In this document: positions 1-64,000 of the stretch, in pieces
How the letters are laid out: each line of letters begins with the position of its first letter
Position numbering within the stretch: position 1 is the stretch's first letter
Origin: Microbacterium sp. KUDC0406
Lineage (GTDB): Bacteria > Actinomycetota > Actinomycetes > Actinomycetales > Microbacteriaceae
Assembly (NCBI RefSeq): GCF_021582875.1
Contig: NZ_CP091138.1
Span: 1,860,001-1,924,000 of the forward strand
DNA length: 64,000 bases
Reading direction: 5' to 3'
Notes under the pieces: model-generated
Seen by the model: the letters and a program-made list of their open reading frames with translations, nothing else
Databases searched by the model: none
Told to the model about the DNA's origin: nothing
Program-made: the position numbers and the translations under genes

Positions 1-1173
1 CGCAAGACGTTCCGCACCGCTGCTCTGCTCTCAGCATCCGTTCTCCTGCTCGCCGGTTGCAGCCAGACCGGCGGAGGCTCAGAAGGCAGTGCGGATGGCG
101 GGCTGAAGGGCAGCGGCTCCGGCGACACCTGCACCATCGACGGCACCGTGCCCGTCGCGGCGGCGCTCAGCCTGACCGGCGCGGCGGCGAGCTACGGCGA
201 GTCCCAGCAGAAGGGGCTCGAGCTGGCGGCCGAAGAGCTGAACGCGCAGGACGGCGTGAAGTACAAGCTCACCGTCGAGGACGACGGCACCGACCCGCGG
301 CAGGCGATCGGCCTGTTCGAGCAGTTCGTCGGCGACGGCACCAGCCTGGTGATCGGCCCCACCCTGTCGAACACCGCGTTCCAGGCGCAGCCGGTCGCGC
401 AGGACGGCGGTCTGCCGGTGCTCGCGATCTCGAACACCGCTGCGGGCATCACCGAGCAGGGCGACTTCATCTTCCGCGACTCGCTCACCGAGGGACAGGT
501 GATCCCGCAGACGATCGCGGCGGCCACCGAGAAGCAGGACCTGAAGAAGGTCGTGGTGATGTACTCGAACGACGACGCCTTCACCAAGTCGGGCTACGAC
601 GTGATGGCGCAGTCGCTCGAGGACAACGGCGTGGAGGTCGCCGACACGCTCACCTTCTCGGTGAAGGACACCGACTTCCGCAGCCTGCTCACCGCGGCGA
701 AGCAGAAGAACCCCGACGCGCTCGTCGTCTCAGCGCTGATCGAGGCGGCGATCCCGCTGGTCACCCAGGCCCGTGAGCTCGGCATCGACGTGTCGATCAT
801 CGGCGGCAACGGCTTCAACAACCCGCAGCTGATGGCGGATGCCGGCGACGCGGCCGAGGGCGTCATCGTCGGCGCAGCCTGGAACTCGGCGTCCGACAGC
901 CCGGAGAACACCGCGTTCATGGAGGCGTTCCAGAAGAAGTTCGACTCCGCGCCCGACCAGTTCGCCGCCCAGGCCTACACCGGCCTGAAGGTCGTCGACC
1001 ACGCCGTGCGCACCAACTGCTCCGGCGAGCGCGACGACATCCGTGACGGGCTGACCAAGGTCAAGGACCTGCCCACCCCGCTCGGGTCGCTCAGCATCAA
1101 CGAGAACCGCGACGCCGAGCACGCCGCCGTGGTGCAGATCGTGCAGGACGGGAAGTTCGCGGTCCTGAACTGA
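1..1173 (+). CDS. Branched-chain amino acid-type ABC substrate-binding lipoprotein (5' truncated)
   Basis: Extracytoplasmic type I periplasmic-binding lipoprotein of the Leu/Ile/Val-BP (LivJ/LivK, Peripla_BP_6) family, which captures the ligand for the LivHMGF transporter encoded directly downstream. Reading begins in frame at base 1, so the start codon lies just outside the window. The visible part opens with a signal peptide (RKTFRTAALLSASVLLL) and a lipobox LAGC whose cysteine is codon 20 (bases 58-60), followed by a Gly/Ser-rich tether and then the binding fold starting PVAAALSLTG. The C-terminal lobe (GLKVVDHAVR, DDIRDGLTKV) is family-typical. The gene ends 28 bp before livH. The ligand is unknown; the oxidase at the end of the operon hints at amino acids or 2-hydroxy acids (inference). 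Confidence 0.93.
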   Translation, partial: RKTFRTAALLSASVLLLAGCSQTGGGSEGSADGGLKGSGSGDTCTIDGTVPVAAALSLTGAAASYGESQQKGLELAAEELNAQDGVKYKLTVEDDGTDPRQAIGLFEQFVGDGTSLVIGPTLSNTAFQAQPVAQDGGLPVLAISNTAAGITEQGDFIFRDSLTEGQVIPQTIAAATEKQDLKKVVVMYSNDDAFTKSGYDVMAQSLEDNGVEVADTLTFSVKDTDFRSLLTAAKQKNPDALVVSALIEAAIPLVTQARELGIDVSIIGGNGFNNPQLMADAGDAAEGVIVGAAWNSASDSPENTAFMEAFQKKFDSAPDQFAAQAYTGLKVVDHAVRTNCSGERDDIRDGLTKVKDLPTPLGSLSINENRDAEHAAVVQIVQDGKFAVLN

Positions 1174-1201
1174 CGCCGTCCGCTCCACAGAGGGAACCAC
1201 C

Positions 1202-2077
1202 ATGCAGCAGCTGCTGAACGGCCTGTTCCTCGGCTCGATCTACGCCCTTTTCGCCATCGGATTCACGTTGGTGTTCGGCATCCTGGATCGGCTGAACCTG
1301 GCCCATCCCGCGGTCTTCACCGCCTCGGCGTTCGTGGGCATCTGGGTCAGCGATGCCTTCGACCTGCCGATCGCCCTCGTGCTCGTCATCGTGTTCGCCT
1401 TCGGGGCGGTGATGGGTCTGCTCATCGAGCGCATCGCGTTCCGCCCGCTCAAGGACCGGCCGGATGCGCACTTCGCGGGGCTGATCTCGTCAATCGCGAT
1501 GGCGGGCATGATCGTGGCGCTGCTGCAGGCCGCCTTCGGCCCGAACACGCGGCGGTTCCCTCCCGGCACCGTCTCGGAGAGCACCGTCGAGTTCGCCGGT
1601 CTCACCGCCAGCGTGCTGCAGATCGGCATCCTGGTGGTGTCGCTGGGCCTGATGGTGGCGCTGAGTCTGCTGGTGCACCGCTCGTCGCTGGGCCGCTCGA
1701 TGCGCGCGGTCGCCGAGAACCCCACCGCCGCGCGAGTGCTGGGGGTGAACGTCGATCGGGTCACCGCCCTGACATTCGCCATCTCGACCGCGCTCGGCGC
1801 CGTGGCCGGCGTGCTGTTCGCGCTGAACGTGAACAGCGCCCAGCTCGGCATGGGCAGTGCGATCGAGTTGAAGGGCCTCGCGGTGATCATCGTCGGAGGC
1901 ATGGGGTCGCTGTCGGGCTCGCTCGTAGGCGGCCTCATCCTCGGCGTCGCCGAGGTGTTCGCGATCCAGTACATCGGCTCGAGCTGGCGCGATCTGATCG
2001 CGTTCGCGCTGCTGTTCCTCATTCTGCTGGTGCGGCCGCAGGGCCTGTTCGGCAAGCGCCGGGTGCGGGAGGTGTGA
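1202..2077 (+). CDS. livH: LivH-type ABC importer permease
   Basis: Inner-membrane permease of a branched-chain amino acid (HAAT family) ABC importer, 291 aa, about eight hydrophobic segments. It starts MQQLLNGLFLGSIYALFAIG, the characteristic LivH N-terminus, and contains the cytoplasmic coupling segment around RSMRAVAENPTAARVLGVNV (residues ~165-185) and the GGMGSLSGSLVGG stretch near the C-terminus, both family hallmarks. The start is ATG 1202, preceded by AGAGGGAACC. Only 1 bp separates its stop from the next gene, so the two are co-transcribed and probably translationally coupled. Substrate specificity cannot be read from a permease. Confidence 0.94.
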   Translation: MQQLLNGLFLGSIYALFAIGFTLVFGILDRLNLAHPAVFTASAFVGIWVSDAFDLPIALVLVIVFAFGAVMGLLIERIAFRPLKDRPDAHFAGLISSIAMAGMIVALLQAAFGPNTRRFPPGTVSESTVEFAGLTASVLQIGILVVSLGLMVALSLLVHRSSLGRSMRAVAENPTAARVLGVNVDRVTALTFAISTALGAVAGVLFALNVNSAQLGMGSAIELKGLAVIIVGGMGSLSGSLVGGLILGVAEVFAIQYIGSSWRDLIAFALLFLILLVRPQGLFGKRRVREV

Positions 2078-2078
2078 C

Positions 2079-3797
2079 GTGTTCACCGAGTCCACACTGG
2101 TCTTCATCGCGCTGAACGCGATCTTCGCGTACTCGTTCTACGCCGTACTCGTGGCCGGGCAGCTCAGCCTCGGACAGGCCGGGTTCGCGGGGCTGGCCGG
2201 CTTCACCGCCGCGGCCCTCACGCCCCCGCCTCTGCAGTGGGGACCACTGCCGACGCTGCTGTTCGCCATGGCGGTCGGGATGCTGGTCGGCGCGGTCACC
2301 GCGGTGATCCTCGGCCTGCCCACGATGCGGCTGCGCGGTGTGTATCTCGCGATCGCGACGCTCGGATTCGCCGAGGCGATCCGCATCATCATCATCAACT
2401 CCTCCTGGACCGGCGGCGCACAGGGCATGCCGGTGCCGAAGGTGCTCACGCCGGCGATCGCCTGGATCGTCCTCGCGGTGGTCACCTACTGGTTCGCCCG
2501 GCAGTCCAGGTCTCGATACGGCCGGGCACTCGAGGCGATCCGCGAGGACGAATTGGCCGCCCGCTCGCTCGGCGTCAACGTCAGCGGCCACCGGCTGTCG
2601 GCGTTCATCGCCGCGGGAGTGCTGGCCGGCCTGTACGGCGTGATGTGGGCGTACTACGTGCGCCTGATCGCCCCCGAGGACTTCGGGTTCAGCGCGGCGA
2701 TCGACGGCCTCGTCACCGCGGTCGTCGGCGGCACGGCCAACTTCGTCGGTCCGCTCCTGGGCAGCGGGTTCCAGACGCTGCTGCCCGAGATTCAACGCGC
2801 GATCGGCATCGAGGCGGGCTGGATCCGCCCGTTCCTGTCGGGTCTGCTGCTGCTCGTGGTCATCCTGTATCTGCCGGGCGGTCTGGCCAGCCTCATCCCG
2901 CGGCGCCGGCAGAAGGTCGATGTCTCGACGATCGACGCGGACGCCGCCGGGCTCGCGCTGCGCGAGCACCCGGCGAAGGGCGAGATCGTCGCAGAGCTGA
3001 AGGGACTCTCGAAGGAGTACGGCGGCGTGCACGCGGTGCGCGGCGTCGACCTCACTGTGCGCAGCGGCGATGTGGTGGGGCTGATCGGCCCGAACGGCGC
3101 GGGCAAGACCACCCTGGTGAACATGATCTCGGGACTGATCCCGCCCTCGGGCGGCACCGCCAGCGTCCTGGGCGTGCGCGTCGGGCGCACCGCGGTGCAC
3201 AGGATCGCGGCAGCGGGCGTGACCCGCACCTTCCAGCACTCCAAACTGTTCAACAGGCTCACCGCGCTCGAGAACGTGCTGATCGGCGCGCACCTGGTGG
3301 CCCGGCCGACGTTCCTGCGCAGGCTGCTCTGGCTGCCGTCGGCGCGTCGCGACGAGCGCACCGCCCTCGCACATGCCGCGCAGTGCCTGCGCCGGGTGGG
3401 GATGCTCGACCGCGCGAACGTCACCGCGAAGGCCCTCTCGTACGGCGACCAGCGCCGGCTGGAGATCGCCAGGGCTCTGGCCGCCGATCCCACTCTGCTG
3501 ATCCTCGACGAGCCGGCTGCCGGCATGAACCACGTCGAGGCCGCCGAGTTGTCGGAGCTGATCCGCCAGCTCGCCGCCGACGGGCTGACGATCATCTTCA
3601 TCGAGCACAACGTCGGGATGGTGCTGAGCACCTGCGACCATATCGTCGTGCTGAACTTCGGCGAGGTGCTCGCCGATGGAACGCCGGCCGAGATCGCCGC
3701 GGACGAGCGGGTCATCGAGGCCTATCTCGGCGCCGCTTCGCAGGACGACGGATCGGATGCGGCGACCGCCGCCACGCCGGGGAAGGAGGACGTGTGA
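2079..3797 (+). CDS. Fused LivM permease - LivG ATPase of the ABC importer
   Basis: One 572-aa polypeptide carries two functions normally made as separate subunits. Residues ~1-285 are a LivM-type permease (LRGVYLAIATLGFAEAIRIII, then the coupling region RYGRALEAIREDELAARSLG). Residues ~305-555 are a LivG-type ATPase with Walker A GPNGAGKTT, a signature region LSYGDQRRLEIARAL, Walker B LLILDEPAAGMN and the switch region IEHNVGMV. The signature lacks the classic SGG, as is common in LivG. The start is GTG 2079. The stop overlaps the downstream ATG (TGATG). No homopolymer frameshift is needed to produce the fusion. LivM-LivG fusions are known in actinobacteria, so I consider it real. Confidence 0.93.
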   Translation: MFTESTLVFIALNAIFAYSFYAVLVAGQLSLGQAGFAGLAGFTAAALTPPPLQWGPLPTLLFAMAVGMLVGAVTAVILGLPTMRLRGVYLAIATLGFAEAIRIIIINSSWTGGAQGMPVPKVLTPAIAWIVLAVVTYWFARQSRSRYGRALEAIREDELAARSLGVNVSGHRLSAFIAAGVLAGLYGVMWAYYVRLIAPEDFGFSAAIDGLVTAVVGGTANFVGPLLGSGFQTLLPEIQRAIGIEAGWIRPFLSGLLLLVVILYLPGGLASLIPRRRQKVDVSTIDADAAGLALREHPAKGEIVAELKGLSKEYGGVHAVRGVDLTVRSGDVVGLIGPNGAGKTTLVNMISGLIPPSGGTASVLGVRVGRTAVHRIAAAGVTRTFQHSKLFNRLTALENVLIGAHLVARPTFLRRLLWLPSARRDERTALAHAAQCLRRVGMLDRANVTAKALSYGDQRRLEIARALAADPTLLILDEPAAGMNHVEAAELSELIRQLAADGLTIIFIEHNVGMVLSTCDHIVVLNFGEVLADGTPAEIAADERVIEAYLGAASQDDGSDAATAATPGKEDV

Positions 3798-4576
3798 TGG
3801 CCGGACCGCTGCTGAGCGTACAGGATCTCACCGTCTCGTACGGCCGGGTGGAGGCCGTGCGCGGTGTCTCGTTCGACGTCGAGGCCGGGTCGCTGGTCAC
3901 CCTCGTAGGTGCGAACGGCGCCGGGAAGTCGTCGATCATCAATGCGGTCTCGGGGTTGGTGCGCCCCTCCGGCGGACGCATCCTCTTCGACGGCGACGAC
4001 ATCACCCGCGCCAAGTCGCACAGGCTGGTGCCGCGCGGGCTGGTGCAGGTGCCGGAGGGCCGTCAAGTGCTGGCCACCATGACGATCACCGAGAACCTGC
4101 AGGTGGGCGCCCGCTCGCACGGCCGAGGCGCCGGGGCCGCGATCGACGAGATCTACCGGCGCTTCCCGGTGCTCGGGGAGCGCCGCAGGCTGCCTGCCGG
4201 ATCGCTGTCCGGTGGCGAGCAGCAGATGCTCGCCATCGCACGCGCCATGCTCGCCCGGCCACGTCTCGTACTGATGGACGAGCCGTCGATGGGTCTGGCC
4301 CCGAAGATCGTCGACGAGGTGTTCGCCGTCATCGAAGAGGTGCGCGCGGGCGGCACGACGGTGCTGCTCGTGGAGCAGAACGCCCGCAGGGCGCTGCAGG
4401 CCGCCGACGAGGGACACATCCTGCAGAACGGCGAGATCGCGCGCTCCGGCAAGGCGTCAGATCTGCTCGCCGACGACGACATCATCCAGGCCTACCTGGG
4501 CACCGGCAGCGGCGGTCCCGCACCGGTCGAGGCCGAGGAAGCGGCCGCAGATGCTCCGGAGGGCCCGGGCTCGTGA
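3797..4576 (+). CDS. livF: LivF-type ABC importer ATPase
   Basis: Second nucleotide-binding subunit of the importer, 259 aa, which would pair with the LivG half of the preceding fusion protein. The features are complete: Walker A GANGAGKSS (~res 37-45), the Q-loop region VPEGRQVLATMTITENL typical of LivF, signature LSGGEQQMLAIARAM, Walker B LVLMDEPSMGLAP and switch LLVEQNARRAL. An Ala/Glu-rich tail of about 25 residues is unusual but not informative. The ATG at 3797 overlaps the previous stop, and its own stop overlaps the GTG of the oxidase gene (GTGA), so five genes in a row form a tightly coupled operon. Confidence 0.95.
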   Translation: MAGPLLSVQDLTVSYGRVEAVRGVSFDVEAGSLVTLVGANGAGKSSIINAVSGLVRPSGGRILFDGDDITRAKSHRLVPRGLVQVPEGRQVLATMTITENLQVGARSHGRGAGAAIDEIYRRFPVLGERRRLPAGSLSGGEQQMLAIARAMLARPRLVLMDEPSMGLAPKIVDEVFAVIEEVRAGGTTVLLVEQNARRALQAADEGHILQNGEIARSGKASDLLADDDIIQAYLGTGSGGPAPVEAEEAAADAPEGPGS

Positions 4577-5790
4577 CCCGTCGCATCCGCCGCCGGGTGC
4601 CGACCTGGGGTGCCGTGGCCCCGCTGCTCGGATTCCGCCGACCGGTGTGGAACAGCGTGGATCGCAGGCTCGCGCAGGCGCTGTCCGTGAAGGACCTCGC
4701 CCGCATCGCGCGGCGCACCACGCCCCGGTCGGTGTTCGACTACGTGCACGGGGCGGCCGAGGACGAGCTGAGCATCGCCCGCGCCCGGCGGGCGTTTGCG
4801 CAGGTCGAGTTCGAGCCGCGTGTGCTGCACGACGTGGCCGAGGTCGACACATCGACGACGATCCTCGGCCGCGCGGCATCCCTGCCGCTGATCCTGGCGC
4901 CCACCGGATTCACCCGGATGATGCATCACGAGGGCGAGATCGCGGTGGCGAGTGCCGCCGCCCGCGCCGGCGTGCCGTACACGCTGTCCACGATGGGGAC
5001 GACGTCGCCGCGAGAGCTGAAGCAGGCGGTGCCGCACGGCGACGACTGGTTCCAGCTTTACCTCTGGAAGGACCGCGACGGCACCCGGCGACTGGTCGAC
5101 GAGGCGCGCAGCGCCGGCTACGACACCCTGGTCCTCACCGTCGACACTCCGGTCGCGGGCAACAGGCTGCGCGACGCACGCAACGGCCTCACCATCCCTC
5201 CGACGCTGAACCCGAAGACGATCTGGGACATGGCGTGGCATCCGGCGTGGTGGTTCAACGTGCTCACCACCGATCCGATCGAGTTCGCCAGCCTGCGGTC
5301 GTTCGACGGCACGGTCGCCGAGCTTGTGGCGAAGATGTTCGACCCGAGCCTGAAGATCGAGGACCTGGCCTGGCTGCGCGAGGAGTGGTCGGGCAGGCTC
5401 GTTGTCAAGGGCATCCAGTCGGTCGCCGATGCCCGGCGAGTCGTTGACGCCGGTGCCGATGCGCTGGTGGTCTCGAACCACGGGGGCCGCCAGCTGGATC
5501 GCGCACCCACTCCCCTGCGGCTGCTGCCCGAGGTCGCCGCGGCGGTCGGCGACGATGCCGAGATCTTCCTCGACACCGGCATCCTCTCCGGCGCGGACGT
5601 GCTCGCCGCCGTCGGCCTCGGCGCCGACGCCTGCATGGTCGGCCGCGCGTATCTGTACGGTCTGATGGCCGGCGGCGAGCGGGGTGTCGACCGGATGCTG
5701 CAGCTGATGCGCGCCGAGGCGGTGCGCACCATGCAGCTCACCGGGGTCTCAACGATCGCCGAGCTGCGCGGACGCGTGCGCCTGAGCTGA
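4573..5790 (+). CDS. FMN-dependent 2-hydroxy-acid oxidase/dehydrogenase (LldD family)
   Basis: A 405-aa TIM-barrel flavoenzyme that oxidises L-2-hydroxy acids (lactate, glycolate, mandelate or longer) to 2-oxo acids. Seen: the N-terminal FDYVHGAAEDEL block, FMN-binding PLILAPTGFTRMMH and QLYLWKDRD, TVDTPVAGNRLRDARNGL, the active-site SNHGGRQLD (catalytic His and Arg near residue 302), and the phosphate-binding LDTGILSGADVLAAVGLGA and MVGRAYLYGL. The start GTG 4573 overlaps the livF stop; a few basic residues precede the conserved domain. Its place as last gene of a Liv importer operon suggests that the imported compound, or a product of it, is a 2-hydroxy acid (inference). Mycofactocin-type LldD homologues look similar, but no mycofactocin genes are nearby. 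Confidence 0.9.
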   Translation: MTRRIRRRVPTWGAVAPLLGFRRPVWNSVDRRLAQALSVKDLARIARRTTPRSVFDYVHGAAEDELSIARARRAFAQVEFEPRVLHDVAEVDTSTTILGRAASLPLILAPTGFTRMMHHEGEIAVASAAARAGVPYTLSTMGTTSPRELKQAVPHGDDWFQLYLWKDRDGTRRLVDEARSAGYDTLVLTVDTPVAGNRLRDARNGLTIPPTLNPKTIWDMAWHPAWWFNVLTTDPIEFASLRSFDGTVAELVAKMFDPSLKIEDLAWLREEWSGRLVVKGIQSVADARRVVDAGADALVVSNHGGRQLDRAPTPLRLLPEVAAAVGDDAEIFLDTGILSGADVLAAVGLGADACMVGRAYLYGLMAGGERGVDRMLQLMRAEAVRTMQLTGVSTIAELRGRVRLS

Positions 5791-5825
5791 TCTGCTCCAG
5801 GCCCGCCGTGCCCGCCCACTCCCGC

Positions 5826-5885
5826 ATGAGGGGTCAGGAGATGTCGGGTCTGCGGGCTCTGATGCCGCGATCTCTGACCCCTCAT
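5826..5885. terminator. Long hairpin after the liv-oxidase operon
   Basis: ATGAGGGGTCAGGAGAT (5826-5842) pairs with ATCTCTGACCCCTCAT (5870-5885), leaving one bulged base and a ~27-nt loop that can pair further. It lies 36 bp after the oxidase stop and 62 bp before the next start. There is no U-tract, which is usual for intergenic hairpins in this window. Probable terminator or 3'-end stabiliser. Confidence 0.6.
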
Positions 5886-5934
5886 CCGAATCGGTGGGGC
5901 GGGGCGCGGACTGGTCGTGGTCCGAGGCCGGGCG

Positions 5935-5947
5935 TAGCCTGTCGGCA
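5935..5947 (+). promoter_or_regulatory. Leaderless promoter -10 box of the MmcQ/YjbR gene
   Basis: TAGCCT (5935-5940) is followed by exactly six bases and then the ATG at 5947. No Shine-Dalgarno sequence is present. Transcription would begin at or one base before the A of ATG. The same geometry recurs at six other genes in this window. Confidence 0.55.
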
Positions 5948-6357
5948 TGGCGACGCTCGACGATGTGCGCAGGATCGCGCTGGAGTTTCCGCGGGTCTCC
6001 GAGAAGACCGAGGGGCACGGCGGCGGGGCGTCCTGGCGCACGGCGGCCGGGATGCTCGCCTGGGAGCGGCCGCCTCGCAAGCACGACCTCGAGCAGCTGG
6101 ACGCGCTCGGCCGGGAGTGGCCGGAAGGGCTGATCATCGGCATCCGCGTCGACGGTGAGCAGGCCAAGGCGGCCCTGCTGGAGACCTACCCCGACGTGTT
6201 CTTCACGATCCCGCACTTCGACGGATACCCCGCTGTGCTGACCCGCGTCGACGCGATCGACGAGCAGCTGCTGCGCGAGACCCTGACGGATGCCTGGCTG
6301 CTGCGCGTGCCCCGCACGGTCGCGAAGGCGTGGCTCGCCGAGCACGGACTGGAGTAG
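5947..6357 (+). CDS. MmcQ/YjbR-family (DUF419) DNA-binding-fold protein
   Basis: Small cytosolic protein of 136 aa with the CyaY-like MmcQ/YjbR fold. It opens MATLDDVRRIALEFPRVSEK and has the conserved core WERPPRK, IGIRVDGEQAKAALLE, FFTIPHFDGYPAVLTRVDAI, and a C-terminal AWLLRVPRTVAKAWLAEHGL helix. The molecular role of the family is not settled; DNA binding has been proposed from structure. It appears to be transcribed alone from a leaderless promoter and converges on the HAD gene only 3 bp away (stop at 6357, opposing stop at 6361). Confidence 0.85.
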   Translation: MATLDDVRRIALEFPRVSEKTEGHGGGASWRTAAGMLAWERPPRKHDLEQLDALGREWPEGLIIGIRVDGEQAKAALLETYPDVFFTIPHFDGYPAVLTRVDAIDEQLLRETLTDAWLLRVPRTVAKAWLAEHGLE

Positions 6358-6360
6358 CGC

Positions 6361-6985
6361 TCAGTCGGCGAGGAACTCCTCGATCGCGGCGATCGTCGAG
6401 GCGTTCTCGCGCTGCAGGACGCCGCGGATGCCGACGCCGGCGGCGCCGTCGATCGAGTGCTGTCTGTCGTCGATGAAGAGCACGTCCGTCGGCATCCGCG
6501 TCCAGCTTCTCCAGCGCGAGCAGGTAGGCCTGCGGGTCCGGCTTGTTCACGCCCTGCTCGTGGCTGTAGCAGATCGGGTCGAAGATCTCGGAGAAGCCGT
6601 AGCGGCGCTCCTCCTCCTCCCTCGCGCCGTCGACGGAGTTCGACAGGATCGCCAGGCCCGCTCGCCCCTGCAATGAACGGGCGTGTTCGATCAGCTCCGT
6701 GTTCCCCGTGCCGCAGTAGGTGTCCCAGAAATCAGCGCGCATCGCGTCCCGGTCGTCGGAGGCGAGGTTCAGCGCTGCACCCAAGCGCTGCCAGAACTCA
6801 TCCGCACGTCCGGTCACGAGATCGATCGGCGGGAGTTCGGCCCTTTCGATCAGCACGTCGAAGTCGGTCTCGTCGATGCCGGCTCGTTCCCGCCAGCGAC
6901 CCCACCACTCGTCCTGCCAGGCATCGTCGTCGACGATCTCGAGCACGCCGCCGATGTCGAACAGGATCCACTTCTTCGCGGTCAT
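6361..6985 (-). CDS. HAD-superfamily hydrolase (apparent frameshift)
   Basis: Cytosolic HAD-like phosphatase, ~208 aa once repaired. N-terminal motif I is ILFDIGGVLEIVDDD, with Asp-to-Gly at the second catalytic position (DIGGV rather than DxDGT), a variant seen in epoxide-hydrolase-like HADs. Motif II ILSNSVDG and motif III NKPDPQAYLLAL are present. Near 6495-6502 the frame breaks: continuing in the -1 frame gives VLFIDDRQHSIDGAAGVGIRG, which is motif IV, and then a normal stop at 6361. The most economical repair restores two Cs to give a CCCC run. I treat it as an intact gene with a sequence error; a real pseudogene cannot be excluded. Start ATG 6985 (MTAKKWILFD). It is divergent from the HTH gene at 7148. 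Confidence 0.8.
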
Positions 6986-7101
6986 GCGCCCTCCCTCAGT
7001 ACTGCGCGGGCGCGGCGAAGGCGGGCGAGAGGACGGCGACACGATCTCCAGGACGAGCTTTCGGGGGAATCAGCACCCGCCCACCCTGTCACACGACCAG
7101 C

Positions 7102-7147
7102 GTCAATGAAGGTTGACATCATCCGTGTGTCAACCTAGATTGACACC
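7102..7147 (+). promoter_or_regulatory. Promoter with two GTCAA-N6-TTGAC operators
   Basis: Two 16-bp palindromes, GTCAATGAAGGTTGAC (7102-7117) and GTCAACCTAGATTGAC (7129-7144), lie 27 bp apart centre to centre. Overlaid on them is a near-consensus promoter: TTGACA (7113-7118), a 17-bp spacer, TAGATT (7136-7141), and then ATG after six bases. The -35 sits in operator 1 and the -10 in operator 2, so a protein bound at either site would block polymerase. The likely ligand is the HTH protein that follows (inference). The divergent HAD gene starts at 6985. Confidence 0.7.
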
Positions 7148-7354
7148 ATGACCACGCGAACCGCGATCTCCACCGACCCCGAGGGCGAGCCACTGGCCGA
7201 GCTGCACCGGCTCACCGGCATCCGTCGCGAACTCGCGCGCGCTGAAGAGGCACAGGTGCGCAAGGCGCGCATGACCGGGTATTCCTGGCAGGCGATCGCG
7301 AGCGCTCTCGGCATCTCGAAGCAGGCCGCGCACAAGCGGTACGGTCGCCAGTAG
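7148..7354 (+). CDS. Small helix-turn-helix protein (68 aa)
   Basis: Unnamed 68-aa protein. Residues ~43-66 form a helix-turn-helix: YSWQAIASALGISKQAAHKRYG, resembling AsiR/sigma-like and AsnC-like HTH segments. Residues ~15-40 are a charged amphipathic helix (LHRLTGIRRELARAEEAQVRKARM) that could dimerise. Such one-domain HTH proteins are common in Microbacteriaceae and have no assigned function. It starts at ATG 7148 without a ribosome-binding site, directly after a -10 box, so the mRNA is probably leaderless. The paired operators upstream suggest autorepression. Confidence 0.8.
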   Translation: MTTRTAISTDPEGEPLAELHRLTGIRRELARAEEAQVRKARMTGYSWQAIASALGISKQAAHKRYGRQ

Positions 7355-7382
7355 CCGGCCTGCCGACGAACGGCGCTCGCAA

Positions 7383-7757
7383 TCAGAGAACGATGACGTC
7401 GCAGTACCGCTCTGCAGTCTTCGCCAGTCGCCGGTCGAGCGTCACGAGCGGGACCCCAAGCGCTTCCGCCAGGGCGACGTAGCCGGCGTCATACGCTGAG
7501 ATGTCGTGACGCATGGCCCAGATGCGCGGCAGAAGCTGCCGCACCGGATGCCGCTCGATCTCGAGTGACGCGAAGACATCAAGAGCCTCCCTCGCCACAT
7601 GCTGCGGCATGTCGTGGTGCAGTGCCCTGCGACGAAGCACCGAGAGCACCTCCAGGTCCAGTCCGGCATGGGCGTGGAACGCCCCGTCCAGGCTCCACTC
7701 GAGCTCACCTCCGACGAGTTCGACGATCGTGGACGCGTCAAGAACCAGTGCCGGCAT
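7383..7757 (-). CDS. PIN-domain toxin (VapC-like)
   Basis: A 124-aa PIN-domain ribonuclease, probably the toxin of a type II toxin-antitoxin pair. The start MPALVLDASTIVELVGG carries the first metal-binding Asp. The middle has the conserved acidic helix region (HVAREALDVFASLEI), and the C-terminal block ISAYDAGYVALAEALGVPLVTLDRRLAKTAE carries the remaining conserved acidic residues (YDAxYVALAE, TLDRRL). Its ATG (7757) lies inside the 3' end of the antitoxin gene (20-bp overlap), so translation is coupled. No other signs of mobility are nearby. Confidence 0.9.
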   Translation of the reverse strand: MPALVLDASTIVELVGGELEWSLDGAFHAHAGLDLEVLSVLRRRALHHDMPQHVAREALDVFASLEIERHPVRQLLPRIWAMRHDISAYDAGYVALAEALGVPLVTLDRRLAKTAERYCDVIVL

Positions 7758-8046
7758 CCCGCACCGCCCCATCCCGCTGCGCATCGCGTCGTTCCAGTTC
7801 TGACTCGCGCTCGGCCCGCACCTCATGGAGCGTCCCGAGGATCTCCTCACGCGTCATCGCCGCACCGCCTGCGATCCGCCGCGCACGTGCAGCTGCCAGG
7901 ATCTCGGCGTTGCTGCGGTACCTCACGAGCCGTTCCAGTTCACGAGCGACATAGTCGGACAGCGACATGCGCTCGGCCGCCGCACGTTCCTTGAGACGCG
8001 CGTGGACCTCATCGGGAAGATTCCTCACCTGAAGCATGCGAGACAT
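7738..8046 (-). CDS. Ribbon-helix-helix antitoxin (VapB/FitA-like)
   Basis: A 102-aa partner of the PIN toxin. The N-terminus MSRMLQVRNLPDEVHARLKERAAAERMSLSDYVARELERL is a FitA/Arc-type ribbon-helix-helix, which binds DNA as a dimer. The C-terminal half (AAMTREEILGTLHEVRAERE) is a charged tail that would wrap the toxin. Two in-frame starts are possible, 8046 and 8037. I prefer 8046, because it is preceded by GGAAG and keeps the full beta strand. Expected to repress its own operon through the palindrome at 8060. Confidence 0.88.
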   Translation of the reverse strand: MSRMLQVRNLPDEVHARLKERAAAERMSLSDYVARELERLVRYRSNAEILAAARARRIAGGAAMTREEILGTLHEVRAERESELERRDAQRDGAVRDAGTGS

Positions 8047-8059
8047 GCTTCCATCGTCA

Positions 8060-8074
8060 CATGTGCTGCACATG
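8060..8074 (-). promoter_or_regulatory. Palindromic operator of the VapBC-like pair
   Basis: CATGTGCTGCACATG is a perfect 15-bp palindrome (odd centre), 13 bp upstream of the antitoxin start. Position and symmetry suit a ribbon-helix-helix autorepressor. No other gene is likely to use it: the next gene upstream ends at 8104 on the same strand. Confidence 0.6.
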
Positions 8075-8103
8075 CACTCAAGAGCAATCTGTGGATAACT
8101 CGC

Positions 8104-8931
8104 TCAGCCCAGGAACAGCGCCCGCAGCCGCTTGGTCGTGAACACCAGCCCGATCGCGATCATGACCACGTAGTAGAGGACGTGCCACAGCATGCCGGGG
8201 TACAGCGCCCCGGTGGTCAGTCCGCGGATCAGCTCCACGCCGTGCCACAGCGGCAGCGCCCGCACGATGGCCTGCACCCACTCCGGGTAGACCGTGATCG
8301 GATAGAACGTCGCCGAGAACAGGAACATCGGCATCAGCACGAACTGGATCCAGTCCATGTGCTGGAACGCCTTCATGTAGCTGGTCACCGCCATCCCGAA
8401 GCTGGCGAAGCCGAACGCGATCAGCGCCACCGCGGGCAGCGCGAAGACCGCTGTCCACGACAGGTTGAGCCCCCAGATCTGCATGATGATCATGAATCCG
8501 CTCGCGTAGACCAGCCCGCGCAGCAGCGCGTAGATGATCTCGCCGAGCGCCACGTCGAGCGGGCCGAGCGAGGTCGCCAGCATCCCCTCGTAGAGCTTGC
8601 CGTAGTTCAGCTTGAAGAAGACGTTCCAGGTGGAGTCGTAGATCGCGCCGTTCATCGCCGACACGGCGAGCAGGGCCGGTGCGATGAACGCCGCATAGGG
8701 CACGGATGCCCCGGACTCGGTCTGAACGTCGCCGATCAGCGCGCCGAGTCCGATGCCCATCGACGCCAGGTACAGCACCGGCTCGAAGAAGCCGGACAGG
8801 ATCACCACGAAGCTCGACGACCGCGCCGCGATCAGTCCGCGCAGCACCACCGACCAGGGATTGCCGGCCCAGAGCGCCCGCACTCCCCCGGCTCTCACGC
8901 GCGGAGCATCCGTCAGCTCGGTGGTCGTCAT
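8104..8931 (-). CDS. ABC-2 type exporter permease (second)
   Basis: A 275-aa membrane subunit of an ABC-2 exporter (DrrB/NodJ-like), with six hydrophobic segments and the conserved C-terminal region SATFYPITVYPEWVQAIVRALPLWHGVELIRGL, typical of NodJ/daunorubicin-type permeases. It starts ATG 8931 four bases inside the upstream permease gene (ATGA), so the three exporter genes (9815-10786, 8928-9818, 8104-8931) are one operon. Exported substrate unknown; such systems move lipids, polysaccharides or drugs. Confidence 0.9.
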   Translation of the reverse strand: MTTTELTDAPRVRAGGVRALWAGNPWSVVLRGLIAARSSSFVVILSGFFEPVLYLASMGIGLGALIGDVQTESGASVPYAAFIAPALLAVSAMNGAIYDSTWNVFFKLNYGKLYEGMLATSLGPLDVALGEIIYALLRGLVYASGFMIIMQIWGLNLSWTAVFALPAVALIAFGFASFGMAVTSYMKAFQHMDWIQFVLMPMFLFSATFYPITVYPEWVQAIVRALPLWHGVELIRGLTTGALYPGMLWHVLYYVVMIAIGLVFTTKRLRALFLG

Positions 8932-9818
8932 GCGGCCAGCCTCCTCGCGAAGATGCGGCGGGCGACGACGTAGCCGCCGATGGCGAAGGCGAACAGCACG
9001 ATCAGGTGCACGGCGATCATCACGCCGCCGGTGTCACGCGCGTAAGACAGATCGCGTCCGAGCTCGGTCGCGTGCCATAGCGGCGAGATCCAGCCGATCC
9101 ACTGCAGCCACACCGGCAGCGTGTCCAGCGGGTAGAAGGTGCCCGAGAACAGGAACATCGGCATGAACACGAAGCGCTGCACCAGGGCGAACTGTCCGGT
9201 GTCCTCCTCGAGCGATGCCGCGTACGCGAGCAACGGGGTGCCGAAGGCGAGCGCGGCGAGGATGCCGACGAGGATCATGACCCACGAGACGGCCGGATTC
9301 CCGACAGCAGGGAACAGCAGCAGGAACAGGTAGTAGAGCCCGGCGGTCAGCACGACACGTGCCATCACCCCGATGACCTCGCCGGTCACGATCTGCCCCG
9401 ACGACAGCGGCGAGGCGCTGAACCCGTAGAAGAAGCGCCGCCACTTGAAGCCGGCCATCACCGGATAGCTGAACTCCTCGGAGGCCACGGTGATCGCGGC
9501 GCTCATCAGCAGCGCGGGGGCGACGAAGACGACGTAGTCGACCTGCTGCGAGCCGTCCTGGATCGGAGCCTGGATCAGCGCGGCGAGGCCGAGCGCGAGG
9601 CCGACCAGGTACAGTACCGGCTGTCCGACGGCGCCGACGATGATCGTCCAGCCATAGGCGCGCATTGCGCTGACGATGTGCTCGGCGACGTACCACGAGC
9701 CCCGGCGGCGAGTGCGACGCGCGGCGGCGATCGCCTCGTCGCGCAGCTCGTCGAGACCATCGGTCGCTGAGCCTGTCGAAGCGCGCCCTTCGACCGGCTC
9801 AGGGTCCCAGTGACTCAT
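8928..9818 (-). CDS. ABC-2 type exporter permease (first), with repeat-derived N-terminus
   Basis: A 296-aa ABC-2 permease paralogous to its downstream neighbour: the pair shares MPMFLFSGTFYPLDTLPVWLQ versus MPMFLFSATFYPITVYPEW. Six membrane segments span residues ~60-290. The first ~20 residues (MSHWDPEPVEGRASTGSATD) are encoded by an intergenic palindromic repeat (9767-9802) that lies just after the start, so the original start may have been further in. It overlaps the ATPase stop by four bases. It probably forms a heterodimer with the other permease and is driven by the ATPase at 9815-10786. Confidence 0.9.
   Translation of the reverse strand: MSHWDPEPVEGRASTGSATDGLDELRDEAIAAARRTRRRGSWYVAEHIVSAMRAYGWTIIVGAVGQPVLYLVGLALGLAALIQAPIQDGSQQVDYVVFVAPALLMSAAITVASEEFSYPVMAGFKWRRFFYGFSASPLSSGQIVTGEVIGVMARVVLTAGLYYLFLLLFPAVGNPAVSWVMILVGILAALAFGTPLLAYAASLEEDTGQFALVQRFVFMPMFLFSGTFYPLDTLPVWLQWIGWISPLWHATELGRDLSYARDTGGVMIAVHLIVLFAFAIGGYVVARRIFARRLAA
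9767..9802. repeat. CTTCGAC-AGCTCAG family palindrome inside a permease gene
   Basis: CTGAGCCTGTCGAA (9767-9780) and TTCGACCGGCTCAG (9789-9802) are inverted, matching at 13 of 14 positions. In frame they encode the peptide EPVEGRASTGSAT. Half copies of the same sequence occur at 12042, 47438 and 48132, each also in a reading frame. Confidence 0.8.
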
Positions 9819-10786
9819 TCGATCAGCGACCTTCCGGTCAGCCGCAGGAACACGTCCTCCAGGCTCGATCGTCGCACGAGCGAGGTGATCGGATGCAGGT
9901 CGCGGGCGCTGACCTGCTCGAGGGCTGCCTCGCCGTCCTGCGCGTACACCAGCACACGGTCGGGCAGCTCCTCGACACGATCGCCGATTCCCTGCATCCG
10001 CCGCGCCGCGTCGGCGTTGTGCGCCGATCCGAAGCGCACCTCGAGCACCTCTCGGCTGGAGTGCTCGCGGATCAGCGACGCCGGCGTGCCCTCCGCCATG
10101 ATCCTGCCCTTGTCGACCACGACCAGCCGGTCGCAGAGCTGCTCGGCCTCATCCATGTAGTGCGTGGTGAGCACCAGGGTCGTGCCCTGCTCCTTGAGCC
10201 GGAACAGCCGATCCCAGAGAACGTGCCGCGCCTGCGGGTCGAGGCCCGTGGTCGGCTCGTCGAGCAGCAGGATGCGCGGGTCGTTGATCAGGCCCCGGGC
10301 GATCGTGAGCCGCCGCTTCATGCCGCCGGAGAGCTGATCGACCTTCGACGACGCCTTCTCCGCGAGCTGTGCGAAGTCCAGCAGCTCCTCGGCCTTCTCA
10401 CGGCAGACCTTGGCCGGCAGCCCGAAGTAGCGGCCGTAGATGTACAGGTTCTCGCGCACGTTCAGCTCGCCGTCGAGCGTGTCCTGCTGCGGTACGACGC
10501 CGAGGCGGGAGCGGATCTCCGGCCCGTACCGGTCGGGGTCGAGCCCGAGGATGCTGAGCTCGCCGCCGGTGCGCGCAGAGACCGCGCCGACCATCTTCAT
10601 GGTGGTGGACTTGCCGGCACCGTTCGGCCCGAGCAGCCCGAACGACTCGCCGGGAGCGACGTCGAAGCTCAGTCCGTCGACGGCGAGGAAGTCGGGCTTG
10701 CCTTTGACACGGTAGGCCTTGACGAGGTCGCGGGCGGCGATGACGGGAGCGGGCACCCGCCTCACGGTAGTGGATTTCGCCGACAT
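9815..10786 (-). CDS. ABC exporter ATPase (DrrA-like)
   Basis: A 323-aa ATPase that drives the two ABC-2 permeases downstream. Seen: Walker A GPNGAGKSTT, Q-loop GVVPQQDTLDGEL, signature LSGGMKRRLTIARGL, Walker B ILLLDEPTTGLDPQ, switch LTTHYMDEAEQLCD, and the C-terminal DrrA/NodI extension ending SLVRRSSLEDVFLRLTG. The start ATG 10786 (MSAKSTTVRR) is preferred, because a longer in-frame extension lacks homology. It is divergent from the fused ABC exporter at 10864, sharing a 77-bp promoter region. Confidence 0.93.
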   Translation of the reverse strand: MSAKSTTVRRVPAPVIAARDLVKAYRVKGKPDFLAVDGLSFDVAPGESFGLLGPNGAGKSTTMKMVGAVSARTGGELSILGLDPDRYGPEIRSRLGVVPQQDTLDGELNVRENLYIYGRYFGLPAKVCREKAEELLDFAQLAEKASSKVDQLSGGMKRRLTIARGLINDPRILLLDEPTTGLDPQARHVLWDRLFRLKEQGTTLVLTTHYMDEAEQLCDRLVVVDKGRIMAEGTPASLIREHSSREVLEVRFGSAHNADAARRMQGIGDRVEELPDRVLVYAQDGEAALEQVSARDLHPITSLVRRSSLEDVFLRLTGRSLIE

Positions 10787-10863
10787 CCGGCATCCGAAAC
10801 AGACAGGCGACCCATAAGCGAACCGGAGCACAATGGATCCGCCCCCATCGAAGAAGGTCTCCC

Positions 10864-12753
10864 ATGTCTCGCACGGCGACAGCACGCCGACGCGGGCGCG
10901 GTGCGCAGCAGGACGGTCCGCGCGCCTCGTTCCGCCAGCTCCTCCCCTTCCTGTTCGAGCACAAGAAGGTGCTGATGGTCGTCACGATCCTCAGCATCAT
11001 CGGCGCGGCCGCCTCTCTGGTGCAGCCGCTGCTGGTGGGGCAGGTGATCCAGCGCGTCCAGGAGAAACTTCCGCTGGGCATGCTGATCTGGGCGCTGATC
11101 GCGTTCGTGATCGTGTCGTCGGTGATCTCGGGCTACCAGCACTACCTGCTGCAGCGCACCGGCACCGCGGTGGTGCTCTCCAGCAGGCGCCGGCTGATCG
11201 CCCGCATCCTGCATCTGCCGATCAGCGAGTTCGACGCGCGCCGCACCGGTGATCTGGTGTCGCGCGTGGGCACCGACACGACCCTGCTGTATGCCGTGCT
11301 CACGCAGGGGCTCGCGGATGCCGTCGGCAGCGCACTGCTGTTCCTCGGAGCCCTCGTCGCGATGCTGGTGATCGACCCGATCCTCCTGCTGCTGATCGTG
11401 CTGGTGATCGGGGCATCCGTGGTGGTCGTCGTGCTGCTCAGCGGTCGCATCCGCACGGCGTCGACCGCACAGCAGCAGAAGGTCGGCGAGCTGGCATCCG
11501 GCGTCGAGCGCGCCGTGTCGTCCATCCGCACCGTGCGCGCATCCGGTGCGACCGAGCGCGAGACCGAGGCCGTCACGGGACTCGCGAACGAGGCCTACGG
11601 CATCGGCGTGCGGATCGCGAAGATCTCCTCGCTCGTCGTGCCGATCGCCGGCATCGCTCTGCAGCTCTCGCTGCTGGTCGTCCTGGGCGTCGGCGGCTTC
11701 CGCGTGGCATCCGGAGCCATCACGATCGCGTCGCTGGTGACGTTCATCATGTTCCTGTTCATGCTGATCATGCCGCTGGGGCAGGCGTTCGGCGCGATCA
11801 CCTCGGTGAACCAGGCGCTCGGCGCGCTGGGTCGCATCCAGGAGATCCTCGACCTGCCGGCAGAGACCGACGCCGACGAGGCGGATGCCGCAGCCACGGC
11901 CGCGCCGGTGGCCGGCTCCACGGCGATCGAGTTCCGCGACGTGCGCTTCCAGTACCCCGAGAACGTCGTCGCCGCGCGTGAGGCGGCCGCGAAGGAGGCG
12001 AACGACCTGCTCGCCGACGCGCATCTGGCGGGCGAGGCGGACCCTTCGACGAGCTCAGGCACCCAGCCCGTTCGCGAGGTGCTGCGCGGCGTGTCGTTCG
12101 CCGTGCCGCGCGGCGCACGCGTGGCGCTGGTCGGACCGTCGGGCGCCGGCAAGAGCACGATCCTCTCGCTCATCGAGCGCTTCTATGACCCGACCGGCGG
12201 CTCGATCCGGCTCGCCGGACACGACCTGCGCACCTACCGGCGCGACGAGCTGCGCGCCCACTTCGGGTACGTCGAGCAGGACGCCCCGACGCTGGCCGGC
12301 ACGCTCGCCGACAACCTGCGCGTCGCGGTGCCGGATGCCACCGACGCCGACTGCGAGCGCGTGCTGCACGCGGTGAACCTCGGCGATGTGCTCGAGCGCG
12401 GTCCGCTGGGCCTGGCGACGCCGGTCGGCGAGGACGGCGTGATGCTCTCCGGCGGCGAGCGCCAGCGCCTCGCGATCGCGCGGGCGCTGCTCACCAAGGC
12501 TCCGATCCTGCTGCTCGACGAGTCGACCTCGTCGCTGGACGGCGTGAACGAGCAGCGGATGCGGGAGGCGATCGACGCGGTCTCGGCCGATCGAACTCTG
12601 GTCGTGATCGCGCACCGGCTGTCGACGGTCGTCGACAGCGACCTGATCGTGGTGCTGCAGGACGGCGCCGTGGTCGGCCAGGGCACGCACGACGAACTCG
12701 TCGAGACGACACCGCTCTATCGCGATCTCGCGCGGCACCAGCTGCTGGTCTGA
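10864..12753 (+). CDS. Fused ABC exporter, membrane domain plus ATPase
   Basis: A 629-aa half-transporter of the ABC_membrane/ABC_tran type (MsbA/BmrA-like), expected to work as a dimer in lipid or drug export. Residues ~25-315 hold six transmembrane helices with coupling segment RLIARILHLPISEFDARRTGDLVSRVGTD. Residues ~345-625 are the ATPase: Walker A GPSGAGKSTI, signature LSGGERQRLAIARAL, Walker B ILLLDESTSSLD, His-switch VVIAHRLSTV. Between the first ATPase strand (FRDVRFQYPE) and Walker A lies an unusual ~45-residue insertion, AAREAAAKEANDLLADAHLA followed by EADPSTSSGTQP, and the second part is a copy of an intergenic DNA repeat. ATG 10864 has GAAGG nine bases upstream. Confidence 0.93.
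   Translation: MSRTATARRRGRGAQQDGPRASFRQLLPFLFEHKKVLMVVTILSIIGAAASLVQPLLVGQVIQRVQEKLPLGMLIWALIAFVIVSSVISGYQHYLLQRTGTAVVLSSRRRLIARILHLPISEFDARRTGDLVSRVGTDTTLLYAVLTQGLADAVGSALLFLGALVAMLVIDPILLLLIVLVIGASVVVVVLLSGRIRTASTAQQQKVGELASGVERAVSSIRTVRASGATERETEAVTGLANEAYGIGVRIAKISSLVVPIAGIALQLSLLVVLGVGGFRVASGAITIASLVTFIMFLFMLIMPLGQAFGAITSVNQALGALGRIQEILDLPAETDADEADAAATAAPVAGSTAIEFRDVRFQYPENVVAAREAAAKEANDLLADAHLAGEADPSTSSGTQPVREVLRGVSFAVPRGARVALVGPSGAGKSTILSLIERFYDPTGGSIRLAGHDLRTYRRDELRAHFGYVEQDAPTLAGTLADNLRVAVPDATDADCERVLHAVNLGDVLERGPLGLATPVGEDGVMLSGGERQRLAIARALLTKAPILLLDESTSSLDGVNEQRMREAIDAVSADRTLVVIAHRLSTVVDSDLIVVLQDGAVVGQGTHDELVETTPLYRDLARHQLLV
12042..12065. repeat. CCTTCGACGAGCTCAGG repeat copy in frame
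   Basis: A half-unit of the CTTCGAC..GCTCAG family, encoding DPSTSSGTQP inside the ATPase domain of the exporter above, in a surface insertion. The same peptide (PSTSSGTQ) ends the FAH-RraA protein at 47438-47462. Confidence 0.8.
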
Positions 12754-12810
12754 GGCGCACTCATCGAAACCCCTCGTGGTTGCCGAGCCCCCTCCTGAAT
12801 CACGGTTGCT

Positions 12811-12886
12811 CAGGCGGGGTCTCGGCGCGCAGGCGGGGTCTCGGCGCGCAGGCGGGGTCTCGGCGAGCAGGCGGGGTCTCGGCGCG
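12811..12886. repeat. Four tandem 19-bp repeats
   Basis: CAGGCGGGGTCTCGGCGCG is repeated four times at 12811, 12830, 12849 and 12868, with only one or two substitutions, followed by a degenerate fifth unit. It fills most of the 204-bp gap between the converging exporter and DUF202 genes. No gene was found in this gap. Likely slippage-prone; a short-tandem-repeat locus. Confidence 0.85.
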
Positions 12887-12957
12887 GTCAGGCGGGCCGG
12901 GTATCGGCGTGTACCGGAATGGCAGACCAAATGGAGACGATGCGTCTCAGAGACGTG

Positions 12958-13317
12958 TCACCAAGGGCGCCACTGCACGAAGAGCACCACGAGTCCGGCG
13001 ACGCCCGCCGCGCCGACCGCGGCGGTCACGAGCGCCGGCAGTCGCCCGCTCACGATGAGCGACTCGTCGCGAACCAGGCCGCCGTGCGCCCTGCGATAGC
13101 GGATGGTGCACAGTACCCAGGCCACGACGGAGAGAGCGAGACCGAGAAAGCCGAGCAGCGTCGCCCACGCCCCGAGCGCGTCGGAGAGGTACTTGATCGC
13201 CGCGCCGTTGCCGACCGCGAGCGACAGGCAGGTCCGCCGCCAGGCGAGCAGCGTGCGCTCGGTCTGCAGCCCGGCGTCGAACGGACGATCGGCGGACTCG
13301 GCAGCGGCATCCGTCAC
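12958..13317 (-). CDS. DUF202 membrane protein
   Basis: A 119-aa protein of the DUF202 (YidH-like) family: an N-terminal conserved RTLLAWRRTCLSLAVGNGA helix followed by two further hydrophobic segments (LLGFLGLALSVVAWVLC and ALVTAAVGAAGVAGLVVLFV). The start GTG 13317 overlaps the stop of the upstream DUF202 gene (GTGA), giving a coupled pair. The family has no established function; paired DUF202 genes are common in actinobacteria and may form a hetero-oligomer. Confidence 0.85.
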   Translation of the reverse strand: MTDAAAESADRPFDAGLQTERTLLAWRRTCLSLAVGNGAAIKYLSDALGAWATLLGFLGLALSVVAWVLCTIRYRRAHGGLVRDESLIVSGRLPALVTAAVGAAGVAGLVVLFVQWRPW

Positions 13318-13673
13318 AGGAAGAGCCCCGCGCCGAGCAGCAGGATCGCGATGATCACCCCGGCCGCGATCACGACGCCGGTGGTGGGACCGGGCAGGGC
13401 CAGGTGCAGCCGCATCGCGCGCTCGCTGCGCGCCCACGACAGCCAGGCGTGCACGGTCGCGATGACGCCCAGCAGCACGAACAGCACCGCCGCGAGGAAG
13501 CGCGGCACCGGATGGATGTCGAGCTGCAGCGCCTCGATCGCTATGCCGACCGCCACCAGCGCGAGCGCCGTGCGGATCCAGGCGAGGAACGTGCGCTCGT
13601 TCGCGAGTGAGAACCGGGGATCGGGCTCCTCCCCCACGCCGTACACGCGCCGGGGGAATCGTCGATCGCTCAT
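13314..13673 (-). CDS. DUF202 (YidH-like) membrane protein
   Basis: A 119-aa protein: the cytosolic N-terminus MSDRRFPRRVYGVGEEPDPRF leads into the family signature LANERTFLAWIRTALALVAVGIAI, then two more membrane helices. It is translated first in the two-gene unit and overlaps its partner by four bases. ATG 13673 is preceded by TAAGCT and exactly six bases (13674-13685 on the reverse strand), the leaderless arrangement repeated elsewhere here. Confidence 0.88.
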   Translation of the reverse strand: MSDRRFPRRVYGVGEEPDPRFSLANERTFLAWIRTALALVAVGIAIEALQLDIHPVPRFLAAVLFVLLGVIATVHAWLSWARSERAMRLHLALPGPTTGVVIAAGVIIAILLLGAGLFL

Positions 13674-13706
13674 GTGCCCAGCTTAGAACGCCCCGGACGG
13701 CGCCCC

Positions 13707-13771
13707 GAAACTGCACGCCCGCGCCGAGACCGTGGCGGTGCCACCACGTCTCGGCGCGGGCGTGCAGTTTC
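13707..13771. terminator. Perfect 24-bp stem hairpin downstream of pckG
   Basis: The left arm starts GAAACTGCACGCCCGCGCC (13707-13730). Its exact complement is 13748-13771, and pairing extends inward past a single bulge. It lies 10 bp after the pckG stop (13782) and 34 bp before the DUF202 start. No U-run is present. Probable strong terminator separating the two units. Confidence 0.7.
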
Positions 13772-13781
13772 AAATGAGAGG

Positions 13782-15650
13782 TCAGCGGGCCGACGCGAGG
13801 CGGTAGCGCAGTGCCGCGAGCTCGCTGCGCAGCGCCGCGGGAGCCGGTCGCCGAAGACGGAGTAGAACTCCTCGGTCTTGTCGGCCTCCTCCTGCCAGGC
13901 CGCGGTGTCGACGGCGAACAGCTCGTCCAGGTCGGCCTGCGGGATGTCGAGTCCGTCGAGATTCAGGTCGGAGACGACGGGGAGCCGGCCGATCGGGCTG
14001 TCGATGGCGGGGACCCTGCCCTCGATGCGCCGGATGATCCAGTCGATCACGCGTGCGTTGTCACCGAAGCCGGGCCACAGGAAGCGGCCGTCCTCCCCCG
14101 GCGGAACCAGTTGACCTGGAAGATGCGCGGTGCGCGGTCGAAGCGCAGGCTGCGGCCCACCTTCAGCCAGTGGTCGAAGTAGTCGCCCATGTTGTAGCCG
14201 CAGAACGGCAGCATGGCGAACGGGTCGCGCCGCAGTTCGCCGACGGTGCCCTCCGCGGCAGCGGTGCGCTCGGACGAGATGGTCGAGCCGAGGAACACCC
14301 CATGCGTCCAGTCGGTGGCCTCGACGACCAGCGGCACGTTGCTGGCGCGACGGCCGCCGAACAGGATGACGTCGAGCGGCACGCCCTCCGGGTCCTCCCA
14401 GTCGTCGGAGATCTGCGGGCACTGCGCGGCCGAGACCGTGAAGCGCGAGTTGGGATGCGCCGCCGGGCGACCGGAGTCCGGTGTCCAGGGGTTGCCCTCC
14501 CAGTCGACGAGATCCGCCGGCGGGGTGTCCGTGAGGCCCTCCCACCAGACGTCTCCGTCGGGCCGCAGCGCGACGTTCGTGAAGATCGTGTTGCCCCACA
14601 GCGTCTCGACCGCCGTGACGTTGGTCGACTCGCCGGTGCCCGGTGCGACGCCGAAGAAGCCCGCCTCCGGGTTCATCGCGTGCATCCGGCCGTCCTCGCC
14701 GGGACGGATCCAGACGATGTCGTCACCGAGCGTCTCGACCCTCCAGCCCGGGATGGTCGGACGCAGCATGGCGAGATTCGTCTTTCCGCAGGCCGACGGG
14801 AACGCTGCCGCCATGTGGTAGGCGCGCCCTCGGGCGAGATCACCTTGATGAGCAGCATGTGCTCCGCGAGCCAGCCCTCGTCGCGGGCGATCACCGAGGC
14901 GATGCGCAGGGCGAAGCACTTCTTCGCGAGGATCGCGTTGCCGCCGTAACCCGAGCCGTAGGAGTACACCTCGAGCGTGTCGGGGAAGTGCACGATGTAC
15001 TTCTCGTCGTTGCACGGCCACGCGACGTCGTGCTGTCCCGGCTCGAGCGGGGCGCCGACCGAGTGCACTGTGCGCACCCACGGGGCGCCCTCTGCGATCT
15101 GCCGGGTCACCGCGTCGCCGACGCGGGTCATGATGCCGATGGATGCCACGGCGTAGGCGCTGTCGGTGATCTGCACGCCGATGTGCGAGAGCTTTCCTCC
15201 GACGGGGCCCATCGAGAACGGCACGACGTACATCGTGCGCCCGCGCATCGACCCCTCGAAGATGCGGTCCATGGTCGCGTGCATCTCCGCCGGGTCCGCC
15301 CAGTTGTTCGTGGGACCGGCGTCCTCCTCCTTCTCGGAGGCGATGAAGGTGCGCGCCTCGGTGCGCGCGACATCACTGGGGTGCGAGCGCGCCAGGTATG
15401 AGCCGGGACGCCACTCAGGGTTCAGCTTGATGATCTTGCCCTCGTCGACCAGCTCGCGCATGATCGCGTCGTTCTCGGCCACCGACCCGTCCACCCAGTG
15501 CACGCGGGCGGGCTGGGTGAGCGCGGCGATGCCGTCGACCCACGCGCGCAGCTCCGCCATCGCCGGAGTGTCGTATGCAGGCGCTGCGCCGTAGCTGCGG
15601 GCGGGGGCGACGGCTGAGAGGTGAGGTGTGTACGTCTCGGCGATGGCCAT
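13782..15650 (-). CDS. pckG: Phosphoenolpyruvate carboxykinase (GTP), three apparent frameshifts
   Basis: GTP-dependent PEPCK, which converts oxaloacetate plus GTP to PEP, CO2 and GDP: the committing step of gluconeogenesis. After repair it is 623 aa, normal for the family. Seen: [20 protein letters not shown], the P-loop [15 protein letters not shown], the metal/PEP region [28 protein letters not shown], and [16 protein letters not shown]. The frame breaks three times: near 14826-14832 (one C lost, EGRAYHM), in the C run 14095-14099 (WFRRGEDG), and in GGG 13839-13841 ([12 protein letters not shown] to the stop). Each is fixed by one extra base, so I consider the gene intact. ATG 15650 follows GAAGGAG. 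It is divergent from a RamB-like regulator. Confidence 0.92.
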
Positions 15651-15721
15651 GTCTGCTCCTTCGAAGCGGGTGCTGTGCATCCATCTTCTTCTCGAAACAC
15701 CGTGACTTTCCAAGGGATGCG

Positions 15722-15752
15722 AGAGAAAGAACATTGAATCTTTCGCTATGAT
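15722..15752 (+). promoter_or_regulatory. Palindrome and -10 box between pckG and the RamB-like gene
   Basis: AGAGAAAGA (15722-15730) and TCTTTCGCT (15739-15747) form an imperfect inverted repeat (8 of 9). TATGAT (15747-15752) is followed by six bases and the ATG at 15759, a leaderless promoter. A regulator bound here would affect both the regulator gene and pckG 72 bp away. It does not match the published corynebacterial RamB box. Confidence 0.5.
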
Positions 15753-15758
15753 CAAGAC

Positions 15759-17201
15759 ATGGCGAGCACCGGACTGGAACTGACCACCCTCGGCCACCGC
15801 ATCCGGCACCACCGGGTGGCGCGCGGCCTCACCCTCGACGAGCTCGGTGCCAAGGTCGGCATCGCCGGATCGCAGCTCAGCCTGATCGAGAACGGCAAGC
15901 GCGAGCCCAAGCTGTCGCTGCTGCAGGCGATCGCCGAGGCCTGCGGCACCGAGGTCTCCGATCTGATCTCGGGCGAGCCGCCGAATCGCAGGGCCGCGCT
16001 CGAGATCGAGCTCGATCGTGCCCAGCGCTCACCCGTGTTCCGCCAGCTCGGCATCGCGCCGGTGCGCGTGACCAAGGGCATGAGCGACGAGACCATCGAG
16101 TCCGTGCTCGGCCTGCACCACGAACTGCAGCGCCGCGAGCGCGAGGCGATCGCCACTCCGGAGGAGGCGCGCCGCGCCAACACCGAGCTGCGGCTGCGGA
16201 TGCGGGCGCAGAACAACTACCGCGGCGACATCGAGAAGCTCGCCGAGAAGCAGCTCAAGGCCGCCGGTCACGTCTCCGGCGCCCTCACGCACCGCACCGT
16301 GAGCATCATGGCCGAGAAGCTCGGCTTCGAGCTCATCTATGCGAACGACCTGCCGCACTCCACCCGGTCGCTCACCGATCTCGAGAACGGCCGCATCTAC
16401 CTGCCTCCGGCGTCCATCCCCGGCGGGCACGGCCTGCGATCGATGGCGCTGCAAGCCATGGCGCACCGGCTGCTCGGGCACACGCCGCCCACCGACTACG
16501 CCGATTTCCTGCAGCAGCGCCTGGAGATCAACTACTTCGCGGCGTGCTGCCTGATCCCCGAGACCGCCGGCGTCGCCTTCCTGCAGCAGGCGAAGAAGGA
16601 CCGCAACCTCGCGGTCGAGGACTTCCGCGACGCGTTCGGCGTCACGCACGAAGCGGCCGCGATGCGCATGACCAACCTCATGACCGAGCACCTCGGCATG
16701 CGCCTGCACATGCTGCGCGTGGACTCGTCGGGCGCGATCACCCGGGTCTACGAGAACGACGACCTGCCGCTGCCGATGGACGTCACCGGCGCGGTGGAGG
16801 GGCAGCCCGTGTGCCGCAAGTTCCAGGCGCGTGCGGCGTTCGGCCAGCAGAACCGCACCACCGAGCAGCACCAGTACACCGACACCCCGGCCGGAACGTT
16901 CTGGTGCGCGACGCAGACCGGCACGTCGAGCGACGGCGAGTTCTCGGTGACCATCGGCGTGCCCTTCGACGACGCCCGCTGGTGGCGCGGACGCGAGACC
17001 TCGGCGCGCGCGCAGTCGACCTGCCCCGACGAGGCCTGCTGCCGGCGCCCGGATGCCGAGCAGGTCAACCGCTGGAGCGGCAGGGCCTGGCCGAGCGCCC
17101 GTGTGCACACGCACATGTTCTCGCCGCTGCCCCGCGGCGCGTTCCCCGGCGTCGACGACACCGAGGTCTACGACTTCCTCGAGCGGCACGCCGCCGGCTG
17201 A
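15759..17201 (+). CDS. RamB-like acetate/carbon metabolism regulator (HTH-XRE, DUF955, DUF2083)
   Basis: A 480-aa cytosolic transcription factor. Residues ~10-65 are an XRE helix-turn-helix ([38 protein letters not shown]). Residues ~150-300 are an ImmA/IrrE-like DUF955 domain with the HRLLGH segment. The last ~180 residues are the short-chain fatty-acid regulator domain containing paired cysteines (ACC; CPDEACC). RamB of Corynebacterium has this architecture and controls acetate and glyoxylate genes. Divergent placement next to pckG supports a role in choosing gluconeogenic carbon sources. The DUF955 HExxH zinc motif is degenerate (AMAHRLLGH), so peptidase activity is doubtful. Leaderless start. 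Confidence 0.88.
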
Positions 17202-17248
17202 CGCGGCCGCCGCGCCGTCACCACGAACAGGACGTCCCGGGCGCCGGA

Positions 17249-18286
17249 TCAGCCCGCGCGGAACGCCGCGAAACGGGCGAGGGCGGATGCTGCGCCATCT
17301 GCGACCTCGTCCGACGGCGGCGCGAAGAACTGCGGCTCGGGAGCCGGCCCACCGGCGCCGGCATGCGACCAGGTGCCGACGATCCGGCCGTCTGCGACGA
17401 TCGTGGGTCGCACCATGCCGTTCTTCCCGGGACCGACCGTCATCGCGTGCTCGGGGGCGCACACCGGCGAGCGGTCGGCGTAGGAGATGTAGTACTCGTC
17501 GAATGCCGGCAGCGCGTGCACGGAGGCCGCGCGCGGCGCGCGGCGCGGGGCATCCGACGCGGTGAACACGCCGTCATCGATCTCGACCACCCGGCGCCTG
17601 CCGCGCTCCACCGCCTCGCGGGCCATGCCGAGCGTGAGCCCCGCCCACCACGCCAGATCGGCCGCTCCGGCCGGCCCGTGGCCGTCGATGTACCGCACGA
17701 ACAGCTCGGCGAGCGGATCGTCCGGCTGGGCGGCATCCGTGATCCATTCCTCGGCGAGCACGAACAGCTGGTCTTTGCCTGCGACCGGCCCCTGACAGAG
17801 AGCGCCGTTGATCGTCAGCACGAACAGCAGATGGATGCCGCGCTGTTCCCGCGGGTCGATGCCGGCCGACTCGAACGCCTCGAACACCTGCGCCCTGGTC
17901 ATGCCGCCGTCGATGCGCTCCCGGATGACGCGCTCCGCCGCAGCGACGATCCCGTCGTCGATGCCCAGCTGGCGATGGCGGCTCGCCGCCTGCTGGCGCT
18001 GCCGCTCCGCCGTCACCGACAGCATCCAGCCGAGGTCACGGGCCGGCACGGTGTGCAGCGTGCCGCGCATCGGCCAGGCCCGCACGATCTCGCCGCGGGT
18101 GAACGCGGCGTCCACCTGCGACAGCGTGACGGCGCCGCGGGTGCGTGCGGCGAGCGCCCAGCGTCCGGCCACGAAGTCCTGACTCTGTACCGCGAGCAGG
18201 TGCGAAGCGGCATCCGCCACCGTGCGTGCCGGTGCCGTGAGCCGGTGCGAGCGCAGCCGCTCGGCGAGCAGGCGTTTCGTGTTCAC
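17249..18286 (-). CDS. Winged-helix DNA-binding protein (HTH_42, YcaQ-like)
   Basis: A 345-aa protein of the HTH_42/YcaQ family. The N-terminus VNTKRLLAERLRSHRLTAPA and the block LLAVQSQDFVAGRWALAART, then AWPMRGTLHTVPARDLGWML, match this family, as does the C-terminal HALPAFDEYYISYADRSPVC region. Distant homologues include crosslink-unhooking DNA glycosylases (YcaQ/AlkX) and uncharacterised actinobacterial proteins. The catalytic QxQ motif of the glycosylases can be read as QSQ at residues ~34-36, so glycosylase activity is plausible but unproven. It starts at GTG 18286. Transcribed away from gapB's terminator. Confidence 0.8.
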   Translation of the reverse strand: MNTKRLLAERLRSHRLTAPARTVADAASHLLAVQSQDFVAGRWALAARTRGAVTLSQVDAAFTRGEIVRAWPMRGTLHTVPARDLGWMLSVTAERQRQQAASRHRQLGIDDGIVAAAERVIRERIDGGMTRAQVFEAFESAGIDPREQRGIHLLFVLTINGALCQGPVAGKDQLFVLAEEWITDAAQPDDPLAELFVRYIDGHGPAGAADLAWWAGLTLGMAREAVERGRRRVVEIDDGVFTASDAPRRAPRAASVHALPAFDEYYISYADRSPVCAPEHAMTVGPGKNGMVRPTIVADGRIVGTWSHAGAGGPAPEPQFFAPPSDEVADGAASALARFAAFRAG

Positions 18287-18317
18287 CCCGCCATCCTGCC
18301 GGATGCCGCAGACACGA

Positions 18318-18377
18318 CTCCGGTCTCACTCGTTGCGGGTGGGAACGGCGTCACACCCGCAACGAGTGAGACCGGAG
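18318..18377. terminator. Perfect 24-bp stem hairpin after gapB
   Basis: The left arm starts CTCCGGTCTCACTCGTTGCG (18318-18341) and pairs exactly with 18354-18377 around a 12-nt loop. It begins 10 bp after the gapB stop and sits in the gap before the HTH_42 start. Probable terminator. Confidence 0.7.
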
Positions 18378-18387
18378 CAGCGAAGAC

Positions 18388-19836
<1,449 letters not shown>

Positions 19837-19984
19837 CTGCTTCCTTGCGATGCGTGCGCGCCTGAGGATGGCGGCGCCGGGCGGGGTCGGGCGGATCGCC
19901 CCGTGATTCCAGGGTACCGGGGTGGTATACCGCGGTTCCCGACGATCCGCGCCGCAAGATCGGCGGATGCGCACGGGATGTTGA

Positions 19985-20023
19985 GAATCGCGATTCGGAT
20001 GCCACGGGCGCCGGCCCTACGCT
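19985..20023 (+). promoter_or_regulatory. Palindrome and leaderless promoter of the HAD phosphatase gene
   Basis: GAATCGCGATTC (19985-19996) is a perfect 12-bp palindrome. TACGCT (20018-20023) is followed by six bases and ATG 20030. The palindrome overlaps the expected -35 region, so it could be an operator. The divergent gapB starts at 19836. Confidence 0.5.
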
Positions 20024-20029
20024 GTTGCC

Positions 20030-20679
20030 ATGACCCAGTCGTTCCGCATCCGTGCCGTGCTCCTCGACATGGACGGGACACTGGTCGACTCGACGGCCGC
20101 GGTCGAGCGCACCTGGCTGGCCTGGGCGAAGCCGCATGGGCTCGATCCCGCACGCGTGCTCGAGGTCGTGCACGGTCGGCAGGGTTACGAGAGCATGGCG
20201 ATCCTGCTGCCGGATCGCCCGCACGAGCAGAACATCGCCGAGAACGCCGTCATGCTCGCCACCGAGGCCGAGGACGTCACGGGCGTCGTCGCCGTATCCG
20301 GTGCCGGCGATCTGCTCGCCGCGCTGGCGTCGCATCCGCACGCGATCGTGACCTCGGCGGATGTGCGGCTGATGCAGGCCCGGATGGGCGAGGCCCGTCT
20401 GCAGATCCCGTCCCTGCACATCACCGCGGAGAACGTCACGTCGTCCAAGCCCGATCCTGAGGGCTTCCTGCTCGGTGCGTCCGAGCTCGGCGTCGATCCG
20501 GCGGACTGCCTGGTGTTCGAGGACTCCGAGGCGGGCATCGCCGCTGCGAAGGCCGCCGGAATGCGCGTGATCGGCGTGGGCGCGACCTCGGGGCGCATGC
20601 CCCCGACCTGGTCGTGGCCGACCTCACCGGCATCCGGATCGAGGCGGATGCCGACGGCCTGACCCTGACGGTGCTCTGA
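20030..20679 (+). CDS. HAD-family sugar phosphatase (apparent C-terminal frameshift)
   Basis: A ~216-aa cytosolic HAD phosphatase of the beta-phosphoglucomutase-like subfamily (2-deoxyglucose-6-phosphatase or glycerol-3-phosphatase type). Motif I LLDMDGTLVDS, motif II IVTSADVRL, motif III TSSKPDPEGFLLGASELG, motif IV CLVFEDSEAGIAAAKAAGM. After GATSG the frame is lost at the GGGG run 20590-20593. Adding one G gives AHAPDLVVADLTGIRIEADA and a natural stop at 20679, so this is probably a sequence error. Motif III LTxSKPDP is typical of sugar phosphatases. The exact substrate is unknown. Confidence 0.85.
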
Positions 20680-20747
20680 CGAAGCCCCCGTCGCCCATCC
20701 GTCGCCTCATCCGTCTCCGCACCGTCCGGTCGCGCCGCGCGCCCCGC

Positions 20748-20890
20748 GATGCGAGGAGGAAAACGCCGCTGCGGTCCGCCGCCGACCTACGAAATCCTCC
20801 TTGCATCGACCAAGGCCCGCCGCCTCCCTGCGATGCGAGGAGGAAAACGCCGCTGCGGCCCCCGCCGACCTACGAAATCCTCCTTGCATC
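20748..20890. repeat. Two copies of a ~60-bp hairpin element
   Basis: Two near-identical units (20748-20807 and 20832-20890) each begin GATGCGAGGAGGAAAACGCC and end GAAATCCTCCTTGCATC. The ends are inverted, so each unit folds into a hairpin with a GC-rich loop. They differ by a few bases in the loop. They fill most of the gap 20680-20975, which holds no gene. Possible palindromic repeat element or tandem small structured RNAs. The AGGAGG in the arm would be masked by folding. Confidence 0.8.
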
Positions 20891-20975
20891 GGGGAACGCC
20901 CGGCTTGCGCCGACGGCCGGGCGACGCTGCTGAACAGGCGAGCTCTAGACTGGTGCGGACTGCAGGGAGGACACT

Positions 20976-22484
20976 GTGCCGATCACACGGACCGTGCTCG
21001 CTGCGGCGCAGGAGCACCCGGATCGGATCGCGATCGCCGGCCCTGACGGATCGCTGACCTACGCCGGGCTGGTCGAGGACTCCCGGCGCTCCTTCGCCGT
21101 CGTCGATGCGCTGCACCGCGAGCGCCCTGTGGCCCCGGCTCCGGAGACGGGTGGCATCCCGATCACCGCGATCAGCATCGATTCGGCGTTCCACGCGGCG
21201 CGCATCGTGGCGGGGCTCGCCGGATACCGGGCGGTCTCGGCGACGATCGACCCGCTCTGGCCGCTCGCGCACCGCGTGCGTGTGATCGTGCGCTCGGGCA
21301 TCGGCGTCGTGATCAGCGACTCCGCCGATCTGGGCGAAGCGCTCGCTGCCGAGGGGTGGCGTGGCACGGTCATCGGTTTCGAGGAGTTCCGGATGCGGGA
21401 GGCGGAGGCAGTTCCAGCCGACCCGCCGACGGTGCGTGACGGCGACGAGGCGTTCCTGCTGCTGTTCTCGTCGGGCACGACGAGCGATCCGAAAGCCTTC
21501 CTGAAGACCCGCGCACAGTACCGCGCGAACTTCGCGATCTCGAGTGCGCATCTCGAGCCGCGGCCGGGCGTCGCGACCCTCGCCCCCGGCCCGCTCTCGT
21601 ACAGCCTCACCCTGTACGCGCTGATCGAATGCCTGGCATCCGGCGGCGGCGCGCATCTCGCCGACGTGTTCGAGCCGGCGGCGATCGCCCGGCGTGTGCG
21701 CGATGAGCGCATCACGCGGGTGGTCGCCGTGCCCGCCGTCGTGCAGGCCCTGACGGATGCCGCTCGCCGAGAGCGTTCGGCCTTCGCCGCGCTCGAGCTC
21801 GTCGTGACCGGCGGTGCGAATCTGCCCGCATCGATCCGCGCGGGTCTTGCCGAGGTGCTGCCCGCTGTGCGGCTGATCAGCTACTACGGCGCGGCGGAGA
21901 TCGGGTTCATCGGCGACAGCCGCGCCGGAGACGGCACCCTCATCGGGGTCTATTCCGGCATCGGCATATCGGTGCGCGACGAGTCCGGAGAGCCGTTGCC
22001 CGACGGTGACGTCGGCGAGCTGTGGGTGCACGCGGAGGCCTGCTCGGACGGATACCTGGCGGGGACGAGCACCGACACTCTGGTGGGACCGGACGGCTGG
22101 GCGACCGTGCACGACCAGGCACGGGTGGAGGTCGGCAGGCTCGCGCTGCTCGGCCGCGCCGGCGACATCGCCGTGACCGGCGGACACAAGGTCTCGCTCC
22201 CCGAGGTGGAGCGCGCCTTCGACGGGATGCCGGGGCTCGGCGCCGTGTGCGCGGTGTCGCTCCCACATCCTCGACTGGGCGCGGTCGTGGCGCTCGTGGT
22301 CGAGAGCCCGGCACCGTCGAAGGACGCGCTGCGCGCCTGGGCCCGCAAGCGCCTCGCACCGCAGTTCGTACCGCGCCGGTGGTACGTCGTTCCGGTGCTC
22401 TCCCGCACCGCGGGCGGCAAGATCCGTCGCGGCGCGACCGCGGAACTCGCCCTCGCACCCGACGCACCGGCGGTGCGGTTGTGA
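20976..22484 (+). CDS. Acyl-adenylating enzyme (acyl-CoA synthetase/AMP-ligase family)
   Basis: A 502-aa ANL-superfamily enzyme, which activates a carboxylic acid as acyl-AMP and probably transfers it to CoA or a carrier protein. Seen: the P-loop-like LLFSSGTTSDPKAFLKTR (A3), ISYYGAAEIGF (A5), GELWVHAEACSDGY and GWATVHDQARVEVGRLALLGRAGD (A7/A8), and VLSRTAGGKIRRG with the catalytic lysine (A10). A3 is SGTTSDPK instead of SGTTGxPK, a small deviation. GTG 20976 is preceded by GCAGGGAGGA. It lies upstream of a ketoacyl synthase and an acyl-CoA dehydrogenase, suggesting a small acyl-modifying pathway. Substrate unknown. Confidence 0.85.
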   Translation: MPITRTVLAAAQEHPDRIAIAGPDGSLTYAGLVEDSRRSFAVVDALHRERPVAPAPETGGIPITAISIDSAFHAARIVAGLAGYRAVSATIDPLWPLAHRVRVIVRSGIGVVISDSADLGEALAAEGWRGTVIGFEEFRMREAEAVPADPPTVRDGDEAFLLLFSSGTTSDPKAFLKTRAQYRANFAISSAHLEPRPGVATLAPGPLSYSLTLYALIECLASGGGAHLADVFEPAAIARRVRDERITRVVAVPAVVQALTDAARRERSAFAALELVVTGGANLPASIRAGLAEVLPAVRLISYYGAAEIGFIGDSRAGDGTLIGVYSGIGISVRDESGEPLPDGDVGELWVHAEACSDGYLAGTSTDTLVGPDGWATVHDQARVEVGRLALLGRAGDIAVTGGHKVSLPEVERAFDGMPGLGAVCAVSLPHPRLGAVVALVVESPAPSKDALRAWARKRLAPQFVPRRWYVVPVLSRTAGGKIRRGATAELALAPDAPAVRL

Positions 22485-22498
22485 ACGTCGCCCTCCCG

Positions 22499-22951
22499 CG
22501 GGTCGTTGAGCGAGCGAAGCGAGACGACGTTTCGTCTCCGCTCCTCCGTCGCTCCGCTCAACGACCCGAAAAGGGCCCCCACTCCCCGGTCGTTGAGCGA
22601 GCGAAGCGAGACGAAACGCCCACCGCCCGCCAGACACCTCACCACGTTTCGTCTCCGCTCCTTCGTCGCTCCGCTCAACGACCCGACCCGCCTCACCTCC
22701 CGCGGGTCGTTGAGCGAGCGAAGCGAGACGACGTTTCGTCTCCGCTCCTCCGTCGCTCCGCTCAACGACCCGACCCGCCTCACCTCCCCCGGTCGTTGAG
22801 CGAGCGAAGCGAGACGACGTTTCGTCTCCGCTCCTCCGTCGCTCCGCTCAACGACCCGAAAAGGGCCCCCACTCCCCGGTCGTTGAGCGAGCGAAGCGAG
22901 ACGAAACGCCCACCGTCCGCCAGACGCCTCACCGCTCCGCTCAACGACCCG
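22499..22951. repeat. Array of five palindromic TTGAGCGAGCGAAGCGAGACG units
   Basis: The 495-bp gap between the AMP-ligase and ketoacyl synthase genes is almost entirely repeat. Units at about 22499-22568, 22588-22686, 22702-22772, 22790-22858 and 22878-22951 each begin GGTCGTTGAGCGAGCGAAGC and end CTCAACGACCCG, the inverse of the start, so each folds into a long hairpin. A block of about 60 bp (22556-22616) recurs exactly at 22856-22916, implying segmental duplication. No gene seen. Other copies lie at 25813, 46708, 49719 and 50978. Confidence 0.9.
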
Positions 22952-22979
22952 AAAAGGGCCCCCACGGGACGGTGAGCCA

Positions 22980-24374
22980 GTGAACCGCCGCGTCGTCATC
23001 ACAGGGCTCGGGGCGATCACCCCCTCCGGCCTCGACGTCCCCTCGCTGTGGGACGCCGTGGTGCACGGGCGCTGCGCGATCACCGCGCTGGAAGGCGCGG
23101 AGTTCGACGGCCTCCCCGTGCGTATCGGCGGGCAGGTGCGCGGATTCGATCCGGCTTCCGTCATCGAACCGTCGCTGGCGCGCCGGCTGAGCCCTGTGCA
23201 GCACTGGGCGATCGCCGCCGCAGACCAGGCGATGACGCAGGCCGGTGCGATCCACGTCGACACGGCGGCCTTCGCTCACGTGCACCCGCCGCGGGGAAGT
23301 GCGCTTCCCGCGGAAGCATCCGCCACTCAGCCCCGCGGCAGCCGCACACCTCCGCGCGAAGCGCACGCCGAAGCGTCCGCGCAGACGCCGTCGGGATCCT
23401 CCCTCCCGTGGGATCCGTCCCGCTTCGGCGTCCTCGCCGCGACCGGCTCCGGCCCGATCGACGCGATGCAGCAGGCCACGCGCGCCCTCGACGCGAAGGG
23501 GCCGCGCGGCGTGCCGCTCACGCTCGTCGTCTACGGCGCTCCGGATGCCGCCGCCGCGCTGCTCAGTCAGCGCTACGGCGCCCGGGGGCCGGCGCACGGC
23601 GTCACGGCGACCTGTGCGAGCAGCGCCATCGGCCTCGGCGACGCACTGCGCCGCATCCGGCACGGCTACGCCGACGCCGTGCTCGTCGTCGGCATGGAGG
23701 ACTGCCTGAACCCGGTCAACCTCGCCTCGAACGCCAACCTGCGCGCGCTCGCCAGCGGCTACGAGGACGACCCGGCGAGCGCGAGCCGCCCCTTCGATCG
23801 AGCCCGCCGCGGGTTCGTGATGGCGCAGGGCGCGGCGGCGCTGCTCATCGAAGCCGCCGACGTCGCCGAGGCGCGCGGGGCGGTCCCCCTGGCTGAGCTC
23901 TCCGGCTTCGGCGAATCCAGCGATGCGCACCATCCGACCGCTCCCGAGCCGCATGGCCGCGGTGCCGCGCTCGCGATCGCGGCGGCGCTGGCGGATGCCG
24001 GGATCGCCGCCGCCGACGTCGATCATGTCAACGCCCACGGCACCGGCACTCCCGCCGGCGACGCCGCCGAACTGTCCGCGCTGCGCGCCGTGTTCGGAGA
24101 CCGCCTCAGCGGCATCCCGATCACGGCGACGAAGTCGTCGACCGGCCATCTGCTCGGCGCCTCCGGTGCGGTCGAGGCGGTGATCGCCGTGCAGAGCCTG
24201 CTCACCGGCATCCTGCCGCCGACGATCAACCTCGACGACCCGGGGTTCACCGGGATCGACATCGTGACGGATGCCCGCGAGCATCCCGTCGAGACCGTGC
24301 TGTCGAACTCGTTCGGGTTCGGCGGCCACAACGGCGCGCTCGTGCTGCGACGCGCGGAAGGGATCACCCCATGA
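22980..24374 (+). CDS. Beta-ketoacyl-[ACP] synthase II-like enzyme with repeat-derived insert
   Basis: A 464-aa thiolase-fold condensing enzyme (FabF family), which decarboxylatively condenses an acyl thioester with malonyl-ACP. The catalytic triad is visible: Cys in GVTATCASSAIGLGDAL, His in DHVNAHGTGTPAGD, His in KSSTGHLLGASGAVE, plus SNSFGFGGHNGALVL at the C-terminus. It is ~50 residues longer than FabF because residues ~98-142 (VHPPRGSALPAEASATQPRG onward) come from a palindromic DNA repeat plus flanking low-complexity sequence. GTG 22980 follows GGTGAG weakly. It overlaps the next gene by four bases. A second FabF outside the primary fatty-acid operon suggests a dedicated acyl product. 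Confidence 0.9.
   Translation: MNRRVVITGLGAITPSGLDVPSLWDAVVHGRCAITALEGAEFDGLPVRIGGQVRGFDPASVIEPSLARRLSPVQHWAIAAADQAMTQAGAIHVDTAAFAHVHPPRGSALPAEASATQPRGSRTPPREAHAEASAQTPSGSSLPWDPSRFGVLAATGSGPIDAMQQATRALDAKGPRGVPLTLVVYGAPDAAAALLSQRYGARGPAHGVTATCASSAIGLGDALRRIRHGYADAVLVVGMEDCLNPVNLASNANLRALASGYEDDPASASRPFDRARRGFVMAQGAAALLIEAADVAEARGAVPLAELSGFGESSDAHHPTAPEPHGRGAALAIAAALADAGIAAADVDHVNAHGTGTPAGDAAELSALRAVFGDRLSGIPITATKSSTGHLLGASGAVEAVIAVQSLLTGILPPTINLDDPGFTGIDIVTDAREHPVETVLSNSFGFGGHNGALVLRRAEGITP
23288..23323. repeat. CCGCGGGGAAGTGCGCTTCCCGCGG palindrome inside the ketoacyl synthase gene
   Basis: The sequence CGGGAAGTGCGCTTCCCG with flanking GCGG forms a near-perfect palindrome followed by AAGCATCCGC. 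In frame it reads PRGSALPAEASA. Two sister copies lie in the ThDP enzyme at 36941-37090 and read PRESALPADASA and PREGALPADGSA. Confidence 0.85.
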
Positions 24375-25540
24375 CGGACAACTCCCCTGATCGGCACGCT
24401 GCGCTGGCCGAGCGGTATCTGCCCGACGCGCTGCTGGAGCAGTTCCGCGAGCGGGCCGCGGTGTACGACCGCGAGAACGGGTTCTTCGATGAGGATCTCG
24501 CCGACCTGAAGGATGCCGGTTACCTACGGCTGTTCGTGCCGGAGGAGCTCGGCGGTGCCGGACTGAACCTCAACGAGGTGTCGAAGCTGCAGCAGCGTCT
24601 CGCGACCGCCGCCCCGGCGACGGCGCTCGCGATCAACATGCACCTGATGTGCACCGGCGTCGTGCACGCGATGCGCGAGCGCGGCGACCACTCGCTGGAC
24701 TGGGTGCTCGAGGAGGCCGCCGCCGGCGAGATCTTCGCATTCGGCATCAGCGAGCCCTCGAACGACTGGGTGCTGCAGGGCTCGAAGTCCACAGCTGTTC
24801 CGCAGGACGACGGCGGCTACCTGATCTCGGGCGTGAAGATCTTCACCTCCCTGTCGCCGGTGTGGACCCGGCTGATCGTGCACGGCGCGGATGCCTCGGA
24901 CGATCAGATGCTGATCTACGGATTCCTGGAGCGGGACGCCGACGGCATCACCGTCTCGGACGACTGGGACGTCATGGGCATGCGCGCCTCGCAGAGCCGC
25001 GCCACCATTCTGAAGGACGTGCGGATGCGGCCGGAGCGCGTCGCCCGCAGGATCCCCTCCGGCCGGTACCCCGACCTGCTGACGTTCGCGATCACGAGCA
25101 ACTTCCAGCTGCTGATCGGCTCGGTCTACGCCGGCGTCGCGCAGCGGGCGCTGCAGCTGGCGGTCGCGGGGCTGAAGGCGCGGAAGTCGGCGAAGGCCGG
25201 CACCACCTACGCGGAGGTCCCCGAGACCCGCATCCGCCTGGCCGACGCGCACATGGAGTTCATGGCTGTCCCCGCCCAGCTGGAGGCGTACTGCCGCGAC
25301 TTCGACGAGCTGGCCGACCACGGCGCCGGCTGGCCGCTGCGCCTGGTCAGCGCCCGCCTGAACGCCTCCACCGCCGCCCGCCGCACGGCAGAGGAGGCCC
25401 TCATGTGCACCAGCGGCTCCGGCTTCGGCAACGCCCACGAGGCCAGCCGTCTGTTCCGCGACGCCACCGCCGGCCTCTTCCATCCGCCGAGCGCCGACGC
25501 CGCCCGCCCGATGTACGCCGCCGCCCTCCTCGACGACTGA
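24371..25540 (+). CDS. Acyl-CoA dehydrogenase family flavoprotein
   Basis: A 389-aa acyl-CoA dehydrogenase-fold enzyme, FAD-dependent, oxidising or hydroxylating an acyl thioester. N-terminal helical domain LADLKDAGYLRLFVPEELGGAGLNL; FAD region FGISEPSND then SGVKIFTSLSPVWTRLIVHG; MGMRASQSRATILKDVRM; C-terminal SARLNASTAARRTAEEALMC with a GSGFGNAHEASRLFRDATAG helix. The usual catalytic Glu position cannot be fixed by eye, so a DszC/flavin-monooxygenase-like role is possible. ATG 24371 overlaps the ketoacyl synthase stop, so they are co-expressed. Confidence 0.88.
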   Translation: MTDNSPDRHAALAERYLPDALLEQFRERAAVYDRENGFFDEDLADLKDAGYLRLFVPEELGGAGLNLNEVSKLQQRLATAAPATALAINMHLMCTGVVHAMRERGDHSLDWVLEEAAAGEIFAFGISEPSNDWVLQGSKSTAVPQDDGGYLISGVKIFTSLSPVWTRLIVHGADASDDQMLIYGFLERDADGITVSDDWDVMGMRASQSRATILKDVRMRPERVARRIPSGRYPDLLTFAITSNFQLLIGSVYAGVAQRALQLAVAGLKARKSAKAGTTYAEVPETRIRLADAHMEFMAVPAQLEAYCRDFDELADHGAGWPLRLVSARLNASTAARRTAEEALMCTSGSGFGNAHEASRLFRDATAGLFHPPSADAARPMYAAALLDD

Positions 25541-25570
25541 CCCCGACCGACACGCCCGCGCCCCGGCCCT

Positions 25571-25735
25571 TGCAGATGGCGGACGATTCCGCACCCGGCA
25601 GCGGACACCCCGTGCTCAGGTCCGCCATCCGCAGATCCGTCCGCCATGCGGAAGACGACGGATCATTCGCAGCGCACGCCGCTCGTAGAGCCGGCCAGGC
25701 AGGTATGCCGGCATCCCTCGATGGGATGCCGGCAT
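25571..25735. terminator. Three consecutive hairpins between converging genes
   Basis: Hairpin 1: 25571-25584 pairs with 25620-25633 (13 of 14; core GATGGCGGAC). Hairpin 2: GATCCGTC (25634-25641) pairs with GACGGATC (25657-25664). Hairpin 3: ATGCCGGCATCCC (25705-25717), loop TCGAT, GGGATGCCGGCAT (25723-25735), perfect and compact. They occupy the 331-bp gap between the acyl-CoA dehydrogenase stop (25540) and the converging AsnC-type gene (25872). No gene is present. Hairpin 3 is the best terminator candidate and would act on both strands. Confidence 0.65.
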
Positions 25736-25812
25736 GCTCCTGCCCTCACCAATGTGACCCGCCCCTCCCACCCGGCCACGACGCGTTCCCGAGTCCTCAC
25801 AAGACCTTGATG

Positions 25813-25871
25813 CGTTTCGTCTCAGTCGCTGGCGCTCCTTCGCTCAACGGCCCGGGAAGCTCAACGACCGG
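25813..25871. repeat. Partial TTGAGCGAGCGAAGCGAGACG-family copy
   Basis: CGTTTCGTCTCAGTCGCTGG through CTTCGCTCAACGG and a second CTCAACGACCGG. The repeat abuts the stop codon of the AsnC-type gene (25872), so it forms that gene's immediate 3' end. Confidence 0.75.
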
Positions 25872-26306
25872 TCAAGAACCCCAGTCCTCGAAGATCAGCG
25901 ACGTCCGGGAGGACCGCACCTGCGGGATCGCCTGGATCTCCTCGAGCACGATCCTCCGCAGATCCCGGTTGTCCCGCGCACGCACCAGCAGCAGCACGTC
26001 GAAGTCGCCGCCCATGAGCGCCATGTGCTCGACCTCGGCGATGCTGTGCAACCGGTCACGCACCTCCTGCCAGCTGGCCTGCTCTATCGCGACCATCACG
26101 TAGGCCGAGGCGTGGTGCCCGAGCAGCATCGGGTCGGTGCGCACCGTGTACCCGGTGATGACGCCGGCATCCGTCATCCGCTTGATGCGGGCATGCGCGC
26201 CGGCGCGCGAGATGTGCACGGCGTCGGCGATGGCCGTCATGGATGAGCGGGCATCCTTCTTCAGCATGCGCAGGATCGCGTGATCGGTCTCGTCGAGCTC
26301 CACCAT
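25872..26306 (-). CDS. Lrp/AsnC-family regulator (BkdR-like)
   Basis: A 144-aa Lrp/AsnC protein. Residues ~1-55 hold the HTH (MVELDETDHAILRMLKKDAR, then SMTAIADAVHISRAGAHARI), and residues ~65-140 the RAM effector-binding domain (ASAYVMVAIEQ, VEHMALMGGDFDVLLLVRA). ATG 26306 is chosen because it is preceded by CGGAGG at good spacing and begins at the canonical family N-terminus. A longer form starting at 26378 is possible. It is divergent from the 2-oxoacid dehydrogenase genes, so it most likely senses a branched-chain amino or keto acid and controls them, as BkdR does in other bacteria (inference). Confidence 0.9.
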   Translation of the reverse strand: MVELDETDHAILRMLKKDARSSMTAIADAVHISRAGAHARIKRMTDAGVITGYTVRTDPMLLGHHASAYVMVAIEQASWQEVRDRLHSIAEVEHMALMGGDFDVLLLVRARDNRDLRRIVLEEIQAIPQVRSSRTSLIFEDWGS

Positions 26307-26458
26307 GAGCGCCTCCGAATCGTCGGGTTCTGCTGACAGTCTGTCATCCGCAACCGGCGCACTGAAGCATTCGTCCATGAAATCGTCCCGTGGTCTGGAT
26401 GATCGCTCGCGCGAGGCGCATGCTGGCGAGAGGACACGTTCGGCAAGGAGGCGGAGCG

Positions 26459-27558
26459 ATGACAGACCTGCTCCCCGGGACACCCCGGTTCAGCTCATCG
26501 ATGAGACCGGTCAGGCGCATGCCGACGAGCAATACCGGATGCCGGCATCCGACGCACTTCGCGAGGCGTATCGCATGCTCGTCGAGGGTCGGCGCCTGAA
26601 CGAGCAGTGCACCGCGCTCGTCAAGCAGGGCCGCCTCGCGGTCTATCCGTCGTCGCACGGCCAGGAGGCCTGCCAGGTCGCGGCGGCCATGGTGCTCGGC
26701 GAGGGCGACTGGCTGTTCCCGACCTATCGCGACACCGTCGCGGTGGTCGGCCGCGGCGTGCGCCCCGCCGATGCGATGGTCATGCTGCGCGGCGACTGGC
26801 ACGGCGGCTATGACCCCGCGGTCTACGGCGTCGCCCCGCAGGCCACCCCGCTCGCGACCCAGCTGCTGCACGCGGTCGGCTTCGCGCACGCCGCGAAGAT
26901 GCGCGGCGAGGACACCGTCGTGCTCGCGCTGTGCGGCGATGGTGCCACCAGCGAGGGTGATTTCCACGAAGCGATGAACTTCGCCGCGGTGTTCCACGTG
27001 CCCGTGGTGTTCCTGGTGCAGAACAACGGGTTCGCGATCTCGGTGCCGCTCTCGCGGCAGACCGCCGCGACCTCGCTCGCACACAAGGCGATCGGTTACG
27101 GGATGCCGGGGCAGGGTGTCGACGGCAACGACGTCGCCGCCGTGCTGTCGGTGCTCACCGCCGCTGTGGATCGCGCCAGGGAAGGCGGCGGACCGTCGCT
27201 CGTCGAGGCGCACACCTATCGGATGCAGCCGCACACGAACGCCGACGACGACACCCGCTACCGCGAGCGCGACGAGGTGCAGCTGTGGATCGCGCGCGAT
27301 CCGATCACCCGCATGAGCACGCACCTGCGAGCATCCGGAGCCCTCGACGACGATGCGCAGCAGACGATCGCCGAGGGCGCGGAGCGCATGGCATCCGATC
27401 TGCGCGACGCGATGAACGTCGATCCCGAGATCGATCCCGAGGACCTGTTCCGGTGGGTGACCGCGCAGCGGTCGCCGCAGCTCGCGGAGCAGTGGGAGCT
27501 GCTGCGGGGCGAGATCGACCGTGACCGGATGGTCACGACCGAAGGAGGCGCACGATGA
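26459..27558 (+). CDS. Branched-chain 2-oxoacid/pyruvate dehydrogenase E1 alpha (apparent frameshift near start)
   Basis: ThDP-dependent E1 alpha subunit, 366 aa after repair. It decarboxylates branched-chain 2-oxo acids in the cytosol. ThDP-binding motif GDGATSEGDFHEAMNFAAVF with VFLVQNNGFAIS; also PSSHGQEACQVAAAMVLGEG and EAHTYRMQPHTNADDDTRYR, which resemble BCKDH and PdhA-type E1 alpha. The start ATG 26459 has AGGAGGCGG upstream, but the frame is lost in the CCCC run 26483-26486. One added C joins MTDLLPGTPP to VQLIDETGQA. Its stop overlaps the E1 beta start (ATGA). BCKDH rather than PDH is inferred from the AsnC-type neighbour and heterodimeric E1. Confidence 0.9.
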
Positions 27559-28576
27559 CGATCGCCGAGGTGCGGGCGGCGGATGCGGCATCCTCCGCCA
27601 CCCAGACGATGACGATGGCCGGCGCGCTGAACCGTGCCCTCGCCGACGCTCTCGAGGACAGCCGCGAGGTGCTGCTGTTCGGTGAGGACGTCGGCAAGCT
27701 CGGCGGGGTGTTCCGCATCACCGACGGACTGGCCGCGCGGTTCGGCGAGGACCGCTGCTTCGACACGCCGCTCGCCGAGTCGGGCATCGTCGGCACCGCG
27801 GTCGGCATGGCGATGAACGGCATGCGACCGGTCGTGGAGATGCAGTTCGACGCGTTCGCCTACCCCGCGTTCGAGCAGGTCGTCAGCCACGTCGCCAAGC
27901 TCGGCAACCGCACCCGCGGTGCCATCCGGCTGCCCATGGTGATCCGCATCCCGTTCGGCGGCGGCATCGGCGGTGTGGAGCACCACTGCGACTCGTCCGA
28001 GGCGTACTACGCGCACACCCTGGGCTCACCGTGGTGACGCCGTCGACCCCGCAGGACGCGTACTCGCTGCTGCGCGCGGCCATCGACTCCCCCGATCCGG
28101 TGATCTTCCTCGAGCCGAAGAAGCTGTACTGGACCAAGGGCGAGGTCGACACGTCCCGGCGTACAGAGCTCGGCACCGCGCGGATCGTGCGGGACGGCAC
28201 TGATGTCACCCTGCTCGCCTACGGCACGGCCGTGCCGATCGCGCTGGAGGCGGCGGATGCCGCCGCCGAGGAGGGCCGCAGCGTGCAGGTCGTCGACGTG
28301 CGCTCGCTGTCGCCGTTCGATGACGCGACCGTCACCGCCGCTGTGCGCTCGACGGGCCGCGCCGTGGTGATCGCCGAGGCTCCCGGCTACGTGTCGGTGG
28401 CATCCGAGATCCAGGCACGGGTCTCGGAGCGCTGCTTCGAGCACCTCGAGGCGCCGGTGCGCAAGGTCACCGGGTTCGACGTGCCGTTCGCGCCGCCGAA
28501 GTTCGAGCACTGGTATCTGCCCGACGTCGACCGCGTGCTCGACGCGATCGACACCCTGCACTGGGAGGACGAATGA
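27555..28576 (+). CDS. Branched-chain 2-oxoacid dehydrogenase E1 beta (apparent frameshift)
   Basis: A 340-aa E1 beta subunit after repair; it pairs with E1 alpha to form the ThDP site. N-terminal half: TMAGALNRALADALEDSREV, LFGEDVGKLGGVFRITDGL, TPLAESGIVGTAVGMAMNG, EMQFDAFAYPAFEQVVSHVA. The frame breaks after EAYYAHT at CCC 28018-28020. One more C gives TPGLTVVTPSTPQDAYSLLR and continues through VTGFDVPFAPPKFEHWYLPD to the stop at 28576. It overlaps the E2 start by four bases. Probable sequence error rather than two proteins. Confidence 0.92.
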
Positions 28577-30051
28577 GCGTCGCCACCGCCCGGATCTTCC
28601 GGTTGCCCGATCTCGGCGAGGGCCTCACCGAGGCCGGCCTCGTGCAATGGCTGGTCGCCGTCGGCGACACCGTCACCGTCGACCAGCCCATCGCAGAGGT
28701 TGAGACCGCGAAGAGTGTCGTGGAGCTTCCGACGCCGTTCGCCGGCGTGGTCACCGCGCTGCACGGCGCCGAGGGCGAGACGATCGCGGTGGGTGCGCCG
28801 GTGCTGGAGGTCGCGGATGCCGCGGACGCCGCCGCCCTCCGGTCCTCGAGCGAGGAGCGCAGTGACGAGCGGGCGCAGCAAGACGAAGTGACGAGAAGCG
28901 CCGAGGTCCCCGAGGACTCCACGCTGCTGGAGGCCCATCGCCAGGAGGAACAAGCCGGCTCGGGAAACGTGCTGATCGGCTACGGCACCCCTGAGCGCGC
29001 GACGTCGGGCCGGCGTCGCCGCCCGGCGGCACGCGCAGCTTCGGACCACCGCGCGCCGAACCCCACCGGGCCCGCCTCGCAACACACCGCGGAAGCGCCA
29101 CCCGCCCCGAAGCCCGGCACGCGCTCGGCCCCGGTCGCCGTCCGCAACCCGATCGTGCGCAGGCTCGCCCGCGACCTCGGGCTCGATGTGAGCACCATCG
29201 TCGCGACCGGGGTCGACGGCGCGATCACCCGGGCCGACGTGCTGCGCGCCGCCGTCGACAAGGCCGTTGATCACGCCGCGGCCGCGCATGCGGCGACAGC
29301 GTCCGACGCGGCACCCGCGGCCGGCCCTGCATCCGCGTCCGGCGATCCCTGCGGTCTGGCGATCCGCTCCCAGGAGCCGCTGTCGCCGCTGCGGCGCGCG
29401 GCGAGCGCCACGCTCAGCCGCAGCCGCGCCGAGATCCCCGAGGCGACCGTCTGGCTCGACGTCGACGCGACCGAGCTCTGGAACGCCCGGAGGGCGATGG
29501 CCCCGGAGGGCGGGCGCGCACCGTCGATGACCGCCCTGATCGCCCGGTTCACGCTTCTCGCGCTGGAGGACTTCCCGATCCTGGCATCCCGCCTCTCCGC
29601 CGACGCCACCGAGCTCACGGTGTTCGACGGGGTGAGCCTGGGCATCGCGGCGGACACACCGCGCGGCCTCGTCGTGCCGGTGATCCCCCGCGCCCATGCG
29701 ATGGACCTCGACACGCTCGACGCCGCAGTGCGGGATGCCGCAGATGCGGCCCGTGCGGGCACGCTCGAGCCGTCACGGATGCGCGGGTCGACCTTCACGC
29801 TGAACAACTACGGCAGCCTGGGCGTCGACGGTTCCGCGGCGATCATCAACCCGCCGAACGTCGCGATCTTCGGCATCGGCCGCATGATCGAGCGCCCCTG
29901 GGTCGTGGACGGGCAGATCGTGCCGCGCCGCATCGCTCAGCTCTCGCTCGTGTTCGACCACCGGGTCTGCGACGGCGGGTACGCCTCGGGCTTCCTGCGA
30001 CGCGTGACCGAGCTGATCGAGCATCCGCTGCGCGCCTTCGGGAGGCTGTGA
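28573..30051 (+). CDS. Dihydrolipoamide acyltransferase E2 of the 2-oxoacid dehydrogenase complex
   Basis: A 492-aa E2 core subunit. Residues ~5-80: a lipoyl domain with the lipoyl-lysine in VETAKSVVEL. Residues ~195-235: the E3/E1-binding domain (NPIVRRLARDLGLDVSTIVA). Residues ~275-490: the catalytic acyltransferase core with the active site FDHRVCDGGYASGFL (HxxxDG). The linker between lipoyl and binding domains is unusually long and holds SSEERSDERAQQDEVTRS, encoded by GAGCGAGGAGCGCAGTGACGAG, which looks like another intergenic repeat absorbed into the gene. No E3 gene lies here, so the complex probably uses a shared E3 elsewhere. It starts ATG 28573, coupled to E1 beta. Confidence 0.93.
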   Translation: MSVATARIFRLPDLGEGLTEAGLVQWLVAVGDTVTVDQPIAEVETAKSVVELPTPFAGVVTALHGAEGETIAVGAPVLEVADAADAAALRSSSEERSDERAQQDEVTRSAEVPEDSTLLEAHRQEEQAGSGNVLIGYGTPERATSGRRRRPAARAASDHRAPNPTGPASQHTAEAPPAPKPGTRSAPVAVRNPIVRRLARDLGLDVSTIVATGVDGAITRADVLRAAVDKAVDHAAAAHAATASDAAPAAGPASASGDPCGLAIRSQEPLSPLRRAASATLSRSRAEIPEATVWLDVDATELWNARRAMAPEGGRAPSMTALIARFTLLALEDFPILASRLSADATELTVFDGVSLGIAADTPRGLVVPVIPRAHAMDLDTLDAAVRDAADAARAGTLEPSRMRGSTFTLNNYGSLGVDGSAAIINPPNVAIFGIGRMIERPWVVDGQIVPRRIAQLSLVFDHRVCDGGYASGFLRRVTELIEHPLRAFGRL

Positions 30052-30061
30052 GCGTGGGCTG

Positions 30062-30089
30062 AAGGATATCGCGTATCCGCGATATCCTT
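30062..30089 (+). promoter_or_regulatory. 28-bp perfect palindromic operator of the HTH-MntA/HepT pair
   Basis: AAGGATATCGCG (30062-30073), a 4-bp spacer, and CGCGATATCCTT (30078-30089): 12-bp arms without mismatch. TATCCT (30083-30088) within the right arm is a -10 box followed by six bases and the ATG 30095. A repressor bound here would cover the promoter. The first protein of the pair contains a Xre HTH, the natural candidate for autorepression. Confidence 0.75.
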
Positions 30090-30094
30090 GGTGC

Positions 30095-30577
30095 ATGGGT
30101 CGAGCGGCGATGCTGTTGCGCAACGCCCGGCAGGACGCCGGGCTCACGCAGCCTGCGCTCGCCGCCAGAGCGAGGGTTCCGCAGAGCGTCATCAGCGAGT
30201 ACGAGAGCGGCCGACGCGAACCCTCCGTCTCCGCGCTCGAGACGCTCCTCGGCGCGGTGGGGCTCGGCCTGACGACGGCCCCGCGTTCCACCGCTCTCAG
30301 CACGGTCCGGGAGCACGCCGCCGAGCTGCAGAGCGAGTTTGCAGCGCTGGGCGCAACCGGCATCGCCGTGTTCGGCAGCGTCGCCCGAGGCGACGATCAC
30401 GAGGGCAGTGACGTGGACCTGCTCGTGGATCTCGCGCCGGACACCGGCCTCTTCGCGCTCTTGCGTCTGCAGACGACCGCGGAGCGCATTCTGGGCCGCA
30501 GCGTCGACGTCGTCCCTCGCTCGGATCTGAAGCCCACCGTCCGCCGCAACGCGCAGCGCGAGGCCGTGCCACTGTGA
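30095..30577 (+). CDS. Xre-type HTH fused to a minimal nucleotidyltransferase (MntA-like antitoxin)
   Basis: A 160-aa fusion. Residues ~7-62 are an Xre helix-turn-helix (RNARQDAGLTQPALAARARV, QSVISEYESGRREPSVSAL). Residues ~75-160 are a minimal nucleotidyltransferase with the catalytic motif GSVARGDDHEGSDVDLLV (GSxxxG...SDxDLL) and a third acidic residue in SVDVVPRSDL. In characterised HepT/MntA systems, MntA AMPylates a tyrosine of the HepT toxin and neutralises it. The added HTH would let the antitoxin also control transcription through the palindrome upstream. Leaderless start. It overlaps the toxin gene by four bases. Confidence 0.9.
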   Translation: MGRAAMLLRNARQDAGLTQPALAARARVPQSVISEYESGRREPSVSALETLLGAVGLGLTTAPRSTALSTVREHAAELQSEFAALGATGIAVFGSVARGDDHEGSDVDLLVDLAPDTGLFALLRLQTTAERILGRSVDVVPRSDLKPTVRRNAQREAVPL

Positions 30578-30921
30578 GTCGGGATGCCGGTTCGCGCCTG
30601 CAGGACATCCTCGTCGCGTGCGAGACCATCGCCCGGTACATCGAGCGTGCCGATGCCGACGACGAGATCGTATTCGACGCCATCCGCATCCGGCTCGTCG
30701 AGATCGGCGAGGCCGTCAAGGATCTCGATCCGGCACTGCTCACGTCGGAACCGACGATCCCCTGGCCGGAGATCACACGTATGCGCGACACTCTGGCGCA
30801 TCGGTACTTCGACACTGCACATTCGATCGTGAACGCCACTGCTCGCAACGACGTCCCCGACCTCGCCTCCGCCGCTCGTCGGCTCCTCGCACGTCTGGAA
30901 GCACAGCCGGCAGACGAGTGA
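30574..30921 (+). CDS. HepT-like ribonuclease toxin (DUF86)
   Basis: A 115-aa all-helical HEPN RNase. The diagnostic RX4HXY motif is RDTLAHRY at residues ~69-76; the tyrosine is the AMPylation target in homologues. It begins GTG 30574 (VSRDAGSRLQDILVACETIA), overlapping the MntA stop. The conserved helix DEIVFDAIRIRLVEIGEAVK is intact, so an active toxin is expected. It ends 72 bp before the recombinase-like gene. Confidence 0.92.
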   Translation: MSRDAGSRLQDILVACETIARYIERADADDEIVFDAIRIRLVEIGEAVKDLDPALLTSEPTIPWPEITRMRDTLAHRYFDTAHSIVNATARNDVPDLASAARRLLARLEAQPADE

Positions 30922-30981
30922 TCCGCAAACCCCGGCACGCCCCTGTGCAACGCGATCTCCTCCTTAACCTGTGTCAATGTG

Positions 30982-30993
30982 TATTGTCGCAGT
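30982..30993 (+). promoter_or_regulatory. Leaderless promoter -10 box of the recombinase-like gene
   Basis: TATTGT (30982-30987) followed by six bases and ATG 30994. No Shine-Dalgarno. Same geometry as 5947, 7148, 13673, 15759, 20030 and 30095. Confidence 0.5.
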
Positions 30994-31889
30994 ATGTCGA
31001 TTCAGGACGCGGTTGCCGTATACCTCCAGGAGCTGCGGGATGCAGGGCGACGCGCGAACACGATCAGGGGATACGAGACGGATCTCCGCGTCCTTGTCGA
31101 GTGCGCGACGAAACGCGGCGGCGCACTCGACGAACAGGCCGTCACCGACTACCTGGCGTGGCCGTCCGCCCGAGCCGCCGCGACTCGGGCTCGACGGATG
31201 TCGGCGCTTCGCGGGCTGCTTCGAAGCTGCGGTCGCATGGATCTCCTGCCGCCTCAGAGCGAGATCTCTTCGCCATCCGAGCCCACCGCGCGCAACAAGA
31301 CGCGCGGGGATGTCCGCGCCGACATCGATGCAGTGTTCGCAGCCATCCCCTGCACGCCGACCTCGATCAGTTGCTGTTCGGGATGCTCGCACGCCTCGGG
31401 CTTCGCCCCGGCGAGGCGCTGGAGCTGCAGGTCGAGGACTTCGACGAGACGTCCGCATCCCTGTCGGTGCCCGGCTGGGGCGGTCATCGCAGACGTGTTC
31501 TCGTCGATGATCGACAGATCCTGCTGCGACTGAGCAATTACATCCGTTACACCGCGAACCCTGCCGGTCCCCTGTTCACCGCACGAGGGCGCGACACACC
31601 ATTGCGCTACCAGTCGGTTCAGCATCGCTGGGGGCAGTACTGCGCCGAGGCCGGCGTCGTCCTGCAGCTCTCCGAGCTGAGACAGGCTCACGCGGCGGAG
31701 CTGCTCGCAGGCGGTGTACCGGAGCACGTCGTCCGCGAGCGGCTCGGCCAGCGCTCGGGCGCGCTCGGTGCCGCGGTCTCGTTCTCCGCTGCAGACAGCG
31801 ACGCGGCGCTCACCGCATGGCACGAGCGCCGCGAAGCGGAAGTCGCGAGCGCAGGCGTCTCCGAGAAGTTCCGGGGTCACGCCGGATGA
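30994..31889 (+). CDS. Tyrosine-recombinase-like protein without catalytic residues (apparent frameshift)
   Basis: A 298-aa protein after repair. Residues ~1-85 are a SAM-like core-binding domain (MSIQDAVAVYLQELRDAGRR, YETDLRVLVECATK). Residues ~105-290 resemble the XerC/D catalytic domain: FGMLARLGLRPGEALELQVEDFD keeps the first Arg. Where active enzymes have HxLRHT, it has LSELRQAH. Where they have LGH, it has RERLGQRSG. The nucleophilic Tyr position reads AVSFSAADSD. Three catalytic positions (His, His/Trp, Tyr) are therefore lost, so strand cleavage is unlikely and a DNA-binding role is inferred. The frame breaks at CCCC 31347-31350 (AAIP to LHADLDQLLF), probably a sequence error. The stop overlaps the MFS start. 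Confidence 0.8.
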
Positions 31890-33127
31890 GTCCGGGCATC
31901 CGCGCACTCGGCAGACCGTTCACGACATTCCTCGTCGCCGAGACGGTCAGTGCCACGGGCACGATGGTGACCGTCGTCGCCCTGCCCCTGATCGCGATCG
32001 AGACGCTGCAGGCCTCCACGTTCGCCATCGGGCTGCTCGAGGCGCTGCAATGGCTGCCGGCCGTCTTCCTGGGCCTGCTGCTCGGAGCGCTTGTCGACCG
32101 GAGCCAGCGGCGATGCCGTTCGGTCCTGGTCTCGGCGGACATCGGCCGCGCGGTCACGCTCGGGGCCCTCCCCCTCGCCGCGCACCTCGGCCTGCTCACC
32201 CTGCCCGTGCTCCTGGTGTCGGCGCTGCTGACAGGGGCCTTCACGGCCATGTTCCATTCCGCGTACACCCCCTACCTGCGCCAGCTCGTGCCGTCGGATC
32301 GGTACGCGGCTGCGAGCGCATCCATGCAGGCCGGGCGATCGAGCGCGCGGATCATCGGACCGGCGCTCGGCGGCGCCCTCGTCGCACTGATCGGGGCGTC
32401 GAACACCCTGATCCTCGATGCCGTCAGCTTTCTGCTCTGCGCCCTGGCGCTGCTGACGATCGTCGGCAGGGTCGACCCGCCCCAGCCGTCGCCGCGTCGC
32501 CGCCTCGCACGCGAGATCGGAGAGGGCTTGCGGGTTCTGCGCACAAGCACCGTGCTGGCCTGGATCACCGGCGGCGCAGCGACCGCGAACCTGCTGCTCT
32601 CCGCGAGCGGCACCCTGGAGATCCTGTTCCTCGCCCGGGATGCGTCACTGTCGTCAGATCTGATCGGTGCAGTCCTCACGGCTGGCGGTCTGGGTGGATT
32701 GACGGCCGCCCTGATCAGCCGTCGTCTCATCGATCGCTACGGCGTGGGAAGAACGGGGACCTCCGCCTTCCTCTACACGGCCCCGGCGTCGCTGCTTCTT
32801 CCGGCAACGCAGGCCGGCCCCTCGGTGCTCCTCTTCGCCGTCGGCATCTTCGTGCTCAGCTTCGGGATCACACTGGGGAGCGTGGCCGTCATGACGCTCC
32901 GCCTGCAGCACACACCGCTGGAGCTGCAGGGCCGGGTGAGCGCATTCTCCCAGGTGCTGAATGCGGCGACGATCCCGCTCGGTGCTCTGCTGGCCGGGGT
33001 GCTCGGCCAGTCCGTCGGCACGCGGGCGGCTCTGGTCGTACTCGGATGCTGTTACATCGCCTTCGGTGTCGCCTTCTCGCGCAGCCCGGTGCGCAGCGCT
33101 GCGCCCCAGCCGGTGCTGAAGGGCTGA
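31886..33127 (+). CDS. MFS efflux transporter
   Basis: A 413-aa major facilitator with twelve hydrophobic segments, of the enterobactin-exporter/macrolide-efflux-like group (MFS_3). N-terminal RPFTTFLVAETVSATGTMVT; the loop 2-3 region FLGLLLGALVDRSQRRCRSV carries the conserved GxLxDRxxRR motif; central loop ~residues 190-210 is Pro/Arg-rich. ATG 31886 overlaps the recombinase-like stop (ATGA), so the two are coupled, which is odd for these functions. It converges on recQ with only 39 bp between the stops and no clear hairpin. Confidence 0.88.
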   Translation: MSPGIRALGRPFTTFLVAETVSATGTMVTVVALPLIAIETLQASTFAIGLLEALQWLPAVFLGLLLGALVDRSQRRCRSVLVSADIGRAVTLGALPLAAHLGLLTLPVLLVSALLTGAFTAMFHSAYTPYLRQLVPSDRYAAASASMQAGRSSARIIGPALGGALVALIGASNTLILDAVSFLLCALALLTIVGRVDPPQPSPRRRLAREIGEGLRVLRTSTVLAWITGGAATANLLLSASGTLEILFLARDASLSSDLIGAVLTAGGLGGLTAALISRRLIDRYGVGRTGTSAFLYTAPASLLLPATQAGPSVLLFAVGIFVLSFGITLGSVAVMTLRLQHTPLELQGRVSAFSQVLNAATIPLGALLAGVLGQSVGTRAALVVLGCCYIAFGVAFSRSPVRSAAPQPVLKG

Positions 33128-33166
33128 TCGAGCAGCCGACGATGACTTCGAGGCGCCTGCCGATCC

Positions 33167-35253
33167 TCAGCCGCGCAGCGCGAGGGTGAACGGCAGCACC
33201 GCGGTCGCGCCCGCCCGACGCAGGGTGCGTGTGGCGACGGTGAGGGTCCACCGGCTGTCGGCGACGTCGTCGACCAGCAGCACCGGGCCGGCCGGCACCT
33301 GCAGCCCGTCGGCGGTGAAGCGATCCCAGATGCCTGCGAGCCGGAACGCGCTGTTCCCGCCTGGTGCACCGGTAGGCCCGCCGTTCGCGAAGCCGAGCTC
33401 GCCGAGATACGGCAGCCGGCCGATCTCGGCGAATCCACGCGCCAGCGAGCCAGCCAGTTGCGGCCGCGAGCGCGACGGCATCCCGACGACGGCGACCGGA
33501 CGCTCGTCCCACTCCCAGCCGGCCAGCACCCGCACGCAGGCGGCGAGCACCTGCGGCGGCACCGGCGCGTCCGGGGTCCCTGCAGCGAACAGCTCCCGCA
33601 GCGTGCCGCCCCAGCCGAGGTCGGTCAGCCGCGCCAGCGCCCGCCCCTCGGCGGCCTGCTCCTCCGCTCCGATCCGTCCCCGCACCGGCACGTCGAGCCG
33701 GTCGGCACCCGTAGGCCACTGCCTGCGAGGCTCGATCGGCACACCTACCCGGTCGAGCGACTCGGCGGCGCTCGACGAAGCGGTCGCGGCGATGTCGTCG
33801 GGGTACCAGACCCCCGCGCAGTTGTCGCACCGGCCGCACGGCGCCGCAGTGGCGTCGTCCAGGGAGCGCTGCAGGAACTCCATCCGGCATCCGCGGGTCT
33901 GCTGATACTCGATCATGTGCTGCTGCTCGGCACGACGCTCTCCGGCGATGCGCGCGTAGCGCTCCGAGTCATAGGTCCACCCGGCGCCGGTCGCGACCCA
34001 GCCGCCCTGCACGCGCTTGACCGCACCGTCCACGTCGAGCACCTTGAGCAGGAGCTCGAGTGGGGTGCGGCGGATGTCGACCATCGCCTCCAGTGCCGGG
34101 GTCGAGATCGGCTCCTCACCGAGGGCCGCGATCACGCGCTCGGCACGCTCCTGATCCGGCATCGACGCGGTCGCAAAATAGTGCCAGATGTCGCGGTCCT
34201 CCACGCCGGGAAGCAGCAGCACGTCGGCGCTCTCGCTCGCACGGCCCGCTCGTCCCACCTGCTGGTAGTACGCCACCGGCGACGAGGGCGCGCCGAGGTG
34301 CAGCACGAAGCCCAGATCAGGCTTGTCGAACCCCATGCCGAGCGCGCTGGTGGCGATCAGGGCCTTGACCTCGTTGCGCTTCAGCAGCCCCTCGGACTCC
34401 TCGCGCTCCTCAGCATCCGTCTGCCCGGTGTACGCGCGCACGTCATGCCCGTGCTCGCGCAGCAGCCGCGCGGTGTCGACGGCCGCTGCGACGGTCAGCG
34501 TGTAGATGATGCCGGATCCGGGCAGGTCGTCGAGATGGCTGAGCAGCCAGGCCAGCCTGCTCGCCGCGTTCGGCAGCTGCAGCACCCCGAGGCGAAGCGA
34601 CGTGCGGGCCAGCGGGCCGCGGATGGTCAGAACCTCCGCGCCGCCGAGCTGCTCCGCGACATCCGCGACGACACGGCTGTTCGCGGTCGCGGTCGTGGCG
34701 AGCACCGGGACGTCGGCCGGCATCTGCGCGATGAGGTCCCGCAGCCGCCGGTAGTCCGGCCGGAAGTCGTGACCCCAGTCACTGATACAGTGCGCCTCGT
34801 CGACCACGAGCATCCCGATCCGCTGCACCAGCGCCGGCAGCCGCTGCTCGCGGAAGGCGGGATTGTTCAGGCGCTCCGGCGAGACCAGCAGCACGTCGAC
34901 CTCGTCGCGGTCGAGGCGGGCCAGCACGTCGTCCCACTCGTGCGCGTTCGTCGAGTTGATCGCCACCGCGCGCACACCCGCGCGCTCGGCCGCGCTGATC
35001 TGGTCGCGCATCAGCGCGAGCAGGGCGACACCAGCACGGTGGGACCGGCGCCCTGACGCCGCAGCAGCAGCGTGGCGACGAAGTACACCGCCGACTTGCC
35101 CCATCCGGTGCGCTGCACGACCAGCGCCCGACGGCGCCCGGCGACGAGCGCCTCGATCGCCTCGTACTGGCCGTCGTGGAAGTCGGCGTCCGGGCGCCCG
35201 ACGAGATCGCGCAGGGCGGCGAGGGCGGCATCACGAGTGGCGGAGGAGGTCAT
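33167..35253 (-). CDS. RecQ-family DNA helicase with C-terminal phosphoribosyltransferase-like domain (apparent frameshift)
   Basis: ATP-dependent 3'-5' DNA helicase, ~695 aa after repair. N-terminus: YEAIEALVAGRRRALVVQRTGWGKSAVYF (Walker A GWGKS). DEAH box VVDEAHCISDWGHDFRPDYR; motif VI QVGRAGR; Zn motif C-x16-C-x2-C-x2-C ending CGRCDNC. There is no HRDC domain. Instead residues ~480-695 end in a phosphoribosyltransferase-type segment with LLVDDVADSRWTLTVATRTL. The frame breaks at GGG 35023-35025 (TVLVSP to LLALMRDQIS), fixed by one base. ATG 35253. RecQ proteins with such a tail are known in actinobacteria. The tail's activity is unknown. Confidence 0.9.
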
Positions 35254-35303
35254 CCCTCCACCCTGCCGTACGGCACCGACACGCGTGCCGCGTCGTCCAC
35301 AGG

Positions 35304-35813
35304 TCAGGCGGTCGGCGGCAGGCCGAGGTCCTCTTCGCGCACGGTGCCCTTGAACGACCACGGGAAGTCGATCCAGAGATCGGTGTCCTTCCAGGCGTAG
35401 TCGGGCTGGATGATCGTGGTCGGCTTCGTGTAGATCGTCACCGAGCGCACGTCGGCGCCCTTGTCCTGCAGCAGCTGCACGGCCAGGGCGAGGGTGCGGC
35501 CGGAGTCAGCCACGTCGTCGACGAGCAGCACACGCCGCCCGTTCAGGTAGTCCATGTCGAGCTCGGGCGGCAGCACCTCAGGAGCATCCAGCACCGTGCC
35601 GATGCCGGTGTAGAACTCCATGTTGATCGCACCGCAGTTCTTGGCACCGAGGCCGTACGCGATCGCACCGGCCGGCAGCAGCCCGCCGCGGGCGATCGCC
35701 ACGACGTCCTCCGTCGCGAAGCCGCTGTCCAGGATGCGACGGGCGAGGTCCCGCGTCGCATCGCCGAAACCGTCCCAGGTGAGCGTCTCGCGCTCGACTG
35801 CCGTATCCGTCAT
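35304..35813 (-). CDS. Phosphoribosyltransferase (purine/xanthine type)
   Basis: A 169-aa type I phosphoribosyltransferase. PRPP loop RRVLLVDDVADSGRTLALAV; PPi loop region VAIARGGLLPAGAIAYGLGA. It resembles xanthine-guanine/hypoxanthine phosphoribosyltransferases (WIDFPW near the C-terminus), acting in purine salvage in the cytosol. Start ATG 35813 (MTDTAVERETL); an upstream ATG at 35831 is less likely. It sits 50 bp upstream of recQ on the same strand. The next gene (35939) is divergent. Confidence 0.88.
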   Translation of the reverse strand: MTDTAVERETLTWDGFGDATRDLARRILDSGFATEDVVAIARGGLLPAGAIAYGLGAKNCGAINMEFYTGIGTVLDAPEVLPPELDMDYLNGRRVLLVDDVADSGRTLALAVQLLQDKGADVRSVTIYTKPTTIIQPDYAWKDTDLWIDFPWSFKGTVREEDLGLPPTA

Positions 35814-35846
35814 GAACCCATTGTGGTGCATTTAGAATCAGAAAGT

Positions 35847-35879
35847 CCGGCTGCGCAGCCGGTGCCCGAAAAGGGGCAC
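35847..35879 (+). promoter_or_regulatory. Two adjacent hairpins in the leader of the ThDP enzyme gene
   Basis: CCGGCTGCGCAGCCGG (35847-35862) is a 16-bp perfect palindrome, immediately followed by GTGCCC (35862-35867) pairing with GGGCAC (35874-35879) around a GAAAAG-type loop. They lie 60-90 bp before ATG 35939. They could be an attenuator, or a terminator for readthrough. They lack the conserved cores of the ThDP riboswitch. Confidence 0.45.
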
Positions 35880-35938
35880 GAAGCCCACGGCGAGACACAT
35901 ACGGAACCTCCATCCGTCCTGTCTTGAAAGGCACCGTC

Positions 35939-37786
35939 ATGCCCACCGTCTCCGCGCAGGTCGCCCTCACCATCGCCCGCCACATCGACCACGTCTTCGG
36001 CGTGATGGGCAACGGCAACGCCTACTTCCTGGACGCTCTCGAGAAGCAGACGGATGCCGCGTACACGGCCGTCCGGCACGAGCAGGGCGCCGTGGTCGCC
36101 GCCGACGCGTACTTCCGCGCCTCGGGTCGCATCGCCGCCGCCACGACCACCTACGGCGCGGGCTTCACGAACACGCTCACCGCGCTGGCCGAGTCGGTGC
36201 AGGCGCACATCCCGCTGGTGCTGGTCGTCGGCGACGAGCCCACCTCGGGCCCGCGCCCTTGGGACGTCGATCAGATCGCGCTCGCCTCCGGCGTCGGCGC
36301 GCGCACGTACACGGTCGGACACGCGGATGCCGCGGCCACTGTCGTCATCGCGATCGAGCACGCCCTCACCTATCGCGTACCGGTGGTGCTCGCCATCCCC
36401 TATGACGTCGCCATGCTGGAGGCCGGCGAGGTGTCCGTGGGTGACGGCCCCCGCATCCCCGCGCCGCTGGTCCCCGGCGGGGAGTTCGCGGACGGGATGC
36501 TGGATGAGATCGCGTCCGCGCTCGCCGGCGCCGAGCGGCCGCTCCTGCTCGCCGGCCGCGGCGCCTGGCTGTCCGGCGCCGGCGAAGCGCTGGGTGAACT
36601 GGCCGCGCTGACCGGCGCCCTCACCGCCTCGTCCGCGCTCGGCCGCGGCATCTTCCCGGCACAGCAGTACGACCTGGGTGTCACCGGCGGCTTCGGCGCC
36701 GAGGGCGCGATGGCGCTCGTGCTCGAGGCCGACGTGGCCGTGGTCTTCGGGGCGTCCCTCAACCAGTTCACGATGCGATTCGGCGAGCTGTTCGCGCCCG
36801 GCACCCGGGTGTTCCAGGTGGATGTCGCCCCCGCGGCGACCCACGCGCACGTCGGCGGCTTCGTCGGCGGCGACGCTCGCGTCGTGGCCGAGACGCTCGT
36901 GGAGCGCGTGCGCGGCCTCCGCGACGCATCCGTGCGCCTCCCGCGGGAAAGTGCGCTTCCTGCGGACGCATCCGCGGCAGACCTCCGCCGGAACAGCACG
37001 ACTCCGCAGGAGGGCACCGCGACTGACGCATCCGCGGCAGATGCGTTCCCGCGGGAAGGTGCGCTTCCCGCGGACGGATCGGCGGAAGCCGTCCGCGCGA
37101 ACAGCACAAGCACGCGGGACGCGCACGTCGCCTGGCGCGATTCCGTCGACGTCGCCGGCGCCCGCGCCTACGAGCCGGGCGACGATCTCGCCGTGGACGG
37201 CCGCCTCGACCCCCGCTCCGCCGCGCGGCGCATCGCCGAGCTGCTGCCCGAGGACCGCGTGGTCGTCTCGGACGGCGGGCACTTCATCGGCTGGGCGAAC
37301 ATGTACTGGCCGGTCGCCTCCCCCGACCGCATGATGATGATCGGCACCGCGTTCCAGGCCATCGGCCAGGGCTGGCCGAGCGTCGTGGGCGCCGCCCGCG
37401 CCCGGCCCGAGTCGACTGTGGTGCTCACCAGCGGCGACGGCGGCGGACTGATGGCGATCGCGGACCTCGAGTCGGCCGTGCGCGCCGCCGGCGGGCGGGG
37501 TGTGGCCGTGGTCTGGAACGACGCCGCCTACGGCGCCGAGGTGAACCTGTACGGGCTGAAGGGCCTCGCCGAGCAGCCGATGCGCATCCCCGAGGTGGAC
37601 TTCGCCGCCTTCGCCGCGGCCGTGGGGGCCGAGGGCGTCGCGGTGCACACGCTCGCCGACCTGGACCGGCTCGCGAGCTGGACGGCGGAGGACCCGGCAT
37701 CCCGCCGCTTCCTCGTGCTGGACCTGCGCGTCTCCGGCGGCGTGATCGCGCCGTACCAGCACGAGATCATCCGCGTGAACTCCTGA
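35939..37786 (+). CDS. ThDP-dependent enzyme of the acetolactate synthase/benzoylformate decarboxylase family
   Basis: A 615-aa thiamine diphosphate enzyme. N-terminal PYR domain VSAQVALTIARHIDHVFGVM with the catalytic Glu in AVRHEQGAVVAADAYFR; central domain ~residues 190-335; C-terminal PP domain with SDGGHFIGW and the GDG motif SGDGGGLMAIADLESAVRAA followed by WNDAAYG. Residues ~333-395 are an unusual low-complexity linker between central and PP domains, built from two copies of a palindromic DNA repeat (PRESALPADASA, PREGALPADGSA). Start ATG 35939 (MPTVSAQVAL), with AAAGG upstream. Specificity is uncertain: decarboxylase or carboligase. Confidence 0.87.
   Translation: MPTVSAQVALTIARHIDHVFGVMGNGNAYFLDALEKQTDAAYTAVRHEQGAVVAADAYFRASGRIAAATTTYGAGFTNTLTALAESVQAHIPLVLVVGDEPTSGPRPWDVDQIALASGVGARTYTVGHADAAATVVIAIEHALTYRVPVVLAIPYDVAMLEAGEVSVGDGPRIPAPLVPGGEFADGMLDEIASALAGAERPLLLAGRGAWLSGAGEALGELAALTGALTASSALGRGIFPAQQYDLGVTGGFGAEGAMALVLEADVAVVFGASLNQFTMRFGELFAPGTRVFQVDVAPAATHAHVGGFVGGDARVVAETLVERVRGLRDASVRLPRESALPADASAADLRRNSTTPQEGTATDASAADAFPREGALPADGSAEAVRANSTSTRDAHVAWRDSVDVAGARAYEPGDDLAVDGRLDPRSAARRIAELLPEDRVVVSDGGHFIGWANMYWPVASPDRMMMIGTAFQAIGQGWPSVVGAARARPESTVVLTSGDGGGLMAIADLESAVRAAGGRGVAVVWNDAAYGAEVNLYGLKGLAEQPMRIPEVDFAAFAAAVGAEGVAVHTLADLDRLASWTAEDPASRRFLVLDLRVSGGVIAPYQHEIIRVNS
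36941..37090. repeat. Duplicated CCGCGGGAAAGTGCGCTTCC repeat inside the ThDP enzyme gene
   Basis: Copy 1 begins about 36941 and copy 2 about 37040. Each holds CGCGGGAA(A/G)GTGCGCTTCC(T/C)GCGGACG. Between and after them GCATCCGCGGCAGA and GAACAGCAC also recur. The region is in frame throughout (no stops) and adds roughly 60 residues rich in Ala, Asp, Ser and Pro. Confidence 0.85.
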
Positions 37787-37818
37787 CGGAGTGCCGCGGT
37801 TCCGGCGCTCGGCCTGCT

Positions 37819-37989
37819 CGCGCTGCACTTCCTCGCCCGCGCGGCACTTCGCGGTGTGCGCGAGCCATCGCGCTGCACTTCCTCACCCGCGCGGCGCCTA
37901 TCCGCGCAGCGCGTGCCAGAAAGTACCGCGCGAACCGAGAAGTACCGCGCATCCCAGAAAGTGCCGCGCCAACCGAGAAGTACGGCGCG
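37819..37989. repeat. Two pairs of direct repeats in the gap before the allantoinase gene
   Basis: CGCGCTGCACTTCCTCGCCC with following GCGCGGC occurs at 37819-37845 and again at 37869-37895. CAGAAAGTACCGCGC-GAACCGAGAAGTAC recurs at 37917-37950 and 37955-37989. GCACTTC in the first set is the inverse of GAAGTGC-like words in the second, so the block could fold on itself. The gap 37787-38078 holds no gene. Confidence 0.75.
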
Positions 37990-38021
37990 AACGCCCTGGC
38001 GCCGCCGACTGACGCAAACGA

Positions 38022-38065
38022 CGGATGCCCGGGCCCGCCCGACAGGGGCGAGTCCCGGGCATCCG
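38022..38065. terminator. Bidirectional terminator hairpin
   Basis: CGGATGCCCGGG (38022-38033) and CCCGGGCATCCG (38054-38065), perfect 12-bp arms, with further CGCCC/GGGCG pairing inside. It lies between the converging ThDP enzyme (37786) and allantoinase (38079) genes. Confidence 0.7.
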
Positions 38066-38078
38066 GTGTATGCGGCGC

Positions 38079-39478
38079 TCAGTCCTCGTTGGTCATGCCG
38101 CGGCGCAGCAGGCGGCCGCGCGGGGTCTCGAAGTCGATGACTTCGCCGTGCAGCCAGGTCTTGCGCACCTTGCCGGCCAGCGCCTTGCCGTTGTAGGGCG
38201 TCAGCGGGTTCTTGTGGTACAGCTTCGTGACGTCGACGACGTAGGCGTCATCGGCCGCGAAGATCGAGAAGTCGGCGTCGTAGCCCGGGGCGATGCGGCC
38301 CTTGCCGGTGAGGCCGGCGAATTGCGCGGGCCGCTCGCTCATCCACTCCACGACGGTCTCGAGCGACAGTCCGCGCTGGCGTGCCTCGGTCCAGATCAGC
38401 GAGAGGCCGAGCTGCAACGACGCGACGCCGCCCCAGGCCACGGCGAAGTCGCCGTTCTCCAGATCCTTCAGGTCGAGGGTCGAGGGCGAGTGGTCCGACA
38501 CGATGAAGTCGATCGTGCCGTCCTCGAGGCCCTGCCAGAGCAGCTCCCGGTTGCCGGCCTCGCGGATCGGCGGGCAGCACTTGAACGCGGTCGCCCCGTG
38601 CGGGATCTCCTCGGCTGTGAGGGTGAGGTAGTGCGGGCAGGTCTCGACGGTGATCTTCAGCCCGTCCTGCTTCGCCGTGCGCAGCATGGCGAGAGCGTCC
38701 GACGACGAGAGGTGCAGGATGTGGGCGCGGCCACCGGTCCAGCGGGCGCGCTCGATGACCTCGGCGATGGCGAGGTTCTCGGCTCCGCGGGGCGCGAGGC
38801 CAGGAACTTGCCGTAGTCGTCGCCCTCGGGCTGCGGGGCGCGGTCGATCGCTCGGGAGTCCTCGGCGTGCACGATCATGACCGAGTCGAACTTCTTGAGC
38901 TCGCGCATGTCCTTCTCGAGCTCCTCCGGGTCGAGCGGCGGGAACTCGTCGACGCCCGAGTGCAGCAGGAAGCTCTTGAAGCCGAAGACGCCGGCGTCGT
39001 GCAGCGGACGCAGATCCTCGGTGTTGCCGGGGATCGCACCGCCCCAGAAGCCCACGTCGGCGTGCACCTGGTCGCGCGCCACGGAGCGCTTGATGTTCAG
39101 CGCGTCGACGTTCACGGTCGGCGGGATGCTGTTCAGCGGCATGTCCACGATGGTCGTCACACCGCCGGCCGCGGCGGCGCGGGTGGCTGAGGCGAAGCCC
39201 TCCCACTCGGTGCGGCCGGGCTCGTTGACGTGAACGTGCGTGTCGACCAGTCCGGGGATGAGGGTCTCGTCGTCTTGGAGCTTGATGATCTCGGCGCCCT
39301 GCAGGTTGTTGCCCAGCGGCTGCATCGCCACGATCTTGCCGTGGCGGACGCCGACCTCACGCGGCGCGATGCCCGCCGTGGTCAGCACGCGCTGACCGCG
39401 GATCACCAGGTCGTAGTGCTCACCGGTCGGGTCGAGCGACACTGCTCCGGCATCCTGGTCTTCGGTGGTGTGCGACAT
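38079..39478 (-). CDS. allB: Allantoinase (apparent frameshift)
   Basis: Cytosolic metal-dependent amidohydrolase of the cyclic amidohydrolase family; allantoinase opens allantoin to allantoate in purine-nitrogen use. ~466 aa after repair. Metal-binding [17 protein letters not shown], then [15 protein letters not shown] with the carbamylated Lys, [20 protein letters not shown], and [14 protein letters not shown] with the catalytic Asp. The frame breaks in GGGG 38789-38792: KFLASRP continues as [14 protein letters not shown] with one extra base. Start ATG 39478 ([11 protein letters not shown]) with GAAGGGA upstream. No other purine-degradation genes are adjacent. Dihydroorotase and hydantoinase are less likely given the [11 protein letters not shown] region. 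Confidence 0.87.
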
Positions 39479-39559
39479 GCACAGGTCCCTTCTCTGCGAC
39501 GACCTCATCATCGTAACGGATATTCCGGTATGTGAGAACCGGATTCCGCATAAAGAGAT

Positions 39560-41427
39560 TCAGGATGCCGGCAGGAACGCCCCACTGAGGACGGACGCCA
39601 GTTCGTCGCGCGCCTGCAGGGGCAGGATCGCCGCGACGTACTGATCCGGCCGCACGAGGATCACGACGCCGTCGCGGGACAGACCGCGCTCGTCGAAGAT
39701 GTCGGTCGCGCACCACGCGCTCGGCGCCGCGGAGTACACCTTCTCCCAGTCGGTGAGCCCGTAGGGCCCGGTCTTCGGCTGCAGCACGCCGGGAACGTCG
39801 GGCAGGTCGATCTCCTCGAACGGCTGCTGGTAGACGGCCTTCACATCGAACACGGCGTCGGGGTCGGCGTCGGCCGGGGTGAACTTCGCGACCTCACCGC
39901 CGATCCACGCCGCCCAGTCGTTCAGCGCGGAGCCGTCGCGGTCGCCGAAGCCGTACACCCGCCAGCGGCCGTCGGCCTTCGCATGGTGCCCGAGGTGCAC
40001 GACGTTGCCGTCGCACACCCGCACGACCTCGGCGGACTTGAACCGCCGGCCGAGCGGGAAGCCGGTCGCGAGCTCCTGCTGCGAGGCGTCCGCGACGATC
40101 ATCGACGGCTGGTACTCGGTCATGAATCCGGACGGGAACTCGGCGGTGCCGAGATAGAAGGTGGCGAGCTCCTGCGGGTCGGAGATCTCCTCGGGCTTGC
40201 GCGCCATCAGCGACGACCACTCCTTGTCGAAGTCGATGAGCTGCTGCGCGACCGGTCGCCGTTCGGCCGCGTAGGTCGACAGCAGTTCCTGCGGCGAGCG
40301 CCCGGTGAGCACGGCGCCGAGCTTCCAGCCCAGGTTGAAGCCGTCCTGCATCGACACGTTCATACCCTGGCCCGCCTTCGCGCTGTGCGTGTGGCAGGCA
40401 TCACCGGTCAGGAAGACGCGTGGATGCCGGTCCGCATCGGGTGCATCGTCGAATCCGTCCGTCACGCGGTGTCCGACCTCGTAGACGCTGTGCCAGGCGA
40501 CCTGCTTCACATCGATCGAGTAGGGGTGCAGGATCTCGTTGGCGCGCCGGATGATCTCCTCGATCGGCGTCGTGCGCACCTGGTGGTTGTCGTCGTCGGC
40601 GACCGCTCCGAGGTCGATGTACATCCGGCTGAGGTAGCCGCCCTCGCGCGGGATGTGCAGGATGTTGCCCGCCTCGGCGTTGATCGCGCACTTGGTGCGC
40701 CAGTCCGGGAAGTCGGTGTTGACGAGCACGTCCATGACGCCCCAGGCGTGCGCGGAGATGCCGCCGACGTGCTTGCGGCCGATGGCCTCGCGCACGCCGC
40801 TGCGCGCGCCGTCGCAGCCGGCGACGTACTTCGCGCGGACCGTGCGCTCCTCACCGGCACGGTCTCCTGCGACGTAGCGGATGCGCACGTCGACCGGGTA
40901 CTCCCCCGTCTCGTGCACCTCGAGGCCGGTGAACTCCACGCCGTAGTCGGGCACGATGCGGCCCGGGCCGTCGTGGGCGGCCTCGGCGAAGTAGTCCAGC
41001 ACACGGGCCTGGTTCACGATCAGGTGCGGGAACTCGCTGATCTTGTAGCCGTAGTCCTCGGTGCGGCTGGTGCGGATGATGTTCCCGGGGTTCTCGGGAT
41101 CCGGGCCCAGAAGTTCATCCAGCCGATGTTGTACGCCTCGGCGACGATGCGCTCGGCGAACCCGAATGCCTGGAACGTCTCGACCGAGCGCGGCTGGATG
41201 CCGTCGGCCTGCCCGAGCACGAGGCGTCCGTCGCGCTTCTCGATGATGCGCGTGGTCAGTTCCGGGTACCGCGACATCTGCGCGGCGAGCAGCATGCCGG
41301 CGGGGCCGGAGCCCACGATGAGCACGTCGATCTCGTCGGGCAGATCCGCCGGGCGATCGACGCCTGTGCCGGATGCCGGCAGCACCCGCGGGTCGCCGGA
41401 GACATAGCCGTGGTGGTGGAACTGCAT
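39560..41427 (-). CDS. 3-hydroxybenzoate 4-monooxygenase-like FAD enzyme (apparent frameshift)
   Basis: Class A flavoprotein hydroxylase of ~622 aa after repair. It opens MQFHHHGYVSGDP and continues with the FAD dinucleotide fold VLIVGSGPAGMLLAAQMSRY, the GQADGIQPRSVETFQAF segment, and the second FAD motif FLTGDACHTHSAKAGQGMN. A thioredoxin-like C-terminal domain follows. This pattern, notably LGQADGI and SEFPHLIVNQARV, closely follows MobA of Comamonas, which makes protocatechuate from 3-hydroxybenzoate using NADPH and O2. The frame breaks at GGG 41103-41105 (WARIP to WAPDPENPGNII), fixed by one base. It starts ATG 41427 with GGGAGGG upstream. Divergent from an IclR regulator. A phenol hydroxylase role is the alternative. 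Confidence 0.87.
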
Positions 41428-41479
41428 CAGGGGCCCTCCCGTGGACTTCCTCGTCGGGTGTTGCAGAGCTCGGTATCTC

Positions 41480-41514
41480 GTTCTATATTCGAACACACCG
41501 TTCTACTATTGAAC
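41480..41514. promoter_or_regulatory. Tandem GTTC-N7-GAAC operators between monooxygenase and IclR genes
   Basis: GTTCTATATTCGAAC (41480-41494) and GTTCTACTATTGAAC (41500-41514) are two palindromic 15-mers starting 20 bp apart, on the same face of the helix. They lie in the 147-bp divergent region, 53 bp from the monooxygenase start and 60 bp from the IclR start. IclR-family aromatic regulators typically bind repeated short palindromes of this kind. Confidence 0.75.
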
Positions 41515-41574
41515 AGATCGTATACGAAGTGACCCCAGCCCACAAGGGCGCGATCACGCACACCCAGGAGTCCC

Positions 41575-42270
41575 ATGGCCGACGCCCCCGCCTCCCAGAC
41601 CCTCAGCCGCGGCATCCGCATTCTGGAGATCCTCGCCGACGGCCCCGGCGCGCTGTCGATCGACGCGGTCGCCGCACAGCTCGAGGTGCACCGCTCGATC
41701 GCGTACCGGCTGCTGCGCACGCTCGAGGACCACCGCCTCGTGGCGCGGGATGCCGCCGGCCTGGTCGCCCTCGGTCCGCGGATGGCCGCGCTGGCCGCCG
41801 GAGTCGCACATGATCTGCAGGCCGAGGCCCTCCCCGAGCTCACGGCCGTCGCGAACGAGCTCGGCATGACCTGCTTCCTCGGCGTGCTCGACGGCGACGA
41901 GTGCATCACGCTGGTGAGTGTCGAGCCACGTCACGCCGTCGCGAGCGTGGCGCAGCGCCCTGGCGCACGGCACCCGGTGACGGTCGGCGCGCCGGGCAAG
42001 GCGATCCTCGCGCAACTGGCTGACGCGGATCGGCCGGATGCGGATGCGGCGCTGCGCGCCCAGGTGGCGGACGTCCGTGAGCACGGCTACGCGACCAGCC
42101 ACGACGAGGTCATCCCCACCGTGCAGTCCGTCGCGGTGCCGCTCGCGCTGCGCGGCACGCGGCCGGCCGCCCTCGCGGTCGTGCACGTGGCATCCCGCTT
42201 CGACGACGCCGAGATCGCCGCGCGCCTGCAGCGCTCCGCCGCGACCATCCGCGAGGCCCTCGGCGGCTGA
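41575..42270 (+). CDS. IclR-family transcriptional regulator
   Basis: A 231-aa IclR protein. Residues ~8-70: winged helix (LSRGIRILEILADGPGALSI, LEVHRSIAYRLLRTLEDHRL). Residues ~80-230: GAF-like effector domain (CFLGVLDGDECITLVSVEPR, HPVTVGAPGKAILAQLA). It starts ATG 41575 with AGGAG upstream. It is divergent from the 3-hydroxybenzoate 4-monooxygenase-like gene, with two operators between, so it probably controls that gene in response to the aromatic substrate (inference). Confidence 0.92.
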   Translation: MADAPASQTLSRGIRILEILADGPGALSIDAVAAQLEVHRSIAYRLLRTLEDHRLVARDAAGLVALGPRMAALAAGVAHDLQAEALPELTAVANELGMTCFLGVLDGDECITLVSVEPRHAVASVAQRPGARHPVTVGAPGKAILAQLADADRPDADAALRAQVADVREHGYATSHDEVIPTVQSVAVPLALRGTRPAALAVVHVASRFDDAEIAARLQRSAATIREALGG

Positions 42271-42296
42271 GGCGGCGCATTCGCGCGGCCGCATCG

Positions 42297-42358
42297 CGGA
42301 GATCCGCATACCCTCGGATCCCCTGCCCGGGGAACCCCCGGAATCCCGCGGATCTCCG
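42297..42358. terminator. Bidirectional hairpin between IclR and TetX-like genes
   Basis: CGGAGATCCGC (42297-42307) pairs with GCGGATCTCCG (42348-42358), with additional GC pairing inside the loop. It lies between converging stops (42270 and 42375). The core GCGGAGATC(C/T)GC is shared with the hairpin at 44382-44440. Confidence 0.65.
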
Positions 42359-42374
42359 ACAGGATGCCGCGCGC

Positions 42375-43555
42375 TCAGACCAGCCGGTAGTCGGGCAGGC
42401 TGTCGTCGGTGGCGAACGCGTCCGTCATCCACAGCATCGTGCGGTACATCAGACGGTTCGAGAACGTCCAGTCGCGCATCCGGATGCGGCGCACCGACGG
42501 CGGGGCCAGGAACGATCCCGCGTTGCCGGTGCGGGCGATCTTCGTCGGCTTGCGCATCCGGCGGTCGTAGCCGGCGAACGCGGCCTCGTGGTCGCCCCGG
42601 GCGGCGACGAGCTCGCCCGCCAGCACATAGGCGCCCAGCAGCGCCAGCCCCGTGCCGAAGCCGCCGAGCGTGTTCGCGTAGCCGGCGTCGCCGACCAGTG
42701 CGGCGCGTCCGCGGGTGAACGCCGACATCCGCGTGCGGGTCAGCGCGTCCAGATAGAAGTCGGGAGCGGTGCGGACAGCCTCCAGCGCCTCGGGGGTGCG
42801 CCACCCTCCGTCGGCGAAAGCCGCCTCCAGGAACGCCCGCTGCGATCCGACGTCCCTGCGGTCGTAGTCCCCGCCCGCGGCGCGGAACACGAAGAGGGCG
42901 GGCGCCTTCTGCCCGCCGAGCAGCACGAGCCGGTCGGGGTGTTGTAGCCGTAAGCCACCGCCCGCCCGCTCGGGAGCACGGTCTCGAGCCCGCCCAGCGG
43001 CACATGCCCGCTCGCGACGGCGTAGTGATATCCGCTCTGCTCGACATACTCGTTCTCGGGACCGAACCCCAGACGGCGCACCGCGGAATGCACGCCGTCC
43101 GCCCCGATCACCAGGTCGAAGCGCTCGGCTGCGCGCCCCGCGAACGACACGTCGACGCCGCCGGAGGTCTCGGACATCTTCGTGATCTCGTCGCCGAAGA
43201 CGTACTCGGCGTCCTGCTCCGACCGCCGATGCAGGATCTCCGCGAGGTCGCCGCGCAGGATCTCGACGTCGCCGCCGATGAACTCGCCCGGCACGACGGC
43301 GTTCACGCGATCGTTCGCATCGACCATCCGCCAGTCGGTCTTGGGCGTCTGCCGGGCGTGCACCTCGTCGAGGATGCCCATCCGCGTGAGCAGCTCGCGG
43401 TGCGTGCGGCCCTTGAAGTCGACAGCCTGACCGCCCGGCCGCACCCCGGGTGACTTCTCGACGACGGTCACGTCGAAGCCGTTGCGGCCCAGCCAGCGGG
43501 CCAGAGCAGGACCGGCGATGCTCGCACCGGAGATGAGGATCTTCTTCGCACTCAT
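42375..43555 (-). CDS. FAD-dependent monooxygenase, TetX/PHBH-like (apparent frameshift)
   Basis: A 393-aa class A flavin monooxygenase after repair. Start MSAKKILISGASIAGPALARWLGRNG (GxGxxG variant GASIAG), DG motif VIGADGVHSAVRRLG, second FAD motif LVGDAGYANTLGGFGTGLAL. This set resembles TetX and related NADPH-dependent hydroxylases acting on antibiotics or aromatics. The frame is lost at GGGG 42936-42939 (YGYNTP to DRLVLLGGQKAPAL), repaired by one base. It is divergent from a TetR gene that likely represses it. Tetracycline inactivation cannot be claimed from sequence alone. Confidence 0.85.
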
Positions 43556-43578
43556 GAGCAGCTCCTTCGTCAGAATTA

Positions 43579-43625
43579 ATTGCGTCCCTTAGACACAGTA
43601 AATAATCGCGTACTCTGGACGCAAT
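43579..43625. promoter_or_regulatory. Divergent promoter with ATTGCGTCC...GGACGCAAT operator
   Basis: Perfect 9-bp inverted arms (43579-43587 and 43617-43625) separated by 29 bp flank an AT-rich centre containing possible TTAGAC (43589) and TACTCT (43611) promoter boxes reading toward the TetR gene. The spacing is long for a single TetR dimer. Two dimers, or two separate half-site-rich operators, are possible. Confidence 0.5.
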
Positions 43626-43643
43626 ACTTTCGAGGAGAATTCC

Positions 43644-44356
43644 GTGATCGCTCACGACCCCCGGACCACCGCCGACGCCGGCGTGCTGTGGAACACACCG
43701 GCGACCGGCCGCCGCGGCCCAAGCCGCGGCACACGCTCGAGGGCATCACCGACGCCGCGATCGCGATCGCCGACGCCGAGGGGCTCGAAGCCGTCACCAT
43801 GCAGCGCGTCGCGGAGCGCATCGGCAGCACGAAGATGGGCCTGTACCGCTACCTTCCCGGCCGCTCCGACCTCGACGCGGCCATGCTCGACCGTGCGCTC
43901 GGCACACCTCCGGCGATCGCGGGACCGGACTGGCGGCGCGCGCTCACGATCTGGGCCGAGATGATGTTCGCCCGCGTGCTGGAGCGCCCATGGGCCGTCG
44001 AACTGGCCCAGCGCCCGCACGTGCCCGGCCCCACGGAGCTCACCTGGTACGAGGCGGGCCTGGCACCCACGGCCGAGCTGCCGCTGACCGCCGGCGAACG
44101 TCTCGACGTGCTGGCGCTGCTCTCCGGCCACGCCCAGTCACTCGTGCGGCAGCAGGCGCAGTCGGCGATCCCTGAGGACGACCTCGCCGCCCGGATCGCC
44201 CCGCTGCTGACCGCGAACGCGGACCGCTACCCGCGCACGGCCGCCGCGTTCGCCGAGGCCGGGCGCGAGGATTCCCGCAACCGCGCGTTCGACTTCGGCG
44301 TGCAGCGGATCCTGGCCGGCGTCGCCGCCCTGGTCTCCGAGCGCGCACCCGGCTGA
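43644..44356 (+). CDS. TetR-family repressor (apparent frameshift near start)
   Basis: A ~237-aa TetR regulator after repair. The N-terminal tail VIAHDPRTTADAGVLWNTPA leads, across a break at CCC 43718-43720, into PKPRHTLEGITDAAIAIADAEGLEAVTMQRVAERIGSTKMGLYRYL, a complete TetR HTH. The TetR_C domain (AEMMFARVLERPWAVELAQR, HAQSLVRQQAQSAI) follows. GTG 43644 has CGAGGAG upstream. Divergent from the TetX-like monooxygenase, so probably its repressor. The frameshift is likely a base-calling error. Confidence 0.85.
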
Positions 44357-44381
44357 TCCGGCATCCGCCCCGGCAGCATCG

Positions 44382-44440
44382 CGGAGATCTGCAGAATCCC
44401 GGACCCCCGCAGGGGAGCCCCGAGATCCTGCAGACCTCCG
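44382..44440. terminator. Bidirectional hairpin between TetR and MHS transporter genes
   Basis: CGGAGATCTGCAGAATC (from 44382) pairs imperfectly with GATCCTGCAGACCTCCG (to 44440). It sits between converging stops (44356 and 44457). Confidence 0.6.
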
Positions 44441-44456
44441 AACGGATGCCCGGCGG

Positions 44457-45839
44457 TCAGGCCTTGGACAGCCCGTAGATCGGGCTCTTCTCCTGCTCGG
44501 CCTCGAAGTCCGGGCCGAGCGGGATGCCGCTGCGGTCGCGCAGCAGCAGTGTAGCGGCGAGGCCGATCAGCGTCATGCCCGCGAGATACCAGGTGATGCC
44601 GACCGTGGAGCCGGTGTTCTGGAAGATCGCCTGAGCGATCAGCGGGGAGAACGCGCCGCCGAGGATCGCACCGATCGCGTACGAGATCGAGACGCCGGAG
44701 AACCGGATGGATGCCGGGAACAGCTCGGAGTACAGCGCCGCCTGCGGGCCGTAGGTGAAGCCGAGTCCGACCGTGAGGATGATCAGGGCCAGCGCGAGCG
44801 ACCAGACAGTGCCGGCGTTCGTCATCGGGAACAGCAGGAACACGCCGACGAGCTGCAGAATCCAGCCCAGGATGTAGGTGTTGCGACGCCCGATGCGGTC
44901 GCTCAGCCATCCGCCGAGCCAGGTGAACACCAGCCAGGTGACGCCCGAGAGGGCGACGACCCAGAACACCGGCGCGGTGTCGAGGGCGATCGGCCCCTTC
45001 GGGTCGGTGGCGTAGCGCTGCACGTAGCCACCGGTGGTCATGTAGCCGACGGCGTTGTTGCCCGCGAACACGAGTGCGGCGACGATCACGAGCAGGGCGT
45101 GCCGGCGGAACAGCTGCACGATCGGCATCCGCGTCTCCTCCTTGCGCTCGGCGATCTCGGTGAACACCGGGGACTCCTCCACGCGGCGGCGCACCCAGTA
45201 GCCGACGAGGATCAGCACGAACGAGAGCAGGAAGGGCACGCGCCATCCCCAGGCGAGGAAGGCATCGCCCGGCGCGATCTGCGCCATCAGCGCGAGCATC
45301 ATCGAGGCGAGCAGCAGACCGATCGGCACGCCGATCTGCGGGGAGGCGCCGAACACGCCGCGCTTCTTCTTCGGCGCGTGCTCGACCGCCATCAGCACCG
45401 CGCCGCCCCACTCGCCACCGGCCGAGATGCCCTGCACGATGCGCAGGAAGATCAGCAGGATCGGCGCCCACACGCCGATCACGGCGTGCGTGGGCAGCAG
45501 GCCGACCAGCGTGGTCGAGGCGCCCATCAGCAGCAGGGTGAGCACGAGCATCGGCCGCCGGCCGATCTTGTCGCCGAAGTGTCCGGCCAGGAAGGCGCCG
45601 AGCGGGCGGAACAGGAAGCTCACGCCGACGGTGAAGAACGACACGATCTGCGCGAAGTCCTCACCCATCGGCTGGAAGAAGAGCGTCGCGAAGACGGTGG
45701 CCGCGGCGAAGGCGTAGATGAAGAAGTCGTACCACTCGACGGTCGTTCCGACGACAGTGGCGAAGACGACGCGTCGCCTGTCGCCCGGGGATGCGATGGT
45801 GCCGGTCGGGGTGAACCCGTCCTGATCTGAGTCGCTCAT
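44457..45839 (-). CDS. MHS-family MFS transporter for aromatic or organic acids
   Basis: A 460-aa proton symporter of the metabolite:H+ symporter (MHS) family, twelve membrane segments. Family marks: TTVEWYDFFIYAFAAATVFA near the start, GHFGDKIGRRPMLVLTLL (loop 2-3 motif), RIVQGISAGGEWGGAVLMAV, and a repeated WLSDRIGRR motif in loop 8-9. ATG 45839 is preceded by GAAGGAGAG. It is divergent from the homoprotocatechuate operon (45961), so uptake of 3- or 4-hydroxyphenylacetate, homoprotocatechuate or a similar acid is the natural inference. Confidence 0.9.
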   Translation of the reverse strand: MSDSDQDGFTPTGTIASPGDRRRVVFATVVGTTVEWYDFFIYAFAAATVFATLFFQPMGEDFAQIVSFFTVGVSFLFRPLGAFLAGHFGDKIGRRPMLVLTLLLMGASTTLVGLLPTHAVIGVWAPILLIFLRIVQGISAGGEWGGAVLMAVEHAPKKKRGVFGASPQIGVPIGLLLASMMLALMAQIAPGDAFLAWGWRVPFLLSFVLILVGYWVRRRVEESPVFTEIAERKEETRMPIVQLFRRHALLVIVAALVFAGNNAVGYMTTGGYVQRYATDPKGPIALDTAPVFWVVALSGVTWLVFTWLGGWLSDRIGRRNTYILGWILQLVGVFLLFPMTNAGTVWSLALALIILTVGLGFTYGPQAALYSELFPASIRFSGVSISYAIGAILGGAFSPLIAQAIFQNTGSTVGITWYLAGMTLIGLAATLLLRDRSGIPLGPDFEAEQEKSPIYGLSKA

Positions 45840-45913
45840 TGTCTCTCCTTCGAGGGTGACGTCCTTGTCGCGGCCGCCGGGAATCCGGTGCTTGCCGCCG
45901 GGTATCAGGATGA

Positions 45914-45929
45914 TATACGATTTCGAATA
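45914..45929. promoter_or_regulatory. Imperfect palindrome in the transporter/hpa divergent promoter
   Basis: TATACGATTTCGAATA matches its own reverse complement at 12 of 16 positions, and lies 32 bp before the GTG of the FAH-RraA gene within the 121-bp divergent gap. GntR/FCD regulators often bind such AT-rich palindromes, and one is encoded as the second gene of the operon. Confidence 0.5.
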
Positions 45930-45960
45930 CGACGCACAAGAGCCGCGCAAGGAGGCGCCC

Positions 45961-47469
45961 GTGAGCCAGCCGATCCCCCAGCCGGGCAAGATCATCGCCA
46001 TCCACCTGAGCTATGCCTCGCGCGCCGATCAGCGCGGTCGGCGCCCGGCCGCACCCTCGTACTTCTTCAAGCCGACCTCTTCGATCGGCGCATCGGGCGG
46101 CGTCGTCGAGCGTCCCGCCGGCACCGAGCTGCTCGCCTTCGAGGGCGAGATCGCGCTGGTGATCGGCACCGCCGCCCGGCGGGTGTCCCTCGCAGACGCC
46201 TGGTCGCACGTCGGCTGGGTCACCGCCTCGAACGACCTCGGCTTGTACGACCTGCGCGCGAACGACAAGGGCTCGAACGTGCGCTCCAAGGGCGGTGACG
46301 GCTACACGCCGCTGGGCCCGGAGTACGTCGACGCCCGTGCCGTCGACCCGGAGGCGCTGCGCGTGCGCGCCTGGGTGAACGGCGAGCTGCGCCAGGACGA
46401 CACCTCGGCCGGCATGATCTTCCCCCTCGCCCAGCTCGTCGCAGACCTCTCGCAGCACTTCACGCTGCAGCCCGGCGACGTCATCCTCACCGGAACGCCG
46501 GCCGGATCGTCGGTGATCGTGCCCGGCGACGTGGTCGAGATCGAGGTGGATGCCCCGGATGCCGGAGTCTCGTCCGGCCGCCTGGTGACCACGGTGACCC
46601 AGGGCGAGGTCGCATTCGACGACTCGCTCGGGTCGATGCCCGCGGTCGACGACCTGCAGCGCACCGAGGCCTGGGGTTCCCGCGAGGAGGCCGGGCTGCC
46701 GCCGGCCTTTGAGCGAGCGACGGAGGAGCGAGACGAAACGCCTTCGACGACCGGGGAGTTGTCCCCCGAACTCCGGGCGAAGCTCGAACTGTCCCCCACG
46801 GCAGGGCTGTCCAGCCAGCTGCGCAAGCGCGGCCTGCACTCCTGCTTCATCGACGGCGTGAGCGCCAACCTCCCCGGCACGAAGATCGTCGGCACCGCCA
46901 AGACGCTGCGCTTCGTGCCCGCCCGCGAGGACCTGTTCAAGAGCCACGGCGGCGGCTACAACGCGCAGAAGCGCTGCTTCGACGCGATCCGTCCCGGTGA
47001 GATCGTCGTGATCGAGGCGCGCGGCGAGGCCGGAACCGGCACGCTCGGCGACATCCTCGCGCTGCGTGCGAAGACACTCGGCGCCGCCGGCGTCGTCACC
47101 GACGGCGGCGTGCGCGACTTCGACGCCGTCGCCGAGATCGGCCTGCCGGTCTTCTCGCAGGGCGCGCACCCCTCTGTGCTCGGCCGCCGGCATGTGCCGT
47201 GGGACGTCGACGTGACGATCGCCTGCGGCGGCGCGACCGTGCAGCCCGGCGACATCATCGTCGGCGACGGCGACGGCGTGATCGTCATCCCCGCGAACCT
47301 CGCCGAGGAGGTCGCAGACGCGGCCCTCGCACAGGAGGACGAGGATGCCTGGATCGCCGAGCAGGTCGCCGCCGGGCATCCGGTCGACGGTCTGTTCCCG
47401 ATGAACGCCGAATGGCGCGCGAAGTACGACCAGCGGGCCCCTTCGACGAGCTCAGGAACCCAGTCATGA
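45961..47469 (+). CDS. Fumarylacetoacetate hydrolase domain fused to RraA/HMG-aldolase domain (HpaG-like)
   Basis: A 502-aa two-domain enzyme. Residues ~10-225: FAH fold (IAIHLSYASRADQRGRRPAA, FEGEIALVIG with metal Glu residues, GWVTASNDLGLYDLR, DVILTGTPAGSSVIVPGDVV), suggesting the decarboxylase/isomerase step after ring cleavage and oxidation. Residues ~285-490: RraA/DlpA fold with VVTDGGVRDFDAV (the catalytic Arg-Asp of HMG/CHA aldolases) and LGDILALRAKTLGAAG. The linker (FERATEERDETPSTTG) is a DNA repeat in frame, and the C-terminus (PSTSSGTQS) is another. Typical HpaG has two FAH domains, so this fusion is unusual. GTG 45961 has AAGGAGG upstream. Confidence 0.85.
   Translation: MSQPIPQPGKIIAIHLSYASRADQRGRRPAAPSYFFKPTSSIGASGGVVERPAGTELLAFEGEIALVIGTAARRVSLADAWSHVGWVTASNDLGLYDLRANDKGSNVRSKGGDGYTPLGPEYVDARAVDPEALRVRAWVNGELRQDDTSAGMIFPLAQLVADLSQHFTLQPGDVILTGTPAGSSVIVPGDVVEIEVDAPDAGVSSGRLVTTVTQGEVAFDDSLGSMPAVDDLQRTEAWGSREEAGLPPAFERATEERDETPSTTGELSPELRAKLELSPTAGLSSQLRKRGLHSCFIDGVSANLPGTKIVGTAKTLRFVPAREDLFKSHGGGYNAQKRCFDAIRPGEIVVIEARGEAGTGTLGDILALRAKTLGAAGVVTDGGVRDFDAVAEIGLPVFSQGAHPSVLGRRHVPWDVDVTIACGGATVQPGDIIVGDGDGVIVIPANLAEEVADAALAQEDEDAWIAEQVAAGHPVDGLFPMNAEWRAKYDQRAPSTSSGTQS
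46708..46740. repeat. TTGAGCGAGCGA-GGAGCGAGACGAAACG copy in frame
   Basis: Encodes FERATEERDET between the FAH and RraA domains. It belongs to the same family as the array at 22499-22951, and is directly followed by CCTTCGACGA, the start of the second repeat family. Confidence 0.85.
47438..47462. repeat. CCCCTTCGACGAGCTCAGG copy at the 3' end of the FAH-RraA gene
   Basis: Encodes the final residues APSTSSGTQ and runs into the start codon region of the GntR gene (ATG 47466). Confidence 0.8.
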
Positions 47470-48161
47470 GCGTCCCCGCCCCGCCCACCAGTAAATCCGA
47501 GGCCGCGTACGCCTGGATCCGCGAGCGGATCGCCACCCACGCGTTCGGCCCCGGCTACCGGCTCGTGCTGGGCGCGATCGCCGAGGAGCTCGGCATGAGC
47601 GTGGTGCCGGTGCGCGAGGCCATCCGGCGACTCGAGGCCGAGGGCCTGGTGACCTTCGAGCGCAACGTCGGCGCGCGCGTCACCCTGGTCGACGAGAGCG
47701 AGTACGTGCACACCATGCAGACCCTCGGCCTCGTCGAGGGATCCGCCACCGCGCTCTCCGCACCGCTGCTGCTCGAGGACGATCTGGAGCGCGCCGAGGA
47801 GATCAACGGCCGGATGCGGCACCTGCTCGACCACTTCGACGCGCACGCCTTCACGGCGCTGAACCGCGACTTCCACTCCGTGCTCTACGAGCCCTGCCCC
47901 AACCCGCATCTGCTCGACCTCGTGCACCGCGGGTGGTCGCGGCTGTCCGGCATCCGCGACTCGACGTTCGCCTTCGTCCCGGGCCGCGCGCAGCACTCCG
48001 TCGACGAGCACGTCGAGATCCTGCAGCTGATCCGCACCGGCGCCGACCCGCTCGAGATCGAGCTGGCGGCGCGCAACCACCGCTGGCGCACCATGGACGC
48101 GTTCCTCGATGCCCGGCATCCGAAGACCGCCGCTTCGACAAGCTCAGCGACCCAGAGATGA
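47466..48161 (+). CDS. GntR-family regulator of the hpa operon
   Basis: A 231-aa GntR/FCD regulator. Residues ~10-75: winged helix (EAAYAWIRERIATHAFGPGY, LGMSVVPVREAIRRLEAEGL). Residues ~85-215: helical FCD effector domain with conserved Asp/His (LNRDFHSVLYEPCPNPHLLD, RAQHSVDEHVEILQLI). The last residues ASTSSATQR come from a third CTTCGACAAGCTCAG copy (48132-48154). ATG 47466 overlaps the FAH-RraA stop. It lies inside the operon, so autoregulation by a pathway intermediate is likely (inference). Confidence 0.9.
   Translation: MSVPAPPTSKSEAAYAWIRERIATHAFGPGYRLVLGAIAEELGMSVVPVREAIRRLEAEGLVTFERNVGARVTLVDESEYVHTMQTLGLVEGSATALSAPLLLEDDLERAEEINGRMRHLLDHFDAHAFTALNRDFHSVLYEPCPNPHLLDLVHRGWSRLSGIRDSTFAFVPGRAQHSVDEHVEILQLIRTGADPLEIELAARNHRWRTMDAFLDARHPKTAASTSSATQR
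48132..48154. repeat. CTTCGACAAGCTCAGCGACCC copy at the 3' end of the GntR gene
   Basis: Encodes STSSATQ at the C-terminus of the regulator. Together with the copy at 47438 it means two successive genes end in the same repeat. Confidence 0.8.
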
Positions 48162-49708
48162 GGATGATGATGACCGACGTGTACATCCCGGCCGACCTGC
48201 CGGACAAGATCCAGCACTACATCGACGGCGAGTTCGTCGACTCGATCGACGGCGACACCTTCGAGGTGCTGAACCCCGTCACGAACGAGACCTACGTCCA
48301 CGCCGCCGCCGGCAAGAAGGCCGACATCGAGCGCGCCGTCGACGCCGCGAAGCGTGCGTTCGACGAGGGCCCCTGGCCGCCGATGCTGCCGCGCGAGCGC
48401 TCTCGTGTGCTGCACCGCATCGCCGACATCGTCGAGTCGCGCGACGCGCGCCTGGCCGAGCTGGAGTCCTTCGACTCCGGCCTGCCGATCACGCAGGCGC
48501 TGGGACAGGCCCGGCGCGCCGCCGAGAACTTCCGCTTCTTCGCCGACCTGATCGTCGCCCAGGCCGACGACGCGTTCAAGGTGCCCGGCAAGCAGATGAA
48601 CTACGTCAACCGCAAGCCGATCGGCGTCGCGGGCCTGATCACGCCGTGGAACACGCCGTTCATGCTCGAGTCCTGGAAGCTCGGCCCTGCGCTGGCGACG
48701 GGCAACACCGTGGTGCTCAAGCCCGCCGAGTTCACGCCGCTGTCGGCGTCGCTGTGGGCCGGGATCTTCGAGGAGGCCGGCCTGCCGAAGGGCGTGTTCA
48801 ACCTCGTCAACGGACTGGGCGAGGACGCCGGTGACGCACTCGTGAAGCACCCGGACGTGCCGCTCATCTCGTTCACCGGCGAGAGCAGCACCGGCCAGCT
48901 GATCTTCGGCAACGCCGCACCGTTCCTCAAGGGCCTGTCGATGGAGCTCGGCGGCAAGAGCCCCGCCGTCGTGTTCGCCGACGCCGATCTCGACATCGCG
49001 ATCGACGCCTGTATCTTCGGCGTCTTCTCGCTCAACGGCGAGCGCTGCACCGCCGGTTCCCGCATCCTCGTGCAGCGCGACGTGTACGACGAGTTCGTCG
49101 AGCGCTACGCCGCCCAGGCGAAGCGCGTGAAGGTCGGCCACCCGCACGACCCGTCCACCGAGGTCGGCGCGCTGGTGCACCCCGAGCACTACGACAAGGT
49201 GATGAGCTACGTCGAGCTCGGCAAGTCCGAGGGACGTCTTGTGGCCGGCGGCGGTCGTCCGGAGGGCTTCCCGGACGGCAACTACGTCGCGCCGACCGTC
49301 TTCGCCGACGTGTCGCCCGATGCGCGCATCTTCCAGGAGGAGATCTTCGGGCCGGTCGTCGCGATCACCCCGTTCGACACCGAGGAGGAGGCGCTCGCCC
49401 TCGCGAACAACACGAAGTACGGGCTCGCCGCCTACATCTGGACCAACGACCTGAAGCGGGCGCACAACTTCGCCCAGTCGGTCGAGGCGGGAATGGTGTG
49501 GCTGAACTCGAACAACGTGCGCGACCTGCGCACTCCGTTCGGCGGGGTGAAGGCGTCCGGCCTCGGCCACGAGGGCGGCTACCGGTCGATCGACTTCTAC
49601 ACCGATCAGCAGAGCGTGCACATCACGCTCGGCGCACCGCACAATCCCACGTTCGGGAAGCAGACCCCGCCGGCCGCACCCGATCTGGACGACCCGGACC
49701 CCCGCTGA
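48158..49708 (+). CDS. hpaE: 5-carboxymethyl-2-hydroxymuconate semialdehyde dehydrogenase (HpaE-like)
   Basis: A 516-aa NAD-dependent aldehyde dehydrogenase. After extradiol cleavage of homoprotocatechuate it oxidises the semialdehyde to 5-carboxymethyl-2-hydroxymuconate. Seen: ITPWNTPFMLESWKLGPALA, VLKPAEFTPLSA, SFTGESSTGQLIFG, catalytic Glu in MELGGKSPAV, and catalytic Cys in FSLNGERCTAGSRI. The C-terminal TPFGGVKASGLGHEGG is typical. The start is uncertain between ATG 48158 (overlapping the GntR stop), 48167 and 48170; AGAGATGAGG would serve the later ones. Function is assigned from its position between regulator and dioxygenase. Confidence 0.9.
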   Translation: MRMMMTDVYIPADLPDKIQHYIDGEFVDSIDGDTFEVLNPVTNETYVHAAAGKKADIERAVDAAKRAFDEGPWPPMLPRERSRVLHRIADIVESRDARLAELESFDSGLPITQALGQARRAAENFRFFADLIVAQADDAFKVPGKQMNYVNRKPIGVAGLITPWNTPFMLESWKLGPALATGNTVVLKPAEFTPLSASLWAGIFEEAGLPKGVFNLVNGLGEDAGDALVKHPDVPLISFTGESSTGQLIFGNAAPFLKGLSMELGGKSPAVVFADADLDIAIDACIFGVFSLNGERCTAGSRILVQRDVYDEFVERYAAQAKRVKVGHPHDPSTEVGALVHPEHYDKVMSYVELGKSEGRLVAGGGRPEGFPDGNYVAPTVFADVSPDARIFQEEIFGPVVAITPFDTEEEALALANNTKYGLAAYIWTNDLKRAHNFAQSVEAGMVWLNSNNVRDLRTPFGGVKASGLGHEGGYRSIDFYTDQQSVHITLGAPHNPTFGKQTPPAAPDLDDPDPR

Positions 49709-49718
49709 CCCACCAACC

Positions 49719-49811
49719 GGTCGTTGAGCGAGTGACGAAGGAGCGAGATGAAACGCTCGCAGTCACCTGAGACGTTTCGTCTGGAGCGCAGGCTCCCTCG
49801 CTCAACGACCG
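49719..49811. repeat. Palindromic TTGAGCGAG...CTCAACGACC element
   Basis: GGTCGTTGAGCGAGTGACGA at one end and CTCGCTCAACGACC at the other, with GATGAAACG / GACGTTTCGTC inner pairing. It occupies nearly all of the 124-bp gap between hpaE and hpaD. A large hairpin in the middle of an operon could set the downstream mRNA level. Confidence 0.85.
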
Positions 49812-49832
49812 ACAGAGAGCAAGGACGCTGAC

Positions 49833-50969
49833 ATGACCAACCGTGAAGACATGACGCTGACCTCCTCCGGCTTCTACGTGAGCCAGGAGGCGCCGATCCA
49901 GACCGACAACCCCACGCCGACGCCGCAGAGCACCCCGCCGGACGTGCTGCGCTGCGCCTACATGGAGCTGGTGGTCACCGACCTCGCAGCATCCCGGCAG
50001 TTCTACGTCGACATCCTCGGCCTGTACGTGACCAGCGAGGACGACGGGGCGATCTACCTGCGCTCCACCGAGGAGTTCATCCATCACAACCTGGTGCTGC
50101 GCAAGGGCCCGGTCGCCGCCGTCGCCGCGTTCTCGTACCGGGTGCGCACTCCGGAGGACCTCGACCGCGCCGTCGAGTTCTACACCGAGCTCGGCTGCGA
50201 CGTCCGCCGCAACCCCGACGGCTTCGTCAAGGGCATCGGCGATTCGGTGCGCGTGGTCGACCCGCTCGGCTTCCCGTACGAGTTCTTCCACCAGACCGAG
50301 CACCAGGAGCGGATGTCGTGGCGATACGACCTGCACGTGCCCGGCGAGCTGGTGCGCCTCGATCACTTCAATCAGGTCACCCCCGACGTGCCCCGTGCGG
50401 TGAAGTTCATGCAGGACCTGGGCTTCCGCGTCACGGAGGACATCCAGGACGAGGAGGGCACCGTGTACGCCGCGTGGATGCGCCGCAAGCCTACGGTGCA
50501 CGACACTGCCATGACCGGTGGCGACGGCCCGCGGATGCACCACGTCTGCTTCGCGACGCACGAGAAGCACAACATCCTCGCGATCTGCGACAAGCTCGGC
50601 GCGCTGCGCCGCTCGGATGCGATCGAGCGGGGTCCGGGCCGGCACGGAGTGAGCAACGCGTTCTACCTGTACCTGCGCGACCCCGACGGGCACCGCGTCG
50701 AGGTGTACACGCAGGACTACTACACCGGCGACCCGGACAACCCCGTGATCACCTGGGACGTGCACGACAACCAGCGTCGTGACTGGTGGGGCAACCCTGT
50801 GGTGCCGTCCTGGTACACGGATGCTTCGCTGGTGCTCGACCTGGACGGCAACCCGCAGCCGGTGCACGCGCGCACCGACTCCAGCGAGATGGCCGTGACG
50901 ATCGGCGCCGACGGATTCAGCTACACCCGCGCGGATGAGCGCGAGGGAAAGCTCGGCAACCAGCTGTAA
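49833..50969 (+). CDS. hpaD: Homoprotocatechuate (3,4-dihydroxyphenylacetate) 2,3-dioxygenase
   Basis: A 378-aa type I extradiol dioxygenase, opening the ring of 3,4-dihydroxyphenylacetate with O2. It closely follows the Mn/Fe enzymes of Arthrobacter and Brevibacterium: VLRCAYMELVVTDLAASRQF, STEEFIHHNLVLRKGPVAAV, IGDSVRVVDPLGFPYEFF. Metal ligands are the His of LVRLDHFNQVTPD, the His of MHHVCFATHEKHN, and the Glu of HRVEVYTQDYYTGD. The C-terminal lid DNQRRDWWGNPVVPSWYT is conserved. ATG 49833 has AAGGA upstream. The N-terminal ~28 residues are longer than in the characterised proteins. Confidence 0.95.
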   Translation: MTNREDMTLTSSGFYVSQEAPIQTDNPTPTPQSTPPDVLRCAYMELVVTDLAASRQFYVDILGLYVTSEDDGAIYLRSTEEFIHHNLVLRKGPVAAVAAFSYRVRTPEDLDRAVEFYTELGCDVRRNPDGFVKGIGDSVRVVDPLGFPYEFFHQTEHQERMSWRYDLHVPGELVRLDHFNQVTPDVPRAVKFMQDLGFRVTEDIQDEEGTVYAAWMRRKPTVHDTAMTGGDGPRMHHVCFATHEKHNILAICDKLGALRRSDAIERGPGRHGVSNAFYLYLRDPDGHRVEVYTQDYYTGDPDNPVITWDVHDNQRRDWWGNPVVPSWYTDASLVLDLDGNPQPVHARTDSSEMAVTIGADGFSYTRADEREGKLGNQL

Positions 50970-50977
50970 CCGCACGG

Positions 50978-51164
50978 GCCGTTGAGCGAACGACGAAGGA
51001 GTGAGACGAAACGTTCTCAGCTCACGAGGAACGTCACGACGTTTCGTCTCTGCGTTTCGTCTCTGCGTTTCGTCTCTGCGTTTCGTCTCGCTGCGCTCGC
51101 TCAACGACCATCGCTCGCTCAACGACCACCGCTCGCGGGGCGACCATCGCTCGCTCAACGACCG
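50978..51164. repeat. Compound repeat: TTGAGCGAG element with 13-bp tandem core
   Basis: It begins GCCGTTGAGCGAACGACGAA and ends CTCGCTCAACGACCGA. Inside, GTTTCGTCTCTGC is repeated at 51041, 51054 and 51067, with a fourth partial copy. CGCTCGCTCAACGACCA is also repeated at the right side. It fills the hpaD-hpaH gap (50970-51181); no gene. Confidence 0.85.
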
Positions 51165-51181
51165 ACTCGAAGGAGACTCCG

Positions 51182-51967
51182 ATGCTGAACAACGAGACCA
51201 TCGCCGCCATCGCCGAGGAACTCGCCGAGGCGGAGCGCACGCGCGCGCTGATCCCGCGCATCACCGCGCGGTACCCGGATGCCACGATCGAGGACTCGTA
51301 CGCGATCCAGGGCGTCTGGCGCGACCGCCAGCTCGCCGCAGGCCGCCGGCTGGTCGGACGCAAGATCGGGCTGACGTCGAAGGCCATGCAGCAGGCGACC
51401 GGAATCACCGAGCCGGACTACGGCGTGATGTTCGACGACACCGTGTACGCCTCGGGCGCCGACATCCCGTTCGACGACTTCTCGAACGTGCGGATCGAGG
51501 TCGAACTGGCGTTCGTGCTGAAGGAGCCGCTGGCGGGTCCGGACTGCGCGCTCGACGATGCGCTGGCGGCGATCGACTACGCGGTCCCGGCGCTCGAGGT
51601 GCTGAACTCGCACATCGAGCTGGAGGGGCGCACCATCGTCGACACGATCAGTGACAATGCGGCGTACGGGGCGATGGTGCTGGGCGATGTGCGGATGCGG
51701 CCCGACGAGATCGACCTGCGCTGGGTGCCCGGCGTGCTCAGCCGCAACGGCGAGATCGAGGAGACCGGCGTCGCCGCCGGCGTGCTCGGCCATCCGGCCA
51801 CCGGTGTGGCCTGGCTGGCGAACAAGTTCCATCAGCACGGCGCGCGGCTCGAGGCCGGCGAGATCATTCTCGCGGGGTCGTTCACCCGGCCGATGTGGGT
51901 GTCGCGCGGCGACGAGGTGCTCTGCGACTACCGCGAGATGGGGACGATCGCCTGCCGCTTCGTATGA
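51182..51967 (+). CDS. hpaH: 2-oxohept-3-ene-1,7-dioate hydratase (HpaH)
   Basis: A 261-aa member of the FAH/MhpD hydratase family; it adds water to 2-oxohept-3-enedioate. [20 protein letters not shown] then [20 protein letters not shown] match HpaH. Metal ligands are the two glutamates of [11 protein letters not shown]; the C-terminus has [22 protein letters not shown] sequence and [18 protein letters not shown] 51182 has GAAGGAGA upstream. Placed between ring cleavage and the aldolase, as in the standard pathway. Confidence 0.93.
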
Positions 51968-52048
51968 ACCGCATCCGACTGGCGTAGCGTCGTGCTCATC
52001 ACCGGCTCGACCGCCCACCCGCCCGCACACGATTTCTCCGGAGCATCC

Positions 52049-52852
52049 ATGGCACTGCAGCTCGCCCCTTCCTTCCGCGCCAGGCTCGCCGAGAGCGATC
52101 GCGCCCTCGTAGGCATGTGGGCGTGTTCCGGCTCGCCGCTGGTCACCGAGGTCGCCGCCGGCTCCGGCCTGGACTGGCTGCTCATCGACATGGAGCACTC
52201 CGCCAACACCCTGGACTCCGTGCTCGTGCAGCTGCAGGTCACGGCCGCCTACCCGATCACGCCGATCGTGCGGGCGCCGTTCAACGATGTCGTCGCCATC
52301 AAGCAGATCCTCGATCTCGGTGCGCAGAACGTGCTCGTTCCGATGGTGTCGTCCGCTGATGAGGCGCGCAGCGCGGTGCGCGCGGTGCGGTACCCGCCCG
52401 CCGGCGTGCGCGGTGTGGGCAGCGCGCTCGCGCGCAGCGCCCGCTGGAACCGCGTCGACGGCTACCTGCAGGATGCCGCGGAGCACACGTCCCTGATCGT
52501 GCAGATCGAGACCGCCGCCGGCGTGGATGCGGCCGCGGAGATCGCCGCCGTCGACGGCGTCGACGCCGTGTTCGTGGGACCCAGCGACCTGGCCGCATCG
52601 ATGGGTCATCTCGGACAGCAGACGCATCCGGAGGTGCTCGAGGCGGTCGCCCGCGCCTTCGCCGCGGTGCAGGACGCCGGGAAGCCGGTCGGCGTGAACG
52701 CCTTCGACCCGGTCGCTGCCGAGGAGTACATCGCACACGGCACGGACTTCATCGCGGTGGGCGCGGATGTCGCGCTGCTCGCCCGTGCGTCCGAGGCTCT
52801 GACGACGCGTTTCATCCCGGCATCCGACGGCGCGCAGCGCGCGAGCTACTGA
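52049..52852 (+). CDS. hpaI: 4-hydroxy-2-oxoheptanedioate aldolase (HpaI/HpcH)
   Basis: A 267-aa class II pyruvate aldolase; it splits 4-hydroxy-2-oxoheptanedioate into pyruvate and succinic semialdehyde, ending the pathway. Family motifs: WLLIDMEHSANTLDSVLVQL (catalytic His), PIVRAPFNDVVAIKQILDLG (Arg), NVLVPMVSSADEARSAV, metal Glu in LIVQIETAAGV, and metal Asp in FVGPSDLAASMG. Start ATG 52049 with TCCGGAG upstream. It is 81 bp after hpaH. Its last 7 bases overlap the 3' end of the convergent DUF916 gene. Confidence 0.94.
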   Translation: MALQLAPSFRARLAESDRALVGMWACSGSPLVTEVAAGSGLDWLLIDMEHSANTLDSVLVQLQVTAAYPITPIVRAPFNDVVAIKQILDLGAQNVLVPMVSSADEARSAVRAVRYPPAGVRGVGSALARSARWNRVDGYLQDAAEHTSLIVQIETAAGVDAAAEIAAVDGVDAVFVGPSDLAASMGHLGQQTHPEVLEAVARAFAAVQDAGKPVGVNAFDPVAAEEYIAHGTDFIAVGADVALLARASEALTTRFIPASDGAQRASY

Positions 52853-53873
52853 GCGGGCTTCTCCGCCTCGCGTCGCCCTTCCTCGCGGGCACGCTCCAGC
52901 TGCTCCTGCAGACTCCGGCGACGACGGCGACGGTCCACGACCGTCAGCACGATGAGGAGGACGGCGATCCCGAGCGCGATCAGCTGAGGCCACGGCCACG
53001 CGGGCACGGTCGTCTCGACAGAGCTGGATCCCGTTCCCGCATCGCCGTCGACCACGGATTCCGCGTCCGCCGTCACACGCACGCTGAGCGGACCGGTCGG
53101 CCACACGCCGGTGAGGCGCACAGCTCCCTTGCGCTGCTCTCCCGGGGCGAGCTCCTCGATCTTCGCGGCGGTCTGCGCCTGCGACAGCGTGCCGAACGGC
53201 CCCTCGACCGACACCGTGGGAGTCACGGCGACGCGTGTGTTGCCGGTGTTCTCGATCGTGTACTCGACGTCCGCCGTCCCGGGCTGGAACGGATTCCACG
53301 ACATGGTGTACCGGGCGTTCACCGCGGGCGCCACCTCGGTGCGGTACTCACCGGTGACCCGGGTCATCACCCGGAAGCCGACACGGCTCGTGACGTTCAC
53401 CGCGGTGCCGCCCGCGTCAGAACCCTGTGACTTGATCGAGGCGGCGACGCCGGCGGGGTGGTCCCCGGGGTCGCGTCCTTCGGCACCGTGACGGTGAACG
53501 GCACCACCACCGCGCCGCCAGCGGGCACCGTGACCGAGTCGGGCAGATCGATCCACAGCCCCGCGTCCTTCGACGGCGTGCCCTCCGGCAGGATGTTGAA
53601 GCGGCCGGTGTCGGTGAAGTATCCGTCGGCAGCGATCAGCTGGAACGTGGTCTCCGCAGCGCCGTAGTTGCGCACCTCGAGATGATCGACGGCGCTCGCA
53701 CCGGGCGCGAGCTCCAGCTCTGCCCAGGAACGGCCGTCCGCCGCCGTTGCCGACGCCGGTCGCACCGACCACGAGACCCCGTCATCGGCCGCGACCGCCG
53801 GCACGGCGGCACCGCCGATCAGGACGATCGCCGCGCCGACCAGCGCCAGCATGCGCAACAGCTTCACTCTCAC
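52846..53873 (-). CDS. DUF916-type membrane-anchored cell-surface protein (apparent frameshift)
   Basis: A 342-aa exported protein after repair. Signal peptide VRVKLLRMLALVGAAIVLIGGAAVPAVAAD; the N-terminal beta domain VSWSVRPASATAADGRSWAE with LELAPGASAVDHLEVRNYGA resembles DUF916, now called the WxL-interacting protein peptidoglycan-binding domain. A second Ig-like domain follows, then one membrane helix (LIALGIAVLLIVLTVV) and a basic cytosolic tail (DRRRRRRSLQEQLERAREEG). The frame breaks at CCCC 53463-53466 (DATPG to DHPAGVAASIKSQG), fixed by one base. GTG 53873 has GGAGAGG upstream. A WxL-like protein is encoded 7 kb upstream in the same direction. Confidence 0.83.
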
Positions 53874-53969
53874 CGGGTGTCTCGCCTCTCCGGGCGCATG
53901 CACCCCTGCTCTTCGGTCATCTCAATCATAGGAACGTGCCCGCGGTGGCCGGCGCCCGCCCGGCGCGGC

Positions 53970-56684
53970 TCAGAGCGCCGGGTAGGACTGTTCGACGTCG
54001 GCGAAGCCGGCGACGGCCGCCGTGACGACGCCCGCGCCGATCGATGCCGCACGCGTGGCGAACGCCGTCGTGGCGGAGTGACCGGGATGGATCCCCGTGA
54101 AGGTCTTCTCGCCGTACGCGGTCGCGAGCGTGATCGTGACCGGGCGGTCGCAGCGGTTCTCGGCCGACACGTACAGGTGCACCTTGCCCGCCAGTGAGCG
54201 CGGCGTCACCTGCAGCGTCACCGGCGCTCCGCAGTCGATCTCGATGCGCGCGGAGTGCCCGTGTCCGTCCAGTGCGAACTGGAGCGTGAGCGGCGACGTG
54301 CTGACGACGGTCACTCCGTCGTCGGCCTCACCGGCGGCGACGGCCTGGACGTCCGCGAACGTCACGCGCGCGCTCGTCTGCGTGCGGCTGGGGTCGGACA
54401 GCGCGACGGCCAGCAGGTCGCCGTCGCGGTGCGCGGCGACCGAGCAGGGCCCGCTGACGGTGATCCCGTGCGACGGTGCGGCACCGGCGGGCGATGCGGC
54501 GAAGAAGTTCGCCAGCGTCAGGCCGTTCCCGCCATCCGCGACCACCTGCGCCGCCTCGTCGTTCGCGAGCACGGTCACCGACGGCGTCTGCGACTGCGCG
54601 GACGTGGTGCCCTCATCTGCGCCGGGGAGTATCAGGTACGCATAACCGCCGCTGTCGGGCTTCGCGCCGTGCCGGTGCGTGATGGTGAGGTAGTCCCGCG
54701 TCCGGGGCTCCGCGTCACCGCCGGTGTCGGCACCGGAGTTGATGGTCTGCCAGTCGCCCGTGCGACGGACCGCCTGCACGTCGACAGAGCCGCTCACGTT
54801 CTCGCCCTCGAGGAAGACGTATCCGCCGTGCCCCGCGATGTGCACGGCCTTGGTCGCCGCGACGGCGGCGTCTCCCGGGGCGAGCGTGCGCCGAGCCCCG
54901 TCCGCCGTGATCGCGGGCAGCCTCCCGGCCGCGAAGGAGCGGTTCTCGACGGTGGTGAACACCTCGTGATCGGTGGTCCCTGCGATCGCCGCGCCGAGGC
55001 AGACGATTCCGTCGTCGAGGAAGAACCAGGACTTCCGGGCGCTGAGCGTCCTGTTGTGGTTCAGGTGGTCCATCCCCTGGATCCCCCAGCGCCCGTCCAG
55101 CTCCAGCCCGCCGGCGAACGCCTGGAACGCCCGCGGGATGCCGGTGCCGTCGGCGGCGCCGTTCGCGTGGGGCTCGGCCGTGACCGTGGTCCCCGGCAGC
55201 CGGTACGGGTCGACCGTGGGCCAGAAGTCGGCGCTGAACTGGCCGGGATCGGCGGGCGTGTAGACGAAGGTCAGCCCGTCGCCCTGGTACCAGCCCAGGT
55301 TGTTCTCCTTGTTGCCCCACTCGTACCGGCCGATCCGCTTCGACGAGATGTTCGCGACCGCGCTGAACGCCGGACGGTGGTGCACCAGGCGGTCCTGGTC
55401 GCCGAACGCCTTCGTGTACACCGGGGCGGGCGCCGGCTCGATCGCGTCGTCGCCGAGCACGGAGGTCACCAGCAGCGACTTCGCCACCGTCTGCGTCGGC
55501 AGCCCGTACAGGGTCTGGTCCGTGCAGCGCTGCAGCCAGCCCTTCACGAGCGACAGGTACCGGGTGCGATACGGCTCGCCGGCACCGGGGGCCAGCAGCA
55601 GGATGGCGGTGAGCGCCGCCGCGCCGTCGACGTAGTCCGGCGCTTTCTGGCGCGACACGGCCCGTCCGCGCACGGCGTCCATCATCCGGCCGTTCCAGAT
55701 GAACGGTGCGTACGCCGCCTCGACCGCATCGAGGACCACGGCCTTCTTCGGGTCGGTGACATCCCACTCGCTGCCGCCGAGCAGACCCAGGATCTCGGCG
55801 ATGCCGCCGAGCGTGACCACGCCGTATGTGCCGACGTAGGGCAGGTAGGTGTGCTGCACGAACGACCCGTCGGTGTAGAACCCGTCACCGCTGGTGACGT
55901 ATCCGAACACGCTGTTCCTCCCCGCCCCCACCGTGTCGCTGAGCGCGTCACGCGCCAGCGCGATCTCGTCCGGCCGGCCGTCCAGCGCCCCGCGCAGCAT
56001 GCACGAGAGGGCCTTGTCGGTGCGGTTCGCGCCGGTCTCAGCGGAGCCCGTGCCGCGACCGCGCCAGTTCGGGTTCGGAGTGAAGTAGCGGGCGGCCGCC
56101 ATCAGCGCGGTGCGCACGTCGGCGGGCACGGCCTCGTGCAGCAGCACCAGGATGTCGGCGGCTTTTCGTGGCACGCCGATCTCCCAGAACCACCAGTTGC
56201 CCACGGGGGACTTCCCCGCGACGTACACGTTCGCCGAGATGAAGGTGAGCGCGGCGACGAGGTCGGATGCCAGAGCTGTATCGCCGTACTGCGCGCAGCC
56301 CGCCGTCGAGTACGCGAGAGCGAGGCTGAACATCCGGTCGAAGGTGAGGCCCATGTTCCCGGACAGCGTCGTCCCGGTGACACCGGTGATCGGCACATCC
56401 GCCCAGATTCCGGGCGCGGCGACGGGGCGGACCATCGAGTCCCAGACCGTCTGTGCCTCGGCGCTCATCTGGCTCAGCGCCTCGGCGAGCTCGGGAACGG
56501 ATGCGGCGCTGCCATCGCCGACGAGCATGATCCGGCGACGCTGGATGAGCGCCGCGAGCGGATCCTCGGCGGTCGCGGAGAACGCGCTTCGGGTGCTCGC
56601 GGCGGCGGGCTGGGTGCTCACGGCGACCAGCGCGCCGGCGCCGAGCAGGGTGAGGAAGGATCGGCGGGGCAGTTCCAGTGACAT
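53970..56684 (-). CDS. Polysaccharide lyase family 8 (hyaluronate/chondroitin/xanthan lyase-like), Tat-exported
   Basis: A 904-aa secreted lyase. Twin-arginine signal PRRSFLTLLGAGALVAV with AAAS cleavage region. The alpha toroid holds the PL8 catalytic residues: Asn in NWWFWEIGVPRKAADIL, and His and Tyr in DGSFVQHTYLPYVGTYG; Arg-rich AVRGRAVSR nearby. Beta-sandwich domains follow (GRYEWGNKENNLGWYQGDG, GIQGMDHLNHNRTLSARKSW). The last ~85 residues (from LAGKVHLYVSAENRCDRPVT) form a module also found at the ends of the GH31 and phosphoesterase proteins in this locus. It cleaves an acidic polysaccharide by beta-elimination. Which one is not determinable here. Confidence 0.9.
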   Translation of the reverse strand: MSLELPRRSFLTLLGAGALVAVSTQPAAASTRSAFSATAEDPLAALIQRRRIMLVGDGSAASVPELAEALSQMSAEAQTVWDSMVRPVAAPGIWADVPITGVTGTTLSGNMGLTFDRMFSLALAYSTAGCAQYGDTALASDLVAALTFISANVYVAGKSPVGNWWFWEIGVPRKAADILVLLHEAVPADVRTALMAAARYFTPNPNWRGRGTGSAETGANRTDKALSCMLRGALDGRPDEIALARDALSDTVGAGRNSVFGYVTSGDGFYTDGSFVQHTYLPYVGTYGVVTLGGIAEILGLLGGSEWDVTDPKKAVVLDAVEAAYAPFIWNGRMMDAVRGRAVSRQKAPDYVDGAAALTAILLLAPGAGEPYRTRYLSLVKGWLQRCTDQTLYGLPTQTVAKSLLVTSVLGDDAIEPAPAPVYTKAFGDQDRLVHHRPAFSAVANISSKRIGRYEWGNKENNLGWYQGDGLTFVYTPADPGQFSADFWPTVDPYRLPGTTVTAEPHANGAADGTGIPRAFQAFAGGLELDGRWGIQGMDHLNHNRTLSARKSWFFLDDGIVCLGAAIAGTTDHEVFTTVENRSFAAGRLPAITADGARRTLAPGDAAVAATKAVHIAGHGGYVFLEGENVSGSVDVQAVRRTGDWQTINSGADTGGDAEPRTRDYLTITHRHGAKPDSGGYAYLILPGADEGTTSAQSQTPSVTVLANDEAAQVVADGGNGLTLANFFAASPAGAAPSHGITVSGPCSVAAHRDGDLLAVALSDPSRTQTSARVTFADVQAVAAGEADDGVTVVSTSPLTLQFALDGHGHSARIEIDCGAPVTLQVTPRSLAGKVHLYVSAENRCDRPVTITLATAYGEKTFTGIHPGHSATTAFATRAASIGAGVVTAAVAGFADVEQSYPAL

Positions 56685-56765
56685 CTTCGGCGGCTCCTGA
56701 CAGGTGGGCGGATTCTTCAGAGGTGGGGCAGACGGGGTCTGCGGAGGTGGGGCGATCGGCGAAGC

Positions 56766-56797
56766 GGCCGGGAGGGGAGGAGCTCCTCCCTCCCGGC
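56766..56797. terminator. Strong hairpin after the GH31 gene
   Basis: GGCCGGGAGGGGAGGAGC pairs with GCTCCTCCCTCCCGGCC (one bulge) with virtually no loop. It lies 7 bp after the GH31 stop and 82 bp before the PL8 start. Confidence 0.7.
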
Positions 56798-56803
56798 CCT
56801 CCG

Positions 56804-59800
56804 TCATCCGATGCCTTCGTACGCGACGGTGCGCTGCGCCGTCACGTCCTCTCCGTCGGACTTCTTGACGACGGTGACGGTGACCTCGCCCGCGGGGATC
56901 GAGGCCTTGCGAGTCGCGACGGCCTCGATCGCGCTCTTGCCCGGGGCCACGGCCTTGATCGTCTTGCCGCCGTACGGCGTCTCGACGGTGACGTCCACCG
57001 GCACCTGCTCGTCGTTGACGACGCGCACCTGGACGTAGGCCTTTCCGCCCATCATCCGCGGTGCCGCCTCCGCCGAGAAGGCCACGGCGGGCTCCTCGTC
57101 GGCGCAGTGCAGCCGGGCGTCGCCCCACACGCCGTGGGCGCCGTTGATCGAGCCGGGCGCCTCGACGATCAGGTCGAGGTAGGTCGCCCCGGTCAGGTCG
57201 ACATCCACCTTCTCGGTCGGGAACCCGGCCTGGAACGTGGTGCCCTGGTAGCGGTTCACGCCGTCGACGTCGACCTTGAAGATCACCGATCCGTTGAAGC
57301 CGTCCTCCAGGCCGGCGTCGGAGGTGAAGCGGGTGCATTCGCCGCCGAGGTAGTACCGCACCTTCGACTGCGCGTGCACGCCGAGACCCTTCTCATAGGT
57401 CTTCTTCAGCTCCGGCGTCGTGTTGATCACCAGGGGCACGTCCGGCGAGGTCGCGGTGTCCTTGTTGGCCACGTCCTTGCCGATCACACCCCAGCCGGTG
57501 CTCGCCGAGACCCAGTCGAGGTCGGAGACCCACGGCTCACCGCTCGGCGCCTCGGGCATGTCGAGCGTCACGGGGCGGACGTCGAACAGCTTCGCCGTGG
57601 TGCCCACGGGGAAGGTGATCGAGCGCAGCTCCTTGGTCGGGATGAGCGGGGCGACGTTCGCGTACACCTGGTACGTGTAGGTCGGATACTCATACCCGTC
57701 CGGGTTGGCCTTGTTGTTGCGCCCCTTGCTCGCGACGGCGACCGCGGCATCCTTCAGCGGCCCGGACGACTGGATGAGCCAATTCGGGAAGTAGAAGGTC
57801 TGCTTCGCGGTCGTGCCATCCGCGTAGGTGATGGTGACCTCGGGGTTCACGCCCGCGCCCGTCGCCGACGACCCGAGGAACGCGAGGTGCGTGCCCTTGC
57901 CGCTGAGCGCGACCGTCTGGCCGTTCATCGACATCGAGTTCGGGGTTCCGGCCGCGGCCGACGGCCACTGGAACGTGAGGGTGTCGTCACCGCGCTCGAC
58001 CTCGAGCGGCTCCCCCGCGCGGGCACCGGCGGCGGCGAGTGCATCCTCCGAGAAGGATGCTCCTCCGCCGTCGAAGTTCCCGGCATCCTTGGTCGCCACC
58101 GACGTGATCGACACCGCGTCGAAGGCGGCGGCGATGCTGCCGTAGGCGACGTCGATCCGGTTCGCGCCGGTGAGGTCGCGCTCAGTCCCCGAGCCGTCCA
58201 GGAAGGTCGCGGCCGCACGGAGCTGCTGCGCGCCCGCGGCGGAGCCCGTTCCCGGCGAGACGACGAAGGTCGCCGTCGCCGTCGCGCCAGGCGCCACGGA
58301 ACCGGCCGCCGTGCCCTCGGACGAGACGAGCGTCCAGCCCTCCGGCAGCACCGGCTCGATGCGCACATCGTCCTTGGCCTTGGTGCCGGTGTTGTGGAAC
58401 GTCGCCTTCATGGTGGTCTGCTCGCCCTGGAACACCTGCTGCTCCAGTGCCACGCTCAGGTAGGCACGGTGCGAGTCGGAGTCCTTGCCGCCGACGGCGC
58501 TGGTGCCCGCGAGGGTCACCGTCTCGGACGAGCCGGATGCCACGGTGCCGGCCTTCACCCGCACGATCCCGCCGCGCGCATCCGCGTCGTAGAACCAGCC
58601 GGTCTCCTGCGCGTCGAACGCCTCCGCGTCGGCCGCACGCTCGAGGACGGTCTCGCCGGCCCGCACCGATTCCGGCGCCGATCCGGTGTGCACGTCGAGC
58701 AGGTAGGGCCTGGCATCCGCCTTGCCCTGGTATGCGCCGTCGCGATCGCCGATCGTGACCACCACGTCGCCGCCGTCCTGCTCCGGGGCGGTGACCGCGA
58801 ACTCCTGCTGCGAAACCGAGCCGCTCTGGTACGCGCGGGTGACCTCGTCGTCCTCGTAGAGGTCGAACGAGCCGTCGCCCTTCGGGTACACGTCGAGGGT
58901 GATCGGCGAGTCCTCGGCGACGAGCGAGGCGTTGCGCGCGGCCGCGCCCTGCGGGATCACGGCGCCGGCACGCACGAACAGCGGCAGGGTGTCCAGCGGA
59001 GCGGCGTACCCGTCGAGCACACGGCCTCCGTCGTAGACGTCGCCGGTCCAGTAGTCCACCCACTGACCCTCGGGCAGGTAGATGCCGTTGCGCACGTCGG
59101 AGTCCGTGAACACCGGGGCGACGAGGAAGTCCGTCCCGAGCAGGAACTCGTTGTTCGCCTCGGCTCCGTACGAGTACGGGTCGTCCGGGTACTCCAGAGC
59201 GAGGGAGCGCATCATCGGGGTCCCGGAGGAGTGCGAGCCCGCGGCCAGGGTGTAGATGTACGGCATCAGGCGCTGGCGCAGCTGCAGGTACTTCCGGTTG
59301 ATCTCGGTCGCCTCGTCGCCGTACAGCCATGGGCGCTTGTCGGTGCTCGCCCAGCCGCTCATGGAGTACAGCGCCGGGGCGAAGGCCTTCCACTGCAGAT
59401 CGCGGACGTAGCTCTCGGCGGAGCCGCCGAAGATGCCGTCCACGTCGCCGGTGGTGAACGCGAGACCGGAGTTGCCCGCGCCGGTCAGCGCGGAGACCTG
59501 CCAGCGCACGGCGTCGAGGTTGCCGGAGTGGTCGCCGGTCCACTGCATGCCGCACCGCTGCGCTCCCGCCCAGCCCTCGACCATGAGCGCGGTGCCGCGG
59601 GCATCCGAGTACTGCTCGATGCCGTCGTGCGCGGCCTCGCAGCCGGTCAGCGCGAGGCGGTAGCCGGAGCCCACCCAGGCGACGTCGAGCTTGCGCAGCC
59701 GGACGCCGGCCTCACCGACCTCGTACTCCTGCTGGTCCAGCGAGCGCTGGGTCCACAGACCGGTCTTCAGGTCGGTCTGGTCCTCGATCGCCGCGATGGT

Positions 59801-60898
59801 CTCCGGAAGCTCCTGGTACTCGCAGCCGTAGCCGTCGTTGACCAGCATCCACCCGCCCGGCATGTCGTTCTCGACGAAGTCCTTCGCGATCTCGAGAGCC
59901 TGCGGGGTCTTCAGCTTCGTCGGGTCCTTGCTGCCGGTGTATGTCGGGCTGGAGCGGTTGTAGCAGTCCGCATCGCCGTACTCCAGCGCGTACACCGGCG
60001 GCATGATCGGACGTCCGGTCAGCTTCGTGTAGCCGTCCAGCGACTGCTTGTAGTCGCCCACGAAGTAGTACGCGTCGAAGCGCTTCTCCTGGTGCGTCGT
60101 CGTGCCGCCCGCGAAGTCGTAGGTGCCCTTCGCGAACGTGTCGCGGAGCACGCCGTAGCCCTCGGAGGACATGTAGTAGGGAACGGCATTGGGGTAGCCG
60201 TCGTCGTCCCAGTCCGTGTTCTGGGCGACGTTGATCGTCGCTCCGGTGTGGATCGAGCGCCCGTTCTGCATGCCGCCGCCGAGGAACTGCTCGCCGTCCT
60301 GGGGCTTCAGCCGCTGGGTGGCCGCGGTCGTGGAGAAGCTGATCGGCGCCGACTCCTCCCAGACGACCGTGCCGTCGGCGCGGGTGAGCGTCATCCTGCT
60401 GGTGGCCCTGTCGATCTTCAGCACGACCTTCGAGGTGGAGATCGAGATCGTGTCGCCGTCCTCGACGGTGAGGTCCGCGGCGTCGAAGTCGTCGGTGCCG
60501 ACCACGATGTTCGCCGTGCGGGCGGCGTCGCCCTGCGGCGTGTTGGCGGGGTCGGTGAACGATCCGCTCGGGTCGGCCTCGACCCGCAGCGTGGTCGCGT
60601 CGAGGAACGTCACCCGTGCGGCGCCGTTCTCCGCGGTGAGCGTGACCGCGTTCCCGGACTTCTCGACGTCGCTGATTCCGCCGATGGACCCGCCGGTCGC
60701 CGGTGCGACGGCCGGCGTCACCGGTTTGGGGACGATCGGCGTCGGCGCGGCGCTCGACGCCGCCGCCTGCGCGGGCTCGGTCGCCGCGGGGCCGAACCCC
60801 AGGCCGGCGGCGACGACGGCGGATGCGGCGAGCGCGGCGAGCGCGCATCTGACGGGCCCTGCCCATCGGTTCTCCGCTGTGACTGTCTTCATCTTCAT
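56804..60898 (-). CDS. Secreted GH31 glycoside hydrolase with NPCBM and shared C-terminal module
   Basis: A 1364-aa exoenzyme. Signal peptide MKMKTVTAENRWAGPVRCAL ending in PAQAAASS. A GH31 N-terminal beta domain is followed by the barrel: RPIMPPVYALEYGDADCYNR, the nucleophile Asp in RLRKLDVAWVGSGY (~res 404), the acid/base Asp in QWTGDHSGNLDAV (~res 455), and the C-terminal beta domain with FVRAGAVIPQG. Then NPDQ-like/NEW-type beta domains, an NPCBM domain (ASTGWGVIGKDVANKDTATS, KGLGVHAQSKVRYYLGGECT), and the ~90-residue terminal module from GGKAYVQVRVVNDEQVPVDV. The DVAW nucleophile context differs from alpha-glucosidases (DMNE), so a transglycosylase or unusual alpha-glycan specificity is possible. 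Unknown substrate. Confidence 0.9.
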   Translation of the reverse strand: MKMKTVTAENRWAGPVRCALAALAASAVVAAGLGFGPAATEPAQAAASSAAPTPIVPKPVTPAVAPATGGSIGGISDVEKSGNAVTLTAENGAARVTFLDATTLRVEADPSGSFTDPANTPQGDAARTANIVVGTDDFDAADLTVEDGDTISISTSKVVLKIDRATSRMTLTRADGTVVWEESAPISFSTTAATQRLKPQDGEQFLGGGMQNGRSIHTGATINVAQNTDWDDDGYPNAVPYYMSSEGYGVLRDTFAKGTYDFAGGTTTHQEKRFDAYYFVGDYKQSLDGYTKLTGRPIMPPVYALEYGDADCYNRSSPTYTGSKDPTKLKTPQALEIAKDFVENDMPGGWMLVNDGYGCEYQELPETIAAIEDQTDLKTGLWTQRSLDQQEYEVGEAGVRLRKLDVAWVGSGYRLALTGCEAAHDGIEQYSDARGTALMVEGWAGAQRCGMQWTGDHSGNLDAVRWQVSALTGAGNSGLAFTTGDVDGIFGGSAESYVRDLQWKAFAPALYSMSGWASTDKRPWLYGDEATEINRKYLQLRQRLMPYIYTLAAGSHSSGTPMMRSLALEYPDDPYSYGAEANNEFLLGTDFLVAPVFTDSDVRNGIYLPEGQWVDYWTGDVYDGGRVLDGYAAPLDTLPLFVRAGAVIPQGAAARNASLVAEDSPITLDVYPKGDGSFDLYEDDEVTRAYQSGSVSQQEFAVTAPEQDGGDVVVTIGDRDGAYQGKADARPYLLDVHTGSAPESVRAGETVLERAADAEAFDAQETGWFYDADARGGIVRVKAGTVASGSSETVTLAGTSAVGGKDSDSHRAYLSVALEQQVFQGEQTTMKATFHNTGTKAKDDVRIEPVLPEGWTLVSSEGTAAGSVAPGATATATFVVSPGTGSAAGAQQLRAAATFLDGSGTERDLTGANRIDVAYGSIAAAFDAVSITSVATKDAGNFDGGGASFSEDALAAAGARAGEPLEVERGDDTLTFQWPSAAAGTPNSMSMNGQTVALSGKGTHLAFLGSSATGAGVNPEVTITYADGTTAKQTFYFPNWLIQSSGPLKDAAVAVASKGRNNKANPDGYEYPTYTYQVYANVAPLIPTKELRSITFPVGTTAKLFDVRPVTLDMPEAPSGEPWVSDLDWVSASTGWGVIGKDVANKDTATSPDVPLVINTTPELKKTYEKGLGVHAQSKVRYYLGGECTRFTSDAGLEDGFNGSVIFKVDVDGVNRYQGTTFQAGFPTEKVDVDLTGATYLDLIVEAPGSINGAHGVWGDARLHCADEEPAVAFSAEAAPRMMGGKAYVQVRVVNDEQVPVDVTVETPYGGKTIKAVAPGKSAIEAVATRKASIPAGEVTVTVVKKSDGEDVTAQRTVAYEGIG

Positions 60899-60938
60899 CG
60901 ATGCTCTCTCGTGTCGGAATGCGAAGTGCTGTCTGGGG

Positions 60939-60973
60939 CACGGAGTCCCGGGATCGCGTCCCGGGACTCCGTG
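60939..60973. terminator. Perfect 15-bp stem hairpin after the WxL-like gene
   Basis: CACGGAGTCCCGGGA (60939-60953), loop TCGCG, TCCCGGGACTCCGTG (60959-60973). It lies 5 bp after the WxL-like stop (60978) and 41 bp before the GH31 start. Confidence 0.75.
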
Positions 60974-60977
60974 GGTC

Positions 60978-61613
60978 TCACTCGAAGAGCGAGAGGGTGA
61001 GGTTGGCGGTGTAGGTGCCGGGTGCCACGTCGGCCGGAGTGCGCAGCGCCAGGTTCGCGGTGGCGCTGAACACACCCTCCGAGGCGACCTCCGCCGAGGA
61101 GAACGTCGAGAACAGCAGCTCGCGGTCCACCAGGCCGACGGCGTTCGGGCCGGAGTCCAGCACGGTCTCCACGGGGTCGCCCTCGAACACCAGCCCGTTC
61201 TCGTCGCCCTGCACCAGTGCGGGAGTCCAGCCGAGGTGATCCGCGGTGATCGCCTCCTGACCGTCCGAGCCGGTGAAGCCCGACGAGGTGCCCAGCACGT
61301 ACCAGGCGGCGTCGCCGGCCACTTCGTCGGCGCTGCGGGTGTCGGTGACGGTGACGGTCGGCAGCGTGCCGGTGAACTGCCGCACCGCGGCATCCGATCC
61401 GTTCTCGCTGAGGGTGGTGGAGGTGCCCGCGACGGACAGCGCGAGCACGCCGGGCTGCTCGATCTCGGGGATCTCCACCGAGACGTCGACGGAGCCCTCT
61501 CCGTGGGAGGTGTCCTCCTCGGCCGCGCTGGCGACGCTCGCGGCGGCGCCGGTGACGAGCAGGGCGGCGAATGCCGCGGTGGAGTACCGCAGCAGGCGAT
61601 TGTTCTTTCTCAT
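60978..61613 (-). CDS. WxL-like secreted surface protein
   Basis: A 211-aa exported protein: signal peptide MRKNNRLLRYSTAAFAALLV to ASAAEE, then one beta-sandwich domain. Segments such as VDVSVEIPEIEQPGVLALSV, TVTVTDTRSADEVAGDAAWY with GFTGSDGQEAITADHLGWTP, and the C-terminal PADVAPGTYTANLTLSLF resemble WxL-domain proteins (DTR...W.V...F), which attach non-covalently to Gram-positive peptidoglycan. The two exact WxL motifs are not present, so the call is by pattern. ATG 61613 has GGAAAGGAAG upstream. A DUF916 protein in the same locus is the usual partner. Confidence 0.75.
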   Translation of the reverse strand: MRKNNRLLRYSTAAFAALLVTGAAASVASAAEEDTSHGEGSVDVSVEIPEIEQPGVLALSVAGTSTTLSENGSDAAVRQFTGTLPTVTVTDTRSADEVAGDAAWYVLGTSSGFTGSDGQEAITADHLGWTPALVQGDENGLVFEGDPVETVLDSGPNAVGLVDRELLFSTFSSAEVASEGVFSATANLALRTPADVAPGTYTANLTLSLFE

Positions 61614-61650
61614 TTCCGTTCTTCCTTTCCGATGAAGGGGTGGTGTGGTG

Positions 61651-61680
61651 CCGGGACGCCGCTCGGTCGCGGCGCCCCGG
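61651..61680. terminator. Hairpin after the metallophosphoesterase gene
   Basis: CCGGGACGCCG (61651-61661) pairs with CGGCGCCCCGG (61670-61680), 10 of 11. It lies 8 bp after the stop at 61688. All three large genes of this locus are followed by such a hairpin within 8 bp of the stop. Confidence 0.65.
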
Positions 61681-61687
61681 ACGTGGG

Positions 61688-64000
61688 TCAGCCGCAGGTG
61701 AGCGCGTCGTAGCCGGTGGTGGTGCGCTCGGTGTCTCCGTCCCTCTCGCCGCTGACGTCCAGCTCGCCGGCGGGGATCGCCTTCTGCCGGCTGTTGAACG
61801 ACGTGCTGACGCTCCTGCCGGGTGCGACACCGGCGAACGCCTTCGTGCCCAGCGCGGACTCGATCGTCACGTCGGCCGGTGCGTCCCCGCGGTTCTCGAC
61901 CGAGGCGTACACGTACGCCTTGCCGCCGATGCAGCGCGCGGTGGCTGCCGCGTGCAGTTCGTGCGGCGGCTCGACGTCGGATGCCGGGACCGGGACGTCG
62001 ATGTGCTTGATCTCGGTGGGACCTGCGGCGCCGAACGAGTACACGGTCATGCGGACCCGGTCGTCGTACAGGGCCGCGCGTACGCCGATCGGGTCGGCAC
62101 CGCCGATCCCCGCCTCTCCCCAGTCGCCGCTGGGTCCGTACTGCGTCGTCACGGCACCGGTGTTGACCATGGTCAGTCCCTGCGCGTCCGCGGGATCGAT
62201 GCGGTGCTCGACGGACCAGTCGTTCAGCTGCGGCGACCAGTGCGTGTGGCTCGTGACCATGATCACGTTCGGGTTCTCCGACATGAGCCGGGTGAACCGT
62301 TCGGCGTCGGCGCCGTAGTCGTTCCGGTTGAAGGTGATGTATGTGCCGGACACCGAGTCGGCCAGCGGATGGTGCGTGAACAGCAGCACGGGCTGGTTCT
62401 GTCCCTTCCAGTAGGCCAGACGTTCGCGCAGCCACCCGAACTGCTCATCGGAGTAGTCGACGAACGGCCCGCTTCCGGTCTGCTTCGCGTAGTCGTACGC
62501 CTCGCTTCCGACCCACAGCAGTGGCAGCCGGCCGTCGACGAGGACCTCGCCCCACAGCCCGCCCTGCCCGCCGACCGTCCGCATGCCGGCCTGGTCGAGG
62601 AAGCGGTTGCGGAACACCTCCGAACCGTCGTTGCCGTAGTACTCGTGATTGCCGATCGTCGAGATCGACGTCGGGTAGGAGTCGCCGCCTCCGGCCGTGA
62701 ACGCCGCCTTGTAGGCGGCGTAGTTGGCTGTCGACCCGGCGGAGACGAGGTCGCCGTTGGCGACGATGACGTTCGCCTTCTCGGCCATCCCGCGGAATCC
62801 CGGGAGCACCTGCTCGCTCAGCCGCGCATTCGAGCCCTGGATGTCGCTGAAGATGTCCACGAGTGCGTCGGCCGTCGCATCCTCCGCGAGTGGCGCGAGC
62901 GGGCGCACCAGCAGCACGTTGTCGACCATCCATGATCCGGCTGCGTCCGGCGTCGTGAATCCGAACTCCAGCGTGACGGAGCGGGCGCCCGACGGCACGG
63001 ACAGAGGAAGCCGCAGCTGTGCGGACTCCTGGTCGCCCGCGGCGTGCTCGAACAGGACGGCGGACTCCCCGCTGTCGAAGCGTGCGGTCAGTGTCGCGCT
63101 CTGTGCCGCGCCCCGCACGCGGAGGTGGCTGTCCACGCGCACCTCGAGTTCGTCGCCGGCGCTGACCGGGATCCGCTCCGAGGTCAGCTCGCCGTCGAAC
63201 GCGCCGGTCGACGACTCCGCGACGGCCAGCCTGCCGGTGGCGCGGGTGAACGCCTGACGCCGGTCCGTGCCATAGGCGTCGACCACGTCGTCCCGGGTCG
63301 AGATCGCCCAGTCGCCGCCGGCCGTCCAGTCATCGGCGCCGTCGAAGCCGCCGAACCAGACGATCGGCTCGGTCGTGGCGATGCCGGCCGATTCTCCGCT
63401 GAGCACGGAGATGCTCAGCGCGATCGGGGCGACTCCGTCTCCGGAGATCGCCAGGCGGAGGAACCCCTCCTGCGTGCCGGCCGGGATCGTCACATCGAAG
63501 GTTGTCGTGCCGTCGGCCGCCGCCGCGGGGATGCCGCTGACTGCTGCGCCGTCGAGCTCGGCGGTCACCTGCTGTCCTGCGCGCAGGCCCCCGAGCTTCA
63601 CCCGGGTCGTGCCGCCGGGAGCTGCGACGGGCTTCGTCCCCGAGAGCACGAGGGGGTCACCGGCGCGGGAGCAGACTCGGAGATCTGGACGTTGTCGATC
63701 ATCCAGAACCAGTTGTTCGAGCTCTGCAGGTACGACCAGCCCACCTGCACCGTGTCCGTGCCGGCCGGGACGTCCACCGTGAGGTCCACCGACTCGTCGA
63801 GGCGGTTCGTGGCGAAGCTCTGCACGACCACCGGATCGCCGTCGTCGAACCGCGCGACGAGCTGAGCGGTCTGCGGGGCCTGCCCCTGCTTGTAGTGGCT
63901 GTCGAACCGGACGCGCACGGCGCCGGACTTCTCGATCAGGTCCGTCTGCGGCGCCCACAGCACCGAGTCGAACCTGCCGGTCGCCGGACGGTTGAGGTCG
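61688..64000 (-). CDS. Secreted metallophosphoesterase with duplicated beta-sandwich domains (partial, apparent frameshift)
   Basis: The N-terminus lies beyond base 64000; at least ~770 residues are visible. Two similar jelly-roll domains come first (FDSVLWAPQTDLIEKSGAVR...WFWMIDNVQIS and FDGELTSERIPVSAGDELEV...SWMVDNVLLV), with a Gly/Ala linker domain between. Next a calcineurin-like phosphoesterase: DIFSDIQGSN, VIVANGDLV, STIGNHEYYGND, LLFTHHPLAD, VTSHTHWSP (metal ligands D, D, N/H, H, H). The last ~80 residues, from IGGKAYVYASVENRGDAPAD, are the module shared with the GH31 and PL8 proteins. The frame breaks at GGGGG 63652-63656, fixed by one base. It may act on phosphorylated surface glycans or nucleotides (inference). 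Confidence 0.87.
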   Translation of the reverse strand, partial: RPQPSGDRQVRLGAVGAADGPDREVRRRARPVRQPLQAGAGPADRSARRAVRRRRSGGRAELRHEPPRRVGGPHGGRPGRHGHGAGGLVVPAELEQLVLDDRQRPDLRVCSRAGDPLVLSGTKPVAAPGGTTRVKLGGLRAGQQVTAELDGAAVSGIPAAAADGTTTFDVTIPAGTQEGFLRLAISGDGVAPIALSISVLSGESAGIATTEPIVWFGGFDGADDWTAGGDWAISTRDDVVDAYGTDRRQAFTRATGRLAVAESSTGAFDGELTSERIPVSAGDELEVRVDSHLRVRGAAQSATLTARFDSGESAVLFEHAAGDQESAQLRLPLSVPSGARSVTLEFGFTTPDAAGSWMVDNVLLVRPLAPLAEDATADALVDIFSDIQGSNARLSEQVLPGFRGMAEKANVIVANGDLVSAGSTANYAAYKAAFTAGGGDSYPTSISTIGNHEYYGNDGSEVFRNRFLDQAGMRTVGGQGGLWGEVLVDGRLPLLWVGSEAYDYAKQTGSGPFVDYSDEQFGWLRERLAYWKGQNQPVLLFTHHPLADSVSGTYITFNRNDYGADAERFTRLMSENPNVIMVTSHTHWSPQLNDWSVEHRIDPADAQGLTMVNTGAVTTQYGPSGDWGEAGIGGADPIGVRAALYDDRVRMTVYSFGAAGPTEIKHIDVPVPASDVEPPHELHAAATARCIGGKAYVYASVENRGDAPADVTIESALGTKAFAGVAPGRSVSTSFNSRQKAIPAGELDVSGERDGDTERTTTGYDALTCG

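What the first reader, a model, noticed from the sequence alone, without database searches (positions are those of the whole stretch)
53970..64000. An ~80-residue C-terminal module shared by three unrelated secreted enzymes
The PL8 lyase, GH31 glycosidase and metallophosphoesterase end in clearly homologous sequences: LAGKVHLYVSAENRCDRPVT / GGKAYVQVRVVNDEQVPVDV / IGGKAYVYASVENRGDAPAD, then YGEKTFTGIHPG / YGGKTIKAVAPG / LGTKAFAGVAPG, then ATRAASIGAG / ATRKASIPAG / NSRQKAIPAG, closing with Y-P-A-L, Y-E-G-I-G and Y-D-A-L-T-C-G. The catalytic domains are unrelated, so the module was recruited three times. It could be a cell-wall or glycan-binding or sorting domain specific to this surface system. 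I do not recognise it as a named domain.
Basis: seen in the sequence. Interest (0 to 1): 0.78.

Follow-up and report, generated by a model that had tools for sequence, protein, structure and literature searches.

The report
C-terminal surface-docking domain of actinobacterial exoenzymes
Many unrelated secreted sugar-degrading enzymes of Microbacterium and its relatives end in the same small unnamed domain, which tends to occur with genes for a cell-surface complex and probably holds the enzymes on the cell surface.

Summary
The three C-termini are homologous (E 1e-11 to 1e-15); two more copies lie just beyond the window. The five copies found in this 3.6-Mb genome sit in one same-strand cluster: beta-helix protein, GH20, metallophosphoesterase, W, GH31, PL8, D. 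W is a small WxL-like and D a DUF916/WxLIP-like membrane protein. Pfam and NCBIfam do not describe the module. It occurs in 69 of 149 genomes of the genus (Microbacterium), up to 26 copies each, and in 25 of 109 sampled genera of the order. 186 of 188 distinct copies end within two residues of the stop codon; two cysteines are both present or both absent in 186 of 186. Of 43 genomes with full-length W, 42 have the module; 27 have the module without it. Orthologues of the PL8 (10 of 10) and GH31 (8 of 8) in genomes without full-length W lack the module; one GH31 carries a sortase-type anchor instead. Best reading: a C-terminal retention or docking domain serving an actinobacterial relative of the csc/WxL surface complex. 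Direct binding to W or D is inferred; no structure could be predicted.

The parts
53970..54236 (-). Module copy of the PL8 lyase (residues about 817-904, no Cys pair)
   Evidence: orthologues without the module stop at residue 814-816 plus 1-3 aa
53970..56684 (-). PL8 polysaccharide lyase with C-terminal module
   Evidence: Lyase_8_N E 2.5e-77, Lyase_8 1.6e-66, Lyase_8_C 2.1e-15
56804..57103 (-). Module copy of the GH31 enzyme (residues about 1266-1364, no Cys pair)
   Evidence: 7 of 8 orthologues end 0-1 aa after residue 1265
56804..60898 (-). GH31 glycosidase with NPCBM_assoc, NPCBM and C-terminal module
   Evidence: Pfam
60978..61613 (-). W: small secreted WxL-like protein (211 aa); D-x-R then W-x-V, ends LTLSLFE
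   Evidence: no PF13731 match
61688..61966 (-). Module copy of the metallophosphoesterase, with Cys pair (RC...CG)
61688..64000 (-). Secreted metallophosphoesterase with C-terminal module; gene continues to L007:2297 (equals window coordinate 64296); reading frame broken near 63.6 kb
   Evidence: Metallophos E 1.5e-8; frames
52846..53903 (-). D: DUF916/WxLIP-like protein with C-terminal hydrophobic helix and Arg-rich tail; reading frame broken near 53.4-53.5 kb
   Evidence: PF06030 E 0.0019, 18.7 bits, below the cut-off of 27.3; intact homologues match PF06030, 11 of 11; own two halves found by the D profile

Best explanation
The module (called M here) is a small C-terminal domain, probably Ig-like and in most copies clamped by an N-to-C disulfide, that keeps secreted enzymes on the outside of the actinobacterial cell. 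It most likely docks onto a surface complex built from W (small WxL-like protein), D (DUF916/WxLIP-like protein held in the membrane by a C-terminal helix) and, in some loci, a tiny anchored peptide. The enzyme is exported by a signal peptide, folds, and its last 85-95 residues plug into the complex, so that many different enzymes are displayed together. Shown here: homology, C-terminal lock, cysteine pairing, operon-like linkage to W and D, genome-level co-occurrence, clean addition of M to pre-existing PL8 and GH31 enzymes, and one case in which a sortase-type anchor stands in its place. Inferred: the Ig-like fold, the disulfide, surface retention itself, and the physical contact with W or D.
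For: (1) 186 of 188 distinct modules end 0-2 aa from the stop. (2) M in 42 of the 43 genomes with full-length W (E below 1e-50, a cut I set at a gap in the list, 2e-53 to 1e-35), of 149 genomes of the genus, own included; M without full-length W in 27; neither in 79; Fisher p 1.6e-17, not corrected for phylogeny. (3) Of 63 full-length W genes, 28 have a copied M place directly upstream on the same strand within 1 kb, 20 more have an M within 10 kb, and 40 have a D within 1 kb. (4) Mean M matches per M-positive genome 6.9 with full-length W (n=42), 1.5 without (n=27). (5) All 10 orthologues of the PL8 (72-78% identity) lack M, 9 of them ending 1-3 aa after the alignment stops at residue 814-816; their genomes have no W or D hit at E 1e-5. 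(6) 8 of 8 GH31 orthologues (63-66%) lack M; 7 end 0-1 aa after residue 1265 where M starts; the eighth (L273) has Ig-like linkers and an LAATG-TM-Arg anchor. (7) One M copy is itself followed by a Gly-rich linker and LATTG-TM-Arg tail (L217). (8) D relatives match PF06030 WxLIP in 11 of 11; W has D-x-R and a first W-x-V/L/I motif in 34 of 34 and a second motif 97-118 residues on, against about 106 between the motifs of small WxL proteins (PMC9772566, section read). (9) Cys pair both 157, neither 29, single 0. (10) M within a locus are more alike than M of other loci of the same genome (0.464, 206 pairs; 0.393, 51 pairs; permutation p 0.0055 in the four multi-locus genomes); M and adjacent W identities correlate (42 pairs, r 0.46, permutation p 0.0005).
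Against: 27 of 69 M-positive genomes lack full-length W, and 16 lack any W or D hit; a recheck of these 16 with a larger profile kept 15, with mostly weaker-scoring copies. So M can exist without W and D. Conversely any W-like hit occurs in 18 and any D hit in 20 M-negative genomes. Only 14 of 52 named M loci show W or D within the fetched flanks; 13 of 63 full-length W have no copied M within 50 kb. No binding, localisation or structure data: the predictor was busy in all 20 attempts. M shows no profile similarity to W or D, so it is not a WxL domain. Co-occurrence is not corrected for phylogeny and could partly reflect exoenzyme-rich lifestyles; no control domain was tested. The within-locus likeness and the M-W correlation may come from tandem duplication and common descent; for 89 of 123 modules the nearest relative lies in another genome.
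Confidence: 0.55

Rival explanations
1. M binds a cell-wall polymer (peptidoglycan or a wall glycan) directly. W and D are companions that bind the wall on their own, without contacting M.
For: M persists without a W or D hit in 15-16 of 149 genomes of the genus; WxL and WxLIP domains are themselves proposed to bind peptidoglycan (PMC10599100, abstract and two sections read); sortase-type anchors replace or follow M in one case each.
Against: Copy number is higher with full-length W (6.9 against 1.5); M genes lie directly upstream of W in 42 distinct pairs from several genera; within-locus likeness of M suggests a locus-specific partner.
Confidence: 0.22
2. M is a generic C-terminal Ig-like cap that aids folding or protease resistance of secreted enzymes; its link with W/D reflects only that both are common in exoenzyme-rich strains.
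For: Weak sub-threshold likeness to PF05506 PLipase_C_C, a C-terminal domain of another secreted enzyme family (31 of 94 members, best E 1.2e-4). Most module genes are not next to W or D.
Against: PL8 and GH31 orthologues at 63-78% identity lack the cap; operon-like order of M, W and D; a sortase-type anchor takes its place in one GH31 orthologue.
Confidence: 0.13
3. M is a carbohydrate-binding module for the substrate.
For: It sits mostly on polysaccharide-degrading enzymes; 8 of 94 members give sub-threshold CBM_35 matches (best E 0.0015).
Against: The same module ends proteins with unrelated substrates, including phosphoesterases, PNGase-like and sugar-dehydrogenase-like proteins; it is locked to the C-terminus, unlike typical CBMs (recalled).
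Confidence: 0.06
4. M is a sorting signal read by a dedicated export or processing machine and cleaved or modified, as T9SS C-terminal domains are in Bacteroidota (recalled).
For: Strict C-terminal position and a frequent ending, SCG in 49 of 186.
Against: The proteins already have signal peptides (83 of 97 by a crude rule); a folded domain with a disulfide fits a mature domain better. A processing enzyme was not searched for.
Confidence: 0.04

Closest known systems
csc / WxL cell-surface clusters of Lactobacillus, Enterococcus and Listeria (CscA-D; small WxL, large WxL, WxLIP)
   Same: A DUF916/WxLIP-like protein with C-terminal transmembrane helix (D = CscA-like), a small secreted WxL-like protein (W = CscB-like) and, after 6 of 17 D genes examined, a short anchored protein like CscD; proposed role in a surface complex for polysaccharide use (PMC1534035, abstract, domain and discussion sections read).
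   Different: In csc clusters the large partners end in a WxL2 domain of 130-140 residues; here the enzymes end in M, which has no detectable relation to W. W misses the Pfam WxL model, and its second motif lacks the Trp. Hosts are actinobacteria; over 91% of known WxL sequences are from Firmicutes (PMC9772566, section read).
Large WxL-type proteins of the same genus (L237, L238, L239)
   Same: W-like domain ending 2 aa before the C-terminus, plus a D gene in the same locus.
   Different: They use the W domain itself as C-terminal domain; their genomes (G128, G130, G083) had no M match.
PF05506 PLipase_C_C
   Same: C-terminal domain of secreted enzymes; weak sub-threshold profile similarity.
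   Different: Best E 1.2e-4, 31 of 94 members; the window's MPP copy scores 14.2 bits against a cut-off of 24.4; no PF05506 match at E 1e-5 in 60 genomes across the phylum.
Cellulosome dockerin/cohesin
   Same: Analogy only: a small terminal module on many different enzymes and a proposed surface partner.
   Different: No dockerin match in the five own proteins or pieces; one of 34 W gives a chance-level Cohesin match (E 0.018). A scaffold with repeated cohesins was not searched for.
Sortase (LPxTG/LAxTG) wall anchors
   Same: C-terminal means of surface display; found in place of M in a GH31 orthologue and after M in one protein.
   Different: M has no sorting motif, transmembrane helix or basic tail and would be non-covalent.

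Membership tests
csc/WxL surface cluster | DUF916 (PF06030) protein with C-terminal transmembrane helix | tested here: met
   11 of 11 intact D relatives match PF06030 at E 0.01 or better, best 33 bits over cut-off 27.3; the other members' bits were not shown. The own broken copy reaches only 18.7 bits. Hydrophobic stretch plus Arg-rich tail by eye.
csc/WxL surface cluster | Small WxL protein: Pfam WxL (PF13731) match | tested here: not met
   WxL is not among the 5 families matched by any of 34 W at E 1; own genome no match.
csc/WxL surface cluster | Small WxL protein: Asp-x-Arg before first W-x-L, second W-x-L about 106 residues on | tested here: inconclusive
   D-x-R...W-x-V/L/I in 34 of 34; second motif is T-L/M-S/T-L in 34 of 34, without Trp (0 of 34), 97-118 residues on.
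csc/WxL surface cluster | Large protein with C-terminal WxL domain | tested here: not met
   In the own cluster the large proteins end in M, unrelated to W by profile comparison. Large W-ended proteins occur in three other genomes looked at.
csc/WxL surface cluster | CscD: very short LPxTG-anchored protein | tested here: inconclusive
   After 6 of 17 D genes with enough downstream sequence, 5 of them with an LPxTG-like motif; a motif scan of the window, L007 and L008 printed none.
PF05506 PLipase_C_C | Score above curated cut-off | tested here: not met
   Window MPP copy 14.2 bits against 24.4; best E among 94 members 1.2e-4.
Any Pfam-A or NCBIfam family for M | Match at curated cut-off over the module | tested here: not met
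   Full lists for the window proteins show none over the module. For the 94-member set only weak matches are shown (25 of 57 Pfam and 25 of 46 NCBIfam families listed; best E shown 1.2e-4 and 0.0014).
Dockerin | Pfam dockerin match | tested here: not met
   None in the full lists for the five own proteins or pieces.
Ig-like fold (M) | Beta-sandwich in predicted or solved structure | not tested

The most novel reading that the evidence does not exclude
Actinomycetales have their own non-covalent surface-display system, comparable in purpose to a cellulosome. In some species 10-26 or more exoenzymes each carry a one-piece C-terminal plug (M) that docks into a WxL-like protein. That protein is held by a DUF916 membrane stalk and, in some loci, by an anchored peptide whose VxVxVxIxP-like strand is shared with the N-terminus of W and may complete its beta-sandwich.
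Probability: 0.33. Interest if true: 0.87.

Novelty: new variant of a known kind. Interest (0 to 1): 0.72.

Why it matters
It gives a sequence handle on how Gram-positive soil and plant actinobacteria may keep polysaccharide-degrading enzymes at the cell, and it names a testable partner set (M, W, D). It would extend the little-understood csc/WxL systems, described mainly from Bacilli, to actinobacteria and tie them directly to catabolic enzymes. M could also serve as a tag for surface display, and it marks hundreds of secreted proteins (332 matches in the 149 genomes, summed) whose last 90 residues are unannotated.

Tried and rejected
M as a WxL domain: rejected, no profile similarity to W (8 columns aligned) or D (22 columns, probability 1.5%). 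M as a known Pfam or NCBIfam domain: rejected for the window copies; nothing convincing in the lists for 94 members. M as substrate-binding module: disfavoured because the same module ends proteins with unrelated substrates. PF05506 kinship: only sub-threshold; a search for PF05506 members to compare profiles found none in 60 genomes, so no profile comparison was made. One protein search with the PL8 module as region found only the query itself; a more consensus-like module found 38. PDB search with one module gave one chance hit; with the profile only weak hits. No small anchored peptide was seen in the own cluster. The W profile found no PDB chain; the D profile weakly found EfmWxLIP1 (9i25, 9i1y; E 0.16-0.18).

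Biases to keep in mind: the 188 modules come from loci fetched around module hits, mostly the best-scoring ones. The 52 named loci were picked by the peptide TRCVAGKVV, so conservation of that stretch in A7 and the Cys count (88 both, 3 neither, 1 single, the last apparently a frameshifted copy) are biased; the less biased Cys count is. The genome search scored at most 34, 12 or 13 candidates per genome, so copy numbers are lower bounds. In one search I copied 113 M places and 48 D places from printed lists that were themselves cut off, and not every printed row, so distances are conservative. 84 of the 98 full-length M proteins were scanned with Pfam (25 of 35 and 25 of 32 families shown); 14 were left out. 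Those loci were chosen by me for dense clusters of strong hits.
Full report
OBSERVATION. The PL8, GH31 and metallophosphoesterase genes (all minus strand) end in homologous sequences. BLASTP E-values are 7e-12, 1e-12 and 6e-15, scores of the ends are 21-23 SD above shuffles, and no other part of the proteins is convincingly alike. Pfam finds Lyase_8 domains, GH31 with NPCBM domains, and Metallophos in the front parts, and nothing over the module. NCBIfam gives nothing there either.

OWN GENOME. The window lies in a one-contig genome of 3,611,693 bases (96% complete). A profile of the three modules finds five strong copies (E 3e-45 to 4e-26) and one chance-level hit (E 0.65). The five lie in one 13.5-kb stretch. 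The two extra ones end a GH20 enzyme with F5/8C domains (in broken frames) and an NPCBM/beta-helix protein. The same-strand order is beta-helix, GH20, MPP, W, GH31, PL8, D, with gaps of 59-169 bp for the start codons I took, so it looks like an operon. W (60978-61613) is a secreted 211-aa protein; D (52846-53903) has an N-terminal DUF916-like part and a C-terminal hydrophobic helix. The W profile has one match and the D profile two matches (the halves of the one broken gene) in this genome. The module of the MPP is closest to that of the neighbouring GH20 (63%).

SPREAD. Module matches, own genome included: 69 of 149 genomes of the genus (E 1e-3, up to 26 per genome); 52 of 398 of the family, 18 of 85 genera (E 1e-4); 65 of 396 of the order, 25 of 109 genera (E 0.01); 6 of 396 of the phylum sample, all six in the own family (E 1e-4). 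Named carriers include Microbacterium, Agromyces, Rathayibacter, Promicromonospora, Cellulomonas, Actinotalea, Tessaracoccus, a Naasia and a Brachybacterium MAG, Micromonospora and Actinoplanes.

ANATOMY. Of 188 distinct modules in the fetched loci, 186 end 0-2 residues before the stop codon; the two exceptions are one with an Ig-like tail (L112) and one that appears to be read through a frameshift (L133). In the named set 92 of 94 do; the other two are a contig end and what looks like the same frameshifted copy. Among 27 copies in genomes without W or D hits, 25 do; the others are one with a masked stretch (L208) and one with a sortase-type tail (L217). A cysteine near the module's start and one near its end are both present in 157, both absent in 29 and single in none. 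This all-or-none pattern is what a disulfide predicts; two of the three copies in the window belong to the cysteine-free class. Conserved positions in the 94-member set are R, G, K, N, G, G (91-93 of 94) and an Arg found in 94 of 94; the RCVAGK stretch is biased by selection. A profile search of the PDB gives only weak hits to designed Ig-like proteins, and Pfam gives scattered weak matches, PF05506 most often (31 of 94).

HOST PROTEINS. 84 of 98 full-length carriers were scanned. GH43 was found in 49; others include GH59, GH53, GH95, GH92, GH127, an arabinofuranosidase, PNGaseA-like, metallophosphoesterases, NAGPA, ThuA and sugar-dehydrogenase-like proteins. No single substrate unites them. 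83 of 97 carriers of at least 600 aa have a signal-peptide-like start by a crude rule; the others look like wrongly chosen starts.

LINKAGE. The own W and D have homologues beside module genes in many lineages, in the recurring same-strand order module, W, D; 42 distinct adjacent module-W pairs have a median gap of 126.5 bp. Genome-wide in 149 genomes of the genus, full-length W (E below 1e-50, my cut at a gap in the list) occurs in 43, and 42 of these have the module; the exception (G123) is an 88% complete assembly. 27 genomes have the module but no full-length W, and 79 have neither. Fisher p is 1.6e-17, uncorrected for phylogeny. For any W-like hit the four counts (both, module only, W only, neither) are 53, 16, 18 and 62; for any D hit 53, 16, 20 and 60. 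Of 63 full-length W genes, 28 have a copied module place within 1 kb upstream on the same strand, 20 more have one within 10 kb, 2 within 50 kb, 13 none within 50 kb; 40 have D within 1 kb. And most module genes are not beside W: 14 of 52 named loci show W or D in the fetched flanks.

NATURAL EXPERIMENTS. PL8 orthologues at 72-78% identity occur in 10 other genomes of the genus sample, none with a W or D hit. Nine stop 1-3 residues after the alignment ends at residue 814-816, where the own module begins. The tenth (L250) aligns in one piece to residue 670; its last 49 residues resemble the own residues before the module by eye, and it ends there without a module. GH31 orthologues at 63-66% occur in 8 of the 134 other genomes searched. 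Seven end 0-1 residues after residue 1265, where the module begins. The eighth (L273) continues with Ig-like linkers and an LAATG-transmembrane-Arg tail, a sortase-type wall anchor. None of the 8 genomes has full-length W; two (G034, G041) have W-like domains in long frames and D. The module was thus most simply added as a unit to pre-existing enzymes, and in one lineage a wall anchor stands in the same place. One divergent module is itself followed by a Gly-rich linker and LATTG anchor (L217). Both facts point to the cell surface.

WHAT W AND D ARE. Intact D relatives match Pfam WxLIP_PGBD (PF06030) in 11 of 11, best 33 bits over a 27.3 cut-off. W has no Pfam WxL match, but carries D-x-R before a first W-x-V/L/I motif in 34 of 34 and a second T-L/M-x-L motif 97-118 residues later. 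Small WxL proteins have D-x-R-G (PMC1534035, section read) and about 106 residues between motifs (PMC9772566, section read). UniRef names some W homologues 'WxL domain-containing protein'; most of those that bear a name in the list are 'hypothetical protein'. W-like domains also end large proteins next to D in three genomes without the module (L237-L239), as in csc clusters. After 6 of 17 D genes lies a short protein with a transmembrane tail, 5 of the 6 with an LPxTG-like motif, like CscD. Five of the six carry a VxVxVxIxP-like stretch also seen near the start of mature W; the stretch was itself one of the two search criteria, but four of the five found by their LPxTG-like motif have it. PMC10599100 (abstract and two sections read) reports an AlphaFold2 prediction in which a WxLIP strand completes the WxL sandwich, so strand donation is a plausible linkage mode here.

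MECHANISM. Most likely the enzymes are secreted and held at the surface by the module through the W-D complex. Surface retention is supported by anchor replacement and by the company of surface proteins. Direct docking to W or D is inferred from linkage, co-occurrence, the likeness of modules within a locus and M-W correlation, all open to other readings.

NOVELTY. Searches for WxL with Microbacterium (3 papers, one read in passages), WxL domain with Actinobacteria and glycoside hydrolase (1 paper on honeybee lactobacilli and bifidobacteria, listing only), DUF916 with Microbacteriaceae (none) and csc gene names (7 papers, one read in part) showed no description of this module. One search (WxL with Rathayibacter, Agromyces, Arthrobacter) listed 8 of 244 papers, none of the 8 with WxL, so it settles nothing. 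One paper (PMC12537917, passages read) notes DUF916 and metallophosphatase neighbours of another domain in a study that used a Microbacterium protein. The library holds open-licence papers only.

Noticed in passing
window 53.4-53.5 kb, 63.6 kb, 41.0 kb, 42.9 kb; L007:3883-4377: Several genes in and beside the cluster are split between frames (D, metallophosphoesterase, GH20, two FAD-monooxygenase-like genes, the last two judged by eye). Frameshifts across unrelated genes suggest assembly errors rather than decay of this cluster.
   Followed up: partly
L114, L130 (same place as L012), L135, L147, L150, L198, downstream of D: Short anchored CscD-like proteins (LPxTG-like in all but L147), most with a VxVxVxIxP-like stretch resembling the start of mature W; in L012/L130 it reads on from D. 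Could be a donated beta-strand that tethers W to the wall.
   Followed up: partly
L237, L238, L239: Large proteins (open frames 701-962 aa) with a C-terminal W-like domain next to a D gene in genomes without a module match: csc-like clusters in Microbacterium.
   Followed up: partly
L273 C-terminus: GH31 orthologue in which a sortase-type LAATG anchor stands in place of the module.
   Followed up: yes
L217: A divergent module followed by a Gly-rich linker and LATTG wall anchor, in a genome without W or D hits.
   Followed up: partly
L206-L232: Module copies, mostly weaker-scoring, in same-genus genomes without W or D hits: what they bind is unexplained.
   Followed up: partly
L260 (G000:C1:3503411-3505705): A second PL8 paralogue in the same genome (34% identity) without the module.
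   Followed up: no
window about 56640-56684 (-): The PL8 starts MSLELPRRSFLTLLGAGAL..., a twin-arginine-like signal by eye, so at least this enzyme may leave by the Tat route rather than Sec.
   Followed up: no
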